A program made the position numbers and the translations under genes. From assembly GCF_003614185.1 (NCBI RefSeq), contig NZ_KZ987724.1, positions 135,512 through 199,511 on the forward strand: a stretch of DNA of 64,000 nucleotides. Direction: 5' to 3'. The notes beneath the pieces were generated by a model, which had not been told where the DNA came from, did not search any database, and saw only the letters and a program-made list of their open reading frames with translations. Shown here one piece after another: positions 1 to 64,000 of the stretch (positions are counted from its first letter, which is position 1; the number at the start of each line of letters is the position of its first letter). The DNA is from Paenibacillus aceti. GTDB taxonomy: Bacteria; Bacillota; Bacilli; Paenibacillales; Paenibacillaceae.

Positions 1-1
1 A

Positions 2-1096
2 CACTATGTTCCGCTGACGGGGGCGGGGCTGTATAGGGCGCTGTTTCGGGCTCAGCAGACGGGGCAACTGGAAGGTGGCATTTCCATCGATTCGTTGACG
101 AAGACGATGGTTATGAATGCCCTGACGGATCTCGGAATCGAGCAGACGAAGGTCGTTCTCTACAATGGCCCTGCCTATGCGTCAGCGGACAAGCTGTTCG
201 CCTTCCACCAGCAGCAGCTGAAGGCAGGAGCTTGCTCACTGGCGATTACCGGGGTAGAATCGGTCGCTCGCAGACTAACCGCCGCCGGAGCAGCCAATGA
301 ATGGCTGATTCCATCGGATCAGGATATGAGCGTGACGCTGGAGCGCGCCCTGTTGTCTACGGAATCGCGCCGTATTAAGGAATCGCAGATTGTAGTCGGC
401 ATGATCAAGGTCGATGAATTCGGGAAGCTGGTCATGAAGCGCACGAGTGAGCATGAGGTGCAGAAGCTGAAGCTCGATATCCACCGCATGGTCCTAGACT
501 ATGTCGAGTCCCTCGACGGTTATCTGACGTCGATTGGGGGCGATGAGTATCTGTTCTTCACGACGCGAGGTATCTTCGAAAGGGAGACCGGCGGTTATAA
601 GACGATCCCGCTGGCCAAGGATGCCAGTCAATCCTTCGGCATCTCGCTGAGCTTCGGGGTTGGCTTCGGCACATCGGCTAATGAAGCGGGAACCAATGCC
701 CGGGCCGCGCTGCGCAAATCGAGGGAAGCCGGGGGGAATACCTGCTTCATTATCCGTGAGGATCAGACGCTGATCGGGCCGCTGGAAATGTCTGATCCGA
801 TCCAGACCGTACTATCGCCCACATATACAGGGCTGATCAAAAGAGCCGAGGAGGCCGGAATGACAAGCGCTTATTTGAGTAAGCTGCTGTCTCATACGGC
901 GAAATTTGGCAAATACGAATATACGGTGCATGAGCTCGCCGCCTTGCTCGAGATTACAGTGAGAAGCGCACATCGGCTGCTGCTACTCTGGATTGACAAT
1001 GGGCTGGTGGATATCGTCGGGATGGAGAAGGTACCTAAGGGGCGGCCACGGCAAATTTACCGTTTCTCTTTTTTGAAGGAGAAGACGATGATGTAA
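2..1096 (+). CDS. GGDEF-like / winged-helix transcriptional regulator (5' end missing)
   Basis: The reading frame is open from the first bases of the window, so the true start lies upstream. The visible part is about 364 residues. A degenerate GGDEF-type motif (GGDEY, near nt 535-550) lies in a domain resembling the nucleotide cyclase fold of GTP cyclohydrolase III/GGDEF proteins. The C-terminal ~70 residues (nt 900-1070) read as a winged helix-turn-helix (YTVHELAALLEITVRSAHRL) followed by a GRPRQIYRF wing. I infer a ligand-sensing DNA-binding regulator rather than a cyclase. It sits directly upstream of, and codirectional with, a catabolic operon whose promoter carries repeated TTTAAAGA sequences, so it is the best candidate regulator of that operon. 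The family name and the ligand are not recognised with certainty. Confidence 0.6.
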   Translation, partial: HYVPLTGAGLYRALFRAQQTGQLEGGISIDSLTKTMVMNALTDLGIEQTKVVLYNGPAYASADKLFAFHQQQLKAGACSLAITGVESVARRLTAAGAANEWLIPSDQDMSVTLERALLSTESRRIKESQIVVGMIKVDEFGKLVMKRTSEHEVQKLKLDIHRMVLDYVESLDGYLTSIGGDEYLFFTTRGIFERETGGYKTIPLAKDASQSFGISLSFGVGFGTSANEAGTNARAALRKSREAGGNTCFIIREDQTLIGPLEMSDPIQTVLSPTYTGLIKRAEEAGMTSAYLSKLLSHTAKFGKYEYTVHELAALLEITVRSAHRLLLLWIDNGLVDIVGMEKVPKGRPRQIYRFSFLKEKTMM

Positions 1097-1107
1097 TCAT
1101 TTTAGCT

Positions 1108-1158
1108 ATTTAAAGACGATTTAAAGATTTGTCTTTATATGCATCCCCTCGTTATGAT
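1108..1158 (+). promoter_or_regulatory. Promoter with direct/inverted repeat operator of the catabolic operon
   Basis: A sigma-A-like promoter is visible: TTGTCT (1129-1134), an 18-nt spacer and TATGAT (1153-1158). Overlapping the -35 are two direct copies of ATTTAAAGA (1108-1116 and 1119-1127), 11 bp apart, i.e. one helical turn. The second copy also forms an exact inverted repeat TAAAGA-TTTG-TCTTTA (1122-1137). This arrangement suits an operator, probably for the upstream GGDEF-like/winged-helix protein. The regulator assignment is inference. Confidence 0.55.
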
Positions 1159-1192
1159 GGAGACAGATCCACAGATGAAAGGGGAAAATGCT

Positions 1193-2209
1193 GTGAAGAC
1201 AATCGAAGAATTGGAAGCCAAGCTGGCAGAGCCTTCCGAGGCGTTGATCCAGGACTTATCTACCGTTACGGGAGATATCCTGATTCTTGGTGTAGGTGGA
1301 AAAATGGGGCCGAGCCTGGCTCGGCTGGCGCTAAATGCCGTACGCGAGGGCGGCCTGAACAAGCGAATTATCGGTGTATCGCGCTTCTCCAATGAAGAGG
1401 CCAGACGCGAGCTGGAGGAAGCAGGGATCGAGACGATTTCCTGTGATCTGTTGAATGATGATGAGCTGATGAAACTGCCGCACGCTGACAACATCATTTA
1501 TATGGCGGGCAATAAATTTGGAACCACAGGCCGCGAGCATTTCACTTGGGGAATGAACACTTATTTGCCGGGCAGAGTGGCTGAAAAATATAAGGATTCG
1601 CGGATCGTCGTCTTCTCTTCGGGGAACATCTATCCATTTATGCCAGTCGGCAGTGGTGGCGCCAGCGAAGCGATCACACCGGAGCCAATCGGCGAATATG
1701 CCCAATCTACCCTGGGGCGCGAAAGAATCTTCGAATACCACTCGCACAAGAATGGAACGCCGATGCTGTTCTATCGCCTGAATTATGCGATCGATATGCG
1801 CTATGGCGTACTGCTGGAGATCGCCAAGTCTGTGAATGAGCAGCGGGCGATCAATCTGACGATGGGTCATGCCAATGTGATCTGGCAGGGGGATGCCAAC
1901 CAGATGGCGCTGCGCTGCCTGACGGAATGCACGAATCCGCCTAGCATTATGAACATTACCGGGCCGGAGACGATGTCGATCCGCTGGGCCGCCGAGGAAT
2001 TCGCCAAGCGACTCGGGAAGGAAGCGATCTTCGAAGGCACAGAAGCCGAGCTGGCGCTGCTCAACAATGCTTCGAAGTCTCATCAGCGCTTCGGTTATCC
2101 GGCGGTATCCTTGCTGCAAATGATCGATTGGCTGGCCGAATGGATCGAAGCAGGTGGAGCGACATGGAATAAGCCGACTCACTTCCAGGAAAGAAAGGGG
2201 AAATTCTAG
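1193..2209 (+). CDS. NAD(P)-dependent epimerase/dehydratase-like oxidoreductase (extended SDR)
   Basis: A 338-residue protein. The GTG at 1193 is chosen because AAAGGGG stands just upstream; the in-frame ATG at 1139 lies in the promoter. A Rossmann motif GVGGKMG occupies residues 33-39. Further features typical of extended SDRs are FSSGNIYP, which contains the catalytic-Ser-type segment, and the region around YAQSTLGRE. The canonical YxxxK lysine is not apparent there (Y-A-Q-S-T), so catalysis may differ from textbook epimerases. The stop overlaps the GTG of the aldolase gene by one base, so the two are co-translated. It is probably an oxidation/reduction or dehydration step on a sugar- or amino-acid-derived substrate; the substrate is unknown. 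Confidence 0.7.
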   Translation: MKTIEELEAKLAEPSEALIQDLSTVTGDILILGVGGKMGPSLARLALNAVREGGLNKRIIGVSRFSNEEARRELEEAGIETISCDLLNDDELMKLPHADNIIYMAGNKFGTTGREHFTWGMNTYLPGRVAEKYKDSRIVVFSSGNIYPFMPVGSGGASEAITPEPIGEYAQSTLGRERIFEYHSHKNGTPMLFYRLNYAIDMRYGVLLEIAKSVNEQRAINLTMGHANVIWQGDANQMALRCLTECTNPPSIMNITGPETMSIRWAAEEFAKRLGKEAIFEGTEAELALLNNASKSHQRFGYPAVSLLQMIDWLAEWIEAGGATWNKPTHFQERKGKF

Positions 2210-3279
2210 TGGCTACTACAACACTTTCACCAGAATTGCTGAAAGCGCTACACGAGGGGCTGGTCATCCCTGCCCATCCTTTGGCGCTGGATGAGAATCG
2301 CCAATTAGATGAGAAGCATCAACGGGCCTTAACCCGTTATTATGCGGCTTCGGGAGCCGGAGGGATTGCGATCGGCGTTCACTCTACGCAATTTGAAATC
2401 CGCGATCCAGAGCATAATCTGTTCGAGCCTGTGCTCCGCATGGCTGCCGAAGAGATCGCCAAGGCCGATATAGATCATCCGTTCATTAAGGTGGCTGGCG
2501 TATGTGGACCTATAGCGCAGGCGTTGAATGAGACGAGGTTGGCGCAATCGCTGGGCTATGATGCTGTTCTGCTCAGCATGGGTGGACTGGTCGATTGGAG
2601 TGAAGCGGATATTCTGGATCGGACGAAGCAGGTGGCTGAGATCATGCCTGTAATCGGATTCTATTTGCAGCCATCTGTCGGCGGACGGATCTTCAGCTTC
2701 GAGTTCTGGTGCAAATTTGCAGAAATTCCGAATGTGGTCGCTATCAAAATGGCCCCGTTCAACCGCTATCAATCGATCGATGTGGCTCGTGCAGTATGCT
2801 ATTCCAGCAGACGGGATGAAATCGCGTTATACACAGGCAATGATGACAATATCATTAACGATTTATTGACAACCTATCGCTTTGAAGTCGATGGGGAACT
2901 CGTAGAAAAGACCGTTGTCGGCGGCTTGCTGGGTCATTGGGCCGTCTGGACGAAGCAGGCGGTTGAATTATTGAACGAAATCAAGCTTGCCCGTGCCAAC
3001 GGCGAAATTTCGAAGGAATGGCTGACGCGTAACGTGCAGGTGACGGATACGAACGCTGCATTCTTTGATCCGGCGCATCAGTTCGCGGGCTGTATCCCGG
3101 GCATCCATGAGGTGCTGCGCCGCCAGGGCTTGCTCAAGGGCATCTGGTGCCTGAATCCGGAGGAGAGCTTGTCCCCGGGACAGATGGAGGAAATTGATCG
3201 CGTATATCGGGAATACCCGCATTTACATGATGATGAGTTTGTGGCCGCCAATCTGGCCAAGTGGCTTGACGATAAATAA
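2209..3279 (+). CDS. Dihydrodipicolinate synthase (DapA)-family aldolase
   Basis: A 356-residue protein starting at GTG 2209 after AAGAAAGGGG. It resembles the class I TIM-barrel aldolases of the DHDPS/N-acetylneuraminate lyase family. The Schiff-base lysine is probably K180 in VVAIKMAPF, and Y152 in GFYLQPSVGG sits where the conserved catalytic Tyr is found. At 356 residues it is longer than DapA (~290), with extra C-terminal helices, so a catabolic 2-keto acid aldolase or lyase is more likely than lysine biosynthesis. It lies between an oxidoreductase and serine dehydratase genes, which suggests cleavage or formation of a pyruvate-type intermediate in a degradation pathway. The substrate cannot be deduced. 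Confidence 0.75.
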   Translation: MATTTLSPELLKALHEGLVIPAHPLALDENRQLDEKHQRALTRYYAASGAGGIAIGVHSTQFEIRDPEHNLFEPVLRMAAEEIAKADIDHPFIKVAGVCGPIAQALNETRLAQSLGYDAVLLSMGGLVDWSEADILDRTKQVAEIMPVIGFYLQPSVGGRIFSFEFWCKFAEIPNVVAIKMAPFNRYQSIDVARAVCYSSRRDEIALYTGNDDNIINDLLTTYRFEVDGELVEKTVVGGLLGHWAVWTKQAVELLNEIKLARANGEISKEWLTRNVQVTDTNAAFFDPAHQFAGCIPGIHEVLRRQGLLKGIWCLNPEESLSPGQMEEIDRVYREYPHLHDDEFVAANLAKWLDDK

Positions 3280-3296
3280 AAGAGGAGGGCTCAGGC

Positions 3297-3980
3297 ATGC
3301 GTTTTAAGGATGTATTCTCGATTATAGGTCCGAGCATGGTGGGCCCCTCCAGCTCCCATACCGCTGGTGCGGTCAGGCTGGGAAGAACGGCCCGGCATGT
3401 ACTCGGTGGGCAGCCGGAGCGAGCGGAGATCATCTTCTACGGCTCCTTCGCGACGACCTATCGTGGTCATGGAACAGATCTGGCGATCATCGCCGGACTG
3501 CTCGACTACGACACGGATGATCTGCGAATCAGGGAAGCCTTTGAACAGGCTGAGGAAGCCGGGATGAAGGTGCAGATTCGCTCTGCCCAGAAGGCCGGAG
3601 TCCATCCCAATACCGCAATGATGATTCTAGAGCGGGGAGATCAGAGGATCGTCGTCACAGGCAGCTCGATCGGCGGTGGTAATATTGAAATCGTCAGTAT
3701 CGATGATTTCGATGTTAAATTTACGGCTATCTATCCGACCTTGCTGATCTTTCACGCCGACCGGCGCGGAATACTGGCGGAAATGACGGATATATTCAAG
3801 CATGCCGATGCCAATATCGGCTATATGGAGGTTGACCGGAAATCGAGAAGTGGCGATGCTCTGACGGTGATTGAGAGCGACGAGATGCTAGATAGCGAGT
3901 GTATGGATCGGATTGCCGAATTACCGGATGTTCACAGAGTTTGTTTTATTCATCTCACGGCCAAGGGGGATCGGGCATGA
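3297..3980 (+). CDS. sdaAB: L-serine ammonia-lyase, iron-sulfur-dependent, beta subunit
   Basis: A 227-residue protein starting at ATG 3297 after AGAGGAGGG. The N-terminal domain opens with FSIIGPSMVGPSSSHTAGA, characteristic of the serine dehydratase beta domain. The C-terminal ~75 residues (HADRRGILAEMTDIFKHADANIGYMEVDR) form an ACT domain, as in the Bacillus-type two-subunit enzyme. With the alpha subunit it deaminates L-serine to pyruvate and ammonia using a [4Fe-4S] cluster. It overlaps the alpha gene by 4 bp (ATGA). Placement inside a catabolic operon suggests serine, or a related beta-hydroxy amino acid, is released by the pathway. Confidence 0.93.
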   Translation: MRFKDVFSIIGPSMVGPSSSHTAGAVRLGRTARHVLGGQPERAEIIFYGSFATTYRGHGTDLAIIAGLLDYDTDDLRIREAFEQAEEAGMKVQIRSAQKAGVHPNTAMMILERGDQRIVVTGSSIGGGNIEIVSIDDFDVKFTAIYPTLLIFHADRRGILAEMTDIFKHADANIGYMEVDRKSRSGDALTVIESDEMLDSECMDRIAELPDVHRVCFIHLTAKGDRA

Positions 3981-4861
3981 GGTTTACTAATTTGGAGCAA
4001 TTGATTCAGCTATGTGAGAAGGAACAGGTTACGATCGGGCAGTTGATGGTGACAGAGCAGGCAGCCGAGGCAGGAAGAAGCACTCAGGAAGTCATCCAGC
4101 AGATGACCTCCTATTACGGGATTATGAAAGAAGCTGTTCTTAAAGGAATAGATAGTGAAATGCAGCCCCGCAGCGGATTAACTGGGGGTGACGCCCGGCG
4201 GGTTCATACTTATTTGCAGCAAGGCATGCCTTCACTGGGAGAGGTGGCCTGTACCGCAATGGCCTACGCTCTGGCGGTGTCTGAGGTGAACGCTTCGATG
4301 GGACGGATTATCGCCACCCCGACGGCAGGCTCCTGTGGTATTATACCAGGAGTGTTCGTCAGCTCGCAGGAGCGATTTGGCTGGAGTGATGAGCAGATGG
4401 TTCAGGGGCTGTTCAGCGCGGGAGCGATTGGCTACGTAATCGCTAATAACTCTTTCGTATCAGGGGCCGAAGGCGGATGTCAGGCTGAGGTAGGCTCGGC
4501 GATCGGCATGGCGGCTGGAGCTTTGGTGGAGCTACGCGGCGGGACGCCGGAGCAGGCAGTGCATGCAGTAGGATTGGCGCTGAAAAATACGCTGGGTCTG
4601 ATTTGTGATCCGGTAGCCGGATTGGTAGAGATCCCTTGTATCGTCAGAAATGGCTTCGGCGCGGTTACGGCGATGGCTGCCGCAGATATGGCATTGGCCG
4701 GGATAAAGAGCGTCATACCGTCGGACGAGGTCATCGATGTGATGCTTGAGGTAGGCAGCGCCATGCCTGAGAAGCATCGCGAGACAGCGCTCGGCGGTCT
4801 TGCACAGACCCCAACAGGTAAGCGAATCATGAAGGAACTGTATGAGAAAGAGGAGGGATGA
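3977..4861 (+). CDS. sdaAA: L-serine ammonia-lyase, iron-sulfur-dependent, alpha subunit
   Basis: A 294-residue protein starting at ATG 3977 inside the stop of the beta gene; a longer in-frame upstream start lacks a ribosome binding site. It has the alpha-domain signatures TPTAGSCGIIPGV, SGAEGGCQAEVG, ICDPVAGLVEIPC and RNGFGAV. The cysteines in these segments are the expected ligands of the oxygen-sensitive [4Fe-4S] cluster that activates the serine hydroxyl. Length matches Bacillus SdaAA (~300). It overlaps the following M20 gene by 4 bp. Confidence 0.94.
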   Translation: MRFTNLEQLIQLCEKEQVTIGQLMVTEQAAEAGRSTQEVIQQMTSYYGIMKEAVLKGIDSEMQPRSGLTGGDARRVHTYLQQGMPSLGEVACTAMAYALAVSEVNASMGRIIATPTAGSCGIIPGVFVSSQERFGWSDEQMVQGLFSAGAIGYVIANNSFVSGAEGGCQAEVGSAIGMAAGALVELRGGTPEQAVHAVGLALKNTLGLICDPVAGLVEIPCIVRNGFGAVTAMAAADMALAGIKSVIPSDEVIDVMLEVGSAMPEKHRETALGGLAQTPTGKRIMKELYEKEEG

Positions 4862-6039
4862 AGATGGACTTATCCTCATTAATTCAAGCGGGTAAGCAGC
4901 TTGAGGCGGAGCTGATCGCCTTTCGCAGGGATCTGCATCGTTATCCCGAGTTAAGCTTGCAGGAATCAGGGACGGCTGCGAAGGTAGCACAGCGGCTCAG
5001 CCAGCTCGGAATGGAGTATCGCAGCGGTGTCGGCGGCCATGGCATCGTGGCGGAGCTGAAGGGGGAGCAGCCAGGCCCGATGATTGCGCTGCGAGCGGAT
5101 ATGGATGCGCTACCGATTCATGAGGAATCGGGGCTGGATTTTGCTTCCGAGCGCCCAGGGCTGATGCACGCTTGTGGACATGATGCCCATACAGCTATTT
5201 TGCTGGGGGCAGCAGAGCTATTGGTTGGCCAAAAAATAAAGGGCAGCGTGCGCTTTCTATTCCAAGCGGCAGAGGAGATCAACGCCGGAGCAAAGGCGAT
5301 GATTGAACAGGGTGCGCTCGATGGCGTCGCTGAAATCTATGGGCTGCATAATCTTCCGACACTCTCAGCGGGAATGACGGCTACGCGCTACGGTTCCTTG
5401 ATGGGCTCGGTGGACCGGATCGAGATCCATCTGGAAGGCCGCGGCGGGCATGGCGCGATTCCGGATCAATCCATCGATCCGGTCGTATGTGCTGCGAATA
5501 TCATAATGTCGCTGCAGAGCATCGTCAGCCGGGAGGTATCGCCCTTCGATCCCGTCGTCGTTACGATCGGCAGCATCAAATCGGGCGAAGCGAATAATGT
5601 TATTCCACATTACGCGGAGCTGACCGGAACGATCCGTACCTTCGATGCCAAGGTTCAGCAGCAGATGGCGGAGAGAATAGAACGGATCGTCCAGCAGATC
5701 GCCGCTGGGTATAAATGCAAGGCGACATTGAAATATATCGAGCAGACCCCTGTACTGATCAATCATGATGGTTGCAACCGTCATGTCGAGCAGGTGATGG
5801 ATCGTATGATCGGCGCTGCACGCAGGATCGAAGCGCCGCCGACCTTGGCGGGTGAGGACTTCTCGGTCTATTTGCAGCATGTGCCGGGCTGCTTCTTCTG
5901 GTTAGGCTCAGGTCCTGCCGAGGATGCAAGCCATGCTTACGGACTTCATCATCCGAAGTATGAGTTGAATGAAGATTGTATTTCGCTTGGTGCAGCCTTG
6001 CTAGCAGCTATAGCATTACAGAGATTATCCGCGAACTAA
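4858..6039 (+). CDS. M20-family N-acyl-amino-acid amidohydrolase
   Basis: A 393-residue M20/M28-clan metallohydrolase of the HipO/AmaA type. Visible metal-site motifs are HACGHDAH (C106, H108), the catalytic AEE pair (E139-E140), LHNLP (H164) and the distal GLHHPKYELNED histidines. There is a dimerisation insert beginning GRGGHGAIPDQSIDPV. The family removes acyl groups from N-acyl amino acids, hippurate or similar amides. Translation starts at the ATG overlapping the sdaAA stop. In this operon it may release the free amino compound that the aldolase and serine dehydratase then degrade. Confidence 0.85.
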   Translation: MKMDLSSLIQAGKQLEAELIAFRRDLHRYPELSLQESGTAAKVAQRLSQLGMEYRSGVGGHGIVAELKGEQPGPMIALRADMDALPIHEESGLDFASERPGLMHACGHDAHTAILLGAAELLVGQKIKGSVRFLFQAAEEINAGAKAMIEQGALDGVAEIYGLHNLPTLSAGMTATRYGSLMGSVDRIEIHLEGRGGHGAIPDQSIDPVVCAANIIMSLQSIVSREVSPFDPVVVTIGSIKSGEANNVIPHYAELTGTIRTFDAKVQQQMAERIERIVQQIAAGYKCKATLKYIEQTPVLINHDGCNRHVEQVMDRMIGAARRIEAPPTLAGEDFSVYLQHVPGCFFWLGSGPAEDASHAYGLHHPKYELNEDCISLGAALLAAIALQRLSAN

Positions 6040-6069
6040 CCCTCAGTTTGAGAAAGGAGAGAGCAAGTA

Positions 6070-6990
6070 ATGAAAGAATTAAATATAGGTATCGTAGGTA
6101 CAGATTCCTCTCACTCTGTTGCATTCACCAGGCTGCTCAACGACCCGTCCGACGCGAATCACGTTCCGGGCGGGAAGGTTGTAGCAGCTTTTTTAGGCGG
6201 ATCGGCAGATTTTGCGCTTAGTGCGGACCGGGTGCAGGGCTTCATGACGACGCTGGAGACGGAGTTTGGCGTACATAGAATGGATAGTCCTGAGGAAATC
6301 GCAGCGAGCTGTGACGCGATTTTGCTTACATCGGCGGACGGTCGGGTACATCTGGAGCAATTCAAGCGAATTGCACCTTATGGTAAGCCGGTCTTCATCG
6401 ATAAGCCGCTGGCGCTAAGCAGTAAGGAAGCGAAGGAGTTCTTCTGCTTAGCCCGGGAGCATCAGCTTCCACTGATGAGCAGCTCAGCCTTGCGATATGC
6501 CCAGCAAATAACGGATGATCTGGCGCTCAGAGGCTCTGCATCTGTGATTCGTGCCGATGTCGGCGGGCCGCTCGATGTGGAACCGACGCAATCCTATTAC
6601 TATTGGTACGGAATTCACTCGGTCGAGCTGCTGTACGGCATTATGGGCAGCGGCTGTGTGGAGGTAAATGTAACGAGCGCAGAAAAAGAAAAAGAAAAGG
6701 AAGAGGAAGAGCTCATATCAGCAGTATGGAGAGACGGACGGGTAGGAACGGTCAAGCTCAGCCGCCAGCCAGGAACTCCATTTACGGCGGAGATCCATCG
6801 GCAGGGGCGAACCTCAGCGATCGAGATCGATTTTGCCGCCAAGCCTTTCTATGCGAGTCTGCTCGAACAGATTATGGTGATGTTCCAGACCGGGGCTGCC
6901 CCGCTAGATGAGCAGGAAACGCTGGAGGTCATCCGCTTTGTTGAAGCTGCCGAAGAGAGTAGACTGGCGGGGAAGTCGGTTTGTCTGTAA
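6070..6990 (+). CDS. Gfo/Idh/MocA-family oxidoreductase
   Basis: A 306-residue protein starting at ATG 6070 after AAAGGAGAG, 30 nt behind the amidohydrolase and therefore probably the last gene of the operon. The N-terminal nucleotide-binding segment begins ELNIGIVGTDSSHSVAF, and the family's EKP motif appears as FIDKPLAL. The acidic E/K-rich loop around KEKEKEEEEL is an unusual low-complexity insertion. It is a predicted NAD(P)-dependent sugar or amino-sugar dehydrogenase; the substrate is unknown. Confidence 0.75.
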   Translation: MKELNIGIVGTDSSHSVAFTRLLNDPSDANHVPGGKVVAAFLGGSADFALSADRVQGFMTTLETEFGVHRMDSPEEIAASCDAILLTSADGRVHLEQFKRIAPYGKPVFIDKPLALSSKEAKEFFCLAREHQLPLMSSSALRYAQQITDDLALRGSASVIRADVGGPLDVEPTQSYYYWYGIHSVELLYGIMGSGCVEVNVTSAEKEKEKEEEELISAVWRDGRVGTVKLSRQPGTPFTAEIHRQGRTSAIEIDFAAKPFYASLLEQIMVMFQTGAAPLDEQETLEVIRFVEAAEESRLAGKSVCL

Positions 6991-7309
6991 GGAAATGGTA
7001 TCGCTTACTAGTTATTTCTTTGCTTATTCGGAGGAGCGAATTTCGAATAATGCGGAAAAAGCAAAAAAACACAAGCGATCATATAGCATTTTCCACCACT
7101 TTAGCTTTTTCCACATGCCAAATTGCTTGATATATCAAGGATTTTACGACTTTTGATTATTTTTTGGAGCGAAAAAATAGGTTCGATGAAAACGCTTTAT
7201 TTACGGAGTGTTAACCCCTATCCTACAATTTGAATTGTCCGATCCGGTAGACTCGGGCAACGTAAATCCATTCGAAAATCATCATTTATTACAAAGGGGA
7301 GGCAAACAA
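6991..7309 (+). promoter_or_regulatory. Leader of the LplABC-type operon with inverted repeats and a cre-like site
   Basis: This 319-nt gap has no convincing ORF. It contains an inverted repeat GGAAAAAGC (7054-7062) / GCTTTTTCC (7104-7112) and a smaller TTATTCG...CGAATAA pair before it. A cre-like sequence, TGAAAACGCTTTAT (7187-7200), matches the CcpA consensus except near its 3' end. It lies about 110 nt before the binding-protein gene, consistent with catabolite repression of a sugar transporter. No -10/-35 pair is clear enough to call. Confidence 0.4.
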
Positions 7310-8935
7310 ATGTCAAAGAGAATTCTCAGTATGGTGCTTGTCCTGATTATGGCAAGTACATTGCTCGCTGCATGTGGTTCAAGCGGCGGCAAAAATGGGA
7401 GCGCTTCAAACGGAGACAAGAATAACGGAGCCAGTAACGCTTCAAACAATGCAGTAGTGGAGGATACAAGTAATCAATACGGAGATACGGGCGGATTGAA
7501 GCTTCCGTTAGTCGATAAGCCGACAAAGCTTACTTGGATGGTGGTCAGTGATCTTCAGCTTAACGACAAGCTGATTGCCAAGGAAATCGAGAAGCGTACG
7601 GGGATTACCGTAGATTTCCAAAGCTATTCTTCAACAACATATCAAGATAAGCTGCGTTTGGTCGTGGCATCCGGTAAGCTGCCTGATATTTTCAACGGGC
7701 TTAGACCGGACGAACTGAAGAAAATCGGTCAGCAAAAAGCGGTAGTGGCGATTAATGATTATGTAGACATGCTGCCGAACTTCAAAAAGCTGTACATCGA
7801 TGAGAATCCATGGGTCGTTAATTCATATGGGGATGAGAATGGCAAACTGTACACCTGGCCGATTTACAACATGAACCGTGATGTCAACCATGGGATGATG
7901 TACCGAAAGGATATTTTCGATAAGCATAACATTCCTGAGTGGACCAATACAGAAGAGTTCTATCAAGCGCTTAAGAAATTAAAAGAAATCTACCCGGACT
8001 CCTATCCGATGGCTTCCAAGACCAAGGGGGATATCTTCCGAGATCTTGCTTACGGCTGGGGAATCGGGGGCTTAACTTACCCTGTTTATTATGACGAAGC
8101 CGATAGTACCTGGAAATTCGCTGGCACACAGCCACAGTACAAAGATATGCTGGATTTCCTGAAAAAACTGTACAACGAAGGGGTGCTTGATCAGGAATTC
8201 CTGACTGATACGCCGGAGTCGTGGACAGCGAAGATGACGACCGATAAATCATTCGTTACTTGGGACTGGATCGGCCGTCTGGATCTGTTCTACAACCAAG
8301 TAAGTGCGGAAAACCCAGAGTATAATCTGCGCTACGGCAATCCGATCGGACCTACGGGCAATATCCGTACGCTGCCTAAGATCGATGCTGATTTCTCGAT
8401 GGCGGTTTCCAATAATGATAATAAAGAAGCGGCACTTAAATTGCTCGACTATCTGACCAGTCCATCGGGCGCTGAGCTGATTACGCTTGGTGTAGAGGGG
8501 GTTAACTTCAACTTCGATGAGAATGGCAAGCCAGTATATCCAGAGCTGGCCGACCTTCCAAATGTGGATATCAAGGCGCTGGAAGACCATTATGGCATGT
8601 GGGTAGAAGGCATGTACCTGAACCCGGACCATCGCTCTGTATACTATAACTTCACGGAGAAGGAACAAGAGGCTCAGGATAAGATCCTGTCTGCCAACAA
8701 GTTTGAACCGCTCGATCCTGTGCTTAATCTAACCGAGGAAGAAACGGCGACGGTTGCTGAGCTGCAAACCTCGATTATCAAATCGATGGAAGAATTCAAC
8801 GCCAAGTACATTCTGAACAAGAATTATGGCGACAAGGAATGGAATGACTGGCTGGGAACGGCCGAGAAGGCGGGCGCAAGTAAGTATGCCGATGTATACA
8901 ATCAAGCCCAAAAACGCTATGACGCCAATAAATAA
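7310..8935 (+). CDS. Extracellular solute-binding lipoprotein, LplA type
   Basis: A 541-residue protein. ATG 7310 is chosen because AAAGGGGAGG lies 5-10 nt upstream; the longer frame from 7208 has none. The signal peptide ends in the lipobox LLAAC, so it is lipid-anchored on the outer membrane face, followed by a Gly/Ser/Asn-rich linker. Length (~540) and the WMVVSDLQLNDKLIAKEIEKRTGI start resemble the large LplA-like carbohydrate-binding proteins of Paenibacillus. It is followed by two permeases and a membrane AraC regulator, the usual arrangement for polysaccharide-derived oligosaccharide uptake. No ATPase gene is present; such systems usually share an MsmK-type ATPase encoded elsewhere. 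Confidence 0.9.
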   Translation: MSKRILSMVLVLIMASTLLAACGSSGGKNGSASNGDKNNGASNASNNAVVEDTSNQYGDTGGLKLPLVDKPTKLTWMVVSDLQLNDKLIAKEIEKRTGITVDFQSYSSTTYQDKLRLVVASGKLPDIFNGLRPDELKKIGQQKAVVAINDYVDMLPNFKKLYIDENPWVVNSYGDENGKLYTWPIYNMNRDVNHGMMYRKDIFDKHNIPEWTNTEEFYQALKKLKEIYPDSYPMASKTKGDIFRDLAYGWGIGGLTYPVYYDEADSTWKFAGTQPQYKDMLDFLKKLYNEGVLDQEFLTDTPESWTAKMTTDKSFVTWDWIGRLDLFYNQVSAENPEYNLRYGNPIGPTGNIRTLPKIDADFSMAVSNNDNKEAALKLLDYLTSPSGAELITLGVEGVNFNFDENGKPVYPELADLPNVDIKALEDHYGMWVEGMYLNPDHRSVYYNFTEKEQEAQDKILSANKFEPLDPVLNLTEEETATVAELQTSIIKSMEEFNAKYILNKNYGDKEWNDWLGTAEKAGASKYADVYNQAQKRYDANK

Positions 8936-8954
8936 ATAGACAACAGATAAATAA

Positions 8955-9007
8955 GGTGAGTGGCATGACGAGTTCAGGGTAATCTCCAGCTCGAAGTGCC
9001 ATTCGCC
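8955..9007 (+). promoter_or_regulatory. Intercistronic hairpin between binding protein and permease genes
   Basis: GGTGAGTGGCA pairs with TGCCATTCGCC over 11 positions if two G-U pairs are allowed, with an inner CGAG/CTCG pair. There is no T-tract, so it is more likely an mRNA-stabilising or attenuating hairpin that lowers permease expression relative to the binding protein than a full terminator. Confidence 0.5.
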
Positions 9008-9028
9008 AACATCCAGGAGGGAAGAAAC

Positions 9029-10006
9029 GTGCCAAACCCTAACACGGAGAAGCTCCTTTCACTGAATAAGCCATCGCGCGGCTCCCGGTTCGCTACATCG
9101 CTCAGTTCAACATGGAATCATATCAAACGGGACAGACAGCTACTGGTTCTCTTTCTGCCGTGCCTTGTGTTTTATATTATTTTCCGGTACGGTCCGTTAT
9201 TTGGATTAACGATCGCATTTAAGGACTACAACGTATTTCAAGGTATTTTTGGGAGCGAATGGGTCGGTTTTAAGCATTTTTCCAAATTTTTCTCAAGCGA
9301 TGATTTCTTGCTTCTATTCAAAAATACGTTAACATTGGGCTTTTTCACCTTGATATTCGGATTTCCGATTCCGATTCTTTTGGCCATTTCGCTGAATGAG
9401 CTGCGGGTGAAGTGGTTAAAAAAATCGATTCAGACGCTTACTTATTTACCGGCATTTTTGTCGATCGTAATTATTTGCAGTATGGTCATCGACTTCTTGT
9501 CGCCTAGCACCGGTTTAATTAACAAGCTGATGGTTGCGCTCGGTTTTGAGAAAATTTATTTTATGATCGCGCCGGAGTGGTTCCGTACTATTTACGTCGC
9601 CTCGGACATTTGGGCTACCGCTGGTTATGACGCTATCATCTATCTCGCTGCGGTCGCCGGGATCAGCCCGACACTGTATGAAGCAGCCAGGGTGGACGGT
9701 TGCAGCAGATGGAAGAGTCTATGGAATATTACGCTGCCAAGCTTAATGCCGACGATTCTCATTATGTTCATTTTGAAGACAGGTAAAATGCTGCAGATCG
9801 GGTATGAGAAGGTACTGCTTCTCTACACGCCGACAACGTACGAAGTGGCGGATGTATTCTCTACTTACGTTTACAGAAAAGGTCTGATTGAATCCAATTA
9901 CAGCTACGCGGCCGCGGTCGGCATGTTCGAGGCATTAATCGCCATGATTATGCTGCTGTCCGCCAACTTCATAAGTAAAAAGGCAGGAGGTAGGGGGCTA
10001 TGGTAG
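9029..10006 (+). CDS. ABC transporter permease, LplB type
   Basis: A 325-residue membrane protein. GTG 9029 has AGGAGGGA 7-8 nt upstream, so it is preferred to ATG 8996. About six hydrophobic segments are visible, the first around LLVLFLPCLVFYIIF. The cytoplasmic EAA loop EAARVDGCSRWKSLWNITLP contacts the ATPase. It pairs with the next gene, overlapping it by 7 bp, to form the heterodimeric channel for the sugar bound by the upstream lipoprotein. Confidence 0.92.
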   Translation: MPNPNTEKLLSLNKPSRGSRFATSLSSTWNHIKRDRQLLVLFLPCLVFYIIFRYGPLFGLTIAFKDYNVFQGIFGSEWVGFKHFSKFFSSDDFLLLFKNTLTLGFFTLIFGFPIPILLAISLNELRVKWLKKSIQTLTYLPAFLSIVIICSMVIDFLSPSTGLINKLMVALGFEKIYFMIAPEWFRTIYVASDIWATAGYDAIIYLAAVAGISPTLYEAARVDGCSRWKSLWNITLPSLMPTILIMFILKTGKMLQIGYEKVLLLYTPTTYEVADVFSTYVYRKGLIESNYSYAAAVGMFEALIAMIMLLSANFISKKAGGRGLW

Positions 10007-10863
10007 GAGAATCAAAATTTAATCTGTTCGGAGTCATCAACGCCCTGCTCCTGATCTGCGTTGGAATGATTACCGTCTATCCGATCATTTATATTTTCTC
10101 GATCTCGATCAGTGATACGGCTGCCGTGGTTCAGGGTAAAATCACTTTATTTCCTAAAGGAATTAACTTCGATGCTTACTTGGATGTTCTAAAAGACAAA
10201 CGGATACCGAGAGCGTATCTGAATACGATTTTTTATACCAGCTTCGGTACTTTTATTAACTTAGCTTTAACTGCGATTGCGGCATATCCGCTGTCCCGTC
10301 CTAATTTCATTTGGCGCAAATACTGGATGTTCGGTATCGTATTAACGATGTTCCTCAATCCGGGGATCATTCCGAACTATCTGATTGTACAAGGGCTGGG
10401 TCTTACGGATACGGTGTGGGCGCTCGTGATTCCGAATGCGATCTGGACGATGGAGCTGATCATTCTGAAGAGCTTCTATGAGGGCATGTCGGATCAGGTC
10501 CGTGAAGCGGCGCTTATCGATGGTGCTTCTGAATATCGAATTCTGTTCAATATCGTGATTCCGCTATCTAAGCCAGCGCTGGCATCGATCGCCCTTTTCT
10601 ACTTCATGGGGCATTGGAACAGCTACTTCCTGCCGATGATCTACTTGAATGATGCCACCTTGTATCCGCTTCAAGTGGTGCTTCGGGATATGCTTATCTT
10701 TGATGAAGGGAACCGCTCGAGCCTGGTCGATGCGGCAGCACTTGCGCCGCAGGCGAAGAAGAATGCCACGATCGTCCTGTCGATGATCCCTGTCTTGATG
10801 ATCTATCCATTTGCTCAGAAATATTTTGCTTCGGGTGTTATGATCGGTGCCGAGAAGGGATGA
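10000..10863 (+). CDS. ABC transporter permease, LplC/YtcP type
   Basis: A 287-residue protein with six predicted membrane segments. The EAA motif is EAALIDGASEYRILFNIVIP, and the C-terminus PFAQKYFASGVMIGAEKG is typical of YtcP/LplC carbohydrate permeases. The start codon lies inside the end of the first permease gene, so the two are translationally coupled. Confidence 0.92.
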   Translation: MVGESKFNLFGVINALLLICVGMITVYPIIYIFSISISDTAAVVQGKITLFPKGINFDAYLDVLKDKRIPRAYLNTIFYTSFGTFINLALTAIAAYPLSRPNFIWRKYWMFGIVLTMFLNPGIIPNYLIVQGLGLTDTVWALVIPNAIWTMELIILKSFYEGMSDQVREAALIDGASEYRILFNIVIPLSKPALASIALFYFMGHWNSYFLPMIYLNDATLYPLQVVLRDMLIFDEGNRSSLVDAAALAPQAKKNATIVLSMIPVLMIYPFAQKYFASGVMIGAEKG

Positions 10864-10918
10864 GTCGATTCATGTATAATTAATTGGATAAACGACCAGG
10901 AGAAAGGATGACTATGAC

Positions 10919-13165
10919 TTGAAGCGTTTTTTTACTAATCTGGGTATCGTGCAAATCTTTTGTTCGCTGCTCTTAGTCATCGGCATCATGTATGTATCCA
11001 ATTATTTTGTATTCAAAAATTCGATTTCAGGCATTTACGAGAAGGTAGCACAGAACAATACGCTAGCGGTCAGAACGATGATTCAATCCTTCGACAACAG
11101 CTTCCGCTCGGTCAACAACATCATTCATACGATTCATGGTCTTCCTTATAGCAGCCTGGAATCGGAGGAGGATGGTCGTATTGATATGGGGAAGGTGTAC
11201 ACGATGCAGGATAGCATCGCTTCGCTTGCCTCTTCCGCGGATTTCATCGAGGACGTGATTGTGTTCTACGATGATATGGACCTGGCCATCACCTCGATAG
11301 GTACGAGCAGCCTGAGTCAGTTATTCGAGAAGAAATACAAGCATGATTTGTATAGCGAGAGCTACTGGCGTTCGTACATCCGGGGCAAGAACAGCTTCAA
11401 GCTGATGCCCGGACAATACTTCAAGGTGGCGACGAATTCATCGTGGCAGCGAAAGAAGCTGATGGTTGCTGTCGGCGGGAACAAGATCCGTATCTCGAAT
11501 AAGAATATCATTATTCTGATCGATGAAGCGGCGCTGCTGAAGCATGTGAACCAGAAGCAGATGATGCCGGGCGCTTCGCTAATTGTTCTCGATCAGGATC
11601 GCAGTGTCGTGCTGAGCACAGACGCAGACACCGATCTATCGGGGGTGCTCGACGAGGTCTATTTCAATTCGTCGCAGGAAGCTTCCTTAAAGAAGGAAGA
11701 TTATCAATACAATTTCTATAAATCGGATTTTAACGATTTTATCTATATCAATAAAGTGCCATATCAGTTCCAGAATATCGATTCGGTCGTTGAGGCGAAC
11801 GAGATGATTATGATGTCGGCGATCATTTGCGCGGTGCTTCTATCGGTACTGCTGAGCATTTATTTGAATCGGCCAGTGAAGAAGATCATCCGTCAACTCG
11901 GCGGTACGAGTCGGGGCAATGATTTCCGCAAAATCTTGAGCGGTGTCGTAAAAATGCAAATGGAGATCGACACGACGAAGGAGCAATTGAAGCAGGCGGA
12001 ATCGGAAGCGCGGCGCAGCGTCTTTCTGCAGGCGGTCGATGAACACGCTTACTCTGGCGATCAGGATCTGCTGCTGCAGGGCGATTATAGCGAGATGATA
12101 TGCAGCAAGTATTTTGTATTGACCATGCTGCATTTGAATCAGAAGAGCAAGGATCAAACGCCGTCTATGGCAGTGGAGAGGATCACGGAGGTGCTTGATG
12201 CGGCTCTGCGCCGGGTAAGTGGGGATATCCAGGTATTCTATGACAAGAATCTGCATTTTGTAGCGCTGATGGGCCTGGAACCGTCTGCGGACCGGGCAGC
12301 TCTGTTGAAGCAAATGGGACGGTTGTGCGCAAGTCTGGAGCAGGAGGAGCTGCAGGGTTACTCCGTGTGGGCCAGCGTGAGCAAGCCGTATAAGACCGAG
12401 CTGAGAAATTATAAGCTGGCTTATCGCAGCGCCATGGATGGTCTGTTATATAGAGCTGTGAAGGATTCGTCGAATGTACAGGATGCCGAGAAGATACAAT
12501 TTGGCTGGAGCCTGTACTTCCCATTCGATAAAATCGAGAAGCTCTCGAACTATATGTCGAACGGCAGGCTGCAGGAAGCGAAGGAGATCATTTCCGAGAC
12601 GCTCGGGGAGAATGCGAATCGGAATGTTCATCATCATCAGCTGGCTCATATTGCCAAGACGATGTTCCTGTATATGCTCAGGCATGCCCGCATGTCGGCT
12701 GGCGCAGATGATGAGCTGTATAAGCTGGAGCAGCAATTTCTGCAGAGGATCGATTATGCTCATGATTATCTGGAAATTGAGAACGCCCTGATCGAAGCGG
12801 CGAAGTATATTGCCAAGCACAGCAAGTCTGAGGATACGAACCGGCTTAATCCCAGCTTTATTTCACAGTACATCGAGCTGCACTATATGGAGAACTTATA
12901 CCTGGATCATATCGCTGAGGTTGTGGAAACCTCGCCTAAATATTTTTCAAGCTATTTCAAGAAGACATTTGGGGTCAACTACGTGGAATATCTTAACAAG
13001 GTCAGGCTGTCCCATGCCAGGGAATTGCTGAAGGACAGCTCTTTAACGATCGGGGAAATTGGGGAGAAGACGGGGTATTTGAATTCCTCGACCTTCACGA
13101 CGACATTCAAGAAGTATTACGGTATTTCTCCAAGTGAATATCGGAAGCAAAATTTAAATGAATAA
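10919..13165 (+). CDS. Membrane-bound AraC-family regulator with extracellular sensor domain
   Basis: A 748-residue protein. An N-terminal membrane helix (about residues 7-28) is followed by a ~260-residue extracellular cache-like sensor, a second helix (AIICAVLLSVLLSIYL, about 298-313), a cytoplasmic region and two C-terminal AraC helix-turn-helices (LDHIAEVVETSPKYFSSYF and TIGEIGEKTGYLNSSTFTTT). This is the usual companion of LplABC operons, inducing the transporter on sensing a sugar outside the cell. The in-frame start is TTG 10919. It overlaps the stop of a tiny ATG-initiated ORF encoding MTMT (10908-10922) that holds the better-spaced ATG, suggesting coupled reinitiation. It overlaps or abuts the acetyltransferase gene. 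Confidence 0.9.
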   Translation: MKRFFTNLGIVQIFCSLLLVIGIMYVSNYFVFKNSISGIYEKVAQNNTLAVRTMIQSFDNSFRSVNNIIHTIHGLPYSSLESEEDGRIDMGKVYTMQDSIASLASSADFIEDVIVFYDDMDLAITSIGTSSLSQLFEKKYKHDLYSESYWRSYIRGKNSFKLMPGQYFKVATNSSWQRKKLMVAVGGNKIRISNKNIIILIDEAALLKHVNQKQMMPGASLIVLDQDRSVVLSTDADTDLSGVLDEVYFNSSQEASLKKEDYQYNFYKSDFNDFIYINKVPYQFQNIDSVVEANEMIMMSAIICAVLLSVLLSIYLNRPVKKIIRQLGGTSRGNDFRKILSGVVKMQMEIDTTKEQLKQAESEARRSVFLQAVDEHAYSGDQDLLLQGDYSEMICSKYFVLTMLHLNQKSKDQTPSMAVERITEVLDAALRRVSGDIQVFYDKNLHFVALMGLEPSADRAALLKQMGRLCASLEQEELQGYSVWASVSKPYKTELRNYKLAYRSAMDGLLYRAVKDSSNVQDAEKIQFGWSLYFPFDKIEKLSNYMSNGRLQEAKEIISETLGENANRNVHHHQLAHIAKTMFLYMLRHARMSAGADDELYKLEQQFLQRIDYAHDYLEIENALIEAAKYIAKHSKSEDTNRLNPSFISQYIELHYMENLYLDHIAEVVETSPKYFSSYFKKTFGVNYVEYLNKVRLSHARELLKDSSLTIGEIGEKTGYLNSSTFTTTFKKYYGISPSEYRKQNLNE

Positions 13166-13199
13166 TGCTGGAGACGAAGCGACGGAGGCTAGATTTTAC

Positions 13200-14408
13200 A
13201 TGACAAACCGACATTCAGAAGTTCGCAATATCGCTAGCCGTGCTGAATTGGACAATGTGTATGACATGCTGGGGAGCGTATTTCCTGTCGGCAGGGATTT
13301 CTTCCAGAAGAGATTGGACTATGATTCAACCTATGATCTGTCTACGACCTGGATTGCGGAGCAGGACGGGAATATGGCTGCCACGATCCAAGTGTTCCCT
13401 TACGTGGGCCGGGTCGGTACTGCGGCGATGAAGATCGGCGGGATCGGGAGTGTAGCTACTTTGCCCGAATACCGGGGACAAGGGCATAGCAGGCAGATTC
13501 TGCAGCGCCTGACGGAATGGATGGAGCAGGAGGAGTACGATCTCTCCTTGCTGTTTGCCGAGATTCACTCCTTCTACGAGAAGTCCGGCTGGAATATCGT
13601 TCTGGAGACGATGTATGAATTGAAGGATGTAACCCGATTCGCAGATGTAGAGGCAACCGGGATTGACTATGACATTGTACCATTCGATCCCTCCTATACG
13701 GAGGCCGTAGCTTGCCTCTATGAGCAGTTTAATGCCGGGCGCACCGGTACGGTGATCAGACCGCAAAGTCATTGGCATAACCGGCTGAATTGGCCGAAAT
13801 GGGATGAGGCGAAGTGCCTGCTGGCGAAGCGGAACGGGAAAGTCGTGGCCTATGGTCTGATTACTGCGCCAGAGCAGGATGGGACGGTTTATGTGGATGA
13901 AATCTGCTATCGACTGGGCGATGAGCAAGCGCTCATTCCTCTTTTCCATACTCTGGTAGGGCAGTATTCAGGTGTGACGCGCGTTCTGGCCAATGTACCC
14001 GAAGACCATGCGCTGACGGGGAGTCTTCTGGCCTGGGGAGCGGTGAAGCAGACGTTGCCGTATATGATGTGGAAGATCATCCGCTTTCAGTCACTATTGG
14101 GTAAGCTGAGCGATGTTTTCCAGCATCGGCTGGCGAATAGCGCTATATATGCGGAACAGTCTCTGCAGATCAAATGGGAATGCGCTGGGCAGGAGGCCTA
14201 TCTTCATTATGCGGAGGGGCAAGTGAGGATAGAGTCTGCCCCTCGTCGGGATGAGAATTATTTTAACATCTGCTTGGATCAGGATGAGTTTATGCGTCTG
14301 CTGCTGCAAGGGTATGATGAGTCGGTCTCAGCGGCACAGTATTCGTCTGTACTTGAAGTGCTGTTTCCTAAGCAGGCTTTCGTTTTTTATCTTATGGATC
14401 GATTTTAG
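13200..14408 (+). CDS. GNAT-family N-acetyltransferase (Eis-like)
   Basis: A 402-residue protein. ATG 13200 follows GGAGG at 13184; an in-frame ATG at 13158 overlapping the AraC gene lacks a clear site. The acetyl-CoA pyrophosphate-binding motif is visible as VATLPEYRGQGHSRQIL, preceded by KIGGIGSVAT. Length and a C-terminal SCP2-like half resemble Eis-type acetyltransferases, which act on amines of small molecules or antibiotics. Co-location with the transporter may be incidental; the substrate is unknown. Confidence 0.8.
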   Translation: MTNRHSEVRNIASRAELDNVYDMLGSVFPVGRDFFQKRLDYDSTYDLSTTWIAEQDGNMAATIQVFPYVGRVGTAAMKIGGIGSVATLPEYRGQGHSRQILQRLTEWMEQEEYDLSLLFAEIHSFYEKSGWNIVLETMYELKDVTRFADVEATGIDYDIVPFDPSYTEAVACLYEQFNAGRTGTVIRPQSHWHNRLNWPKWDEAKCLLAKRNGKVVAYGLITAPEQDGTVYVDEICYRLGDEQALIPLFHTLVGQYSGVTRVLANVPEDHALTGSLLAWGAVKQTLPYMMWKIIRFQSLLGKLSDVFQHRLANSAIYAEQSLQIKWECAGQEAYLHYAEGQVRIESAPRRDENYFNICLDQDEFMRLLLQGYDESVSAAQYSSVLEVLFPKQAFVFYLMDRF

Positions 14409-14425
14409 GGTTATCTCTTTAACGT

Positions 14426-14467
14426 CTCGCAATAGCTGTTGTCTCGGAGTTATAGGGCTGTTGCGAG
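14426..14467 (+). promoter_or_regulatory. Stem-loop upstream of the cohesin/SLH operon
   Basis: CTCGCAATAGC and GCTGTTGCGAG form an 11-bp stem (one G-U) around a 20-nt loop. No T-run follows, so it is not an obvious terminator of the acetyltransferase gene. It lies in the leader of the surface-protein operon and may be an RNA control element or a DNA operator. Confidence 0.4.
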
Positions 14468-14547
14468 GCTGCGAAGGGAGGTGGTAATTCGGTACATTAT
14501 CGGCTTAATTTGTGATGATTCTTGATCCGAAGAGAGGGGAAGTTAGG

Positions 14548-16200
14548 ATGAGAAAAGTGATGTTGGCCCTATGCCTGATCCTGCTAAGCTCCACGGTCTT
14601 TACTTACGGGAGTGCAGGTGTACGGGCGGCGGAGAGCTCGAAGATTACCCTGAGCGGGAATGTCAGCAATGTCCGCGTCGGGGATACATTCCAGCTGCAG
14701 ATTCATGGGGAGCAGTTCGAGGATTTATTCGCTGTTGAGGTTGTATTAGCTTATGATGCCCAGGCATTGCGGGTGGAGGAAGTAAAAGCCGGAGCAGGGT
14801 ATGATGCTTATGATGCGTATCAGATCGACGCGACCAAAGGGGAGCTCTATCTGCCCCTGGTCAGAAAGCAACTGCAGCCTAACCCGCAAGCTACCGTTCA
14901 TCTGGCCGATGTGACGTTCAGAGCATTGCAGGATAAAGGCGTAGAAGTTGAGCTCCAGCGTGTTAAAGCGGTGGGGAGTGCATGGGCTACGAATGAACAA
15001 GGCTACAAGGATATGAAAAGGCTTACATCCGAAGTTGGCGATGCGATCGCTGTCCAAATCGAGAAGCAGGATAGCAAGGCGCCGGATTATAGCGGTGGTA
15101 GCGGGCAGGCGGGATCTAGTAGTCAGCCAGTTGTGTCAGGTCCTACTATGATCGACGGAGCGAAGGATGTCCTGAAGGAGAAGGACCCGACGAAGGCTGC
15201 GGAGAAGCTGCAGGCGCTGCTTAGCGGATTGAAGGAAGAGCCAACAGCTGCAGAGAAGCAGGCATTGCTGCAGGCAGCTGAAGCGACGGTTACAGGGCTT
15301 TCCCAGATGCCAGTAAGCAAAGAGGGAACAGGTGCGGATGCCGTCTACGTCATTTCCGCCGCTGACCTTTCTCAGTATGATTCATTGCTTCAGAGTATTA
15401 TAGCTGCACTGCACAAATGGAAGCTGGATTCTCCGCAAATTGCTCAAGCGCAGCTGCAAGCGGTGATGGAATATACGCTCGCTGGGCGGGATGTCAACAA
15501 GCTGGGTGTGTACCATTATGATGAAACTACCGGAATCTGGGAATATGTGCGTGGAGCTATGCACCAGACGGATGCCGCGAAATTTGTGATCAGCGTGAAG
15601 CAGGCAGGCAAGTATCGCATTCAGGAATATTCCAAGCCGTATAAGGATATCGCAGGAATCTATGCGGAGGCCAAATATGCGGTTGATGTATTGACCGCGA
15701 GACATATCGTGAACGGTACATCAGACATCTTATTCTCACCAAGTAAACAAGTGACCCGGGCTGAGTTTTCTTCGATGATCGTCAGAGCGCTTAATCTGGA
15801 TCTGCTTGATGCCGTCAACCCGGCTGAGGCTACCTATTCTGACGTAGGAGCAGAGGCATGGTATGCCGAGGATATCGCTGTGTTGCGCAAGCTCGGTATT
15901 ATTAACGGATTCAGTGACGGTACCTTCAGACCGAATGATGCGGTGACCCGGGAGCAGATGGTTGTGATCGCCATGAATGCCTTACGTAATCTGGAGCTGA
16001 CTGCGGACAACAGCGTTGCTTCTACCGAGACGTTCGCCGATGCTGGGGCGATTAGTGGCTGGGCGAAGGATTCGGTGAATAAGGCCAGAGAGATGAAGCT
16101 TGTATCAGGGATCGGCCAGAACCGCTTTATGCCGAAGCAGCCGACTAATCGTGCGGATACGGCAGTATTCATCTGGAAGATGCTTCAGCAATTGAACTAA
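14548..16200 (+). CDS. Cohesin-like, S-layer-anchored surface protein (anchoring scaffoldin candidate)
   Basis: A 550-residue exported protein. ATG 14548 follows GAGAGGGGAAG. A signal peptide (about residues 1-28, ending near VRAAES) precedes a cohesin-like beta domain (about 32-165, KITLSGNVSNVRVGDTFQLQ, with the typical LAYDAQALRVEEV strand). A Gly/Ser linker and a helical middle region follow. The C-terminus has three SLH repeats (from about 370: YKDIAGIYAEAKYAVDVL, YSDVGAEAWYAEDIAVL, FADAGAISGWAKDSVNKA). SLH repeats bind pyruvylated secondary cell-wall polymer, so the cohesin would be displayed at the cell surface. It lacks a dockerin, whereas the next two genes have one. Confidence 0.85.
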   Translation: MRKVMLALCLILLSSTVFTYGSAGVRAAESSKITLSGNVSNVRVGDTFQLQIHGEQFEDLFAVEVVLAYDAQALRVEEVKAGAGYDAYDAYQIDATKGELYLPLVRKQLQPNPQATVHLADVTFRALQDKGVEVELQRVKAVGSAWATNEQGYKDMKRLTSEVGDAIAVQIEKQDSKAPDYSGGSGQAGSSSQPVVSGPTMIDGAKDVLKEKDPTKAAEKLQALLSGLKEEPTAAEKQALLQAAEATVTGLSQMPVSKEGTGADAVYVISAADLSQYDSLLQSIIAALHKWKLDSPQIAQAQLQAVMEYTLAGRDVNKLGVYHYDETTGIWEYVRGAMHQTDAAKFVISVKQAGKYRIQEYSKPYKDIAGIYAEAKYAVDVLTARHIVNGTSDILFSPSKQVTRAEFSSMIVRALNLDLLDAVNPAEATYSDVGAEAWYAEDIAVLRKLGIINGFSDGTFRPNDAVTREQMVVIAMNALRNLELTADNSVASTETFADAGAISGWAKDSVNKAREMKLVSGIGQNRFMPKQPTNRADTAVFIWKMLQQLN

Positions 16201-16216
16201 GGGAGGAGAAGCGCGA

Positions 16217-17779
16217 ATGATAAACTCCAAATTAAAGCAGCTAGGAAAAATGGGAAGCATGGCCGCCTTGGCTTTATTACTGGTACTGCCGTCCTTCATG
16301 GCGATACCTGCGCCGATTCAGGCTTCTACGATCGATCTGGATCTGCTGGCCGATGGCTCGAAGGATGAACCGGGGGATTCGCAGCCCGGCGTCTCTGAGG
16401 TTACCAATGGAACTGACGATGTGATCGAGGGCAATGAAGGGGAAGCTACCGAGGAGCCTGTTGGCGAATCGGAGGAAGCAGAGGATGCAGAGAATGCTGA
16501 AGGTGCTGAATCGGGTGAACCCGGAGAATCCGCTGAGCCTGTGGACGAACAGAATGATGCTGGGCAAACAGTGGAAGAAGGAGCTTTGACAGATCAGGAC
16601 GACCAGGTTGTTACGGTGACCCAGACGGTGTATACGGTTGAACCGCTTTTTAATAGTGGCTTTGAGCAGCCGGTAAATACTGATGGGACGATTCCAGGCT
16701 GGAGCATGTTTTTTGCGCCAAATGAGGCAACTTCCTATGAAATAACACAGGATGTGCGCTATTACGGCAACTCTAGTCTGAAGCTGGTGGATAAATCAAA
16801 TACATTGCCAATCTATATGCAAAGCGATGAGCGGCCAATCACTCCGGGGTATGAGTATAATGCTTCTGCCATGATCTATATTGCTCCCAATGCGGGAAAT
16901 GCAGGTGGAGCAAGCCTGGTGCTGCGTTTCTATGATGAGGCAGGCAAACAGGTTAATACAGATAAAGATGGCGAGAATATTGTTCATTTAAGGCAAGTCG
17001 GAGTATGGACACGAGTAACGGTAAAAGGGGTTGCTCCAGCCAATGCGGCTTATGCCAGGGTAGCTGCTTCTATATCCAACTATTTTACGGCGGAGTCCGG
17101 TGCGTTTTATGATGACTTTACGCTAACCTCGCCGCAGGAGCAGAAGGTGCCGGGAGCCCTGCACCTGCAAATGCCAACAGGGATCTTAGCGAGCCAGACC
17201 CTTGAAGCCAAGGTCATGCTCAGTCGGGCTGTAGACGTGCAGACTGCATCCGGCAGCCTGGCCTATGATCCGATGGTGCTGGAGGCCATTGATGTCGCCG
17301 TAGCGGATGATTTTAATGAAGAAGGATTAACGCTTGTAGAATGGAGTCTTGATGAACCCGGAGTTCTTACATTCGCGGTAGCTAAGCCAGAGGGGGCCTC
17401 TGTTAGCGAGGATAAGCAGGTACTGAATATAACCTTCAAAGTGCTTAGTGAAGTGGAGAAAGTGGATGTAACTCTACTGCAAGGCGCCGGTGTTCAGGAT
17501 ACCGAGGGAGTTCAGAATAACAAGATTTATGTAAGCAGTGAAGCGGAGAGCGTGAGTTCATATGTCCGCAGAGCTTCTATGGATGTGAACGGGGACGGCA
17601 GGATCGATCTCTATGATGTGATGGCGGTAGCCAAGCTGACCGGGCAAATGGTAACGAATGATAACTGGAAATTTGATGTGAATCATGACGGCAGAATTGA
17701 CCAGGCAGATGTCGAAATGCTGACCGATGTGATCTTGTCACAGCTGCTTGATGAGAAGGAAGGAGGGCAGAGTCTATGA
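16217..17779 (+). CDS. Secreted CBM-like/cohesin/dockerin protein (adaptor scaffoldin candidate)
   Basis: A 520-residue protein with a signal peptide (cleavage near IQAST). A 70-residue acidic linker rich in E, G and A (about 47-120) follows, then a CBM-like jelly roll beginning NSGFEQPVNTDGTIPGWSMF. Next are a cohesin-like domain (LHLQMPTGILASQTLEAKVM, SLAYDPMVLEAIDV) and a type I dockerin with two calcium loops, DVNGDGRIDLYDV and DVNHDGRIDQADV. Carrying both a cohesin and a dockerin, it could bridge two partners. Starts at ATG 16217 after GGGAGGAG, 16 nt behind the SLH gene; its stop overlaps the next start by 4 bp, so the three are one operon. Confidence 0.85.
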   Translation: MINSKLKQLGKMGSMAALALLLVLPSFMAIPAPIQASTIDLDLLADGSKDEPGDSQPGVSEVTNGTDDVIEGNEGEATEEPVGESEEAEDAENAEGAESGEPGESAEPVDEQNDAGQTVEEGALTDQDDQVVTVTQTVYTVEPLFNSGFEQPVNTDGTIPGWSMFFAPNEATSYEITQDVRYYGNSSLKLVDKSNTLPIYMQSDERPITPGYEYNASAMIYIAPNAGNAGGASLVLRFYDEAGKQVNTDKDGENIVHLRQVGVWTRVTVKGVAPANAAYARVAASISNYFTAESGAFYDDFTLTSPQEQKVPGALHLQMPTGILASQTLEAKVMLSRAVDVQTASGSLAYDPMVLEAIDVAVADDFNEEGLTLVEWSLDEPGVLTFAVAKPEGASVSEDKQVLNITFKVLSEVEKVDVTLLQGAGVQDTEGVQNNKIYVSSEAESVSSYVRRASMDVNGDGRIDLYDVMAVAKLTGQMVTNDNWKFDVNHDGRIDQADVEMLTDVILSQLLDEKEGGQSL

Positions 17780-20700
17780 ACCTGCGCAGAATAAGAAAAC
17801 ATTCGCTTTCTTTATTACTCATTGTCACGCTGGGACTAAGCTTGATATTGCCATCAGGGGCACAGGCAGCCTCGGAGCAGGGGGGCAAATTATCAAAAAT
17901 GAAATTTGGAACACCTGTGGAGTTGGGACATCCAATCACTTCCGTATCGATCAATGACGGTGTCATGGGAGTGGAGGATGGCAAGCAGGTTTTGTACACG
18001 ACGGTCTCGACCACTCCGGCTGTATTTAATGTGATTGATGTGAAGAATAATGAGCGGATTCGCGATTTTGAGCTGGCCGGTGTCGCCCAATCGTGGAGAC
18101 ATGTGATAGCGCCGGATGGAACCGTCTATATCGCCGCCATTACTTCATCGGGGACAGGGGAACTGTGGAGCTATTCCCCAGCTACCAAGCAGGTCCAGAA
18201 GCTGACTGTGGTCGGCAGTGAGAAATCGCTATGGTCGATGACGACCGACTCTGCCGGGAATGTCTATGTCGGTACCTTTGATAACGGCAAGCTGTTCCAA
18301 TATAATCCGACGACTAAGGAATTGAGGGATTATGGCAGCTTGGTAGCAGATCATAATTATATCCGCTCTATGGCTTATTATGACGGCTATATCTATGCTG
18401 GCATGGCGATGCCGTTCGAGGTCGTTAAGGTGAATGTGGAGACCGGAGCCTCGGAGATCATTTCTGATGAGGTGCCAGGCATCCTCGGTATAGAGCACGA
18501 GAAGATTGAATTTGCCTATGATATGGCGGTCGTGGATAAATATCTCTTCGTCAAAGCTAGCGGAGATAAATCAGGGCTGGTCATGGTGTATTACAACCTT
18601 GAAGAGAAGAAATGGGAGAATAAATATATCGGCGTTGATCCTGTTAGCAACAGAGGAGTGATGAGCTACAATCAAATTCCGGTTGCTGACGGTAAAGCCT
18701 ATGTGCCTGCTCATGGCGGCATTCTGGAGGTTGATCTAGCGACGCTGGAGACGAGAAATACCGGGATCAGCTTCGGCACCTCCTTGCGCGGGGCAGCCTG
18801 GGTCAATATGGAGGACCCTGAACTTACCCCGGATCGTACGATAGTGACGATTCAGGCGAATGGGAAACTATCCGCTCTCGATGTTAAAAAAGGAATACGC
18901 AAGGATATGCCGGGCGTCGCTGCCAAGGGTGGCCCGATTCCGATTCACAATCTGGAGCGGGGCACAGATGGACGGTTGTATATGACCGCTTATCCGGGTG
19001 GAAATGGCGCAGTATTTGACCCGACAACGAATCAAGTCACCAGTATCTCGATCGGTCAAGCCGAAGGAATTATCTCGGTTGGCAATAAAGTGTATTACGG
19101 CATCTATCCCGGCGGACATATCTATGAAGTGGATATTTCCGGTGAGAGGCTGAGTGATCCCAAGCTGCTGTTCACGATCGGTTCTGATCAAGACAGACCG
19201 TATAAAATGGAGTATGCAGATGGTAAGCTGATTATCGGCACAATTCCGAACTATGGGGAGTTAGGCGGGGCACTGACGATTTACGATCTGGCAACAGGTG
19301 AAAAGCAAGTTTATCGCGATATGATCAAAGACCACAGTATTATTGGCCTGGCTTATAAAGATGGGAAAATCTATGGCTCAACGACGAAATCCGGCGGATT
19401 GAATACGATGATGCCGAAGAATAACCCGGAGGTATTCGTTTGGGATATCGCGCAAAAGAAAATGACGATGCACACAGAGCTTACTGCTCTTAAAGGACTA
19501 GGTACACACCGCATGATCAGCGGCCTCACCATAGGCCCGGATGGCTTGCTGTGGGGCGGGGTCGACGGAATCCTGTTCGCCCTGAATCCAGATGATCTAT
19601 CCATCGTAAAGCAGAAGAATATATACACTGATGTGAAGGACTACGGGATGTGGCGTCCATACTACTTCCGCTGGGGCGAGGACGGACTGCTCTACGCTGG
19701 ACTGGCAAACCGGATGACGGTAGTTGATCCAGATACTATGGAGTACCGCTCATTAACACCGAGTAACTTCGAGATGAGCTTCATGACGCTGGCCAAGGAC
19801 GCCGAAGGACATGAGCAAATTTATTACTCGAATAGTACGAAGCTGATGATGATCCCGATTACCGAGTCAACCAGCGTACAGACCTCCGTACGAAATGGTT
19901 GCTTCGAGGAGCCGCTCCATGCGGATGGAACGATTCCGGGCTGGAGCAATGCGAATACCGCTTCCGAGGTCAAGTTCAGCCTGTCGAAGGAACGCAGCTA
20001 CTGCGGAGATTCAGGCCAGAGCTTGAAGGTTTTTGATGAGGTGCAAGGTGATCGAGGAATAGGTAGTTATCTTAGCGATCCGGTTCCGGTAGTTCGCGGC
20101 GGTGAATATACGGCCGCAGCCAAGCTGTATATTGAGCAGGGGCTGATTGAAGGTACAAGAACGGATGATTCTGGGATCGTGTTATATTTTTATGATAAGT
20201 CAGGTAAACAGGTCGGTTCAGCTAGTGGCACGGTGATCAAAGGCATGCCGCAAAAGGAGTGGATCGACATCTCTGCGACCGGGGTGGCACCGGAGCAAGC
20301 GGCGTATGCGCGAATCGCCTTATATTCCTCGGCATGGAATATGATGATTGGATATTATGACCATGTGATCTTCGAGGGGCAATCCGCAGGCAGCTTGGAG
20401 TTGAAGGTTGATGGTGAAATCATCGTAGGGGAGACCTTTAACGTGACTTTGCAGGCTCAAGATGTGACTGATCTGTATGCCGTGCAGGCAGCCCTCGAAT
20501 TTGATCCCGCTCTTTTTGAAGTGGTAGATGTACAAATGGCTGGAGACTTCGGCTCCGCTTCCAACGCCTATTTAGGCTGGAATCAGGATAAGACGAAGGG
20601 CAAGCTCAATATTCTAGCTACCCAGTTAGGAGACCGGGTGCTAGGCGGTAGTGTGGATATTGCTCAAATTACAGTGAAGTCGAAGCAATTTGCCGAAGCT

Positions 20701-20982
20701 GCACATCTGGTTATAAGTAAAAAATCGCTATTTACTGATAAGAATGCGGACATCACCAAGCTATCCCATTCGTTGTCTGACGATGTGAAGCTTGGCATAC
20801 AGTTTGGTTATGCTGCAGAAGACTTGAACAAGGACCATAAGGTCGATGCCCAGGATGCGGCGCTGATGGCTAAGCAACTAGGCAAGCCAGTGGATGACAG
20901 CAACCGGATGCTGGACGTGAACGGCGACGGAATTCTGGATATCAGCGATCTGGCGCTGGTCGTACTGAAAGCGCTGGAGTAA
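17776..20982 (+). CDS. Secreted beta-propeller/CBM-like/cohesin/dockerin protein
   Basis: A 1068-residue protein with a signal peptide ending near AQAASEQ. Residues ~40-690 consist of repeated PQQ/WD-like strands (WSYSPATKQVQKL, LFQYNPTTKELRDYG, AVFDPTTNQVTSI), i.e. a large beta-propeller. Then come a CBM-like domain (NGCFEEPLHADGTIPGWSN) closely similar to that of the preceding protein, a cohesin-like domain (LELKVDGEIIVGETFNVTLQ) and a C-terminal dockerin with loops DLNKDHKVDAQD and DVNGDGILDISD. The propeller has no catalytic signature I recognise; it may bind or cleave a polysaccharide. It is translationally coupled to the preceding gene (ATGA). Confidence 0.85.
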   Translation: MNLRRIRKHSLSLLLIVTLGLSLILPSGAQAASEQGGKLSKMKFGTPVELGHPITSVSINDGVMGVEDGKQVLYTTVSTTPAVFNVIDVKNNERIRDFELAGVAQSWRHVIAPDGTVYIAAITSSGTGELWSYSPATKQVQKLTVVGSEKSLWSMTTDSAGNVYVGTFDNGKLFQYNPTTKELRDYGSLVADHNYIRSMAYYDGYIYAGMAMPFEVVKVNVETGASEIISDEVPGILGIEHEKIEFAYDMAVVDKYLFVKASGDKSGLVMVYYNLEEKKWENKYIGVDPVSNRGVMSYNQIPVADGKAYVPAHGGILEVDLATLETRNTGISFGTSLRGAAWVNMEDPELTPDRTIVTIQANGKLSALDVKKGIRKDMPGVAAKGGPIPIHNLERGTDGRLYMTAYPGGNGAVFDPTTNQVTSISIGQAEGIISVGNKVYYGIYPGGHIYEVDISGERLSDPKLLFTIGSDQDRPYKMEYADGKLIIGTIPNYGELGGALTIYDLATGEKQVYRDMIKDHSIIGLAYKDGKIYGSTTKSGGLNTMMPKNNPEVFVWDIAQKKMTMHTELTALKGLGTHRMISGLTIGPDGLLWGGVDGILFALNPDDLSIVKQKNIYTDVKDYGMWRPYYFRWGEDGLLYAGLANRMTVVDPDTMEYRSLTPSNFEMSFMTLAKDAEGHEQIYYSNSTKLMMIPITESTSVQTSVRNGCFEEPLHADGTIPGWSNANTASEVKFSLSKERSYCGDSGQSLKVFDEVQGDRGIGSYLSDPVPVVRGGEYTAAAKLYIEQGLIEGTRTDDSGIVLYFYDKSGKQVGSASGTVIKGMPQKEWIDISATGVAPEQAAYARIALYSSAWNMMIGYYDHVIFEGQSAGSLELKVDGEIIVGETFNVTLQAQDVTDLYAVQAALEFDPALFEVVDVQMAGDFGSASNAYLGWNQDKTKGKLNILATQLGDRVLGGSVDIAQITVKSKQFAEAAHLVISKKSLFTDKNADITKLSHSLSDDVKLGIQFGYAAEDLNKDHKVDAQDAALMAKQLGKPVDDSNRMLDVNGDGILDISDLALVVLKALE

Positions 20983-20997
20983 GCCGTTAAATGACAA

Positions 20998-21468
20998 GGG
21001 GCCGTCCAATAAGCCTCTAAAATAAAAAGTTGGGCGGAGAAACGTCATGTTTTCTGTCCAACTTTTTTTGTGGGCCAAAGCCACAATCCCCAAACTCCGT
21101 ATTTTTTCGCGTCGGCTTCGATCCTTGTACCATCTATTAAGCTTGCGTGGCGCAAGAGACAAACACGGACGGTCAGGACACTCCGCTGATCTAGCGGTCA
21201 CAAATGTCCGTTAGAGCCTGAAAACGACCACTACCCACCTCTAACGGACACTTTTGACCCTTAGAAGCACAAAATGCCATTTTTCACGAAAACTTCCCTT
21301 GTAATGGACATTATTGTCCGTTACAAGGGCGGAATGCCACAGAATCAACGCTAACGGACATTTATATCCGTGTCCGAGTGATCTGGCCAGAACAGGGGGA
21401 TGTTCACATCTTTAGGCACGCAAAAGAGGCGTCTTTCAAGTCGGAAGAACGACTTTTGAGACAGCCCC
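20998..21468 (+). mobile_element. MITE-like element, copy 1, carrying a four-palindrome array
   Basis: The left end GGGGCCGTCCAATAAG and the right end CTTTTGAGACAGCCCC are imperfect inverted repeats. Internally there is a terminator-like hairpin (AAAAGTTGG ... CCAACTTTTTTT) and four 22-nt units, TAACGGACA...TGTCCGTTA-like, beginning at 21192, 21242, 21302 and 21352. A second copy occurs at 47608-48037. The element has no ORF, so it would need a transposase in trans. The flanks ACAA/TTGT extend the outer palindrome and are followed by T-rich sequence, as if it had inserted in a terminator stem. The outer ends resemble IS1182-type termini from memory; this is unverified. Confidence 0.7.
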
Positions 21469-21487
21469 TTGTGATCTGTTTTATAAT

Positions 21488-22753
21488 CTAGCTTCTGAAT
21501 TCAATCTCTTCCGCAAAATCCTTGAATACAACCACCTGGTTCTTCAGGCGGGATCTCTCGGCTGCGAAGGACATCAGATGGCTCTGCACCGACACACTGG
21601 CTGAGGATAATCCCTCGTGGATTCGATCCTCACGAACGAGCTTGACGAAGTTGCCGATCAGTGCGCTGTCACCACCGCCATGATCATCGACGCCTGATTC
21701 CAGAGGGATTAGCTCCTTCTGACCCGTAAGGAAGTCGGTAACTTCAATTTCACATTTATTGAAGGACATAATACCCTTCACCTCGCCGCGAGTACCCATC
21801 AATTTGATCGTTCTTGCGTACTCATTCGTGAATGCGCACATCGTGAAAGCCGCCGTAACGTTATTTTCAAATTCGATATTAACTACTTGATGATCGACCA
21901 CATCATTGTCGCATTTATAGACGCAGCGACCGTAAGGTCCTTCCTGAAGTGCCTTCATCGTTCCTTCTTCGCTTACATCATTGGTGAGCGCATAGCGCCA
22001 GCCCTCGTTAGCAAGATAGAATCTCGGAGCGAAGAACGGGCATTCCTCCGCATGAGGACAGCCGTCAGTACAGCGGTCGGTGGCTTGAGGCGGCGCATTC
22101 TCCGCCTTGAAATGGGATAGCGAGCCGAAGGAGGATATACTTCTGCAATCGCTTCCAGCCAGCCACAGCAGAATGTCCATATCATGGCAGGATTTGGCCA
22201 GGATCATCGGGCTGGACTCCTCTGAATTCCTCCAATTGCCGCGGACATAGCTATGAGCCTGATGCCAGTAGGCCACATTCTCATTATGCTGGATGGAGAC
22301 GAGGTCGCCGATTTTTTTGTCCTCGATGATTTTTTTTAGTGTCCCGAAAAACTCCGTATAGCGCAATACATGACAGATATTGAATATGCGGTCGTATTTA
22401 ACAGCATGCTGCCCCAACTTCACAACCTCAATCGGGTCTGTAGACATCGGCTTCTCCAGCAGGAGATGATAGCCCGCTTCAAAAGCCTTGATCGCTGGCT
22501 CGAAGTGGTATTGATCCTGAGTACAGATCAGAGCCGCATCCGCGAGCTTAGGCTCACGCAGCATCTCCTCCCAGGACGTATAGCAAGCGGAATCCGGAAG
22601 GTTATGGGCCTTCTGAAAAGCCTCTCTTCGGCCTTGATCAGGCTCGGCGATTGCGACGAATTGCAGCTCTTCCGGATGCTGTAGTGCGTAGGTGGCATAA
22701 GCCAGAGCGCCGCGGTTCCCGGCACCGATCAGTACGGCTGTAACCTTTTTCAT
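21488..22753 (-). CDS. Gfo/Idh/MocA-family oxidoreductase with Cys-rich insert
   Basis: A 421-residue protein, ATG at 22753 with GGAGGAGATTTCTC upstream on the minus strand. The Rossmann motif is VLIGAGNRGALAY and the family motif LLEKPMSTDP is intact. A cysteine-rich insertion (RCTDGCPHAEECPFFAPR, later GRCVYKCDND) gives a potential metal site, also seen in one Gfo/Idh subfamily. It is a predicted NAD(P)-dependent sugar dehydrogenase or glycosidase-like enzyme. It is divergent from a TetR gene that probably represses it. Confidence 0.85.
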   Translation of the reverse strand: MKKVTAVLIGAGNRGALAYATYALQHPEELQFVAIAEPDQGRREAFQKAHNLPDSACYTSWEEMLREPKLADAALICTQDQYHFEPAIKAFEAGYHLLLEKPMSTDPIEVVKLGQHAVKYDRIFNICHVLRYTEFFGTLKKIIEDKKIGDLVSIQHNENVAYWHQAHSYVRGNWRNSEESSPMILAKSCHDMDILLWLAGSDCRSISSFGSLSHFKAENAPPQATDRCTDGCPHAEECPFFAPRFYLANEGWRYALTNDVSEEGTMKALQEGPYGRCVYKCDNDVVDHQVVNIEFENNVTAAFTMCAFTNEYARTIKLMGTRGEVKGIMSFNKCEIEVTDFLTGQKELIPLESGVDDHGGGDSALIGNFVKLVREDRIHEGLSSASVSVQSHLMSFAAERSRLKNQVVVFKDFAEEIEFRS

Positions 22754-22810
22754 GAGAAATCTCCTCCATTGTCGTCATTCAGAATACATAATACACGGGA
22801 TAAACTATAT

Positions 22811-22864
22811 TTACATCGTGTAACTACCTACCTCCATATTATTATGGTGTTAACACTGTGTCAA
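22811..22864 (-). promoter_or_regulatory. Sigma-A promoter of the Gfo/Idh gene with palindromic operators
   Basis: Reading the minus strand: TTGACA (22864-22859), exactly 17 nt, TAATAT (22841-22836). Within the spacer is the perfect palindrome GTGTTAACAC (22847-22856). Just downstream lies TTACA-tcg-TGTAA (22811-22823), an imperfect dyad. These are plausible binding sites for the divergent TetR regulator. The rest of the 325-nt gap (22754-23078) shows no gene. Confidence 0.65.
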
Positions 22865-23078
22865 CCTTATTAATCGCTATTAAATCATCGGGCAGATGAT
22901 AGAGTTCATACCTGACCGGCTTGTATTGAATTCAGCTGATGGATAGTGTACGCTAGGCAACATAAAGGCTATTTACGCGATGGATATAGTGTGAACACAG
23001 AATAGAAGATGGCCTAATAGATGGCGAAGATTGCGAACTAGTGGTGAACGTGAAGAATAGAGAAGCGGAGGGATAAGA

Positions 23079-23735
23079 TTGGGAACCAAATGGGAGCAGG
23101 AATTGGATCAAATGCGCAAGCAGCGGCGGGAACAAATTATGGAGGCTACCTATGATCTCGTACTGGAAAAGGGGCTTATGTCTATCACCATTGTCGATAT
23201 CGTCAAGAAGGCGGAGATTAGCCGGGTCACTCTCTATAAATATTACAATTCGATCCACGAGATCGTGTTTGATATCCAGATCAAGATATTGAATGAAATG
23301 AGTGGTCTACTGGACGAAAAGCTAACAGGGAAGAACGGGCTTGAGAAGCTGCAGGATTATTTTGCTACCTTTATTCGTATGTACCGGGCTCATCCGGACT
23401 ACTTCTGCTTTGCCGCTATGTTCGACCAATTCTATCAGTCCTCTTATCCGACGCCGGAATTGGAGGAAAGGTATCAGAGCTTCACCAAGCAGGGAATCGT
23501 TCGCATTGAACAAATTATTGAGGAAGGGATTCGCGATGGATCGATTCGCAGGGAGACGGACCCGGTGATGATGGCGCAGATCCTGTCGCATATCATGATG
23601 GGCACAACCCAGAGAATTGCCGTGCGCAGCGAAATTTACAAGACGGAGAGCAAGGTGGACTCGAAGGAAATGCTCAACTATTTAACGAACTTCCTGACCT
23701 CTTCCTTAGCTGCGGATTCTGCGGATGGACGATAG
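23079..23735 (+). CDS. TetR/AcrR-family transcriptional regulator
   Basis: A 218-residue protein. TTG 23079 is preceded by GCGGAGGG at ideal spacing. The N-terminal helix-turn-helix ITIVDIVKKAEISRVTLYKYY matches the TetR DNA-binding domain, and the all-helical C-terminus would be the ligand-binding dimerisation domain. It is divergent from the Gfo/Idh gene across a promoter bearing two dyads, so control of that gene and itself is the simplest reading. The ligand is unknown. Spacing to the next gene is 34 nt. Confidence 0.88.
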   Translation: MGTKWEQELDQMRKQRREQIMEATYDLVLEKGLMSITIVDIVKKAEISRVTLYKYYNSIHEIVFDIQIKILNEMSGLLDEKLTGKNGLEKLQDYFATFIRMYRAHPDYFCFAAMFDQFYQSSYPTPELEERYQSFTKQGIVRIEQIIEEGIRDGSIRRETDPVMMAQILSHIMMGTTQRIAVRSEIYKTESKVDSKEMLNYLTNFLTSSLAADSADGR

Positions 23736-23769
23736 CGCTACATAGTAGGCTGGAACGGGAGGCGTTAGT

Positions 23770-24420
23770 TTGCTGCATAATTGTGGTGGTGTGGAATGGT
23801 GGCTGATTCGGCATGGTTTGACCAGATGGAATGTGGAGCACAGGTATCAGGGGCATAGTGATGTGGACTTATTGCCGGGGGAGGAGAATGGTCTCGTTTC
23901 GTTGCGAGGTGAGCTTGCGGGGATGGGCTTTGCCGGTGTATATTGCAGTGATCTGAAGCGTTGTCGGCAGACCCTGCAATGGATCCGTCCTGATCTGATA
24001 GACCAAGTCAGCTACGATGCGCGCCTGCGGGAATTGAACTTCGGTGCCTGGGAAGGCCAGACCTATGAAAAGCTGAAGCATGATCAGCGCTACCGAGCCT
24101 GGATTGACGATCCCAAGCGGTATACCCCGTCCGACGGCGAGTCGTGGGAGCAGTTCCATGGACGCGTTACCAGCTTCTATAGCGAGTTGATGCAGGTGTC
24201 TAAGGAGCTTGCGGACAGAAGCGTTCAACCGGGGAGGACCGACGAATTTGGGCCTGGTCAGCAACGGAGCAAGAACGAACGAGAGCGTCGCCGAGCGGTT
24301 CTCCTGATCGTCACCCATGGCGGCGTGATATCCTTGCTGAAGACGCTTGTGAGTCCAGACATAGGCTTCTGGGATAGTCGGGTTTCACCTGGGGAGATCG
24401 TCAAGCTGCAAGTCTTCTAA
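23770..24420 (+). CDS. Histidine phosphatase family protein (possible alpha-ribazole phosphatase)
   Basis: A 216-residue protein from TTG 23770 with GGGAGGCG upstream. The phosphohistidine motif WLIRHGLTRWN lies near the N-terminus, ELNFGAWEGQTYEKL carries the catalytic acidic region, and VTHGGVISLL supplies the second histidine. These motifs fit the phosphoglycerate mutase-like superfamily. CobC-type alpha-ribazole-5'-phosphate phosphatases share this form, and the cobalamin locus begins 1.1 kb downstream, so a role in nucleotide-loop assembly is possible. The intervening methylase gene and the lack of coupling to cob genes leave a general phosphatase equally possible. Confidence 0.75.
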   Translation: MLHNCGGVEWWLIRHGLTRWNVEHRYQGHSDVDLLPGEENGLVSLRGELAGMGFAGVYCSDLKRCRQTLQWIRPDLIDQVSYDARLRELNFGAWEGQTYEKLKHDQRYRAWIDDPKRYTPSDGESWEQFHGRVTSFYSELMQVSKELADRSVQPGRTDEFGPGQQRSKNERERRRAVLLIVTHGGVISLLKTLVSPDIGFWDSRVSPGEIVKLQVF

Positions 24421-24441
24421 GAGTTAACTTCGCGGAAAGGA

Positions 24442-25419
24442 ATGAAGATTTTTATGAAGCAGCCGGAACACTCTGGTCGTTATATATACCCTTTTGCCTG
24501 CCATGAGACCGAGCGTGATCTGTGCAGAATGGAGCTGCAGGCGCTATTTGGGCAGACTGTCGGGCCGCATACCATTGTGGACACTACCCTACGGATCGAT
24601 CCGAGCCGCAGCCCATTTTTTTCGATGCGGATGGATGTTGTGGTGAGTGAGGCGGATTGGGAGGAATTGCTGGAGCAAGCGGCCGCGTTGGAGATCGGGG
24701 ATCATACTTTCAAGGTAAAATATATTAAAGATGGTGACCCATGCAGCTATGAGCAGCAGAGACAGTTTGAGCGCCTGGTAGGAAATGTGATTCGCGGTCA
24801 GGCGGAGATGCGCACGCCCGATCTGATTTATGGCTTGCTGGTCAGGGACGGACGTTGGACACTGGGCAGATGCTATCCAGCGCGGTCGATCTGGCTCGAG
24901 CATAAGCATAAGCCGCAAAATTATTCGACCGGACTAAGCACAGCCGTCGCTCGCGCATTAGTGAATATAGCCGCGCCGCAGCCGGCGGGAAGGCGGATGA
25001 TTGATCCCTGCTGTGGCATGGGCAATGTGTTGATTGAGGCTCTCTCGATGGGAATACAGATTGTCGGCCGAGATATTAACCCGCTGGCGATCCAGGGGGC
25101 GCGCACGAATTTGCACTATTTTGGCTATGATTCCGAGGGTTTGGTGGAAATCGGTGATATGAACGAGATTCAAGGGCATTATGATGCCGCTATTCTTGAT
25201 ATGCCTTATAACCTTTGCTCCGTGCTTCCGCGCCATGAGCGAATCAGGATGCTGGAGAGCCTGAAGCGGTTCAGCGGCCGATCAGTAATCGTATCTTCAG
25301 AGCCGCTAGAGGAGGAGATCCGTGAAGTCGGCCTGGAAATCATCGACCAGGGGCAGGTCGCTAAGGGTTCTTTTGTCCGGAATGTGTGGCTTTGTCGGAG
25401 CGAATCTCGGGGTGAATAA
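24442..25419 (+). CDS. Trm11/Trm-G10-type SAM-dependent RNA methylase
   Basis: Up to 325 residues. Two in-frame ATGs are possible: 24442, very close to GGAAAGG, and 24454, which is well spaced from it. A C-terminal methyltransferase domain has the SAM motif DPCCGMGNVLIEAL and the catalytic motif as DMPYN, a variant of (D/N)PPY. The N-terminal half would present RNA. By analogy to the family it methylates a guanosine or adenosine base of tRNA or another nucleic acid. No functional link to neighbours is evident. Confidence 0.78.
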   Translation: MKIFMKQPEHSGRYIYPFACHETERDLCRMELQALFGQTVGPHTIVDTTLRIDPSRSPFFSMRMDVVVSEADWEELLEQAAALEIGDHTFKVKYIKDGDPCSYEQQRQFERLVGNVIRGQAEMRTPDLIYGLLVRDGRWTLGRCYPARSIWLEHKHKPQNYSTGLSTAVARALVNIAAPQPAGRRMIDPCCGMGNVLIEALSMGIQIVGRDINPLAIQGARTNLHYFGYDSEGLVEIGDMNEIQGHYDAAILDMPYNLCSVLPRHERIRMLESLKRFSGRSVIVSSEPLEEEIREVGLEIIDQGQVAKGSFVRNVWLCRSESRGE

Positions 25420-25499
25420 AGGGTATATTGTGTTCATTCTCCTTTTCACCTATAATCCAATAGAGAAGATAGCCTTGCTTCAAGCTAATTAAATTTAAT

Positions 25500-25705
25500 G
25501 CTCGTTGGTCCTGAGTCGGTGCGATTAGCGCCATGCGCTCGGGTGAAAAGGGAAGCCGGTGTGAATCCGGCGCGGTCCCGCCACTGTAACAGGGACGAAG
25601 TCCAAATGCCACTGTCCACAGGCATCCGCCTGCGGGATGGGAAGGCGGGCTTCAAGTCGATTCCCCTGTAAGCCAGGAGACCTGCCGCGAGTAGATGAGA
25701 CGGTC
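25500..25705 (+). ncRNA. Cobalamin (AdoCbl) riboswitch
   Basis: Conserved segments of the B12 aptamer are visible: AAGCCGGTGTGAATCCGGC (about 25552-25572), GCCACTG (25580-25586), and the B12 box AGCCAGGAGACCTGCC (25671-25686). Position upstream of btuFCD and the cob genes fits the family, which represses B12 uptake when the cofactor is abundant. The exact 5' boundary is approximate. Confidence 0.95.
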
Positions 25706-25796
25706 CTTCGAGGAGAGGATAACGTTCTGCCAAGCTAAGCTTGCCACCGGATGCACGCAGTTGCTTTATTCGGATCAGGCATGAGTTTGTAGACGT

Positions 25797-25836
25797 GACC
25801 CCATCCGTCCATCGGATCGGGTCTTTCTAATTTTAA
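25797..25836 (+). terminator. Riboswitch-linked Rho-independent terminator
   Basis: GACCCCATCCG and CGGATCGGGTC form an 11-bp stem with one mismatch, followed by TTTCTAATTTT. It lies about 110 nt past the B12 box and is the probable OFF structure of the cobalamin riboswitch expression platform. Confidence 0.75.
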
Positions 25837-25842
25837 GGGGAA

Positions 25843-26280
25843 GAGGTAATTCAAAAATTCCACTTTTGAACACGAAGCAAGCCAAGAAGCCGATTCGACG
25901 TCGAATCTTGAATTCAGCCGGGCCTTCCGGTGCTCACGTACCCACTACGTACGCTGCGCTCCTCATGCCCGCCTTCATCCAACCTTCTCGGTGCTGAAAA
26001 CTGGAATTTTTGAACCCGATTTGAAGGTAGTTCAAAAAGTCTGCTTTTGATCACGAAGCAAGCCAAGAAGCCGATTCGACGTCGAATCTTGAATTCAGCC
26101 GGGCCTTCCGGTGCTCACGTACCCACTACGTACGCTGCGCTCCTCATGCCCGCCTTCATCCAACCTTCTCGGTGCTGAAAACTGGAATTTTTGAACCCGA
26201 TTTGAAGGTAGTTCAAAAAGTCTTCTTTTGATCACGAAGTGACTCAGGGCGTGACTCGGCATCGAATCTTGGACCTTAGC
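25843..26280 (+). repeat. Tandem repeat array, 181-bp period (about 2.4 copies), MITE-like
   Basis: Two nearly identical units (the motif CACGAAGCAAGCC at 25871 and 26052) and a diverged partial third (CACGAAGTGAC at 26233) recur at exactly 181 bp. Unit ends are GGTAGTTCAAAAAG and CAAAAATTCC-type inverted repeats. A single inverted copy is found at 61574-61752. There is no ORF. The array separates the cobalamin riboswitch terminator from btuF, giving an unusually long leader of about 500 nt. Confidence 0.85.
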
Positions 26281-26328
26281 TGGAACAGGCGATTTTGTAC
26301 ACAGAATTATTCAAAAGGAGAGGGAAAC

Positions 26329-27342
26329 ATGAGCAACTGGAAAAAAATATGGGCGGTCGGGCTACTGACGTTCGTGCTTCTCGTCGTTGCAGGTTGTGGT
26401 GCGAATAATGCGACCACGAATAATGCAGCAAACGGGGCTAATAGCAGTGCTAACGAGGCCTCACAATCTACTAACAATAGCGAGACTAAGGCAGAAGCAC
26501 AGCATACAACGTATCCGCTGACTGTGAAAGATGCGAACGATGCGGAAATTACATTCGATGCGGCACCGCAGAAGATTGTATCGCTATCTCCGTCGGAGAC
26601 GGAAGGGCTGTTTGCACTCGGACTGGATGAGCAAATTGTCGGTGTTTCGGACAATGATGATTATCCCGAAGCGGCGTTGTCTAAGCCGAAGATGGGCGGC
26701 TTCCAGGTAAATGTGGAGTCTATTGTAGCGACTGAGCCGGATCTCGTAGTTGTAACAGGAACGATGATCAAGGCTGAGACGATTAAGAGCTTGACGGATC
26801 TGGGCATCAAGGTACTCCAGTCCAATCCGAAGACAATTGCCGATGTGATGGATCATATCAAGACGATCGGCGAAATTACCGATCACCAGGCTGAGGCGGA
26901 GCAGGTTGTGAAGCAGATGCAGTCTGAGCTAGACCAGGTCACAGAAGCTGTGAAGTCTGTCAAAGAAGAAGATAAGAAAAAGGTATATATAGAATTTTCT
27001 CCAGGCTGGACCGTCGGCAAGGGCGAGTTCATGGACGAGATGATTACACTCGCTGGGGGAGTGAACGTAGCTTCCGATGTAGAAGGCTGGAGCCAAATTA
27101 ATGAAGAGAACATTATTAAAGCGAATCCTGACGTGGTTCTATATGCCAAGAGCGTCATCGAGAATGATCAGACCTTGGCGGATATCGTGAAGGGACGCAG
27201 TGGCTGGGATCAAATTAATGCGGTAAAAAATGATCAGGTGATCGGATTGGATGATAATTTGCTGAGCCGTCCAGGCCCGCGCGTAACGCAAGGGTTGATT
27301 GAGGTAGCCAAAGCGATCTATCCGGATTTGATGCAGCCATGA
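26329..27342 (+). CDS. btuF: Cobalamin ABC transporter substrate-binding lipoprotein
   Basis: A 337-residue protein. ATG 26329 follows AAAAGGAGAGGG; the longer frame from 26239 begins within repeat DNA. Signal peptide and lipobox VVAGC, an Asn/Ser-rich linker, then a class III periplasmic-binding fold (KIVSLSPSETEGLFALGLDEQIVGVS). The helical-backbone architecture and start match BtuF/FecB-type proteins; the riboswitch and adjacent btuCD and cob genes make B12 or cobinamide the probable ligand. Its stop overlaps btuC by 4 bp. Confidence 0.9.
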   Translation: MSNWKKIWAVGLLTFVLLVVAGCGANNATTNNAANGANSSANEASQSTNNSETKAEAQHTTYPLTVKDANDAEITFDAAPQKIVSLSPSETEGLFALGLDEQIVGVSDNDDYPEAALSKPKMGGFQVNVESIVATEPDLVVVTGTMIKAETIKSLTDLGIKVLQSNPKTIADVMDHIKTIGEITDHQAEAEQVVKQMQSELDQVTEAVKSVKEEDKKKVYIEFSPGWTVGKGEFMDEMITLAGGVNVASDVEGWSQINEENIIKANPDVVLYAKSVIENDQTLADIVKGRSGWDQINAVKNDQVIGLDDNLLSRPGPRVTQGLIEVAKAIYPDLMQP

Positions 27343-28385
27343 GAAGCAAGCTGGCCGGATACGGAATCATAGGTCTTGCTTTGCTGGCAATGACCCTTCT
27401 GATCTGTATTGGAGTCGGTTCAGTCTATTTGCCTGCCGGGGAAATCATGGCCATCCTATTGCATCATATCCCGTGGATTGGCGATTTTATTACGCCGGAC
27501 TGGAGCACAGCCTCCGAACAGATCGTGATGAAGGTTCGCCTGCCGCGGGTCTTGCTCGGTCTGCTCGTCGGGGCTTCCCTCGCGGTAGCGGGGGCAGCCT
27601 TCCAGGGCGTGCTGCGTAATCCGCTCTCCGATCCATTCACTCTCGGCGTATCATCGGGTTCAGCGCTGGGAGCGGCGGTATTGATCTTTCTCGGGTGGCA
27701 GTATTCGTGGATCGGCGTGTTCACACTGCCTGCCGTTGCTTTTGTAACCGGCTCGCTGACACTGTGGATCGTCATGTGGCTGGCCCGGGAGAACGGGAAA
27801 ATACCGATCGAGAACTTGATTCTGTCGGGCGTTGTGATGCAGTCCTTCCTTGGGGCTGTCGTCTCTTTCCTGACGGCGATGTCGAAGAAGACGGTGAATG
27901 AAATTCTATATTGGACAATGGGGTCCTTAAGCTTGCGAGGATGGTCGTATACGGCCATCCTGCTGCCATATATGGCGCTTGGACTCATCTTCCTCTGGAG
28001 CCGGGCCAGGACACTGAATTTGCTCGCTCTGGGCGAGCGTCAGGCGGTGCATACCGGTCTTAATGTGGAATTTACCAAGCTGTCGGTACTATTCGTCGCT
28101 ACCCTGCTTACAGCTGCCGCCGTCTCTGTATCTGGAGTAATCGGTTTCGTCGGCCTGGTCGTGCCGCATATTATCCGTCTGATTACCGGCCCCGACTATC
28201 GCTTGATCATCCCGCTCTCTGCGCTCGGCGGAGGCATCTTCATGATGTGGAGCGATCTGGCGGCTCGCTCGCTGCTAGCTCCGATTGAAATTCCGCTGGG
28301 GATTGTCACGGCCTTCGTGGGGGCGCCGTTCTTCGCTTATTTGCTGTATCGGAAGAAGCGGGAGAGAGAGGTGGAAATGCGATGA
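27339..28385 (+). CDS. btuC: Cobalamin ABC transporter permease (FecCD family)
   Basis: A 348-residue polytopic protein with about ten hydrophobic segments. Family signatures are visible: VRLPRVLLGLLVGASLAVAG, NPLSDPFTLGVSSG, and the cytoplasmic VGFVGLVVPHIIRL coupling region. It forms the homodimeric channel of the importer and is coupled to btuF and btuD by 4-bp overlaps. Confidence 0.93.
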   Translation: MRSKLAGYGIIGLALLAMTLLICIGVGSVYLPAGEIMAILLHHIPWIGDFITPDWSTASEQIVMKVRLPRVLLGLLVGASLAVAGAAFQGVLRNPLSDPFTLGVSSGSALGAAVLIFLGWQYSWIGVFTLPAVAFVTGSLTLWIVMWLARENGKIPIENLILSGVVMQSFLGAVVSFLTAMSKKTVNEILYWTMGSLSLRGWSYTAILLPYMALGLIFLWSRARTLNLLALGERQAVHTGLNVEFTKLSVLFVATLLTAAAVSVSGVIGFVGLVVPHIIRLITGPDYRLIIPLSALGGGIFMMWSDLAARSLLAPIEIPLGIVTAFVGAPFFAYLLYRKKREREVEMR

Positions 28386-29176
28386 TCGAGGTTCATCATA
28401 TCGATAAATCGTATGGAAGCCTGACCGTGCTCAAGGATATCAACTGGCAGGTCCGACGCGGACAATTCTGGGGAGTGATCGGCCCCAATGGCAGCGGGAA
28501 GTCTACGCTAATCAGCCTTCTATCAGGGGTAGAGAAGCCGAATCGCGGTCAGATCAAGCTAGGTGGCAGGCGGATTAGCGAATATAAGCGCAAGGAGCTG
28601 TCGCGCAAGCTGGCTGTGTTGCAGCAGGATGGGCTGCCGCCGGTAGCCTACCCGGTTCGGGAAGTGATCGAAATGGGGCGCTTCCCGTTTCAGAATTGGC
28701 GCGGCAGGGAGAATAGCGAAGCGGCCCGGCAGCTGATGGATGAAATCATGGCTAAGCTGGAGCTGAACGAGCTAGCCTCAAGACCGCTGCATGTGCTAAG
28801 CGGCGGCCAGCGGCAGCGGGTTGCTCTGGGCAAGGTCATGGCCCAGCAGCCGGAGATTGTACTGCTCGATGAGCCGACGACCTATCTGGATATCCGGCAT
28901 CAGGTGCAGTTCATGGAGCTGGTAGCGGGGTGGCAGCGGGAGGCCGGCTTGACGGTCATTTCCGTGATGCATGATCTGAACTTGGCGGCGCTGTACTGTG
29001 ACCAGCTGCTAGTGCTACATCAGGGCAGGGTGGTAGCGGAAGGTACCCCGGAACAAATCATTAACTCGGAAATGATCGAATCGGTGTTCCATGTGAAGTC
29101 TCATATCGTTACCCACCCGGACCAGGGCGAGCCGCAGTTATTGTTGCGCAAGACAGATCGTGCTAATGTTAAGTGA
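28382..29176 (+). CDS. btuD: Cobalamin ABC transporter ATP-binding protein
   Basis: A 264-residue ATPase. Walker A GPNGSGKS (residues 34-41), signature LSGGQRQRV, Walker B IVLLDEPTTYLD and the switch histidine in VMHDLN are all intact, so the subunit should be active. Similar to FecE/BtuD; it energises the btuC channel. No T-rich terminator follows directly; short CATCAAGAG repeats (about 29187-29213) lie beyond the stop. Confidence 0.93.
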   Translation: MIEVHHIDKSYGSLTVLKDINWQVRRGQFWGVIGPNGSGKSTLISLLSGVEKPNRGQIKLGGRRISEYKRKELSRKLAVLQQDGLPPVAYPVREVIEMGRFPFQNWRGRENSEAARQLMDEIMAKLELNELASRPLHVLSGGQRQRVALGKVMAQQPEIVLLDEPTTYLDIRHQVQFMELVAGWQREAGLTVISVMHDLNLAALYCDQLLVLHQGRVVAEGTPEQIINSEMIESVFHVKSHIVTHPDQGEPQLLLRKTDRANVK

Positions 29177-29392
29177 CAGGATATGAGCGTCAAGAGCATC
29201 AAGAGCATCAAGAGTGCCAAGGGGCGGAACAAGTGTGAGTAATTGGTATGGCTGGTCATGGCGAGTAAACACGATTAGGCCTGCAAAATACTGCGACAAA
29301 TGTGTTACGGCGGCGTGTAAACCTAGCATAAGTGCTAACGACCCTTGGGGAGCATACTACGTGCGGCGTGCACAGGCATGAACATTTGAAAA

Positions 29393-29570
29393 CTGCAAAT
29401 ATGCAGGTTTTTCAGCTCGAAATGCCCTGTTGATAGGAAATTCCTGCAAATATGCAGGCTTTTTGACCTTTTTGATTGGAATCGAGCTACTTTGGAGAAA
29501 AAAGCTGCATTTTCGCAGGAATTCACTCTCACGGATGAAATATTGGCAAAATTCCTGCATAATCGCAGGC
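29393..29570 (+). repeat. Four-palindrome intergenic element, TGCAGG family (copy 1)
   Basis: Four near-palindromes of type CCTGCAAATATGCAGG, flanked by A/T runs, have CTGC starts at 29393, 29444, 29505 and 29555, i.e. spacing 51, 61, 50 nt. The same family with identical spacing occurs at 43465-43642, and a half copy at 53358-53424. No ORF. It lies between btuD and cobT. Confidence 0.75.
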
Positions 29571-29681
29571 TTTTATCGGGAATGGCCTTAGTGTGTTGCT
29601 TATTCCCACCCATTACCCACATTTGCAGGTTCTGTTGGCATATGGAGCAAACTTCGGTGATGAAGAACAACGATTTACTTT

Positions 29682-29863
29682 TAACGAAACTACAGAGCGC
29701 TATTTACTCAAAAACAGGACTATTTGAATCTAACGAAACACCATATCGCTATTTGAGCTAAATCGAGGCTTTAAACGACTATTGGGGTCCAATAGCGTTA
29801 CCCTGTTTCGTTACAATGTGCAGAGGCACTTTTTGGCGCGAATAGCGTTACCACGTTTCGTCA
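29682..29863 (+). repeat. Four-unit intergenic element, TAACGAAAC family
   Basis: Units TAACGAAAC-N7-CGCTATT start at 29682 and 29731. Reverse-oriented units AATAGCG-N7-GTTTCGTTA start at 29791 and 29841. Spacing is 49, 60, 50 nt, and the whole element is therefore an inverted repeat centred on CTATTGGGGTCCAATAG. The sequence is unlike the TGCAGG family but the layout is the same. It ends about 50 nt before cobT. Confidence 0.75.
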
Positions 29864-29913
29864 GAGTCAAGTTCGTTAGAGTCAGATAGGCAGCAGGAAG
29901 AAAGGGGATCGAA

Positions 29914-30993
29914 ATGAATCAGTCAATAGAGCAAATCATCAGCGGGATCGCGGTTCCGGATCAAGCAGCCTCGGCGGCTGCAGCAGAGCATTTGGACAAG
30001 CTAACCAAGCCTCCGGGCAGTCTTGGCAAGTTGGAGAGCCTGGCCGTGAAGCTGGCGGGAATTACCGGGGAGAAATGTCCCGATGTATCCAAGCGCTCGG
30101 TCATCGTGATGGCTGCGGATCATGGCGTATGCGAAGAAGGAATCAGTGCTTTTCCGGCGGAGGTTACGCCGCAGATGGTACATAATTTCCTCGCTGGGGG
30201 AGCGGCGGTCAATGTGCTGGCTCGCCATGCCGGAGCTGAGGTGCTATGTGTCGATGTCGGCGTGAATGCCGAGCTATCGCACCCGGATCTGGTCATGAAG
30301 AAGGTGCGTTATGGTACGGCGAATATGGCCAAAGGACCGGCGATGAGCCGTCAGGAAGCAGAAGCGGCGCTGCTGGCGGGAGTTGAGACGGTGGAAGCGG
30401 CGATCGCACGTGGTTCGAGATTATTCGTTACTGGAGAGATGGGCATCGGCAATACGACGGCCAGCGCAGCCGTGATGAGCGCGCTCTCTGGCAGATCCGT
30501 GCAGGAATGCGTAGGTCGCGGAACAGGCCTGGACGATGAGCGGCTGCAGCATAAAATCTCGGTAGTGCAGCGCGCGCTCGAGGTTAACCAGCCGGATGCC
30601 GATGATCCGCTGGATGTTCTGTCCAAGGTGGGCGGGCTTGAAATCGCCGGCTTGGCCGGGGTGATTCTCGCGGCTGCGGCGCATCATTGTCCGGTCGTGA
30701 TCGACGGATTTATCTCCAGTGCAGCCGCCCTGGTTGCGCAGAGGCTCGCGCCGAATGCGGCGCATTATATGATCGCCTCGCACGCTTCGCATGAGCAGGG
30801 CCATGAGCAGTTACTTGGCGAGCTAGGGCTCACGCCGATGCTGCATTTGGATATGCGGCTCGGCGAAGGCACGGGCGGCGTGCTGGCGCTGCATATGATC
30901 GATGCGATCGGCCATGTCATGGCCGAGATGGCGACATTTGAGAGCGCCGGGGTGTCTACAGCTGAGCCCGCCGAGCCTGAGGTAACCGCATGA
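29914..30993 (+). CDS. cobT: Nicotinate-nucleotide--dimethylbenzimidazole phosphoribosyltransferase
   Basis: A 359-residue protein starting at ATG 29914 after GAAAGGGGATCGAA. N-terminal DKLTKPPGSLGKLE and C-terminal LGEGTGG (catalytic Glu near residue 317) are CobT signatures, as are GEMGIGNTTA and GRGTGLDD. It makes alpha-ribazole-5'-phosphate for the lower loop of cobalamin. First of four cob genes; it overlaps cobU by 4 bp. Confidence 0.95.
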   Translation: MNQSIEQIISGIAVPDQAASAAAAEHLDKLTKPPGSLGKLESLAVKLAGITGEKCPDVSKRSVIVMAADHGVCEEGISAFPAEVTPQMVHNFLAGGAAVNVLARHAGAEVLCVDVGVNAELSHPDLVMKKVRYGTANMAKGPAMSRQEAEAALLAGVETVEAAIARGSRLFVTGEMGIGNTTASAAVMSALSGRSVQECVGRGTGLDDERLQHKISVVQRALEVNQPDADDPLDVLSKVGGLEIAGLAGVILAAAAHHCPVVIDGFISSAAALVAQRLAPNAAHYMIASHASHEQGHEQLLGELGLTPMLHLDMRLGEGTGGVLALHMIDAIGHVMAEMATFESAGVSTAEPAEPEVTA

Positions 30994-31619
30994 TTATCAC
31001 GGTAACGGGCGGCGCCCGCAGCGGGAAGAGCGCCTTTGCCGAGAAGTGGTGCATGAAGCATGCTCGGCAAGGTCTCTATATTGCTACTGCGCAAGCCTTT
31101 GATGCCGAGATGCGCGAACGGATCAAGCTGCATCAGCAAATGCGGGAGGACAGTGGCTTCGCTTGGGAGACGAGGGAAGAATCTGTGCAACTGGCTGCTG
31201 TGTTGAGTGACATAGGTCAGATATGGAGATGGCCGAGCCAGCGGTTCAGTCCCGCTTCAGCTCAAGCGTTGGAATCTTCAGCCGAGCAGGTCGAACAAGC
31301 TGAACAGGTGGTACTGGTGGATTGCCTGACATTATGGCTCTCCAATGTGCTGCTCACAGCGGGTGACGGATCGGAGGCCGAGGAGCTAGTACGGAAGGAG
31401 ATCGATCGCCTTGCTGCGGTCATCTCCGCTTATTCCGGGAATCTGGTACTGGTCACGAATGAGGTGGGTGACGGAATCGTGCCTGAATATCGGCTAGGGC
31501 GGATATATCGCGACCTGTCAGGCATTATGAACCGCAGGATAGCGGAGATATCTGACCAGGTCTTCCTTGTAACGGCAGGGATTCCGATTGAACTTAAGAG
31601 CAGGGAGTATCGGTTATGA
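30990..31619 (+). CDS. cobU: Adenosylcobinamide kinase / adenosylcobinamide-phosphate guanylyltransferase
   Basis: A 209-residue protein. P-loop GGARSGKS (residues 7-14), the guanylylation histidine probably H48 in RIKLHQQMR, and the C-terminal VTNEVGDGIVPEYRLGRIYRD block are typical of CobU/CobP. A Ser/Ala/Glu-rich insertion around residues 75-105 makes it longer than the E. coli protein. It activates cobinamide to AdoCbi-GDP for CobS, and is coupled to both neighbours by 4-bp overlaps. Confidence 0.93.
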   Translation: MIITVTGGARSGKSAFAEKWCMKHARQGLYIATAQAFDAEMRERIKLHQQMREDSGFAWETREESVQLAAVLSDIGQIWRWPSQRFSPASAQALESSAEQVEQAEQVVLVDCLTLWLSNVLLTAGDGSEAEELVRKEIDRLAAVISAYSGNLVLVTNEVGDGIVPEYRLGRIYRDLSGIMNRRIAEISDQVFLVTAGIPIELKSREYRL

Positions 31620-32419
31620 CACAAAAAGGACGGCCAATTCTGGCCGCTTTTCAATTTTTATCGCGTTTTCCGGTGCGGGCTGAGCTTGAATTCACGCCGG
31701 AGCTGTTGAAGAGAAGCGCGAAATATTATCCGCTCGTCGGGGCGGCGATCGGCATTGTCATCTGGCTGATCGGAGCCATTGCAGGTTTGGCGCTGCCTGT
31801 TTTCCCGTTGTCGGTCATCCTGCTCATCGTCTGGGTCTGGCTGACGGGCGGCCTGCATTTGGATGGCTGGATGGATTCTGCCGATGCCTTCCTGAGCTAC
31901 CGCCCTCGTGAGAAGATGCTGGAGATCATGAAGGATAGCCGGGTTGGGGCGATGGGGGTACTGGGTTGCGTCCTGCTATTGCTCTTCAAAACTTCCCTGC
32001 TCGTCACACTTCTAGGCCGCGGGCTGTATGCAGCGGGAGCGGGGATTATGATCGCCCCGATCTGGAGCCGTTGGTTCATGGCGCTGGCCATGCGCAAATG
32101 GCCTACGGCACGCGGCAAAGAAGGTCTCGCTGGAAGATTCCAGGGACAGAGCAGTGAAGATACGCTGCGATCCACTCTATTGGCGCTCGCGCTGTCCGCA
32201 GTACTGCTCCTGCTCGCTGCTGTGCCGCAATGTGGAGATGTGAACCTGATTCTGTCATCGGTTTATTATATCCTTGCGCCTGTACTGGCCTGGGGAATCG
32301 GCTCCTGGATGGCGGGGAGGATGAGCACAAGGCTAGGCGGCTTGACCGGAGATACTTATGGAGCGATGAACGAAGGGCTGGAGGCGATGCTGCTCTTGTT
32401 CGCCTGTTTGCTCTTCTGA
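31616..32419 (+). CDS. cobS: Adenosylcobinamide-GDP ribazoletransferase (cobalamin synthase)
   Basis: A 267-residue membrane protein with about six hydrophobic segments. Signatures of CobS are present: FQFLSRFPV near the N-terminus, LTGGLHLDGWMDSADAF (acidic Mg-binding region) and MKDSRVGAMG. It joins AdoCbi-GDP to alpha-ribazole (phosphate), the last step of assembly, in the membrane. Confidence 0.94.
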   Translation: MTQKGRPILAAFQFLSRFPVRAELEFTPELLKRSAKYYPLVGAAIGIVIWLIGAIAGLALPVFPLSVILLIVWVWLTGGLHLDGWMDSADAFLSYRPREKMLEIMKDSRVGAMGVLGCVLLLLFKTSLLVTLLGRGLYAAGAGIMIAPIWSRWFMALAMRKWPTARGKEGLAGRFQGQSSEDTLRSTLLALALSAVLLLLAAVPQCGDVNLILSSVYYILAPVLAWGIGSWMAGRMSTRLGGLTGDTYGAMNEGLEAMLLLFACLLF

Positions 32420-32444
32420 TAAGGGAAGCGGAGGTTCGATTTTA

Positions 32445-34040
32445 ATGAGGCAAAATAACAGGTCAAAAGGGACTGTGCTTATGCTGCAAGGCACGGCTTC
32501 TGATGTCGGCAAGAGTGTGGTCGTGACCGCCTTATGCCGTATTTTCAAGCAGGATGGGCTGAAGACGGCTCCGTTCAAATCTCAGAATATGGCGCTTAAC
32601 TCTTATGTGACTATGGATGGTCGGGAAATCGGCCGCGCTCAGGGTGTTCAGGCAGAGGCCTGCGGCATCGCAGCGACGACCGATATGAATCCTGTCTTGC
32701 TGAAGCCGACCGGAGATATGCATTCGCAAATTGTCATCCACGGCAAGCCCTATCTTCATCTTAGCGCCATGAAATACCGGGAGGACTTCCTGCCCATGGC
32801 GAAGCCGATTGTAATGGATGCGCTGAACCGATTGCGGGACGAATATGATATCGTCGTCATGGAAGGAGCCGGAAGTCCGGCGGAAATCAACTTGAAGCAG
32901 CGCGATATTGTGAATATGAATCTGGCTGGCTGGGCCGAGGCCCCGGTCATGTTGGTCGGCGATATCGATCGTGGCGGCGTGTTTGCCTTTCTGGTTGGAA
33001 CGTTAGAACTGCTGGAGCCTGAAGAGAGGGCGAGGGTCAAAGGCTTTATCATTAACAAATTCCGCGGCGATCTGGAATTGCTGAAGCCAGGGCTGGATTG
33101 GCTGGAGCAGCGGACGGGGATTCCTGTGCTCGGCGTATTGCCATTCTTACCGGATCTGGAGATTGAGGCGGAGGATTCGGTCATTCTTGATTCCTATGCT
33201 TCCTTGCCCAAGCAGGGGCGTGATCTCGATATCGCCGTGATTCGCTATCCGCGCATCTCTAATTTTACCGATTTTGATATGCTGGCGGCCGAGCCGGATG
33301 TGTCCTTGCGTTATGTCCAGAGAACCGCGGAGCTGGGGACCCCGGATGTGGTGATTCTTCCAGGCTCCAAGGATACGATCAGCGATCTGGAGTTCCTGCG
33401 GGAGCAAGGCCTGGCGGAAGCTTTGCAGGAGCATATCCATGGAAGCACGTATACGCAGCTTGTGGGTATTTGCGGTGGATATCAGATGCTGGGGGATACT
33501 CTGCTTGATACGGAGGCGATTGAATCCGGCAAGCCGCGACAAGCTCAGGGCCTGGGCTTGCTGCCACTGACGACAACCTTTCTTCCCGAAAAAATGACAG
33601 AACGTACCGAAGGACATGTACTACCGGACATCCCGCTTTCGTTATATTCGGTTTCGCTAGAGTCGAATTTGCCCGTGGGAGGGTATGAAATCCATTCCGG
33701 TGAGACGGTATACTCCGGTGCTTCTGGTAGCGGACAGGAGCCAGGTGCAGTGCCGTTATTCGCAGTTCAGAGTGCTGGCGGACAAATGCGGCAGGAGGGC
33801 GCTTGCCGTCCCGATGGTCGGGTTTTCGGCACCTATTTACACGGTATATTCGATAGTGATATTTGGCGCAGAGCTTGGCTTGATGGGGTAAGAATGTCCA
33901 AGGGGCTGGAGCCCCTGACGCAGACTTTTACCGCCGCTGCCCGGCGCGAAGCAGCCTTTGACCGCTTGGCCAGTCATGTGAGAGAGCGTCTGAATATGGA
34001 CAAAATATATGAGATCGCAGGCTTGAACAAGCAGCCATAG
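32445..34040 (+). CDS. cobQ: Cobyric acid synthase
   Basis: A 531-residue amidotransferase, ATG 32445 after AGCGGAGG. N-terminal dethiobiotin-synthetase-like ATPase domain (MLQGTASDVGKSVVVTALCR; FKSQNMALNSYVT). The C-terminal GATase domain has the catalytic Cys in LVGICGGYQMLG (about residue 342) and His in GTYLHGIFD (about 464). It amidates adenosylcobyric acid side chains b, d, e and g. With CobT/U/S but without the corrin ring genes in view, this suggests salvage or a split pathway. Confidence 0.95.
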   Translation: MRQNNRSKGTVLMLQGTASDVGKSVVVTALCRIFKQDGLKTAPFKSQNMALNSYVTMDGREIGRAQGVQAEACGIAATTDMNPVLLKPTGDMHSQIVIHGKPYLHLSAMKYREDFLPMAKPIVMDALNRLRDEYDIVVMEGAGSPAEINLKQRDIVNMNLAGWAEAPVMLVGDIDRGGVFAFLVGTLELLEPEERARVKGFIINKFRGDLELLKPGLDWLEQRTGIPVLGVLPFLPDLEIEAEDSVILDSYASLPKQGRDLDIAVIRYPRISNFTDFDMLAAEPDVSLRYVQRTAELGTPDVVILPGSKDTISDLEFLREQGLAEALQEHIHGSTYTQLVGICGGYQMLGDTLLDTEAIESGKPRQAQGLGLLPLTTTFLPEKMTERTEGHVLPDIPLSLYSVSLESNLPVGGYEIHSGETVYSGASGSGQEPGAVPLFAVQSAGGQMRQEGACRPDGRVFGTYLHGIFDSDIWRRAWLDGVRMSKGLEPLTQTFTAAARREAAFDRLASHVRERLNMDKIYEIAGLNKQP

Positions 34041-34042
34041 CT

Positions 34043-34071
34043 TTGACAAGCGCTTTCATTTGTTATACGAT
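34043..34071 (+). promoter_or_regulatory. Promoter of the c-di-AMP riboswitch transcript
   Basis: TTGACA (34043-34048), 17 nt, TACGAT (34066-34071); a TATAAT five bases further on has a 22-nt spacing. The spacer starts AGCGCTTTCA, the right half of a cre box, but the TG of the left half is missing, so CcpA control is only possible. Confidence 0.5.
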
Positions 34072-34079
34072 ATAATTAC

Positions 34080-34207
34080 GCTTAATTTTCGATTGGTAAA
34101 GTCGAAAAGCGGGGGAACCATTTTTTGGGGCGAATCGTTATGTTTTTGCGTAGGGAACCATCTTTCCCGAGTCCGTCAGCTAACCTCGTTTGCAGTGGAT
34201 GGGTCAT
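34080..34207 (+). ncRNA. ydaO/yuaA-type (cyclic di-AMP) riboswitch aptamer
   Basis: Conserved blocks of the ydaO motif appear in order: GCGGGGGAACCA (34109-34120), TTGGGGCGAATCG (34125-34137), TAGGGAACCATC (34151-34162), then CCGAGTCCGTCAGC and TAACCTCG (34167-34188). A helix TTTTCGA/TCGAAAA precedes the core. In characterised cases c-di-AMP binding turns expression off. The assignment is by recognition of these blocks. Confidence 0.85.
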
Positions 34208-34258
34208 ATTTTTTATAATGGTTCACCATGACCCTGTTACGGGTCTTTTTTGTTTTTT
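34201..34258 (+). terminator. Expression platform of the ydaO riboswitch
   Basis: GACCC (34230-34234) and GGGTC (34241-34245) flank TGTTAC and are followed by TTTTTTGTTTTTTT, an intrinsic terminator. GGGTCAT (34201-34207), at the end of the aptamer, can instead pair with ATGACCC (34228-34234). The two pairings exclude each other, as expected of a terminator/antiterminator switch. Confidence 0.8.
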
Positions 34259-34390
34259 TATGGATAATTCTGACCCGTTATACTCGGCTTAATATTCGCC
34301 TTGCGCTGCACAGTCATCTGTGGGTTTCTCCATGCTTCTTCTTTACGAATCGGCAATAGATTAGACGTAATTCAAAGGAGGAGATGGTGT

Positions 34391-35530
34391 ATGGCAAGCC
34401 CGAAGTACATTACGAATATCGATAAGGTGACGCAGTTATCCCAGCAGGAGCGGGATCAGCTCCGTCCGATTACCGATAAGTTCGTGTTCCGGGTAAATGA
34501 TTATTACTTGAATTTGATTGATTGGGATGATCCTCATGACCCGATTCGTAAATTGGTAATCCCGAATACGGGGGAGCTTCGCGAGTATGGGCGCTGGGAT
34601 GCCTCTGACGAGGATACGAACTATGTCGTTCCCGGCTGTCAGCATAAGTACCGGACAACGGCGCTGCTGATTGTATCTGAAGTATGCGGTGCTTATTGTC
34701 GTTACTGCTTCCGCAAGCGCTTGTTCCGCAATGATGTGAAGGAAGCGATGGCCGATGTAACCCCGGGCATCGAATATATCTCCCAGCATCCGGAGATTAA
34801 TAATGTCCTGTTAACCGGCGGGGATAGTCTGATCCTTGCTACCTCCAAGCTTCGTTCGATCCTTGAGCGGCTACGGGCGATTGAGCATGTGAAGATCATC
34901 CGGCTTGGCTCGAAGATACCGGTGTTCAACCCGATGCGGATCTATGAAGATCCTGAGCTATTGAAGCTGATCTCTGAGTTCTCCTCTTCGGAGAAGCGCA
35001 TTTACATCATGGCACATATTAATCATCCCCGTGAAATTACGGCGGAGGCTCGCAGATGCTTCGAGGCGCTGCATGAGGCCGGGGCGATCGTCGTGAATCA
35101 GACACCGATTCTGAAAGGTATCAATGATGACGAAGCGGTGCTGGGTGAATTGCTCGATAAACTGTCCTGGGCAGGTGTCACGCCGTATTACTTCTTCATC
35201 AACCGTCCTGTCGCCGGCAACTCCGACTTCGTTATACCGCTGCAGCGCGCCTACAAGCTGGTGGAGGGAGCTAAGGCTCGTACCTCTGGGCTTGGCAAGC
35301 GTGTCCGCTTATCGATGAGCCACACCTCTGGCAAAATTGAAATATTAGCGATTGAGAACGGAATGGCCTATTTGAAATATCATCAATCCCGGGATAATGA
35401 GTACGGGAAGTTCATGGTGCTCGAATGTCCTGAGGATGCAGCCTGGTTCGACGACCTTCCCGGCAATGAGTCTTATTGGGAGAAGCCAGAGAAGAAATTG
35501 GCCGAGGTTGTCTCCGTGAATAAGCTGTAA
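34391..35530 (+). CDS. KamA-family radical SAM protein (aminomutase-like, substrate uncertain)
   Basis: A 379-residue protein. ATG 34391 follows AAAGGAGGAG; the longer frame from 34301 lies in the leader. The radical SAM [4Fe-4S] motif is C99-x3-C103-x2-C106 (CGAYCRYCFRKRLF), with QTPILKGINDD further on, both typical of lysine 2,3-aminomutase relatives. The PLP-lysine region reads SHTSGKIEI, where lysine 2,3-aminomutase has a DAPGGGGK-type sequence. The substrate-binding Asp is therefore not conserved and the amino acid used may not be lysine. It is shorter than classical KamA (~420-470). Expression under a c-di-AMP riboswitch points to osmotic or potassium homeostasis, e.g. a beta-amino-acid solute. 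No AblB-like acetyltransferase is adjacent. Confidence 0.85.
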   Translation: MASPKYITNIDKVTQLSQQERDQLRPITDKFVFRVNDYYLNLIDWDDPHDPIRKLVIPNTGELREYGRWDASDEDTNYVVPGCQHKYRTTALLIVSEVCGAYCRYCFRKRLFRNDVKEAMADVTPGIEYISQHPEINNVLLTGGDSLILATSKLRSILERLRAIEHVKIIRLGSKIPVFNPMRIYEDPELLKLISEFSSSEKRIYIMAHINHPREITAEARRCFEALHEAGAIVVNQTPILKGINDDEAVLGELLDKLSWAGVTPYYFFINRPVAGNSDFVIPLQRAYKLVEGAKARTSGLGKRVRLSMSHTSGKIEILAIENGMAYLKYHQSRDNEYGKFMVLECPEDAAWFDDLPGNESYWEKPEKKLAEVVSVNKL

Positions 35531-35561
35531 GTGAAATCATAATATTGCAACAGTAAACCGA

Positions 35562-35597
35562 AAGACCCGCCGGCATGGAAGTGCTCCGGCGGGTCTT
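35562..35597. terminator. Bidirectional terminator between kamA-like and chemoreceptor genes
   Basis: AAGACCCGCCGG and CCGGCGGGTCTT form a perfect 12-bp stem with a 12-nt loop, between two convergent genes. The T-run is short (TTATATT on plus, TTTCGGTTT on minus). Confidence 0.8.
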
Positions 35598-35607
35598 ATA
35601 TTGCGCT

Positions 35608-37300
35608 CTAAACCTTGAATTTATCAACGGCTTCTCTTAAGGATAAGGCATGCTTGTGAAGCTGTTCGATCGCTTCAACATGGTTCTTCATTTCTTGAAT
35701 CTGCTGACCGGAGTTAGCAGAGATCTCTTCGATACTGCGGAGGGATTTCTCTGTAATATTGGCCGAATCTTCCACAGAAGCGGTTACTTCCTCGGTGCTG
35801 GCCGATATTTCCTCTGTCGCTGCCGAGACGGATTGAACGCTGGAGTTGATCTCGGAGATCAGCTCCGTTAAATGGCTGAACGCCAGCTCAGCCTGGTTCA
35901 CTTGTTTCGTTCCCGAGCTAATCTCATTAGCAGCCTTTTGCATCATCTGCATGGAATTCACAGATTCCTCCTGGATGCTTAACAGATATTCGCTGATCTG
36001 GGAAGTCGCGTCCTTCGTCTGCTCTGCGAGCATGCGAATCTCTGCGGCGACGACGGAGAAGCCTTTGCCATGTTCTCCAGCCCGCGCGGCTTCAATCGCC
36101 GCATTCAGCGCCAGAATATGAACCTGCTTCGTGATGTTGGAGATCAGGTCGACCACTTGGAGAATTGAAGCGGCCCGTTCGTTCAATATAGAAATATGGG
36201 TTAGTGATTGCGTAGCAGCTTGCTCTACCAGGCGCATCTGCTGGGTAGCTGATTTGGCCAGCTCATTGCCGCTGTCTGCTTCATCTGAGGCTTGACCAAT
36301 CCGTTCAGTTACCTCGGCTGAAGAGCCGGCGATATGTTGAATTCCTTCCGAAATTTCCTCCATAGCGCGGGCGTTCTCTGCGGCCGCCCCCCCCGGCGAT
36401 GACCGTGCTGCCCTTCTCCACTTCAAGCATGGAGCTGCCGGAATGCTCAATCAATTGCTGGAATGTGTTGACCGACTGGTAAATTTGATCCGAGCCTTGA
36501 ATCACACCATGTGAGCTGCTCTGAACCTTGGTGATCATTTCTTTTAATTCATCGATCATGGTTTGGAAGCTGGTTGCGAGCTCGGCGATTTCGTCTCGAC
36601 CGGTAATGGTGATCCGCTGGCTTAGGTCGCCTTGGGCCATGCTTGTGGTTACTGCTGCTAATTTCTTAAGCGGTTTGACGATTCTCTGACTGTTCAGATA
36701 AGCCGCAATCAGAGCGATCACAATGACAAGTGCCATGATTGCGAGACCGGTCCACAGAATTTCTTCTTCCTTCTCTTTGATGAAGGTCGCATCCATTCCT
36801 ACGGCCAAGACAGCGTTGCTGCCTGATAGACGGGTATAGGCTGTCTTGTGGATACCGTACTGATCTCGATACAATTCGCTAATCTTTTGCTTTCCGGGGT
36901 CTTGAACGTTCATAGCTTCCTGGATGTCCAGCTCGTCACCGATTTTCATGACTGAATCTTTGTTGGCTCCGACTACGACAGCCTTGTCCTCTTGAATGTC
37001 GAGTATGTAAGCCGTATGGAGATGGAATTCCTCCACCTTCTTGGTCAGATAGGATTCTACGGCAAAGCGTGAGGTTTCACGACCCTTAATGAGCTGTAGA
37101 GCCTGGGTATTATCAAGCCCTCTGTAAATATCTCTGGAGCTCGTATGCAATACCTCATCAAATTGCGGCATTACATTCTTGTCGATAATGCCCATTGCAA
37201 TGAAGTAGAAGCTTGTACAATACAAAATAGACGATAAGATGGTGATGATCGCAAAAGTCAGCATAAATTTGCGACCGATGGAACGATTGTTTTTTCTCAT
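35608..37300 (-). pseudogene. Methyl-accepting chemotaxis protein, frameshifted at a G8 tract
   Basis: Two overlapping reading frames together encode one chemoreceptor of about 563 residues. The start is ATG 37300 after CAGGGGGATTCC. The first part has a membrane helix, an extracellular sensor with the phrase TAYILDIQEDKAVVVGA, a second helix and a HAMP domain. The second part has the conserved signalling hairpin ([33 protein letters not shown]). The frame breaks at eight consecutive C on the plus strand (36387-36394; G8 in the gene). Seven would join the frames as [16 protein letters not shown]. It is either a sequencing/assembly error, a phase-variable tract or a recent mutation. If real, the receptor is truncated before its signalling tip. 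Confidence 0.8.
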
Positions 37301-37572
37301 GGAATCCCCCTGATTCTTTCCTATTACTATGTATTCAGATGGTAGAAACATGGCATATAAGGTATTGTAAGACAAAATGAAACGATTGAACAACGGTATT
37401 CTTTATTTTTTGTATGTTAGCGATTTCATTGTTTCGAGAACGTGAATTCTGCCATTAAGTGCAAGCTAAGTTCAAAATCGCACTTTTTGGGCAAGCTCTA
37501 TATTGGAAAGGAATGATAGGTTGGCAACTTGCCGGAGGCTATGCTATTGTAAGAAATGCTGATTGAATTTAG

Positions 37573-37612
37573 CCGCGGTTCGTAACCATCCCGCGTAATC
37601 AAAACTAGGAGG
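37573..37612 (+). ncRNA. preQ1-I riboswitch, translational type
   Basis: CGCGG (37574-37578) pairs with CCGCG (37591-37595); between them is TTCGTAACCATC, and after them the A-rich tail TAATCAAAACTAGGAGG. This matches the preQ1-I H-type pseudoknot, with the tail merging directly into the Shine-Dalgarno AGGAGG (37607-37612), as in the translation-controlling members. It precedes a predicted queuosine-precursor transporter, the expected target. Confidence 0.85.
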
Positions 37613-37618
37613 AACATG

Positions 37619-38320
37619 ATGTTTAATTTTTTCTGGGGTATTCTATATATGCTCGTAAATCTGACCTTCTTCCTGATCTGCTACCGCTGGTTCGGCAAGA
37701 AGGGGTTATACGCCTGGATCGGGGTTGCTACCGTCATCGCCAATATTCAAGTCGTTAAGACGATCGATATGTTCGGAATTGTCATGACGCTGGGCAATAC
37801 GATGTATGTAAGTCTGTATCTGACGAGCGATTTATTAAATGAGAAATATGGTCGCCAAGAGGCGAAGAAGGCGGTATGGTTCGGTTTCTTCACACTCATT
37901 ATGACGACGATTCTGATGCAGATGGTGCTTGTATTTCAGCCGCAGCCAGGGGATCTGGCGCAAGGGTCGCTCAAGACGATCTTCGGGCTGATGCCGAGGC
38001 TGGCCATCGGTAGCTTGACGGCATATTTCGTCAGTCAGTTTCTTGATGTGCGCCTCTATGCTTGGATTCGCCGTTTCTATCCGCTGCGTAATCAGCTCTG
38101 GATTCGGAATAACGGAAGCACGATGATCAGCTCTTTTGTGGATACGTTAATCTTCTGCTCGATCGCCTTCATAGGTAAATATAGCTTCGATGTGTGGCTG
38201 GAAATTCTGTTCACGACATATATTATCAAATTTGCCTTGACCGCGGTGGGCACGCCATTTCTGTACATCGCTCGCAACTTTCATCCCGATGGTGAGCCGG
38301 AACCGGATAAGGTGAACTGA
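37619..38320 (+). CDS. Queuosine precursor transporter (YhhQ/VUT family)
   Basis: A 233-residue polytopic protein with about six membrane segments (FFWGILYMLVNLTFFLICY; WIGVATVIANIQVVKTI; FGFFTLIMTTILMQMVLV). It has family landmarks YLTSDLLNEKYGRQEAKKAVW and NNGSTMISSFVDTLIF. ATG 37619 is 6 nt from AGGAGG; the adjacent ATG 37616 is only 3 nt away. The preQ1 riboswitch in its leader supports import of preQ0/preQ1, complementing the queCDEF genes downstream in the window. Confidence 0.9.
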   Translation: MFNFFWGILYMLVNLTFFLICYRWFGKKGLYAWIGVATVIANIQVVKTIDMFGIVMTLGNTMYVSLYLTSDLLNEKYGRQEAKKAVWFGFFTLIMTTILMQMVLVFQPQPGDLAQGSLKTIFGLMPRLAIGSLTAYFVSQFLDVRLYAWIRRFYPLRNQLWIRNNGSTMISSFVDTLIFCSIAFIGKYSFDVWLEILFTTYIIKFALTAVGTPFLYIARNFHPDGEPEPDKVN

Positions 38321-38350
38321 TTGTGCGGATAGAGGCAGTCCCCTTAAATC

Positions 38351-38393
38351 ACAAAACCTCCAGGATCGCGTTGATGGGTCTTGGAGGTTTTGT
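38351..38393. terminator. Terminator between converging transporter and peptidase genes
   Basis: ACAAAACCTCCA and TGGAGGTTTTGT form a perfect 12-bp stem with a 19-nt loop. The A/T-rich stem base can act as a U-tract in either direction. Confidence 0.7.
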
Positions 38394-38433
38394 GTTGTTC
38401 GCTAGAGAGTGCAGCGCTGGCTAGCCTGCAGGC

Positions 38434-39522
38434 CTAGCTGATAAAAGTAAGCTGCTTCGGAAAAGTAGTCAGTACCTCAACTCCGGATTCCGTGACCAGA
38501 ACATCGTCCTCAATCCGGACGCCGGCTACTCGAGGAACATAAATGCCCGGCTCGACAGTAAAGACATTGCCAGCCGACATCAACAGATCATTCATGCCGT
38601 GTACAGACGGGAATTCATGGACATCGATACCGAGCCCATGTCCAAGCCGGTGCAGGAAATATTCCCCGTATCCGGCCTCGGTAATCAGATCTCGCGCGGC
38701 TTTGTCGATGGAGCCGAAGGAGATGCCGGGGCGAATCTGGGCGATGGCCGCTTCATTGGCGGCAAGCACGGTGTTGTAAATCCGCGTCTGCTCTTCGGTA
38801 ATCTCTCCATAGGCGAAGGTGCGGGTAATGTCCGAGGCGTAGCCATCTGCATAAACCCCGATATCGAACATGACGAGATCACCGCGCTGCAATAGCCGTT
38901 TACCCGGAATTCCATGCGGCAGGGCGGCGTTCTCACCGAATAATACCATCGAATCGAAGGAAGGGCCGTCCGCACCAAGCTTGCGGATCTGATATTCTAC
39001 TTCCGCGACGAGCTCGTTCTCGGAAACTCCCTCTTTCACTTGCTTGAGCGCTTCCTGTAATACCTGTTCGATTAAGGAAATAGCGTGGCGCAGCTTGCCG
39101 ACTTCCTCGGCTGATTTATGCATCCGCAGCTCGCGAAGCCAAGGGCCTACGTCGAAGCTTGCGGAGAAGGACAGCGCCTCTTGCACAGATTCATAGCGTG
39201 TCATGGATAGATTGTCTTTTTCCAGACCGATTGTGCCGATCTTCCCTTTTAATTTGGTCGCTAATATTTGATAAGGATTGTCGGTGTCCTGATGGGTGAT
39301 GATGTCGGTGATATCCGATGCCGCGCGGGCAGCCTCTTCATCGAGGGCAGGGACGAGCATGAATGGCTCGTTACCGCTCTGCAGCACAGCCCCCAGGAAT
39401 CTCTCATGAGGGTCGCTCAGAAAACCGGTTAAATAATATACATGCTTGGGATCGGTAATGAGCAAGGTATCGATCCCGGATTGCTTCATATTCTGTTCAA
39501 GTCCGGACCATTTGGAATTCAT
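38434..39522 (-). CDS. M24-family aminopeptidase P / Xaa-Pro dipeptidase
   Basis: A 362-residue protein. ATG 39522 follows AAAGGAAG on the minus strand; a longer frame from 39573 lacks one. The N-terminal creatinase-like domain (LLITDPKHVYYLTGFLSD) precedes the pita-bread metallopeptidase. The five metal ligands are recognisable: two Asp in FDIGVYADGYASDITRTF, His in HRLGHGLGIDVHE, Glu in TVEPGIYVP and Glu in VRIEDDVLVT. It is a cytoplasmic enzyme cleaving Xaa-Pro bonds. Confidence 0.92.
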   Translation of the reverse strand: MNSKWSGLEQNMKQSGIDTLLITDPKHVYYLTGFLSDPHERFLGAVLQSGNEPFMLVPALDEEAARAASDITDIITHQDTDNPYQILATKLKGKIGTIGLEKDNLSMTRYESVQEALSFSASFDVGPWLRELRMHKSAEEVGKLRHAISLIEQVLQEALKQVKEGVSENELVAEVEYQIRKLGADGPSFDSMVLFGENAALPHGIPGKRLLQRGDLVMFDIGVYADGYASDITRTFAYGEITEEQTRIYNTVLAANEAAIAQIRPGISFGSIDKAARDLITEAGYGEYFLHRLGHGLGIDVHEFPSVHGMNDLLMSAGNVFTVEPGIYVPRVAGVRIEDDVLVTESGVEVLTTFPKQLTFIS

Positions 39523-39652
39523 GACTGATACTTCCTTTCTGGAAAATATGCAAAAAATAGTTGGCTGTAGCATCCGTCTTTTTCATTATTATTATAGGCT
39601 AATTGAATCGTTTGCGATAGTTTCCCGGGAGCATCAGCCGATCTTCGCGACA

Positions 39653-39695
39653 AAAAGAAGATGCCCAGATCATAATGTCCGCGGCATCTTCTTTA
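39653..39695 (-). terminator. Terminator of the small membrane-protein gene
   Basis: AAGAAGATGCC and GGCATCTTCTT form an 11-bp stem. On the minus strand it is followed by TTTTTGTC, directly after the stop of the 88-residue membrane protein. Confidence 0.75.
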
Positions 39696-39702
39696 ATTTC
39701 TA

Positions 39703-39969
39703 TTAAGCGGCTGTACTATTGTTCCTGAACAGTCGTACGACTCTGTGAATAAGGGCGGCAACTGCGGCGGCTGGCCAAAAGGCTCCCTGCTGATTGTAAT
39801 GCAGCTGCTCTTCTTCAAAGGACATCTTCTCATAATAGGTGTTCTGGTCTTTCCCGCTCGTATGCTTCTTCTGACGCAGCTCGTCAATATACTGATATTG
39901 CACGAAAACCATGAGAGCAAAAGCAGCGCCGAGACAACCGACAATCGTCCATATTATCCAGCTTTCCAT
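39703..39969 (-). CDS. Small single-pass membrane protein, unknown function
   Basis: An 88-residue protein. ATG 39969 is preceded by CAGGAGGGATCC, so it is preferred to the longer frame from 39999. One strong N-terminal membrane helix (WIIWTIVGCLGAAFALMVFV) is followed by a charged region (DELRQKKHTSGKDQNTYYEK) and a C-terminal amphipathic stretch (AAAVAALIHRVVRLFR). It has its own terminator, so it is probably expressed. I do not recognise a family. Confidence 0.6.
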   Translation of the reverse strand: MESWIIWTIVGCLGAAFALMVFVQYQYIDELRQKKHTSGKDQNTYYEKMSFEEEQLHYNQQGAFWPAAAVAALIHRVVRLFRNNSTAA

Positions 39970-40141
39970 AGCGGATCCCTCCTGATTCCATCTTAACATA
40001 AATAGGAATATTTACAATTGCGACTCTCTTATTCTGAGAGGTCTTGACAGAAAATGTATAGGTGGTAGTTTACATTTATTAAAATCATTCATACAATGAG
40101 ATTGTTATTCAAATTTTAAGAATAAGGAGGTTGCTAGCTAT

Positions 40142-41671
40142 ATGATCGCTGAGAAAAAGGACAAGACTAAGTTCATATTGTTCGGCTTATTGCTAGGTAT
40201 TCTAATGTCAGCTATGGACAATACGATCGTAACAACGGCGATGGGAACGATCGTCTCCGAGCTAGGGGGGATGGATCAGTTCGTTTGGGTTACCTCCGCT
40301 TATATGGTAGCTGTTATGGCAGGGACGCCGATTTTTGGGAAGCTGTCGGATATGTACGGACGGAAAAGGTTTTTTATCTTTGGCATTATTACATTTATAT
40401 TCGGTTCTGTACTATGCGGGATTGCGAACAGCATCGTTCAGCTCAGCATATTCCGTGCGATTCAGGGGATTGGCGGCGGCGCGCTGATGCCGATTGCCTT
40501 CACGATTATTTATGATATCTTCCCGATAGAGAAACGCGGCAAAATGACGGGATTGATGGGAGCTGTGTTCGGGACTTCGAGTATTTTTGGCCCGCTGCTC
40601 GGTGCATTCATTACGGATCACCTCGGCTGGAACTGGGTTTTCTATATTAATGTGCCGCTCGGTATTGTAGCGCTAGTATTGATTATTGTCTTCTACCATG
40701 AATCATTGACCCATGAGAAGCAGCGGATTGACTGGGGCGGTGCTTTTACGCTAGTCGGTGCTGTGGTCTGCCTGATGTTCGCGCTTGAATTGGGCGGGGA
40801 GAAATATGCCTGGAACTCCGCGATGATTATCGGCCTGTTCGTCGGGTTTGCCATATTATTCATCACGTTCCTGTTGGTGGAGACGCGTGCCAAGGAGCCG
40901 GTGATTTCGTTCTCCATGTTCAAGATTCCATTGTATGCTACGAGCAGCCTGCTGGCTCTGTTCTATGGAAGTGTGTTTATTATTGCCACGGTCTATATTC
41001 CTATCTATGTGCAGGGGGTATATGGCGGAACGGCCACAAATTCAGGTATTATTCTAATGCCGATGATGCTGGGCTCTGTATTTGGTAGTATGCTCGGCGG
41101 AATCTTAACGTCCAGAATGTCTTATCGCAGCGTCATGATGATCTCTGTCGTGTTCTTCGTGGGCGGGATCTTCGCGCTCAGCACCTTGACCAGTGATTCC
41201 TCGCGCTTGCTGTTGACCGTATATAGTGTCCTGACCGGGTTCGGGGTCGGTTTCTCTTTCTCCGTGCTGGGGATGGCGGCTGTTCATCATTTTGATGCGC
41301 GGCAACGGGGAGCCGCGACTTCCACGAATTCATTCCTGAGATCGCTGGGCATGACGCTGGGCATTACGATCTTCGGGATCGTGCAGCGTAATTTGCTGGC
41401 GCAGCATATGACCAAGGCATTCGAAGGGATGGGGGTATCCGGGCAAGATTTCGGCGATACGCGGGATATGCTTAGTCCGGAGAAGAGGGCGTTGATTCCG
41501 GCACCGATTCTGGAGAAAATAACAAATGCACTATCCCTGTCCATCACCCATACTTTCATGTGGGCATTGATTCCTACCGCTCTGACGGTGGTCGTCGTGC
41601 TAATGATGCCGAAGGACCGCATCAAGCCGAAAGCGGTGAGAGGCGCTGAGGTGAAGGAGCAGCATGTGTAG
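40142..41671 (+). CDS. MFS drug:H+ antiporter, DHA2 (14-TM, EmrB/QacA-like)
   Basis: A 509-residue transporter starting at ATG 40142 after AAGGAGG. Motif C-like and motif A-like segments are visible: MSAMDNTIVTTAM (motif D1 of DHA2 exporters), GKLSDMYGRKRFF (motif A) and AVFGTSSIFGPLLGAF (motif C of antiporters). The number of hydrophobic segments fits 14. It would export toxic organic compounds with proton antiport. The A/T-rich upstream region has TTGACA at about 40044 but no convincing -10; no regulator gene is adjacent. Confidence 0.92.
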   Translation: MIAEKKDKTKFILFGLLLGILMSAMDNTIVTTAMGTIVSELGGMDQFVWVTSAYMVAVMAGTPIFGKLSDMYGRKRFFIFGIITFIFGSVLCGIANSIVQLSIFRAIQGIGGGALMPIAFTIIYDIFPIEKRGKMTGLMGAVFGTSSIFGPLLGAFITDHLGWNWVFYINVPLGIVALVLIIVFYHESLTHEKQRIDWGGAFTLVGAVVCLMFALELGGEKYAWNSAMIIGLFVGFAILFITFLLVETRAKEPVISFSMFKIPLYATSSLLALFYGSVFIIATVYIPIYVQGVYGGTATNSGIILMPMMLGSVFGSMLGGILTSRMSYRSVMMISVVFFVGGIFALSTLTSDSSRLLLTVYSVLTGFGVGFSFSVLGMAAVHHFDARQRGAATSTNSFLRSLGMTLGITIFGIVQRNLLAQHMTKAFEGMGVSGQDFGDTRDMLSPEKRALIPAPILEKITNALSLSITHTFMWALIPTALTVVVVLMMPKDRIKPKAVRGAEVKEQHV

Positions 41672-41694
41672 TGCTCATTTAACTGAATAATGCG

Positions 41695-41780
41695 AAAGCC
41701 CGCTTAACTTACTGCTCCCCTGATCGATTGAAGCTTTAGATGCTGAATTGAAAAGAGAGCAGAAGAGGCGGGCTTTTTTA
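41695..41780. terminator. Long-loop terminator after the MFS gene
   Basis: AAAGCCCGC (41695-41703) pairs with GCGGGCTTT (41768-41776), followed by T-rich sequence. The 64-nt loop holds an inner CTGCTC/GAGCAG pair. The convergent dehydrogenase gene ends at 41784, so it may serve both sides. Confidence 0.65.
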
Positions 41781-41783
41781 ATT

Positions 41784-42773
41784 TTATGATTCGTAGATAC
41801 TCTGCAATTCTCTCACTAACTGGGCAGGTCTTCTTCCATTAAGGGCATCGATCAGATTCCTTGCAGCGAGCATGCCCATTTCAAGTCGGGTTTGCGATGT
41901 AGCTGAACCGATATGCGGCAGGAGGACTACATTATCCATCGTTAAAAGCGGGTTATTCGGGTCGACAGGCTCTTGCTCAAATACGTCCAGACCCGCGCCG
42001 AAGATCTGCTTCTGACGAAGGGCATCGATCATCGCAGCTTCATCTACGGTAGCCCCACGGGAGGCGTTGATGAATATGGCCGAAGGCTTCATCAGAGCGA
42101 ACTCGCGTTCACCGATATAGTGTCTGGTCTCCGGGGTTAGCGGAGTCATCAAGACGATGAAGTCGGATTCGCGCAACAGCTCTTCTTTGGAGCGATACTC
42201 TGCGCCCAGCGCCTGCTCGGCATCAGGTTTACGCTGACGGCTATGGTATAGGATGTTCATACCGAAGCCCCATTTGCCCCGGTGCGCGACCGCTTGTCCA
42301 ATATTGCCCATACCGATGATTCCTAATGTTTTATGATGCACATCCAGTCCGAATATACTCTCATCATCCTTGCTCGACCAATGTCCATGCCGGACATAGC
42401 GGTCCAATTCCGGCACCCGGCGGGCGACGGACAGCATGAGGGATAGAATCAGATCAGCGACGGTATCATCAAGCACTTTAGGGGTGTTGGTTCCGAGTAC
42501 ACGGCGGCTCCGCATGGCTTCGAGATCGAAGTTGTTGTAGCCCACGCTGAAGTTGCTGACCACTTTTAACTTGGGCGAGTGCTCCAGTAACTCCTGATCG
42601 ATCCGTGTTCCAGAGGTTAACAGTCCTTCGCAATCGGCAAGCTGCTCGAATAGATAGTCGCGTGGGATGGGTTCCAGGCGATCCCATTTTTTGTAGCTGC
42701 AGTGCTGAGCGATATAGTCTTCTACCTCGGCGGGGACTTTGCGGGCGATATAAACTTGCGGTTTCAAGGTCAA
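41784..42773 (-). CDS. D-2-hydroxyacid dehydrogenase (glyoxylate/hydroxypyruvate reductase-like)
   Basis: About 329 residues. TTG 42773 sits 8 nt after GGAGG; ATG 42788 is in frame but has no upstream site. NAD-binding motif GIIGMGNIGQAVA. The catalytic triad is recognisable as Arg in NASRGATVDE, Glu in FEQEPVDPNNPLL and His in LLPHIGSATSQTR. It would reduce a 2-keto acid (glyoxylate, hydroxypyruvate or similar) with NAD(P)H. It follows queF by about 50 nt on the same strand and may be read through from it. Confidence 0.9.
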   Translation of the reverse strand: MTLKPQVYIARKVPAEVEDYIAQHCSYKKWDRLEPIPRDYLFEQLADCEGLLTSGTRIDQELLEHSPKLKVVSNFSVGYNNFDLEAMRSRRVLGTNTPKVLDDTVADLILSLMLSVARRVPELDRYVRHGHWSSKDDESIFGLDVHHKTLGIIGMGNIGQAVAHRGKWGFGMNILYHSRQRKPDAEQALGAEYRSKEELLRESDFIVLMTPLTPETRHYIGEREFALMKPSAIFINASRGATVDEAAMIDALRQKQIFGAGLDVFEQEPVDPNNPLLTMDNVVLLPHIGSATSQTRLEMGMLAARNLIDALNGRRPAQLVRELQSIYES

Positions 42774-42825
42774 AGCGTATACCTCCATGTCTTTGGTTAT
42801 TTAATACTTATTGTAACTATTTTAA

Positions 42826-43329
42826 TTATCGGTTGTCGATCTTCTCCGGGTACATATCATGATTCATCAAGCGGTGCTCGGCCATCGTCTCATATTTCGT
42901 GCCTGGACGGCCATAGTTGCAATACGGGTCGATCGAGATACCGCCGCGGGGAGTAAATTTGCCCCATACTTCGATATATTTCGGATTCATCAGCTTAATC
43001 AGATCATTCATAATGATGTTGACGCAATCCTCGTGGAAATCGCCGTGGTTACGGAAGCTGAACAGGTACAGCTTGAGGGATTTGCTCTCGACCATTTTCA
43101 GATCAGGGATATAGCTGATATAGATCGTGGCAAAATCGGGCTGTCCGGTAATCGGGCACAGGCTTGTAAATTCGGGACAATTGAACTTCACAAAATAATC
43201 ACGGTAGGGATGCTTATTATCGAAGCTCTCCAGCATTTCCGGCGTATAGGTCATCGGGTATTTCACGGCTTGATTGCCAAGCAGGGTAATATCCTGCATT
43301 TCCTCCTGCTGTCTTCCTGACATGGACAT
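42826..43329 (-). CDS. queF: NADPH-dependent 7-cyano-7-deazaguanine reductase
   Basis: A 167-residue protein. ATG 43329 follows CAGGAGGATGATCCC; the longer frame has none. Short unimodular (YkvM-type) QueF. The nucleophile is Cys58 in [15 protein letters not shown], and the QueF motif [20 protein letters not shown] binds NADPH. It reduces preQ0 to preQ1 in queuosine synthesis. It is separated from queE by a 481-nt repeat-rich gap. Confidence 0.95.
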
Positions 43330-43464
43330 GGGATCATCCTCCTGAAATTTGAGTAATGTGTTTGAGTAATGTGATGGAATGGATCGGATTGGATTGGTTA
43401 GGCGCATCTATATACGTACTGGTAGTGGGAGTTCCCTCGCCGCTTGAATCACAGAGGGAAATTC

Positions 43465-43642
43465 CTGCAAAAGTGCATCTTTTTCAGCATACTAATGCCC
43501 TGTGGCGGGAAAAGCCTGCGAAAATGCATCCTTTTTCTCCGTAGAAGCCGGATTTGACGAAAATCGGCCTAAAAGCCTGCATTATTGCAGGAATTTTGTA
43601 AAAACAGATGATTTCGCTTGAAAAGCCTGCATATTTGCATCT
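43465..43642. repeat. Four-palindrome intergenic element, TGCAGG family (copy 2)
   Basis: CTGC starts at 43465, 43516, 43577 and 43627, spacing 51, 61, 50 nt, identical to the element at 29393. Intervening sequence is partly conserved (AATGCCCTG at corresponding positions). It lies in the 481-nt gap between queE and queF, which has no gene. Confidence 0.75.
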
Positions 43643-43714
43643 TTTTTTAAATTCTCGGGCGAATCCTGGAGCGCGCTAGGTCGGCACCGACTCGGCACCA
43701 GCTCACAGCTTACC

Positions 43715-43803
43715 ACCGCCGTGGCACTGACTGAGACTGACGCAGCACTTAGCTAATTACCGCCGTGGCACCGACTTACCACCCACTCACCACCGCCGTG
43801 GCA
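43715..43803. repeat. Three short direct repeats (ACCGCCGTGGCA)
   Basis: The 12-mer ACCGCCGTGGCA occurs at 43715, 43759 and 43792 in the same orientation, just downstream of queE, embedded in CACCGACTC/ACCAGCTC-type low-complexity sequence. Function unknown; possibly expanded simple sequence. Confidence 0.5.
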
Positions 43804-43810
43804 TCAATAC

Positions 43811-44590
43811 TCAGACACCGCGTTTATTGCCCCATACTAAGGCGTGCAGCTGTGGCAACACCCTGACGTTATTGAGCTCAGGCGAATCCATAACCTGCTC
43901 GATCAGCTGCTCATAGCACTGCAGTAGATCGCTGACATGATCCTTGAGATCCATCCGCTGTACATCGGGATTGCCGACCTGGATATACATCGGTATCTCG
44001 GGATACTGCTGATGCACTTGCTTGGCATAGTCCAGATCCAGGTCGTCGAAGACGACCACCTTCAGGCTCATGCTGTAGGAAGCAGGGCGACTGCTTAGCC
44101 TGTCCACGATCTCGCTTAGCTTCGTCCAATCGGTACGCATCCCCGAGCTTGGCGGCTTGGGGGACAGGGTAACTTGCTCGACCTCGGCCAGCCAATCCTG
44201 CCAGCGCGAGCCTTGGGTTTCAACCGCAATCGTGATGCCCTGCTGCTGCAGCAGCTCGATCAGCGTCTGGAGCTGTGGCAGCAGAAGCGGATTGCCACCG
44301 GATAGCGTGACATGGGAGAAGCGGTTCTGTCCGATCTGCTGCAGCTCCTCCCAGATTTCCGCCGCCGTCATCAGGCGGATCGCTCCCTTGGCGCTTCCGT
44401 CCCAGGTGAAGGCGGAGTCGCACCAGCTGCAGTGATAGTCGCAGCCCGCGGTGCGCACGAACATCGTCTTCTGGCCGATGACCATGCCTTCGCCTTGAAC
44501 GGTTGGGCCGAAGATCTCCAGCACGGGAATCAGCGGCTTGGCTGACCCGGTTGCTCTGGATGCCTTCGGTTTATTCATCGCACTCATCAT
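43811..44590 (-). CDS. queE: 7-carboxy-7-deazaguanine synthase
   Basis: About 259 residues, most likely from ATG 44590 (GGGAGTGG just upstream, within queD). Radical SAM cysteines C50-x3-C54-x2-C57 (GCDYHCSWC) follow the substrate loop GPTVQGEG and precede DSAFTWDG, as in QueE. It converts carboxytetrahydropterin to 7-carboxy-7-deazaguanine. It overlaps queD by 20 bp. Confidence 0.94.
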   Translation of the reverse strand: MMSAMNKPKASRATGSAKPLIPVLEIFGPTVQGEGMVIGQKTMFVRTAGCDYHCSWCDSAFTWDGSAKGAIRLMTAAEIWEELQQIGQNRFSHVTLSGGNPLLLPQLQTLIELLQQQGITIAVETQGSRWQDWLAEVEQVTLSPKPPSSGMRTDWTKLSEIVDRLSSRPASYSMSLKVVVFDDLDLDYAKQVHQQYPEIPMYIQVGNPDVQRMDLKDHVSDLLQCYEQLIEQVMDSPELNNVRVLPQLHALVWGNKRGV

Positions 44591-45080
44591 CGTACATCCA
44601 CTCCCGTCTGGCTTCGGCATAGCTCGTCCCCGTCTCATACAAGCGGATGAATTCCGTACGTCCTCCGCGGATTGAAGAACGGTAGGCTTCAGATTGCAGG
44701 GCGCTCTCCATCCGTTCGAATAACCACACGACCATATTCTCAGCGGTCGTATTCATCGGCGGCAGCGTCTCATTTAAATAGCGATGATCGAGATACCCCT
44801 CGATTTCTTCTTTCCAGATTGCCTTGATCGCCCCGAAATCAACGGTAATGCCGATTTCATTCGGGATACCGCTGATACCGAACACGACTTTATAGGTGTG
44901 TCCATGCAGGTTCTTGCATTTTCCTTCATAGGCATGCAGATGATGAGCCGCATCGAAGGTGAATTCCTTGCTTACCAGCACGCGGCGCTGATGGTATCTA
45001 AGCTGCTCTTTACTGATATCCTGTTCGAATTTCTGCAGATGATCTACAATCTGGAACTCTCCAGGCATCCGGGTAGTCAT
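44571..45080 (-). CDS. queD: 6-carboxy-5,6,7,8-tetrahydropterin synthase
   Basis: A 169-residue protein. Its ATG overlaps the queC stop (ATGA), with GAGGAGGAAATG upstream. Zinc ligands are the His in FDAAHHL and H59/H61 in KNLHGHTYK; the catalytic Cys is C55 in GKCKNLHGH. It is longer than minimal QueD because of an N-terminal extension of about 35 residues. It makes carboxytetrahydropterin from dihydroneopterin triphosphate. Confidence 0.94.
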
Positions 45081-45760
45081 GAGGGCATTTCCTCCTCTCC
45101 CCGGCGCAGTTGGCGCATTTTCAAATATTTCTCGAGTCCGGCTCTTCTAAGCTTACAGGCAGGGCACTCCCCGCAGCCGTCACCGATGATCCCGTTATAG
45201 CAGGTTAGTGTCCGTTCTCTAACAAAATCAAAAGCTCCCAGCTCATCAGCCAGCTTCCATGTCTCGGCCTTGTCGATCCACATCAGCGGCGTATGGATGA
45301 CGAAATTGTAGTCCATAGCCAGATTAAGGGTGACGTTGAGCGATTTCACGAAGGCATCCCGGCAATCGGGATAGCCGCTGAAATCTGTCTCGCATACGCC
45401 GGTAACGAGATGGCGGGCGGAGCGTCCTTTGGCGAACACCGCCGCGAAGCTCAGGAAGAGATGATTGCGTCCTTCGACAAAAGTGCTAGGCAGCTGGCCT
45501 TCTTCCTGAACGATTGGCATGTTGCTGTTGGTGAGCGAGTTTTGCGTTATTTGGCCAAGCAGGCTCATATCCAGCACCGTGAGCTTCACGCCCAGCTCAG
45601 CGGCGATCTCCTTCGCACATTCAATCTCCAGTTTATGGCGCTGGCCATAGTCGAAGGTGACCGCTTCCACTTCACGGAACTGCTGCAGAGCCCAGAACAG
45701 GCAGGTGGTGCTATCTTGCCCGCCGCTGAAGACGACGACTGCTTTTTCATTTTTCAGCAT
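45077..45760 (-). CDS. queC: 7-cyano-7-deazaguanine synthase
   Basis: About 227 residues from ATG 45760, 7 nt after AGAGG; ATG 45775 is also in frame. PP-loop SGGQDSTT (residues 12-19) binds ATP. The zinc motif [15 protein letters not shown] sits at the C-terminus. It converts carboxydeazaguanine to preQ0 with ammonia and ATP. First gene of queC-D-E, behind a preQ1 riboswitch. Confidence 0.95.
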
Positions 45761-45806
45761 AAAAAAACCTCTCATTCTTCTTGGATTGTGGTTCGGAAGA
45801 AAGAGA

Positions 45807-45899
45807 GTTCTTGAACTGCGTTACAAAAAACAAGCCCATGCAAAATCAAAGGCAGGGCGCCATTAGTTTTTTATAGAGGGAGTTCGCGAACCTCTCTCA
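45807..45899 (-). ncRNA. preQ1-I riboswitch, transcription-terminating type
   Basis: On the minus strand, AGAGAGGTTCGCGAACTCCC then TCTATAAAAAACTAA (45899-45863) matches the preQ1-I consensus closely. It is followed by a GCCCTGC ... GCATGGGC stem and TTGTTTTTTG (about 45852-45824), the likely terminator. It lies upstream of queC, so preQ1 would shut off its own synthesis genes. Confidence 0.9.
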
Positions 45900-46087
45900 T
45901 GCGATGCTGCATGAACTTCTTCGTATTATTTTAGGATACCCCGTCATTATAGCATATTTGTCTAAGTGAGGAACGTGATAAACTATGGAATCCAGTCTAT
46001 GACACGCAAAATTCGAAAATCTATTTACAATTGAGATTGATATGCAACATAATGGAATATATTAGCCAGGAAGGGGAAGCGAAGATA

Positions 46088-47587
46088 ATGAAGAAGAAAA
46101 TGAAATGGTTAGCCATACCTATGGTATTGCTATTGGTTATGCTGACCGGCTGTCAGGCTGTGGGAGGACTGGATGTCAACAAGGCGCTCACGAACAGCAT
46201 GAATCCGTCGTCCAGTGAATCGAAGCAGAAGATTTCGCTTGAACTCGTACCTGCGGCAAATATTTCTGCGGAAGATCAGAAGACGATCGATCTGCTTAAC
46301 TCTCTCTCGATTACGATCGATGAGGGTAAATTGCAGGATAAAGAGACCGCATCAATGAAAGGTTCGATCGGCTTCAAAGGTCAAGAATTGCCGTACCAAT
46401 TGTCCATCGACAAGCAAGGCATGACAATTCTGCTGGATGGAGCGAAGCAACCGCTCTACATATCGCTGGATGATGAAGCTGGATACCCGGATATGAGTCC
46501 ATATGAGCGCAATATCCAAGGTTTCTCCGAGAAGACGGTTGAATTCGTAATCAAGCACGCACCTAACCCGTCCAAGCTTGCCGTGAAGCAGGTTCAAGAC
46601 AAAGTGAATGGCGAAGCGCTGTCTCTAACGAAGCTTCATGTAGAAGTGGATGGGGAAGAGTTGCTGTCTATGGTCAAGCCATTTTTAACGGAGGTAGTGA
46701 AGGACGAAGCAGGTCTGAAAGAGCTGATTGAAGCGTTCTATGATGCCTTCTATCCCGTCTTCACTTCAATGGAAGAAGAGGGCTATGACGTGGGAACTTC
46801 CCTCCCGATCGATTCCAAAGGTGCTGCGGTTGGCGCAATACATGGTGAATTAATGGAGAGCCTGAACGAATTTTTGAATAATTACGACGCTAGCTTGAGT
46901 GAAATGCTGAAGGAGACACCAGAGCTGACGACGGTTCTGGGTAAGAATTCGACGCTGAACATGGACTTCTACTTCGACAGCAAGCAGAATGTTCGCAAGC
47001 AGAACATGGATCTTACGATCGCCATTCCGGAAGGCGAAGGCATCCCGATTCAAGCAGTCAAGCTTCATACTGAGAGCGAAATGTGGAATATTGGCGCAGC
47101 CATCGCCATTGACAAGATTGATACTAGCACAGGCGTGATCGATGTGACGGATGGAGATATTACCCCGGGTCAGATGCTGCGTAATTTTGAGGTCAGCTCC
47201 CTGGCGTATAAGACGTTGAAGAATGATCTGAAAATAACAGAAAAGAACATTTGGATGGATCCGGAAACCGAGTATTACGGCATTATTTCTGATAAGAATG
47301 TATCCTTCGTACCCCTGCGTTATCTGTCTGAGGAATTGGATGCAGAGGTAAAATGGACGAAAGGCTCCAAGCAAATTGTCATTATTGATGATCTTAACGG
47401 TCGGGAAATCGTGTTGACGGTCGGCTCAGACCAAGCGACGATTGGAGGTCAGGCGGTTACCTTGCCGCAGCCTGTATTCGTTCATACTGACGGTACAACC
47501 TATGTTCCGCTGCGGTTTATGGCGGAATCCTTGGGTGCTACGGTGACTAAGGATGCAGACGGCTGGCTGATCATCGATCGTAAATAG
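46088..47587 (+). CDS. Lipoprotein with copper-amine-oxidase-like stalk domain
   Basis: A 499-residue protein. ATG 46088 follows AGGAAGGGG at a distance of about 20 nt and AAGCGAAG nearer; the longer frame from 46031 lacks a signal peptide at its start. Signal peptide with lipobox LTGC. The large central region has no family I recognise. The C-terminus has two tandem stalk-type repeats (VSFVPLRYLSEELDAEVKW and TTYVPLRFMAESLGATV), common in Paenibacillus surface proteins, here probably structural rather than catalytic. Monocistronic. Confidence 0.8.
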   Translation: MKKKMKWLAIPMVLLLVMLTGCQAVGGLDVNKALTNSMNPSSSESKQKISLELVPAANISAEDQKTIDLLNSLSITIDEGKLQDKETASMKGSIGFKGQELPYQLSIDKQGMTILLDGAKQPLYISLDDEAGYPDMSPYERNIQGFSEKTVEFVIKHAPNPSKLAVKQVQDKVNGEALSLTKLHVEVDGEELLSMVKPFLTEVVKDEAGLKELIEAFYDAFYPVFTSMEEEGYDVGTSLPIDSKGAAVGAIHGELMESLNEFLNNYDASLSEMLKETPELTTVLGKNSTLNMDFYFDSKQNVRKQNMDLTIAIPEGEGIPIQAVKLHTESEMWNIGAAIAIDKIDTSTGVIDVTDGDITPGQMLRNFEVSSLAYKTLKNDLKITEKNIWMDPETEYYGIISDKNVSFVPLRYLSEELDAEVKWTKGSKQIVIIDDLNGREIVLTVGSDQATIGGQAVTLPQPVFVHTDGTTYVPLRFMAESLGATVTKDADGWLIIDRK

Positions 47588-47607
47588 AACAAATGGTAAA
47601 ATAGAAC

Positions 47608-48037
47608 GGGGCTGTCTAATAAGCCTCTAAAATAAAAAGTTGGGCGGAAAAACATCATGTTTTCCGTCCAACTTTTTTTGTAGGGCCAAAGCCACAATCC
47701 CAAACTCCGTATTTATTCGCGCAAGAGACAAGCACGGACGGTCAGGACTCTCCCCTGATCTAGCGGTCAAAAATGTCCGTTAGAGCATGAAAACAACCAC
47801 TTTGCTCCTCTAACGGACACTTTTGACCCTTAGAAGCACAAAATGCCATTTTTCGCGACAATTTCTCTTGTAACGGACATTATTGTCCGTTACAAGGGCG
47901 GGATGCTACAGAATCAGCGCTAACGGACATTGATGTCCGTGTCCAAGTGATCCGGCCAGAACAGAGGAATGTTCCCATTTTGGGACACGCTAAAGAGGCG
48001 TCTTTCAAGTCGGAAGATCGACTTTTGAGACAGCCCC
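47608..48037 (+). mobile_element. MITE-like element, copy 2, carrying a four-palindrome array
   Basis: Left end GGGGCTGTCTAATAAG and right end CTTTTGAGACAGCCCC share a perfect 10-bp inverted terminus. Internal TAACGGACA-type units begin at 47761, 47811, 47871 and 47921 (50/60/50). An internal hairpin AAAAAGTTGG...CCAACTTTTT (47635-47677) ends in a T-run. Flanks GAAC/GTTT extend the outer palindrome and the right flank is followed by TTTTTTTATTTT, as if it had inserted within the terminator of the lipoprotein gene. About 40 bp shorter than copy 1; no ORF. Confidence 0.75.
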
Positions 48038-48060
48038 GTTTTTTTATTTTCTGATCAATA

Positions 48061-49812
48061 TTACCGCTGGCGAATTCGCTGCGTCATTTCCTGCTGCACC
48101 TGTTCCAGTGCCTGGACCATCTTCTGTGATGCCATCTCCAGTTCGACTAGTATGTTATCGGCTTGCAATAGCCCGTCTGTGCCCTGGGATTGGACCGATT
48201 CCAGAGCGGCGTCGGTCAGACGATGAACATTAGCATGCTGTTCCTGCAGAGCCGGGAAGGATGGAAGGGAAGTGATGCCCGGATCGTTCTTGATCTTCTC
48301 GCACCATTGGCTCAACCGACAGGCTCCTTGTCCGCTGAGCCTTTCGTGATTGTCATGCTGGAAGCCTAATGTATCGTTGTATACCCACCAGCGCAATAGC
48401 AGGTGATCGGTCTTGGCGGTGCGCAGGATTTGCGAGTGACTGAGCTGCGAATTTATTCTAAGCGTTTTCAACCTCAGGCTGTCCACTTTACGGCTTACCT
48501 CAAAAATATCTCTACCCGTAGCGATAGCAAACTGCTGAATTTCTTCCTGATGGCCGAGCATCGTGGAGGTACGTTCTGTAATATCGCTCGTAGCTGCAGC
48601 TTGCTGCTCGACGATCGAGGCGACATTTGCCGTGAAATCGCGGAAATTCTCTATTTGCTCCATAATCTGTTCCAGATCATTAACGGCTTCCTTCGTTGCT
48701 TCTACACGCTCCGCGATATGCGAGCCCATCGATCTCGTCTCTTGTCCGATCGTATTCGCTGTGCCGATAATTCTCGTAATGACTTGGGTGATCTGTTCGA
48801 CCGCTCCCTTCGTCTGCTCTGAGAGCTTGCGGACTTCACTGGCCACCACGGCGAAGCCGAGCCCTTGCTCCCCAGCTCTGGCTGCTTCTATCGAGGCGTT
48901 GAGGGCGAGTAGATTGGTCTGATCCGCGACGTTGCTGATCACATCGATAATATCCGTAATATTGTGAATCGATAGCAGGAATTGCTCGAATTGCTGGCTG
49001 GCCTCGGATACATCCTGGGCCGTAGCTGAGAAGTCCTTAAGAGCATCTTTGACAGTCAGCTGTACCTGTCTGGCCTGCTGCATCATCGCCCCGGATTGAT
49101 CGCTCAATTGCACCGAGTGCTCGGCGACCTCATGGATCGAAGCGGTCAGTTCCTGAGCGGAGGAGCTGACATTCATCGTTTCCTGCAGCGACAGATTGAC
49201 CGAATCGATCAACGGCTTGACTTTATCCATCTGGATCAGCTCTTCAATGATCTGGCTGTTCGTCTCGATATACTCGAAGTCATGAGCCTCGTTGTAGGCT
49301 TCAAGCACCAGCTGCGAGTCCAGCATAATGATTCGTTGCAAAGAGATGATAATTTCTGCCGCTTCGCTAGGCCGTGAGAATTCATGAACGATCGCCGGAA
49401 TGAGAATTTCATATACTCTGGTGTATGCACCAAGGAACCATTCGGGTGGTAATTTGACGCGATTATGGATGAAACCGATTCTTTTGCGGGAAGTGACATA
49501 TTCTTCATTAAGCTCGATACGAGGAATTGATTTCATATATTCAATAAAAGTGACTGTGAGACGTTCTCTTGTACTGTGATCCTTGATAATTTGCAACATC
49601 TCAGGGATTTGAAACAGCATATCATAATTGCGTTCTGTGATCGGCTTGGCTAGACGATCCATCAATTCGGTTAGTTTGCGCAGATTATTGATGTCTGCTT
49701 GCTTGATTTGCAGGTAGTGTAGCTTCTGTTCGAGTGCCGGAACGGAGGACAGGTCGGAAGCTGATAGCGGTTTCACAAGTTGAGAATATGCTTTATGGCG
49801 TGTGCGAAACAT
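48061..49812 (-). CDS. Protoglobin-chemoreceptor-CZB fusion (HemAT-like)
   Basis: A 583-residue soluble chemoreceptor, ATG 49812 after AAAAGGGG. N-terminal globin-coupled sensor (residues ~20-180) with proximal heme His probably H116 (GFIHNRVKLPPEWFLGAY). Middle: methyl-accepting signalling domain with tip [32 protein letters not shown]-terminus: a CZB-like zinc-binding domain (TDHLLLRWWVY ... CRLSQWC ... QEQHANVH) carrying the usual H, W-x-C and HxxxH ligands. HemAT proteins normally end after the signalling domain, so the added CZB suggests joint oxygen and zinc/redox sensing. Confidence 0.85.
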   Translation of the reverse strand: MFRTRHKAYSQLVKPLSASDLSSVPALEQKLHYLQIKQADINNLRKLTELMDRLAKPITERNYDMLFQIPEMLQIIKDHSTRERLTVTFIEYMKSIPRIELNEEYVTSRKRIGFIHNRVKLPPEWFLGAYTRVYEILIPAIVHEFSRPSEAAEIIISLQRIIMLDSQLVLEAYNEAHDFEYIETNSQIIEELIQMDKVKPLIDSVNLSLQETMNVSSSAQELTASIHEVAEHSVQLSDQSGAMMQQARQVQLTVKDALKDFSATAQDVSEASQQFEQFLLSIHNITDIIDVISNVADQTNLLALNASIEAARAGEQGLGFAVVASEVRKLSEQTKGAVEQITQVITRIIGTANTIGQETRSMGSHIAERVEATKEAVNDLEQIMEQIENFRDFTANVASIVEQQAAATSDITERTSTMLGHQEEIQQFAIATGRDIFEVSRKVDSLRLKTLRINSQLSHSQILRTAKTDHLLLRWWVYNDTLGFQHDNHERLSGQGACRLSQWCEKIKNDPGITSLPSFPALQEQHANVHRLTDAALESVQSQGTDGLLQADNILVELEMASQKMVQALEQVQQEMTQRIRQR

Positions 49813-50019
49813 GTTAGATACCCCTTTTCATATATGTATTAAATGCCATACTACTCCTATTCTGCCGAGTCACTGCTGCTGTTCAACTTCTACTACTATC
49901 AATATACTAGTTACTATAGTTATTATAGTCCTGATTGAATCATAGGGACAGGATTATAATAGAAAAGAAGACACCCACCTAAATTATGGCAAGTATCCTC
50001 TCGTAATGCAATGGTTTGA

Positions 50020-50424
50020 TTATTCAGACGCTCTATTATTTTGCTGCCTCAACAAATCACGAATTTCAGTCAGCAATACCTCTTCATTGGAAGGCTTGGG
50101 AGCTTCCTGCGGCTCTGGCTTGGTCTCTTCCTTGCGTTTGAAGCGGTTAATCGCCTTGACGAACAGGAAGATCGCGGCCGAGACGATCAGGAAATCGATC
50201 ACCGTCTGCAGGAATACACCATAGGTCAGTGGAGAATCGCCAATGGTCACCGTTAATCCAGATAAGTTGACGCCACCAAGTAGCATTCCGACCAGCGGCA
50301 TGATGATATCTTGGACAAGGGAAGTGACAATTTTACCAAAAGCACCACCGATGATAACCCCGATAGCCAGGTCTAGCACATTACCCTTTAGAGCGAATTC
50401 CTTGAACTCTTTGAGAATATTCAT
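50020..50424 (-). CDS. mscL: Large-conductance mechanosensitive channel
   Basis: A 134-residue protein with the MscL signature [27 protein letters not shown] in the N-terminal helix and TM1, a second helix [19 protein letters not shown], and a C-terminal charged helix ([16 protein letters not shown]). Homopentameric emergency-release channel opened by membrane tension. Confidence 0.96.
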
Positions 50425-50570
50425 TTAGGTTCACCTGCTTGTTAGAAAATAATGATTCCTTCTTAAGAATCCATCGTTGGTAATATATCAGCAATCGCTA
50501 GATTATGCAAGATGATGTTGGAGGGAAGCTTGAATCACTAGCAGTTGGAATTTATATGTAGTAATATAAC

Positions 50571-50597
50571 AAGCCCCCCGGAGATCCGGAGGGCTTT
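50571..50597 (-). terminator. Terminator downstream of the L25 gene
   Basis: AAGCC..CCGGA / TCCGG..GGCTT forms a GC-rich hairpin with a 3-nt loop, just after the L25 stop codon on the minus strand and followed by a short T-rich stretch. Confidence 0.7.
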
Positions 50598-50627
50598 GTA
50601 TGAATGCTAGTTTGTTTCTTATATATG

Positions 50628-51218
50628 TTAAGCTTCTTCTTCCTCGGTGTCCTCGATGTCTCCAGCCTGGATCTTAGGCGTTACTACTGAAACCAGCAGT
50701 TCGTTCTCGGCAGAGATCAGGTCGAGTCCGTCCGGAAGCTTAATGTCGCCTACGGTCATGGAATCTCCGATTTCAAGATGACTGATGTCTACTACAATCG
50801 AAGCCGGGATTTTGTCCGGGAATGATTCAACTTCGATGAAGGTACTCTGGGTCTGAACGATGCCGCCCAGCTTCGTACCTTGCGCAGTACCGACATACTC
50901 GATATTGATCTTGGTGCGTACGAGTTGGTCTTTCTTGACACGAAGGAAATCCACATGAATATATTCCTGTGTTACCGGATCACGTTGCACGGCTTCCAGA
51001 AGAACAGGAATCGAGTCATGATTTTCAAGATTAAGCTCAATAATACCGCCGCTGCCGCCTCTAATCCATTTTCTGAAGTCCTTCGTAGAAAGATGGATCA
51101 TCGTATTGTCTGTGCCTGAACCGAACACAACAGCAGGGAGCCGTCCGGAATTCCGCAATTGCTTCAGCCCTGTTCGATTCGTAGGTATACGTTCTTCAAC
51201 TTGAAAACATGTTCTCAT
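50628..51218 (-). CDS. rplY: 50S ribosomal protein L25 / general stress protein Ctc
   Basis: A 196-residue bL25 of the long TL5/Ctc type. The N-terminal 5S-rRNA-binding beta barrel (RTGLKQLRNSGRLPAVVFGSG) and the C-terminal domain (LEIGDSMTVGDIKLPDG) are both present, with an acidic tail EDTEEEEA. In Bacillus the orthologue is stress-induced; no SigB-type promoter was recognised here. Confidence 0.94.
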   Translation of the reverse strand: MRTCFQVEERIPTNRTGLKQLRNSGRLPAVVFGSGTDNTMIHLSTKDFRKWIRGGSGGIIELNLENHDSIPVLLEAVQRDPVTQEYIHVDFLRVKKDQLVRTKINIEYVGTAQGTKLGGIVQTQSTFIEVESFPDKIPASIVVDISHLEIGDSMTVGDIKLPDGLDLISAENELLVSVVTPKIQAGDIEDTEEEEA

Positions 51219-51377
51219 AATAAAAACACTCCTCTGATATATATATGGTATCCATGCTCTGAAAATCTATCGTCTATTGACTACGGATTTCGCCCCCCGT
51301 AGCTGGGGAAGCCTGAGCACCATCACATCACCATCCTTAATACATTAAATGTAAAAAGTCGTATAAATACGCGCTAA

Positions 51378-51407
51378 GGCACTTCGTTCCATCTGGAACG
51401 AAATGCC
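51378..51407. terminator. Hairpin upstream of L25 / downstream of SEDS gene
   Basis: GGCACTTCGTTC and GGAACGAAATGCC form a strong stem with a short loop. T-runs are weak, so termination is possible but unproven. A second stem (CTACGG...CCGTAG, about 51280-51302) lies in the L25 leader. Confidence 0.45.
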
Positions 51408-51460
51408 CTATTACTAGGTACGATAACACAGAAATAAGCTCCTGTCGACTACATATTGGG

Positions 51461-52768
51461 TTAATTTGGGTATTCTTCAGCCACAATATTCGTCCGTCTA
51501 TACACCGATAGCAGCAAGCCCATCAGAGCCATATTCATCATAAATCCATATGCGCCATAGGATACGAACGGAAGATAGAAGGACAGCGGCATAATGAGCC
51601 CTAAGTTGGTAAGTACATAGAAAATAATTTGCCCTGCTATCGCCAAACAGGCTGCACAGGCGACAAGAAAAGCGGGGGTATTCTTTTGCTTCAATACGGA
51701 AGAGAACATTCTTGCAATGAGCATGAGCAGGATCACGATGATCGTCATGCCCGGAATATAGCCTATTTTTGCAATGAGATAGGTGAGAGAGAAATCTGTT
51801 GTCCACGAGGGGAGAATCTCTTCCACCGTCATGTTCCCTATGAAGGAAGCCCCGATCGGTTTAGAGGAAGTAATGATGTTCTGCACCGTCGTCTGAAGAT
51901 ACCCAGCGCCTAACGGATCAAGCTCCGGACGAAACATCATCTTGAGTTTCAGCAGCCGATATGAAGTTGTGGCCATGGGCAACCCTAGAATGAGAAGCGT
52001 CAACGTATAGATTAGCGGCAAGAAGAATCTCCTAATATTTCCAAATACGCCCCTAGCAACAGCGACTGTTAGAATGATCAAATAGGAAACGGTGAGTAAT
52101 ACTAGAGCCGAAGAGGAGGGCGCAATCAGGCACAGATACGCTGCAACGCCATAATACATATAGGAATAAAAAATTCCTAACCAGCCCTTATTTCTATAGC
52201 TATATATGACGCCGGCCAAGACTGGTATTAATAGCAAGGATAAATACTGGACATGAAAGTATGAGCCGTTCATCTTCAAAGAAAACATATAGAATCCTAC
52301 TAATGTGATGAAAATGAGCGAAAAATAGATTACTCTTGAGTGGCGTACAAACCATGTATAGTTAAAAAAGTACATCCCTGCAAAAATGACGATGCCGATC
52401 GGTACATACTTAACAAAGTAAGAAAAGCTATGTATCCCGATTGTATTCATCTGAGAGGACACGAAAAATTGGATCACACCACCGATAGAGATTAATAGGG
52501 CTGTAATCAGCAGGATCGACCATTCGGTCTTAGGTTGATAGGTGCGATTGAACTGCTTGCCTACTAGGGATGGATCACCCATTTGTTCAATAGCCAGAGA
52601 GGTTGCAACTTCTTCGCTGAACCCTTGCTGAAGGTATTCTCCCTTCAGATCTTCGATATGATCTCTAAGCTCTTTACTGATCTTGGCGTGGACGCTTCTG
52701 AAGCGAATCTCTTTACATACCTCACCGACAAAATCCTGAACCGCTTTGCTAGTCCTAGTCGAGCGCAT
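51461..52768 (-). CDS. FtsW/RodA/SpoVE-family (SEDS) protein with HAAS-like N-terminal domain
   Basis: A 435-residue protein. The first ~80 residues form a soluble helical HAAS/permease-prefix-like domain (KISKELRDHIEDLKGEYLQQGFSEEVATSLAIEQMGDP) normally paired with PadR regulators. They are followed by ten membrane helices with SEDS landmarks: LPSWTTDFSLTYLIAKIGYIPG, where the catalytic Asp of RodA/FtsW is found, and SFYLPFVSYGAYGFMMNMALMGLLLS. SEDS proteins are peptidoglycan glycosyltransferases. The gene overlaps the PadR gene by 14 bp. No class B PBP partner is adjacent. The HAAS part may link envelope state to transcription. Confidence 0.88.
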   Translation of the reverse strand: MRSTRTSKAVQDFVGEVCKEIRFRSVHAKISKELRDHIEDLKGEYLQQGFSEEVATSLAIEQMGDPSLVGKQFNRTYQPKTEWSILLITALLISIGGVIQFFVSSQMNTIGIHSFSYFVKYVPIGIVIFAGMYFFNYTWFVRHSRVIYFSLIFITLVGFYMFSLKMNGSYFHVQYLSLLLIPVLAGVIYSYRNKGWLGIFYSYMYYGVAAYLCLIAPSSSALVLLTVSYLIILTVAVARGVFGNIRRFFLPLIYTLTLLILGLPMATTSYRLLKLKMMFRPELDPLGAGYLQTTVQNIITSSKPIGASFIGNMTVEEILPSWTTDFSLTYLIAKIGYIPGMTIIVILLMLIARMFSSVLKQKNTPAFLVACAACLAIAGQIIFYVLTNLGLIMPLSFYLPFVSYGAYGFMMNMALMGLLLSVYRRTNIVAEEYPN

Positions 52769-53099
52769 AGTTCGCCCCCCCTAGAACCCGATTTACAATC
52801 GCGGTGTATTCCTTCCACTGAGCCTGCTGTTCTTTAAAAGCTTCTTTCCCTTTCAGCGTGATGCGGTAATACTTGCGTGGTCGTTGTTGGTCGGAGACTT
52901 GCTCATAGGATTCGATCATGCCTTGCTGCTCCAAGCTGTGAAGAATCGGATAAAGAGTACCTGCCTTCAGCGAAAATACATTCTCAGACCGAAGCGCAAG
53001 CTCCTGAATCATTTGATACCCGTACATATCCTTAAGGTCAAGAAGCTTCAAGATTAACATTGTGGTACTGCCACTCATAAGGCTTTTATCAACCCTCAT
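52755..53099 (-). CDS. PadR-family transcriptional regulator
   Basis: A 114-residue protein from ATG 53099 (AGGAGGAG upstream); longer frames reach into the operator. PadR winged helix MLILKLLDLKDMYGYQMIQEL ... LKAGTLYPILHSLEQQGMI, then the C-terminal helix. It is the partner of the HAAS-domain SEDS protein and probably autoregulated by the palindromic sequence over its promoter. Confidence 0.92.
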   Translation of the reverse strand: MRVDKSLMSGSTTMLILKLLDLKDMYGYQMIQELALRSENVFSLKAGTLYPILHSLEQQGMIESYEQVSDQQRPRKYYRITLKGKEAFKEQQAQWKEYTAIVNRVLGGANYALD

Positions 53100-53118
53100 C
53101 TGACGTGATCTCCTCCTA

Positions 53119-53168
53119 TATATAGATGATCTATATATGATGATATGTAGATCATCTATATATGTCAA
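53119..53168 (-). promoter_or_regulatory. PadR promoter and 15-bp inverted-repeat operator
   Basis: Minus strand: TTGACA (53168-53163), 17 nt, TATCAT (53145-53140). TATATAGATGATCTA (53119-53133) and TAGATCATCTATATA (53148-53162) are an exact 15-bp inverted repeat. Each arm itself contains a near-palindrome TAGATnATCTA. The repeats flank and cover the -10, an arrangement suited to repression by a PadR dimer pair. Confidence 0.75.
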
Positions 53169-53349
53169 GAAGAACTATAACCATACATTACCTAATGTTC
53201 TGCAGCTCAATATGCTATGGTCGGGATAAACGCAGTATTCTGTGGAGTTTCTGATATTTGTTCAAGTTGGAGGCAGCAGCCGTTATAGCGTTCTGTAGTT
53301 ACTTTTGAAAGGCAAAGGGCTTATTCGGCGCTAGAACTTGGAGCTTTCA

Positions 53350-53430
53350 AAAAAAGCCTGCAATTCTGCAGGCATGCTCTAAGAAATGATGATTTCGTGG
53401 GCAAAAGCCTGCATATTTGCAGGCTTGACA
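53350..53430 (+). repeat. Half element of the TGCAGG four-palindrome family
   Basis: Two palindromes (CCTGCAATTCTGCAGG and CCTGCATATTTGCAGG; CTGC starts 53358 and 53409, 51 nt apart) with the shared spacer word ATGATTTCG match the second half of the element at 43465. The rest of the 640-nt gap between PadR (53099) and 53740 shows no gene. Confidence 0.7.
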
Positions 53431-53739
53431 AAACCTCTGCTGCTTTTACTTCCTATATCCGCGCATCCCGGCCTAAAGGTCCTTTTTTAAATAGTAGTGT
53501 GTATACCCGCCAGCATTTTCGATAGTTCCATATTCCTTCGTGCCCCTCTCAAGTTAGCAGTTCGTTTAATCTGATCCTTACCGTTTTAGTTACTTACACT
53601 TCCACCACTTCCACAATCGCCTTCAAATCCCTAAAAGATATTTCCTCCATAAATTAATAATTTGATGGCTAAAAACTCCGGACTAATGATATAGTTAGAT
53701 CGTAACCCAATATATCATGTAAAAGAGAGGGACCGAGCG

Positions 53740-54945
53740 ATGAATTCAAAGCTTGAGCAAGGCGCTAACATTTTGTGGGTGGACTTCCTGGCAAATGGCC
53801 TGCGCCTGGCCGATCCGGAAGAACAAAGAAAACTGGCCGACAACGCCAAACAGGCGGGGATAACTCATATCGTCGTGGACGCCAAAATACCTTACGGTCA
53901 TACTACTTTTCCGAGCCAATTCGGTTATCATGTCAGCCGTTGGTCTGATGGGCGGTATGATATGTGGAAGGAACGCGACTTTCTGCAGGAAATGGTCGAT
54001 GTGCTGAAACCGACTGGAGTGAAGGTGCTGGCGAATGTTGACGTGTTTGCCGAAGGGACGGCTCAGTCACGGGATGGTATCGCATACGATAAAAAAGAGT
54101 GGCAGGTTATGTTTTATAATCCAGACATGTCGTCTGCCCCAGTAGCTGCTGAGAATGCATCAGATGCAACGATCTTCGTCAATCCGATCCATCCGGAGGT
54201 CAAGCGTCACGAATTATCGATTATTGAGGAAATTACCACAAACTACGAACTGGACGGGATCGTGCTGGACCGCTGCCGCTATCCCAACGTGTATGGCGAT
54301 TTCAGCGAGCTGAGCCGACAGCAGTTCGAACAGTATATCGGGCAAAAGGTAGAACAGTGGCCACAGCATATTTTCACCCTCCAGGAAAATGCGGATGGGA
54401 CGAAGCAGGTTGAATTCGGACGTTGGTTCGGGAAATGGTCGGAATGGCGGGCCCTAAATATTAAGAACTTTGTAAAAGAAGCCAAGCAGCTCGTAAAATC
54501 ACTGAAGCCGGAATTATTGTTCAGCATTTACGTCGGTTCCTGGTATCCCCTGTATTATAACGAGGGCGTGAACTGGGCGAGTGAGACGTATCATCCCGAC
54601 CTGCCATGGGCCTCGGAGGACTACCATCGCTCTGGCTACGCGGATGAACTCGATTTTATTATGACAGGCTGCTACTATCCGGAAGTACGGGTGGAAGAGG
54701 CGGAACAGAACGGTCGCCCTGCCTCTTGGTACAGTGTCGAGGGCGCGATTGACATCAGCTTGCAGGCGGTTAATGGACAAATCCCAGTCGTGGCTAGTTT
54801 ATATCTGAAAGACTATGCCGGCGATGTGGAACAGTTCAGAAAAGCCATCCGCATGTGCAGAGAAAAATCCCATGGCGTCATGCTGTTTGATACGGTGTAT
54901 TTGGAAGATTATCATTGGTGGGGAGAGTTGGACTCCAAACTCTAA
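53740..54945 (+). CDS. GHL10/DUF187-like glycoside hydrolase (TIM barrel)
   Basis: A 401-residue protein starting at ATG 53740 after AGAGAGGGA. It has no signal peptide, so it is cytoplasmic. The start ILWVDFLANGLRLADPEEQRKLADNAKQAGITHIVVDAKI and the motif LDGIVLDRCRYPNVYGDFSELSRQQF match the GHL10 family, in which DGIxxDxxRYP carries the acidic residues. Located at the head of a cluster with two sugar ABC systems, an RpiR regulator and a DUF4127 protein, it probably processes the imported glycan. The substrate is unknown. Confidence 0.7.
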   Translation: MNSKLEQGANILWVDFLANGLRLADPEEQRKLADNAKQAGITHIVVDAKIPYGHTTFPSQFGYHVSRWSDGRYDMWKERDFLQEMVDVLKPTGVKVLANVDVFAEGTAQSRDGIAYDKKEWQVMFYNPDMSSAPVAAENASDATIFVNPIHPEVKRHELSIIEEITTNYELDGIVLDRCRYPNVYGDFSELSRQQFEQYIGQKVEQWPQHIFTLQENADGTKQVEFGRWFGKWSEWRALNIKNFVKEAKQLVKSLKPELLFSIYVGSWYPLYYNEGVNWASETYHPDLPWASEDYHRSGYADELDFIMTGCYYPEVRVEEAEQNGRPASWYSVEGAIDISLQAVNGQIPVVASLYLKDYAGDVEQFRKAIRMCREKSHGVMLFDTVYLEDYHWWGELDSKL

Positions 54946-54987
54946 TGCTGCGCTGGCTTGTTCCGTTTAGTTGTACTTAGTTCCGCT

Positions 54988-55172
54988 TAGTTGTAAAAAT
55001 ACACTTATTCTGGACAATTAGCTTGAAACTCAGAAAATAGATGCAAATATACAGTTATTTCCTTACTAAAGCTCAAATGGAAGAAAAACTCATGCGAATA
55101 GTTGCATAATTGCAGTTATATCCACGGTCTCGGCCATAAAGGAGGAATTTAGTTGCATTTGAGCACTTATAT
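54988..55172. repeat. Four-unit intergenic element, TAGTTGCA family
   Basis: Units of about 22 nt (TAGTTGCATAATTGCAGTTA-like) start at 54988, 55038, 55099 and 55150, spacing 50, 61, 51, the mirror of the TGCAGG family spacing. Inner sequences resemble that family when read on the opposite strand. No gene is seen in the 837-nt gap 54946-55782. Confidence 0.7.
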
Positions 55173-55264
55173 TGCCTTCAACGAGCTATGAAACGAGCTG
55201 TGAGACCAGCTGCGAGAACCATCCAGACAATCCCAACTTCCCATTGACCATGGATCTAAATGAC

Positions 55265-55291
55265 GGCCGCTCCTAGAGCGGTCTTTTTTTT
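55265..55291 (+). terminator. Rho-independent terminator
   Basis: GGCCGCTC-cta-GAGCGGTC followed by eight T residues. It lies 320 nt after the GHL10 gene and before the binding-protein operon, and probably ends the hydrolase transcript. Confidence 0.8.
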
Positions 55292-55562
55292 ATTCCGCAC
55301 ACGGTGGGTTTAACACAAAAAGGAGATTAAATTCTTTTTCGAAGCATAAAAATAAAGAAACATTCATTCCAAATCCATAAAATCCTCACACTATCCTACT
55401 GAGAGGGGGAATGCTGATGGCATAACGGATACTCGCGAGCTTAAAATCGAGCGGTTGTCTGGACACTTGAGTTTCACAATAATACGACGGGGGTACGGGG
55501 TTCATGAAGAAGTTTGCGGTTACAGCTACAGCGTCCAACAGAGAATCCATTATGCTCAATAA

Positions 55563-55576
55563 TGTAAACGCTAACA
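55563..55576 (+). promoter_or_regulatory. cre site (CcpA operator)
   Basis: TGTAAACGCTAACA matches the catabolite-responsive element consensus at every defined position. It lies about 210 nt before the first binding-protein gene, so the cluster is probably under carbon catabolite control. Confidence 0.7.
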
Positions 55577-55782
55577 CAAAGGCGAATACCTTCCTTCTCA
55601 TCGAACACATCGAACACAGTTGAGTACATTGTCGTCAACGATGTCGTGGTAGTTAGGAATCCAGAGGCCCATCAAGGCACCCGCATCCAAGCTTCATCGA
55701 TTACATGCTGAATGTGTATGCAGCCAGAACCAAAATGGGGCAATCATTGTAGAACCAATGAAGCCCGAAAGAGGGGAAAGAA

Positions 55783-57084
55783 ATGAAAAGAATAGGACGT
55801 ATGACCGTGATGGTGCTGGCCGTCTCATTGCTATTATCCATACTCGCCGCTTGCGGCAGTTCCGGGACCAAGCAAGTCGAGGATACGCCAGGCCCGGTTA
55901 CCATCAACTTCTGGACCATTTCATTAAGCCCTACCTTTGACGATTACGTAAATGCCAGAATTAAAAAATTCGAAGACGCCAATCCCGACATCACTATTAA
56001 ATGGACCGACCTGCCTTACGGTTCGATGGAGAATAAATTGCTGTCCTCGATCGCCGGGAATCAGTCGCCGGACGTCGTCAATCTAAATACGGCTATGGCG
56101 CTCAAATTGGCTGATAAGAACGCGCTGGTCGATTTGAACAAGGAAGCGACTGAGGAGCAGCTGTCGATCTATTTCGAATCCCTACTGCACTCGGCCCGAA
56201 TCGGTGATAGCATATATGCCTTCCCGTGGTATTACGGTCTCGGCGTTCTGTCGTTAAACAAGGAAATTTATGAGGCTGCTGGTCTGGATCCGAATCAACC
56301 GCCTTCCACCTGGGAGGAGATGAAGGAACATGCCGTGATCATTAAGGAAAAGACAGGCAAATACGGGTTCGTACCTATCTATAACCCACCGATCGATCTA
56401 TTCTTGCGTGGGGTGCCGATCATTAATGAAGATAAGACCCAAATCATCGTCAATACGCCCGAAGCGCTGGAGTGGGCGAAGTGGAATAAAGATCTATATG
56501 ATTCAGGTGTTGTGCCTAAAGAGAGCATTACAGCTGATGCGGGGTATGCAACTGACAAATATCAGGGCGGCCAAATCGCTTCTTTTATCACCGGGTCACA
56601 ATTTTTGAACCGGATCAAGAACAATGCCAAGGAGGTCTATGATAAGACGGTTGTCGCTCCGATACCGACGGTTTCAAAGGACGGTAAAGTCCACGGTGGC
56701 TTGATGAACGTCGTCGTTCCAACGATGAGCAAGCATCATGAGGAAGCGATTCTGTTCGCGCATTTCATAACGAATGATGAGTCACAGCTTGAGTTTGCCA
56801 AGGTCGTCAACATTTTGCCTTCGACCAAAGAGGCGGCTAAGGACCCGTTCTTTACCGAGGGCGATAGTAACGAACCGGAAGACGTGGCGAGGAGAATTAC
56901 GGCTACGCAAACCGATAAAGCCATCGACTTTACGCTCGGTGTAAATAAAGAAGGTGAAATCCTCGAATTCCTGTGGAAATATTGGAAGGAAATGCTCCTG
57001 GGCCGGATGACACCGGAAGAAATGCTGAAAAAGGCCGAAGCGGATATGCAAGCTAAATTGGATGAAATCCTAGCCGAGGGGTAG
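55783..57084 (+). CDS. Sugar ABC transporter substrate-binding lipoprotein (system 1)
   Basis: A 433-residue protein, ATG 55783 after GAGGGGAAAG. Lipobox ILAAC, then a MalE/UgpB-type fold (VTINFWTISLSPTFDDYVNARI). Clearly paralogous to the binding protein at 60186: both share FWTISL-PTF-DY, SPDVVNLNT/APDVVNLNT and the ALVDLN segment. With the two following permeases it imports a sugar; the ATPase would be shared from elsewhere. Confidence 0.93.
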   Translation: MKRIGRMTVMVLAVSLLLSILAACGSSGTKQVEDTPGPVTINFWTISLSPTFDDYVNARIKKFEDANPDITIKWTDLPYGSMENKLLSSIAGNQSPDVVNLNTAMALKLADKNALVDLNKEATEEQLSIYFESLLHSARIGDSIYAFPWYYGLGVLSLNKEIYEAAGLDPNQPPSTWEEMKEHAVIIKEKTGKYGFVPIYNPPIDLFLRGVPIINEDKTQIIVNTPEALEWAKWNKDLYDSGVVPKESITADAGYATDKYQGGQIASFITGSQFLNRIKNNAKEVYDKTVVAPIPTVSKDGKVHGGLMNVVVPTMSKHHEEAILFAHFITNDESQLEFAKVVNILPSTKEAAKDPFFTEGDSNEPEDVARRITATQTDKAIDFTLGVNKEGEILEFLWKYWKEMLLGRMTPEEMLKKAEADMQAKLDEILAEG

Positions 57085-57104
57085 GCTCAAGTCGAATCGT
57101 CGAT

Positions 57105-57138
57105 GGCGCAAGGGGTGAGTCTGTACTCACCCTTTGCC
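57105..57138 (+). promoter_or_regulatory. Intercistronic hairpin (system 1)
   Basis: AAGGGGTGAGT and ACTCACCCTT form a strong stem of about 10 bp with a 4-nt loop and no T-run, placed between the binding protein and permease genes. It resembles the equivalent hairpins at 8955 and 61498. Confidence 0.6.
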
Positions 57139-57162
57139 ATCTAATAACAAGGGGGATGCACT

Positions 57163-58068
57163 ATGGCGAAAGCTACAATTACGAATTTAAGAAAAAAACG
57201 GCTGATTTTCTCCTACGCTATGCTTACCCCAGGAATCATTGTGCTGCTTGTATTCACATTTTATCCGATCGTTTACGGATTGCCGCTTGCGTTCACCAAT
57301 TATTCCGTCATCGAAGACACGAAATGGGTCGGGATGGCCAACTTCAACCGCATGTATGCCGATCCGGACTTCTGGCTGGCCTTGCAAAATTCGCTGCTCT
57401 ATGTCATCTGTGTGCCGGTCATTCAGATTTTAGCCATTCTTATGGCGGTGCTCGTCAATAACAAGCTGCGCGGAGTTCATTTCTTTCGCGTCGCTTATTT
57501 TATTCCGGTCGTCACTTCTATGGTGGCCGCCGCGATTGCCTGGAAATGGGTGTACGAGGAAAAAGGGGTGCTGAACTATATTCTGCAAGCCTTAGGCGTG
57601 ATTAAAGAGCCGGTGTCATGGATGGCGCTGCCAGGCATCGCTTTATTCGCAGCCATGGGCGTTACCGTCTGGAAAGGACTTGGCTACTATATGATGATCT
57701 ATCTGGCCGGATTGCAGTCGGTGCCCGTGGAACTTCAAGAAGCGGCGCGAATCGACGGTGCCAGCCGCTGGCGGGTCATTTGGAGCATCACGATCCCGCT
57801 GCTGCAGCCGTTTATTCTAGTATGTACCATTATGTCGGTGATGGGCGCGGTGCGCGTCTTTGACGAGATCTTCGTCATGTTCGGTCCCAAGGGAGATCCG
57901 GCAGGGGCGACCTTGGTCACCGGAGTGTATACTTATAAGCTGGCTTTTATCGACTTCAATTTTGGTTATGCGGCTACCGTCGGCTTGATCGTCTCGCTGA
58001 TGATTATGATCTTTACGATTCTGTCATTCAGATTCAACCGCAGGGGAGGCATGTCCTATTATGAGTAA
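57163..58068 (+). CDS. Sugar ABC transporter permease (MalF/UgpA type, system 1)
   Basis: A 301-residue protein, ATG 57163 after AAGGGGGATG. Six membrane segments; EAA loop EAARIDGASRWRVIWSITIP and the typical FNRRGGMSYYE tail. It overlaps the next permease gene by 8 bp. Confidence 0.93.
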   Translation: MAKATITNLRKKRLIFSYAMLTPGIIVLLVFTFYPIVYGLPLAFTNYSVIEDTKWVGMANFNRMYADPDFWLALQNSLLYVICVPVIQILAILMAVLVNNKLRGVHFFRVAYFIPVVTSMVAAAIAWKWVYEEKGVLNYILQALGVIKEPVSWMALPGIALFAAMGVTVWKGLGYYMMIYLAGLQSVPVELQEAARIDGASRWRVIWSITIPLLQPFILVCTIMSVMGAVRVFDEIFVMFGPKGDPAGATLVTGVYTYKLAFIDFNFGYAATVGLIVSLMIMIFTILSFRFNRRGGMSYYE

Positions 58069-58876
58069 AATAGGTGCATTCCTTTTATATACTCTAATGA
58101 TCATTGTAGCCTTGATCTGCTTGGGCCCCTTTCTATGGCTGCTATCCACTTCACTCAAGACGGGTGAAAATTTATATGCATTCCCGCCACAATTTATCCC
58201 TAATCCAATCACCTTCGAGAATTACGTAAAAGTATTCGATATTATGCCGCTCTGGAACTATATGTGGAATACGGTCGTGATGACCGCGTCGGGAGTCGGC
58301 TTGAACATCATATTTTGCTTAATCACCGCTTATCCGCTGGCACGTCTGAGCTTCCCCGGACGGAATTTTATCTTTTTTGCGATTATCAGCACGATGATTC
58401 TGCCTAATGCGGCGGGAATGATCGTCAATTTCATAACCATCAACAAGCTGGGATTATATAATTCGATGATGGGCGTTGTCATACCGTCGGCGATTAGCGT
58501 CTTTAATGTGTTCCTGTTACGTCAGGCGTTCATAACCATTCCGCGGGAAATGGAGGACTCGGCTCGGGTGGACGGAGCCGGGGAGTTCAGGATCTTTTGC
58601 AGCATTATGGTCCCGATGATTAAACCGACGATTTCTACGGTGCTTATTTTTGATTTTATGGCGTTCTGGAATTCGTTCCTCTGGCCGATTATCGTGCTTG
58701 ACGATCCGAAGAAGTATCCGTTGGCTCCCGCGCTATCGTATTTACAGGGCTCGCTTTCCTTCAACTTCGCTTATATCGCCGTTGGGACCATCATTTCCAT
58801 CATTCCGATCATCGTCATTTTCCTGATCCTGCAGAAGCAATTTATTAATGGGATGGTCGGTGCCGTTAAAGGGTGA
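58061..58876 (+). CDS. Sugar ABC transporter permease (MalG/UgpE type, system 1)
   Basis: A 271-residue six-helix protein with EAA-like loop EDSARVDGAGEFRIFCSIMVP and C-terminal QFINGMVGAVKG. It forms the second half of the permease heterodimer. Its close relative is the permease at 62680. Confidence 0.93.
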   Translation: MSKIGAFLLYTLMIIVALICLGPFLWLLSTSLKTGENLYAFPPQFIPNPITFENYVKVFDIMPLWNYMWNTVVMTASGVGLNIIFCLITAYPLARLSFPGRNFIFFAIISTMILPNAAGMIVNFITINKLGLYNSMMGVVIPSAISVFNVFLLRQAFITIPREMEDSARVDGAGEFRIFCSIMVPMIKPTISTVLIFDFMAFWNSFLWPIIVLDDPKKYPLAPALSYLQGSLSFNFAYIAVGTIISIIPIIVIFLILQKQFINGMVGAVKG

Positions 58877-59030
58877 GAGAGGTAGGACTATGAATTAGCA
58901 GAGCGAGCGTGAGGCATTTCCTTGCCTATTCAGTACAACATAGCTAAAATATAACAGAAGGAATCAACCTTCCAAGTGATCCAAAATGGAGATTTCATTC
59001 TATCGTTTCGGCTGAAAGGGGATTTTATGT

Positions 59031-59891
59031 TTGTCAACCACACAAGGGATGGGGAAAACATTACTGAAAATACGCAGTCATTTGAATGGACTTACTAAGA
59101 CGGAACAAAAGGTGGCGCAATATATATTGGATAACGCCTCCGACATTATTTATCACTCGGTCACGGAGTTGGCGGAAAAAGCTGATGTCGGTGAGACGAC
59201 GGTGCTGCGCTTTTGCCGGAAGCTGAAATTTCAAGGATTTCAGGATTTTAAATTATCCCTGGCGCAGGATCTGGTGAAGCCGATCGATAATCTGCATGAA
59301 GAAGTGTCAGAGGATGATGATTCCACCGCGTTGAATGAGAAAATTATTGCCAACCATATCCGCACCTTGGAGCAGACGAGAGAATTGGCCGTCTCGGACC
59401 AGTTAGGCAAAGCGATCGACGCGCTGTTTCAGGCGCACAGCATTTACTTCTTCGGCGTCGGTTCGTCTGGACTGACGGCTATGCAGGCGGCGCACAGCTT
59501 CTCCAGAATCGGCAAACGGAGCAGCGCTAAGATCGACACGCACTTCCAGGCGATGGAAGCGGCCTTGATGACCAAGGACGATGTGGCGGTCGGTATTTCG
59601 ATCTCCGGCAGCACGAAGGATACGGTCGAGAACCTGACCCTGGCCAAGAAGACCGGTGCCACGGTAATCGCCATTACCAGTAATGCCCGTTCTCCGATCA
59701 CGAAGGTGGCGGATATCGTCCTGTTAATGATCGCGCGGGAGAATCCATTACAAGGCAGTTCGCTTGCGGCGAAGATCTCCCAGCTGGCCGTCATCGACAT
59801 TCTGAATGTCGCTGTCTCGCTGCAAATGAAGGACGAGGCGCTAAAATACAGAGAAATATCGGCCAAAGCGATCTCCGAGAAACTGTTCTAG
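59031..59891 (+). CDS. RpiR/MurR-family regulator (HTH-SIS)
   Basis: A 286-residue protein. TTG 59031 is 9 nt after AAAGGGG; ATG 59026 nearby is out of frame. N-terminal RpiR helix-turn-helix (VTELAEKADVGETTVLRFCRKLKFQGFQDFK), then a SIS phosphosugar-binding domain (FFGVGSSGLTAMQAAHSFSRIG; VGISISGSTKDTVENLTLA). It probably senses a phosphorylated (amino)sugar derived from the imported ligand and controls both transport operons around it. Confidence 0.92.
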   Translation: MSTTQGMGKTLLKIRSHLNGLTKTEQKVAQYILDNASDIIYHSVTELAEKADVGETTVLRFCRKLKFQGFQDFKLSLAQDLVKPIDNLHEEVSEDDDSTALNEKIIANHIRTLEQTRELAVSDQLGKAIDALFQAHSIYFFGVGSSGLTAMQAAHSFSRIGKRSSAKIDTHFQAMEAALMTKDDVAVGISISGSTKDTVENLTLAKKTGATVIAITSNARSPITKVADIVLLMIARENPLQGSSLAAKISQLAVIDILNVAVSLQMKDEALKYREISAKAISEKLF

Positions 59892-59894
59892 TAT

Positions 59895-59921
59895 AAAGAG
59901 CCTTTTGCGGGCTCTTTTTTT
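59895..59921 (+). terminator. Terminator of the RpiR gene
   Basis: AAAGAGCC-ttttgc-GGGCTCTTT followed by a T-run directly after the stop codon. Confidence 0.88.
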
Positions 59922-60080
59922 GTGAACAAGAATATTGGATATATTTTTTATTATAAAATAAAATAGTGGAGATTTTCTCTTATAGGTGATACAATGAACG
60001 TGCAAGAGAGGAAAAGCTGCAGGAATATGCTGCTATGGACCGATAATCCGCAGAGACTGTATCCGGATAATTAATTCTTT

Positions 60081-60094
60081 TGTAAGCGCTTATC
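60081..60094 (+). promoter_or_regulatory. cre-like site before transport system 2
   Basis: TGTAAGCGCTTATC matches the cre consensus except at the penultimate position. It is about 90 nt before the binding-protein gene. No clear -10/-35 was chosen in the 294-nt gap. Confidence 0.5.
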
Positions 60095-60185
60095 AAGGAA
60101 GAGTCGAATCTGTTGGATGCAGGGCTAAGTTATGTCCTCTCTCGGCGTAAGATCAATATATTACACACAAGAAAGGGTGTCAGGT

Positions 60186-61484
60186 ATGAGTTTCAAAGGA
60201 AGGCGATTGATTTCACTACTTTTGGCGTCGATGATGATGGTAGGTCTGTTGGCAGCGTGCGGATCGAGTTCTTCGGGTAACGGGGAGGCTGCTCCGGGCG
60301 ATGAGGGAAAGAAGGCGGAGGAACAAGTCACCGTAGAGTTCTGGACGATTTCATTGCAGCCTACCTTTAACGACTACTTCAACAAATTGATCACGGATTA
60401 TGAAGCGCAGAATCCGAACGTCAAGATCGATTGGAAGGACTATCCTTACGATGCAGTGCTGAACAAATTAATGACGAATATTGCTGGTGGCGAGGCGCCG
60501 GATGTGGTCAACCTCAATACGGAGCTTGCTAACCAGATGGGAACCAAGGGTGCACTGGTTGACCTCAACCAAGAGCTGACGGCTGAACAGAAAGCGGCTT
60601 ACTTCCCAGGAATCTACTCCTCGACGGAAATGGGCGGCCAAGCCTACGCGCTTCCTTGGTATACCGGGCTACCTGTCTTATTCCTGAATAAGGATCTGGT
60701 AGAGAAAGCGGGGCTGAATCCGGATACCCCTCCGCAGACGAAGCAGGAATTGAACGAGTGGGGACGCCAGATCAAAGAGAAAACCGGTGCTTACGGCTAC
60801 ATCTTCACGATGGAGGCTCGCACTCTGCTAGAAGAGAACCTGCCGTTCCTGTCGGAGGATTATAAGAAAGCAACCTTTAATACACCGGAAGTAGAAGAGT
60901 ATGTCAATGAGAACTTACAGCTATTGAATGACGGCGTTATTCCAAAGGACATCATCAATTATGATAAGCAAGTGCAATACTTCGCAAGTGAGCAAGTAGC
61001 TATGTCCCTGTCCAGTTCTCCGTTTATTAACAAAATCAAGACGGCGGCACCGGATGTATATGAGAAAATGATCGCTGTACCGAGCCCGGTCGGCAAAGCG
61101 GGCATCCGTTATTCCAACACGATGAACCTGGTCGTGCCTGCGGCAACATCGCATAAGAAGGAAGCAGTCGATTTCGCCGTATTCGTCACCAACGCGGCCA
61201 ACCAGCTCGAATTCTCCAAGATCGCGAATACACTGCCTTCGACGGTAGAGACCGCTAAAGATCCGTTCTTCTCGGAGAATGACGGAACCCTGGAAGGTGT
61301 GGCCAAGACGGTATCCGCAGTGAGCTTGGATAAAGCCGAGGATTTCTACATCGGTGTCGAGAGCGCGAAGGACGTCAACCAGGCCGTTACCAAGGCGTTG
61401 CAGACTATCTACTTGAACGGCGCTGACGTGAAGAAGACATTGGATGAAGCTGAGGCTGAGGTTAATAAAATCTTGGGTGATTAA
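60186..61484 (+). CDS. Sugar ABC transporter substrate-binding lipoprotein (system 2)
   Basis: About 432 residues. ATG 60186 follows GAAAGGGTGTCAGGT; the longer frame has no site. Lipobox LLAAC and an acidic linker, then the same fold as the 55783 protein (VTVEFWTISLQPTFNDYFN). The two are diverged duplicates and probably bind related sugars. Confidence 0.93.
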   Translation: MSFKGRRLISLLLASMMMVGLLAACGSSSSGNGEAAPGDEGKKAEEQVTVEFWTISLQPTFNDYFNKLITDYEAQNPNVKIDWKDYPYDAVLNKLMTNIAGGEAPDVVNLNTELANQMGTKGALVDLNQELTAEQKAAYFPGIYSSTEMGGQAYALPWYTGLPVLFLNKDLVEKAGLNPDTPPQTKQELNEWGRQIKEKTGAYGYIFTMEARTLLEENLPFLSEDYKKATFNTPEVEEYVNENLQLLNDGVIPKDIINYDKQVQYFASEQVAMSLSSSPFINKIKTAAPDVYEKMIAVPSPVGKAGIRYSNTMNLVVPAATSHKKEAVDFAVFVTNAANQLEFSKIANTLPSTVETAKDPFFSENDGTLEGVAKTVSAVSLDKAEDFYIGVESAKDVNQAVTKALQTIYLNGADVKKTLDEAEAEVNKILGD

Positions 61485-61497
61485 ATATACCAGAAAA

Positions 61498-61516
61498 GGG
61501 CAGGCTCGTCCTGCCC
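61498..61516 (+). promoter_or_regulatory. Intercistronic hairpin (system 2)
   Basis: GGGCAGG-ctcgt-CCTGCCC followed by GATTCTTTAT. A strong hairpin just after the binding-protein gene. With a weak T-rich tail it may partly terminate, giving more binding protein than permease. Confidence 0.7.
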
Positions 61517-61533
61517 GATTCTTTATAGTGGAA

Positions 61534-61752
61534 GTTCAAAAAGAGGCCCTTTTTGAACTACCTCTTTAGAAGTAGTGTTCAAAAAAGCCAGTTTTCAGTA
61601 CCGAGAAGGTTGGATGAAGCTAGGGCATGAGGAGCGGAGCGTACGTAGTGGGTACGTGAGCACCGGAAGGCCCGGCTGAATTCAAGATTCGATGTCGAGT
61701 TACTTCTCGAGTTACTTCGTAATCAAAAGAGGCCCTTTTTGAACTACCTCTT
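61534..61752 (-). repeat. MITE-like repeat, inverted copy of the 181-bp family
   Basis: 61574-61752 is the reverse complement of the 25843-26280 unit (shared words ACCGAGAAGGTTGGATGAAG and ACGTACTACG-type core). A short fragment of its terminus (GTTCAAAAAGAGGCCC and its complement) precedes it at 61534-61565. It lies between the binding-protein and permease genes of transport system 2. Confidence 0.8.
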
Positions 61753-61776
61753 ATTAAGGCGGTGGAGGAAACTAAC

Positions 61777-62676
61777 ATGAACAAGACTCCCTTTTTTGCT
61801 AGATTCGGCAAGTCAGAAGCGTCCGTCGCTTGGCTATTCATGGCCCCGGGTTTGCTGCTATTGGCTCTATTTGTCTTTTGGCCGATTATTTACAGCATAC
61901 CGCTGGCGCTGACGAATTACTCCGTGATCGGCAAGACCGATTTCGTCGGCTTTGATAATTTCGTCAAGGCCTTGCAGGATAAGAGCTTTATTACGTCGTT
62001 GATCAATTCATTGCTCTATGTTATCGTCGTGCCATTCATCCAGTTTTTCTCCATTCTGATGGCGATTCTGGTCAACAGCAATGTGAGAGGAATTAAACTG
62101 TTCCGCACGGCTTATTACATCCCCGTAGTTACATCCATGGTTGCGGTCGCGCTGATTTGGGGCTGGCTGCTCAACCAGAACGGGGTCGTGAACTATATAT
62201 TATCCAACGTAGGCCTGATGCAAGAGCGAATTACCTGGTTATCTAACAAAAATACAGCTTTGTGGACCCTGATGTTCATTACGATGTGGAAGGGTCTCGG
62301 TTACTATATGATGATCTATTTGGCCGGACTGCAATCTATACCGAAGGATCTGGTAGAGGCGGCGATGATCGATGGCGCGAACCGGGCACAGACGATTCGA
62401 AAAATTACGATCCCGCTACTCAAGCCGTACGTCTTTTTCTGCTCGCTGATTTCACTCATGGCGGCGATTCGGGTGTTCGACGAGGTATTCATCCTGACGA
62501 TGGGCGGACCGGGGGATGCCACCTTGACCTCCAGCTTGTATATCTATCAGCAGGGCTTCCAGCAATTTAATTTCGGCTACTCCTCGGCACTTGGCTTAAT
62601 CGTCAGCGTTATCATTGCCGCGCTTAGTATCGTCATCTTCAGATTCAACCGGAAAGGCGGTGTCAATCCATATTAA
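61777..62676 (+). CDS. Sugar ABC transporter permease (MalF/UgpA type, system 2)
   Basis: About 299 residues from ATG 61777, 8 nt after GTGGAGGAAA; the in-frame GTG 61762 is part of that site. Six membrane segments, EAA loop EAAMIDGANRAQTIRKITIP, tail FNRKGGVNPY. It is the paralogue of the 57163 permease; the repeat inserted just upstream leaves its ribosome binding site intact. Confidence 0.92.
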   Translation: MNKTPFFARFGKSEASVAWLFMAPGLLLLALFVFWPIIYSIPLALTNYSVIGKTDFVGFDNFVKALQDKSFITSLINSLLYVIVVPFIQFFSILMAILVNSNVRGIKLFRTAYYIPVVTSMVAVALIWGWLLNQNGVVNYILSNVGLMQERITWLSNKNTALWTLMFITMWKGLGYYMMIYLAGLQSIPKDLVEAAMIDGANRAQTIRKITIPLLKPYVFFCSLISLMAAIRVFDEVFILTMGGPGDATLTSSLYIYQQGFQQFNFGYSSALGLIVSVIIAALSIVIFRFNRKGGVNPY

Positions 62677-62679
62677 TGG

Positions 62680-63519
62680 ATGAATGATATGAGAAGAAAA
62701 CCACTTCATTTTATCAAATTTACACTGCTGTATGTCTGTCTGCTATTATTCGCTATTTTTATGATGGGGCCGTTTCTATGGCTGTTGAGCGTGTCGCTGA
62801 TGCCTGGCAAGAATGTGTTCAGCTTCCCGCCAGCGATTTTCCCGACATTTATCGATTTCGAAAATTACGTGCAAGTGTGGAATTATATGGACTTTCCTCG
62901 TTATCTAACGAATACCTTGATCATAGCTATGATGGGCGTCGTGATGAATATCTTCTTCTCTTGTCTGACGGCTTATCCGCTCGCTGTATTCCGGTTCAAA
63001 GGGCGGGATCTGATCTTCACCCTATTGGTGGCGACGATGATTATCCCCGCTGCGGCCGGTATGGTAGTCAACTACCTCACGGTGAAGGCGCTTGGAGTGA
63101 TGGGCACCTATATGGCGGTCGTGCTACCTTCGGCGATTACCGTCTTCAATGTGTTCCTCATGAGACAGGCGTTCATGGGCATGCCGCATGAGCTGCGTGA
63201 TTCCGGCAAAGTAGACGGGGCCAGTGAATTTCGCATTTGGCTGCAATTGTCGCTGCCGATTGTGAAGCCGGCGGTTGCCGTAATCGGGCTATTGGAGTTT
63301 ATGGGCATGTGGAATAGCTTCCTCTGGCCGATGATCGTGCTTAATGATCCGAAGCAGTATCCGATCGCGTCTGCGCTCAGCTTTTTGAATGGTCAATTTG
63401 CTTATAATTTCGGCTGGATCGCCGCTGGAACCGTGATTTCAGTCATACCGATTATCATCGTGTTCCTGTTCACACAGCGTTATTACATGGAAGGTGTATC
63501 TGGAGCGGTTAAAGGATAG
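62680..63519 (+). CDS. Sugar ABC transporter permease (MalG/UgpE type, system 2)
   Basis: 279 residues from ATG 62680 (ATG 62689 also in frame; both have weak sites, so coupling to the previous gene is likely). Six helices; EAA-like RDSGKVDGASEFRIWLQLSLP; tail YYMEGVSGAVKG. Paralogue of the 58061 permease. Confidence 0.92.
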   Translation: MNDMRRKPLHFIKFTLLYVCLLLFAIFMMGPFLWLLSVSLMPGKNVFSFPPAIFPTFIDFENYVQVWNYMDFPRYLTNTLIIAMMGVVMNIFFSCLTAYPLAVFRFKGRDLIFTLLVATMIIPAAAGMVVNYLTVKALGVMGTYMAVVLPSAITVFNVFLMRQAFMGMPHELRDSGKVDGASEFRIWLQLSLPIVKPAVAVIGLLEFMGMWNSFLWPMIVLNDPKQYPIASALSFLNGQFAYNFGWIAAGTVISVIPIIIVFLFTQRYYMEGVSGAVKG

Positions 63520-63534
63520 GAGGGTGCTGCTCTT

Positions 63535-64000
63535 ATGAAAAAAATCATCTATATTCCCCTGGACGAACGTCCGTGTAATTATGAGTTCCCGGCGCTACTT
63601 GCGGCTGGAACCGATTATACCGTGATCCGTCCGGATATAAACTTGATGGGACTCAAGAAACGCCCTGGAGACGTAGAGAAATTATGGGCGTGGCTATTCG
63701 AGCAGGCGCGTGATGCGGACGGAGCCATCGTCGCCTTGGATACCTTACTGTACGGAGGGATTATCCCTTCACGGCTGCACGGAATGACAGAGGAACAATG
63801 TGCGGAGCGGTTGGAGAATGTCCGTAAGTTAAGACGGATCAATCCGTCCATGCAACTGTTCGCATTCCAGCTTATTATGCGCTGTCCGCAGTATTCCAGC
63901 AGTGACGAAGAGCCGGATTATTACGAGAATTGGGGCAGGGAGATTTTCCGGCGAGGTTATATTCGTCATCGGCTGGAGCTCGGTATCGCGACCGGGGAAG
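63535..64000 (+). CDS. DUF4127-family protein (3' end beyond window)
   Basis: ATG 63535 follows AGGAGGG, 15 nt after the permease; the frame stays open to the window end (about 155 residues visible). The start KKIIYIPLDERPCNYEFP and LDTLLYGGIIPSRLHG are hallmarks of DUF4127. No signal peptide is seen. The family's reaction is not established; its location suggests a role in catabolism of the sugar imported by system 2. Confidence 0.8.
   Translation, partial: MKKIIYIPLDERPCNYEFPALLAAGTDYTVIRPDINLMGLKKRPGDVEKLWAWLFEQARDADGAIVALDTLLYGGIIPSRLHGMTEEQCAERLENVRKLRRINPSMQLFAFQLIMRCPQYSSSDEEPDYYENWGREIFRRGYIRHRLELGIATGE

Follow-up and report, generated by a model that had tools for sequence, protein, structure and literature searches.

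Among described DNA sites, those bound by RemA come closest to the A/T wave of the elements reported here. RemA assembles into an 8- or 16-mer ring that is proposed to wrap DNA; its sites are AT-rich 7-bp protections 3 bp apart, and at epsA and tapA of B. subtilis AT-rich patches recur every 10 bp over at least 100 bp with little sequence conservation (PMC8481266). The elements share this arrangement in having AT-rich segments at 10-bp intervals. LrpC reportedly wraps DNA in a right-handed sense, and we know of no four-site genomic element at 50/60/50 bp for Lrp or LrpC. A further likeness to Lrp/LrpC is that of an octamer of four dimers, for which nucleosome-like binding has been proposed (as cited in PMC8481266). 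The RemA sites differ, firstly, in lying upstream of promoters, whereas the elements, as judged by gap orientation, favor convergent gaps and avoid divergent ones, and secondly, in that the portion of PMC8481266 at hand describes neither coded units nor dyad arrays.

High-copy intergenic palindromes of family-specific sequence are also known as REP, BIME and REPIN, with BIME-2 acting as strong gyrase sites (PMC6379681); the elements differ from these by their four directional units at 50/60/50 and by the 10-bp A/T wave, and the GTAG or CGTC end tag of REP/REPIN is absent from the unit consensus CTAACG...CG(C/T)TATT, which represents the TAACG families only. A RAYT-driven REP/REPIN system was rejected, since no RAYT was seen among the PF01797 matches of G000, one of four genomes of the genus in which family B is numerous (G000, G011, G031, and G032). 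These 14 matches have one score and one length (157 aa), as a multicopy IS200-type TnpA would, and lie at 14 places of the genome, probably as recent copies.

Taken from its sequence, the element looks like a sequence-coded DNA-wrapping site, unmatched to described kinds. The initial annotation knew of no described class with these properties. In a search of open-licence PMC text, confined to the papers listed where many matched, no description of the element was found, nor a protein or function named for it.

Geometry and address code of the elements

The window, by which we mean the whole 64-kb stretch analysed, belongs to a genome of 5.6 Mb, and in it six four-unit elements and one half element were recovered where the initial annotation had placed them; a strand (+) is given for the family B element, the others being listed unstranded. 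The family A element at 29391–29571 (CCTGCAnnnnTGCAGG units, TGCAGG type) has unit starts at 29392/29443/29504/29554, re-measured as 51/61/50, and the family B element at 29681–29865 (TAACGAAAC...CGCTATT) has two units at 29682/29731 and two reversed units at ~29791 and ~29841, giving 49/60/50 and the order ++ --, so that the annotated reading of units 1–2 as forward and 3–4 as reversed was confirmed. A second family A element lies at 43463–43645 (starts 43465/43516/43577/43627, 51/61/50), and short tandem-like repeats (gccgtggcaccgac...) adjoin it at 43660–43800. The two family C cores, of the TAACGGACA type, lie at 21191–21375 and 47759–47943; the latter starts its units at 47764/47814/47874/47924 (50/60/50), the former, at 21192, is likewise 50/60/50, with ATGGACA as its unit 3, and both are the cores of a longer repeat of ~320 bp (about 21143–21468 and about 47719–48037), present at no fewer than 38 places of 234–346 nt plus shorter pieces (best 40 of 49 candidates). 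At 54988–55170 the four units of the family D element (TAGTTGCA type) were found in place, its 50/61/51 spacing being that of the initial annotation. The half copy announced for 53358 is indeed there, as two family A units at 53357/53408, 51 nt apart (53357–53432). The re-measured spacings thus uphold the four units at a fixed distance of ~50/60/50. The window also carries Cobalamin, c-di-AMP, and PreQ1 riboswitches above their Rfam gathering scores, at 25488–25703, 34069–34209, and 45857–45900 (-).

At the level of the genome, direct-pair distances over 464 kb (the window and 20 evenly spaced 20-kb stretches) exceeded chance, peaking at 50 (32 pairs) and 51 (22 pairs), against a mean of 0.19 per distance and a maximum of 3 in the shuffled control. 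A search by spacing instead of by sequence, as the annotation had advised, with a threshold of 85, returned 31 elements scoring 88–124, above the maximum of 73 in 12 shuffled stretches and the 76–85 reached by simple or GC-rich real sequence of relatives; by extrapolation, the genome would hold ~375 copies. The same sample contains a second set of repeat distances (66–68, 133–135, and 199–203 nt), for which the elements do not account. In random samples of five relatives the direct-pair histograms show no 50/60/50 signal; the elements there are sparser or their units more diverged, and other scans are needed for them. When units were paired across loci L001–L248 and the window, with duplicates removed, the same-strand distance was 50 in 184 pairs, 49 in 10 and 51 in 10, and the opposite-strand distances were 110 (165 pairs), 60 (88), and 160 (73).

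The element measures ~184 bp, with four directional sites of about 23–25 bp in the order ++ --, that is, with inverted halves. In the TAACG superfamily the directional unit, of about 25 nt, reads CTAACG-code-N-CG(C/T)TATTT; its 4-base code (unit positions 6–9, beside TAACG) varies among families and agrees inside each element: code identity is 0.876 within elements and 0.453 between them (230 elements), and position 6 is identical in all four units in 219 of the 230. The concerted change of the four units that had been suspected is in this way supported. The accompanying claim, that unit sequences are unrelated between families, holds in part only, since the profiles of A (TGCAGG) and D (TAGTTGCA) cross-match, and the units of B and C both begin CTAACG. 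Other unit families with the geometry kept are A and D in this genome and TAAATGGATTT in G037 and G038.

Variations on this plan exist. Longer arrays with extra units in steps of 48–50 nt are found at L164 (+++---), L161 (++---), and also L198, and whole elements are tandemly amplified at L142 (660–1374, G038), L178, and L198 (G032), as 3 copies at 264 nt, 4 at 303–362 nt, and 4 at about 244 nt. A further flanking repeat (...GAGGAGCGGAGCGTACGTAGTTTGTAC...) adjoins elements at L160 and L162 (G011) and L179 (G031).

The A/T wave and conservation in place

Across 193 geometry-scored elements, A/T content is maximal at 0, 10, 20, 40, 50, 60, 70, and 90 bp from the dyad, and the wave is weaker at 30 and 80 bp, near the unit centres. 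The cosine at 10.1 bp, computed on spacers only, is positive in 192 of the 193 elements and in 119 of the 193 flanks, and among 87 further elements (taken from 80 of at least 120 named-genome loci, some of them from GM2 and D2_2 and overlapping the earlier genomes) it is positive in all 87, with 53 of 84 flanks; the flanks thus also lean weakly to positive values. Families A, B, C, D, and F each show a period of 10.0–10.1 bp with A/T maximal at the dyad (F from 8 copies), and for A, B, and D the permutation p is < 1/2000, both for the whole element and for the spacers only, the spacers of family B alone peaking at 11.75 with 10.0 nearly equal. Beyond the common ~10-bp component, the family profiles differ in detail (A–B r = 0.22, B–F r = 0.04, at zero shift).

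The exact period deserves some caution. The full-length amplitude is 0.226 at 10.05 and -0.001 at 10.75, with the outer spacers giving -0.160 at 10.75, and a full-length period of 10.05–10.10 comes partly from the 50/60/50 lattice, because it is computed over the full length. Single spacers leave the period unfixed, the central one being best at 10.55 (10.75 almost as good) and the outer ones at 10.1–12, so that the handedness of a wrap is not fixed by the period.

As the elements within a family are not independent, a comparison of orthologues weighs more than element counts. Pairs were formed only from loci at which both genomes carry an element, and a filter removed those whose units differed by more than 35% or had fewer than 80 sites aligned. 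Of 69 flank-matched pairs this filter took out 36, two of them with both flanks matched, both pairing a family A copy with a tandem array of family B, and left 33, from which the 10 with both flanks matched were kept; 20 one-flank pairs were dropped (several joined only by other flanking repeats), as were two identical pairs taken as one genome twice (L222, L221) and the near-identical L236/L237. In the 10 pairs, the units changed at 0.064 substitutions per site (64/1000), a rate that is valid for same-family pairs given the pair choice and the unit filter, the spacers at 0.187 (159/852), and the flanks at 0.270 (305/1131), a conservative comparison since some flanks extend into genes; indels numbered 1 in units, 3 in spacers, and 34 in flanks (Fisher tests: spacers against flanks p = 5.5e-6, units against spacers p = 5e-16).

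The wave itself is conserved in these pairs. The A/T class was lost at 0.099 of the wave sites, 0.311 of the flank sites, and 0.336 of the other spacer sites; exchange of A for T reached 0.074 at wave sites, 0.071 in flanks, and 0.029 at other spacer sites, and the test of class change against A/T exchange at wave positions gives p = 5.7e-4. Over all spacer sites the share of WW/SS substitutions is not raised (0.23 vs 0.25, p = 0.73), and the slower rate of wave sites relative to the remaining spacer sites is marginal (p = 0.086). The initial annotation had proposed that the layout itself is selected, as it would be for a DNA-binding protein acting as a multimer, and this is supported: units and spacer lengths are kept while flanks gain indels, and the conserved wave would add to it.

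Distribution and genomic placement

Many Paenibacillus-type genomes contain the elements, up to hundreds per genome. The CTAACG…CG(C/T)TATT type at exact anchors, a pattern blind to families A, D, and F and to copies whose anchor has changed, occurs in 153 of 395 genomes of the family, in 16 of its 19 genera, the reversed pattern giving a single match, in one genome, over the same 395. In an order sample that overlaps the family set the exact pattern is present in 147 of 393 genomes and 33 of 49 genera, and in a class sample in 9 of 161 genomes; outside the order 2 of 148 genomes match, namely G558 (16 matches) and G648 (1). In the scan of named genomes, all taxa among the matches listed (80 of at least 120 stretches) are Paenibacillaceae: Paenibacillus, Cohnella, Saccharibacillus, Fontibacillus, and two MAGs so named. 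The family B element of the window has no match in the plasmids and phages searched; viral contigs contain the exact pattern in 4 stretches. Low-copy genomes were examined for a hint of a cognate gene by nucleotide BLAST of 21 loci, which have nothing in common beyond the matches within two sets of clearly orthologous loci and a single short match.

The elements are not placed evenly. In this genome, 26 of them lie in 11 convergent, 12 tandem, and 3 divergent gaps (5 more lie outside ORF-free gaps, the ORFs being called by length only), where all 105 gaps of at least 230 nt, element gaps included, divide into 14, 69, and 22. At the named loci among the matches listed, the 57 element gaps are 27 convergent, 24 tandem, and 6 divergent, and the 221 element-free gaps of at least 60 nt are 38, 126, and 57, respectively, which gives a convergent excess of p = 6e-6 and a divergent deficit of p = 0.013. 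The avoidance of divergent gaps could arise from insertion tolerance alone. Among 20 Pfam-scanned proteins adjoining some elements the types were varied, with no common function.

Copies come or go. In the window an element lies in the gap that follows an ABC-transporter gene and precedes the cobT-type gene, and in the three nearest relatives by cobT (G011, G031, and G032) this gap lacks any four-unit element, which implies such turnover; G031 retains one unit-like scrap there. Other copies are orthologous between genomes. Upstream of cobT, different species carry different unit families (L142, L144, L145, L146, and L129), and at two more gaps a pair of species differs in unit family (L182/L068, L122/L056).

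Competing explanations and a probable wrapped DNA platform

The reading that we judge probable, though by no means assured, is that the element is a ~184-bp DNA platform on which a dyad-symmetric nucleoprotein particle would be wrapped. The sequences show four directional sites at 50/60/50 bp, with a 4-base code common to the sites of one element, and a ~10-bp A/T wave that runs along the spacers and peaks at the dyad; the elements are enriched in convergent gaps, and purifying selection acts in place on their sites, their spacer length and the A/T class of wave positions.

The alternative that survives best, unlikely as we hold it to be, is that of miniature non-autonomous transposons, whose end units would be the sites of an absent or trans-acting transposase, the 60-bp centre being two ends joined. 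The dyad symmetry with two directional sites per half, the lineage-specific copies, as in the cobT-type gap described above, the few hundred copies estimated for this genome, and a code per family that fits family-specific transposases are all in keeping with it. It is opposed by the retention in place of units, spacer length, and A/T class in orthologues; by the unit clusters of the examined loci, in which no pair of half elements around a gene was seen; and by the flanks of 105 elements, where there is no consistent excess of equal k-mers and hence no consistent target-site duplication (best z 3.2, at k = 2, 14 vs 6.8, of 324 length/offset combinations). To our knowledge, moreover, an A/T wave is not a recognised requirement of transposase ends. 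Bacterial MITEs are 100–200 bp long. Those such as Bcr1, RUP, NEMIS, and ERIC are inverted-repeat, non-coding and often adjoin genes (PMC3733652), and the elements share their terminal inverted repeats, since units 1 and 4 are inverted and terminal, but differ in having no consistent target duplication and in the selection in place on spacing and A/T class. Within the unit clusters of the examined loci no related autonomous transposon was seen. The mobile or recombination substrate envisaged in the initial annotation could be a means of spread, given the relatives without an element in the cobT-type gap, but mobility may account for spread only, and by itself leaves the conservation in place unexplained.

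Strong gyrase sites, like the BIME-2 of E. coli, at which gyrase would wrap phased DNA and remove the positive supercoils between convergent genes, are in our estimation distinctly improbable. The gyrase motif combines phased G/C content with symmetry and a position downstream of genes (PMC6379681), the elements are enriched in convergent gaps, and for the central spacer on its own a period of 10.75 bp fits nearly as well as the best one. But the motif published there is 130 bp long, with a separate centre and wings of 10.75 bp, whereas the wave of the element crosses the dyad, and the amplitudes at 10.75 bp given above are practically nil over the full length and negative in the outer spacers; four coded units would also be left unexplained. 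Bidirectional protein roadblocks for RNA polymerase or replication, with the ++ -- units as polar blocks facing both ways, suit the directional units in opposite halves and the convergent-gap placement; they have no need of the A/T wave, they sit badly with the 24 tandem gaps among the 57 at the named loci, and we consider them very improbable.

A structured RNA of four hairpins or one long hairpin, which the initial annotation had entertained, can scarcely be credited: the fold z values of -4.0 and -4.4 for the two elements at 29391–29865 are what any inverted repeat would give, and the units of family A do resemble bidirectional terminators, but in the orthologous pairs the covariation that it had asked for is all but absent, with 14 one-sided and 0 two-sided changes in the unit arms and, for the dyad-mirror hairpin, 90 one-sided changes breaking and 32 keeping the pairing and two-sided changes keeping it once and breaking it 9 times, and Rfam gives no match at gathering score at the elements (7 sub-threshold matches in 29200–29920), which rules out its families. 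The dyad, the coded units, the fixed spacing and the phased A/T together argue for a function at the level of DNA, not of RNA. Among other identities considered, a CRISPR array does not fit, because the halves are inverted and the spacers have a common composition pattern, in place of one-directional repeats with unrelated spacers, and Myb/RsfA-bound sites were rejected because PF13921 has no match at E <= 0.001 in G000, G011, G031, and G032.

In the wrapped platform that we favor, putative sequence-specific proteins, probably several paralogues of different specificity, would bind the four sites, and the DNA between them would wrap on a protein core by way of its AT-rich minor grooves. The best candidate for this core, and a tentative one, would be RemA. 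It is encoded in 41 of 41 genomes of the genus, though its presence also in those without a match to the exact pattern counts against it, and its domain core is identical in the 30 genus copies translated (L393–L422), a histone-like constancy. At the 3′ ends of genes the particle might insulate neighbours, either by stopping the read-through that arrives from both directions or by retaining the supercoils that transcription drives; this role, the weakest step of the proposal, we regard as conceivable but doubtful.

If all this were so, which seems to us a rather long way from likely, the elements would be a bacterial counterpart of positioned nucleosomes, with hundreds of dyad-symmetric wrapping particles per chromosome at the ends of genes, a nearly invariant RemA core, and lineage-specific DNA-reading proteins changing together with their sites. 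What the order Paenibacillales possesses, in 33 of its 49 sampled genera, is a widespread and abundant class of intergenic DNA of exact architecture, selected in place, and since its address code, its spacing rule and its A/T-wave rule can each be broken separately, the intergenic coding of bacterial DNA-wrapping particles becomes testable.
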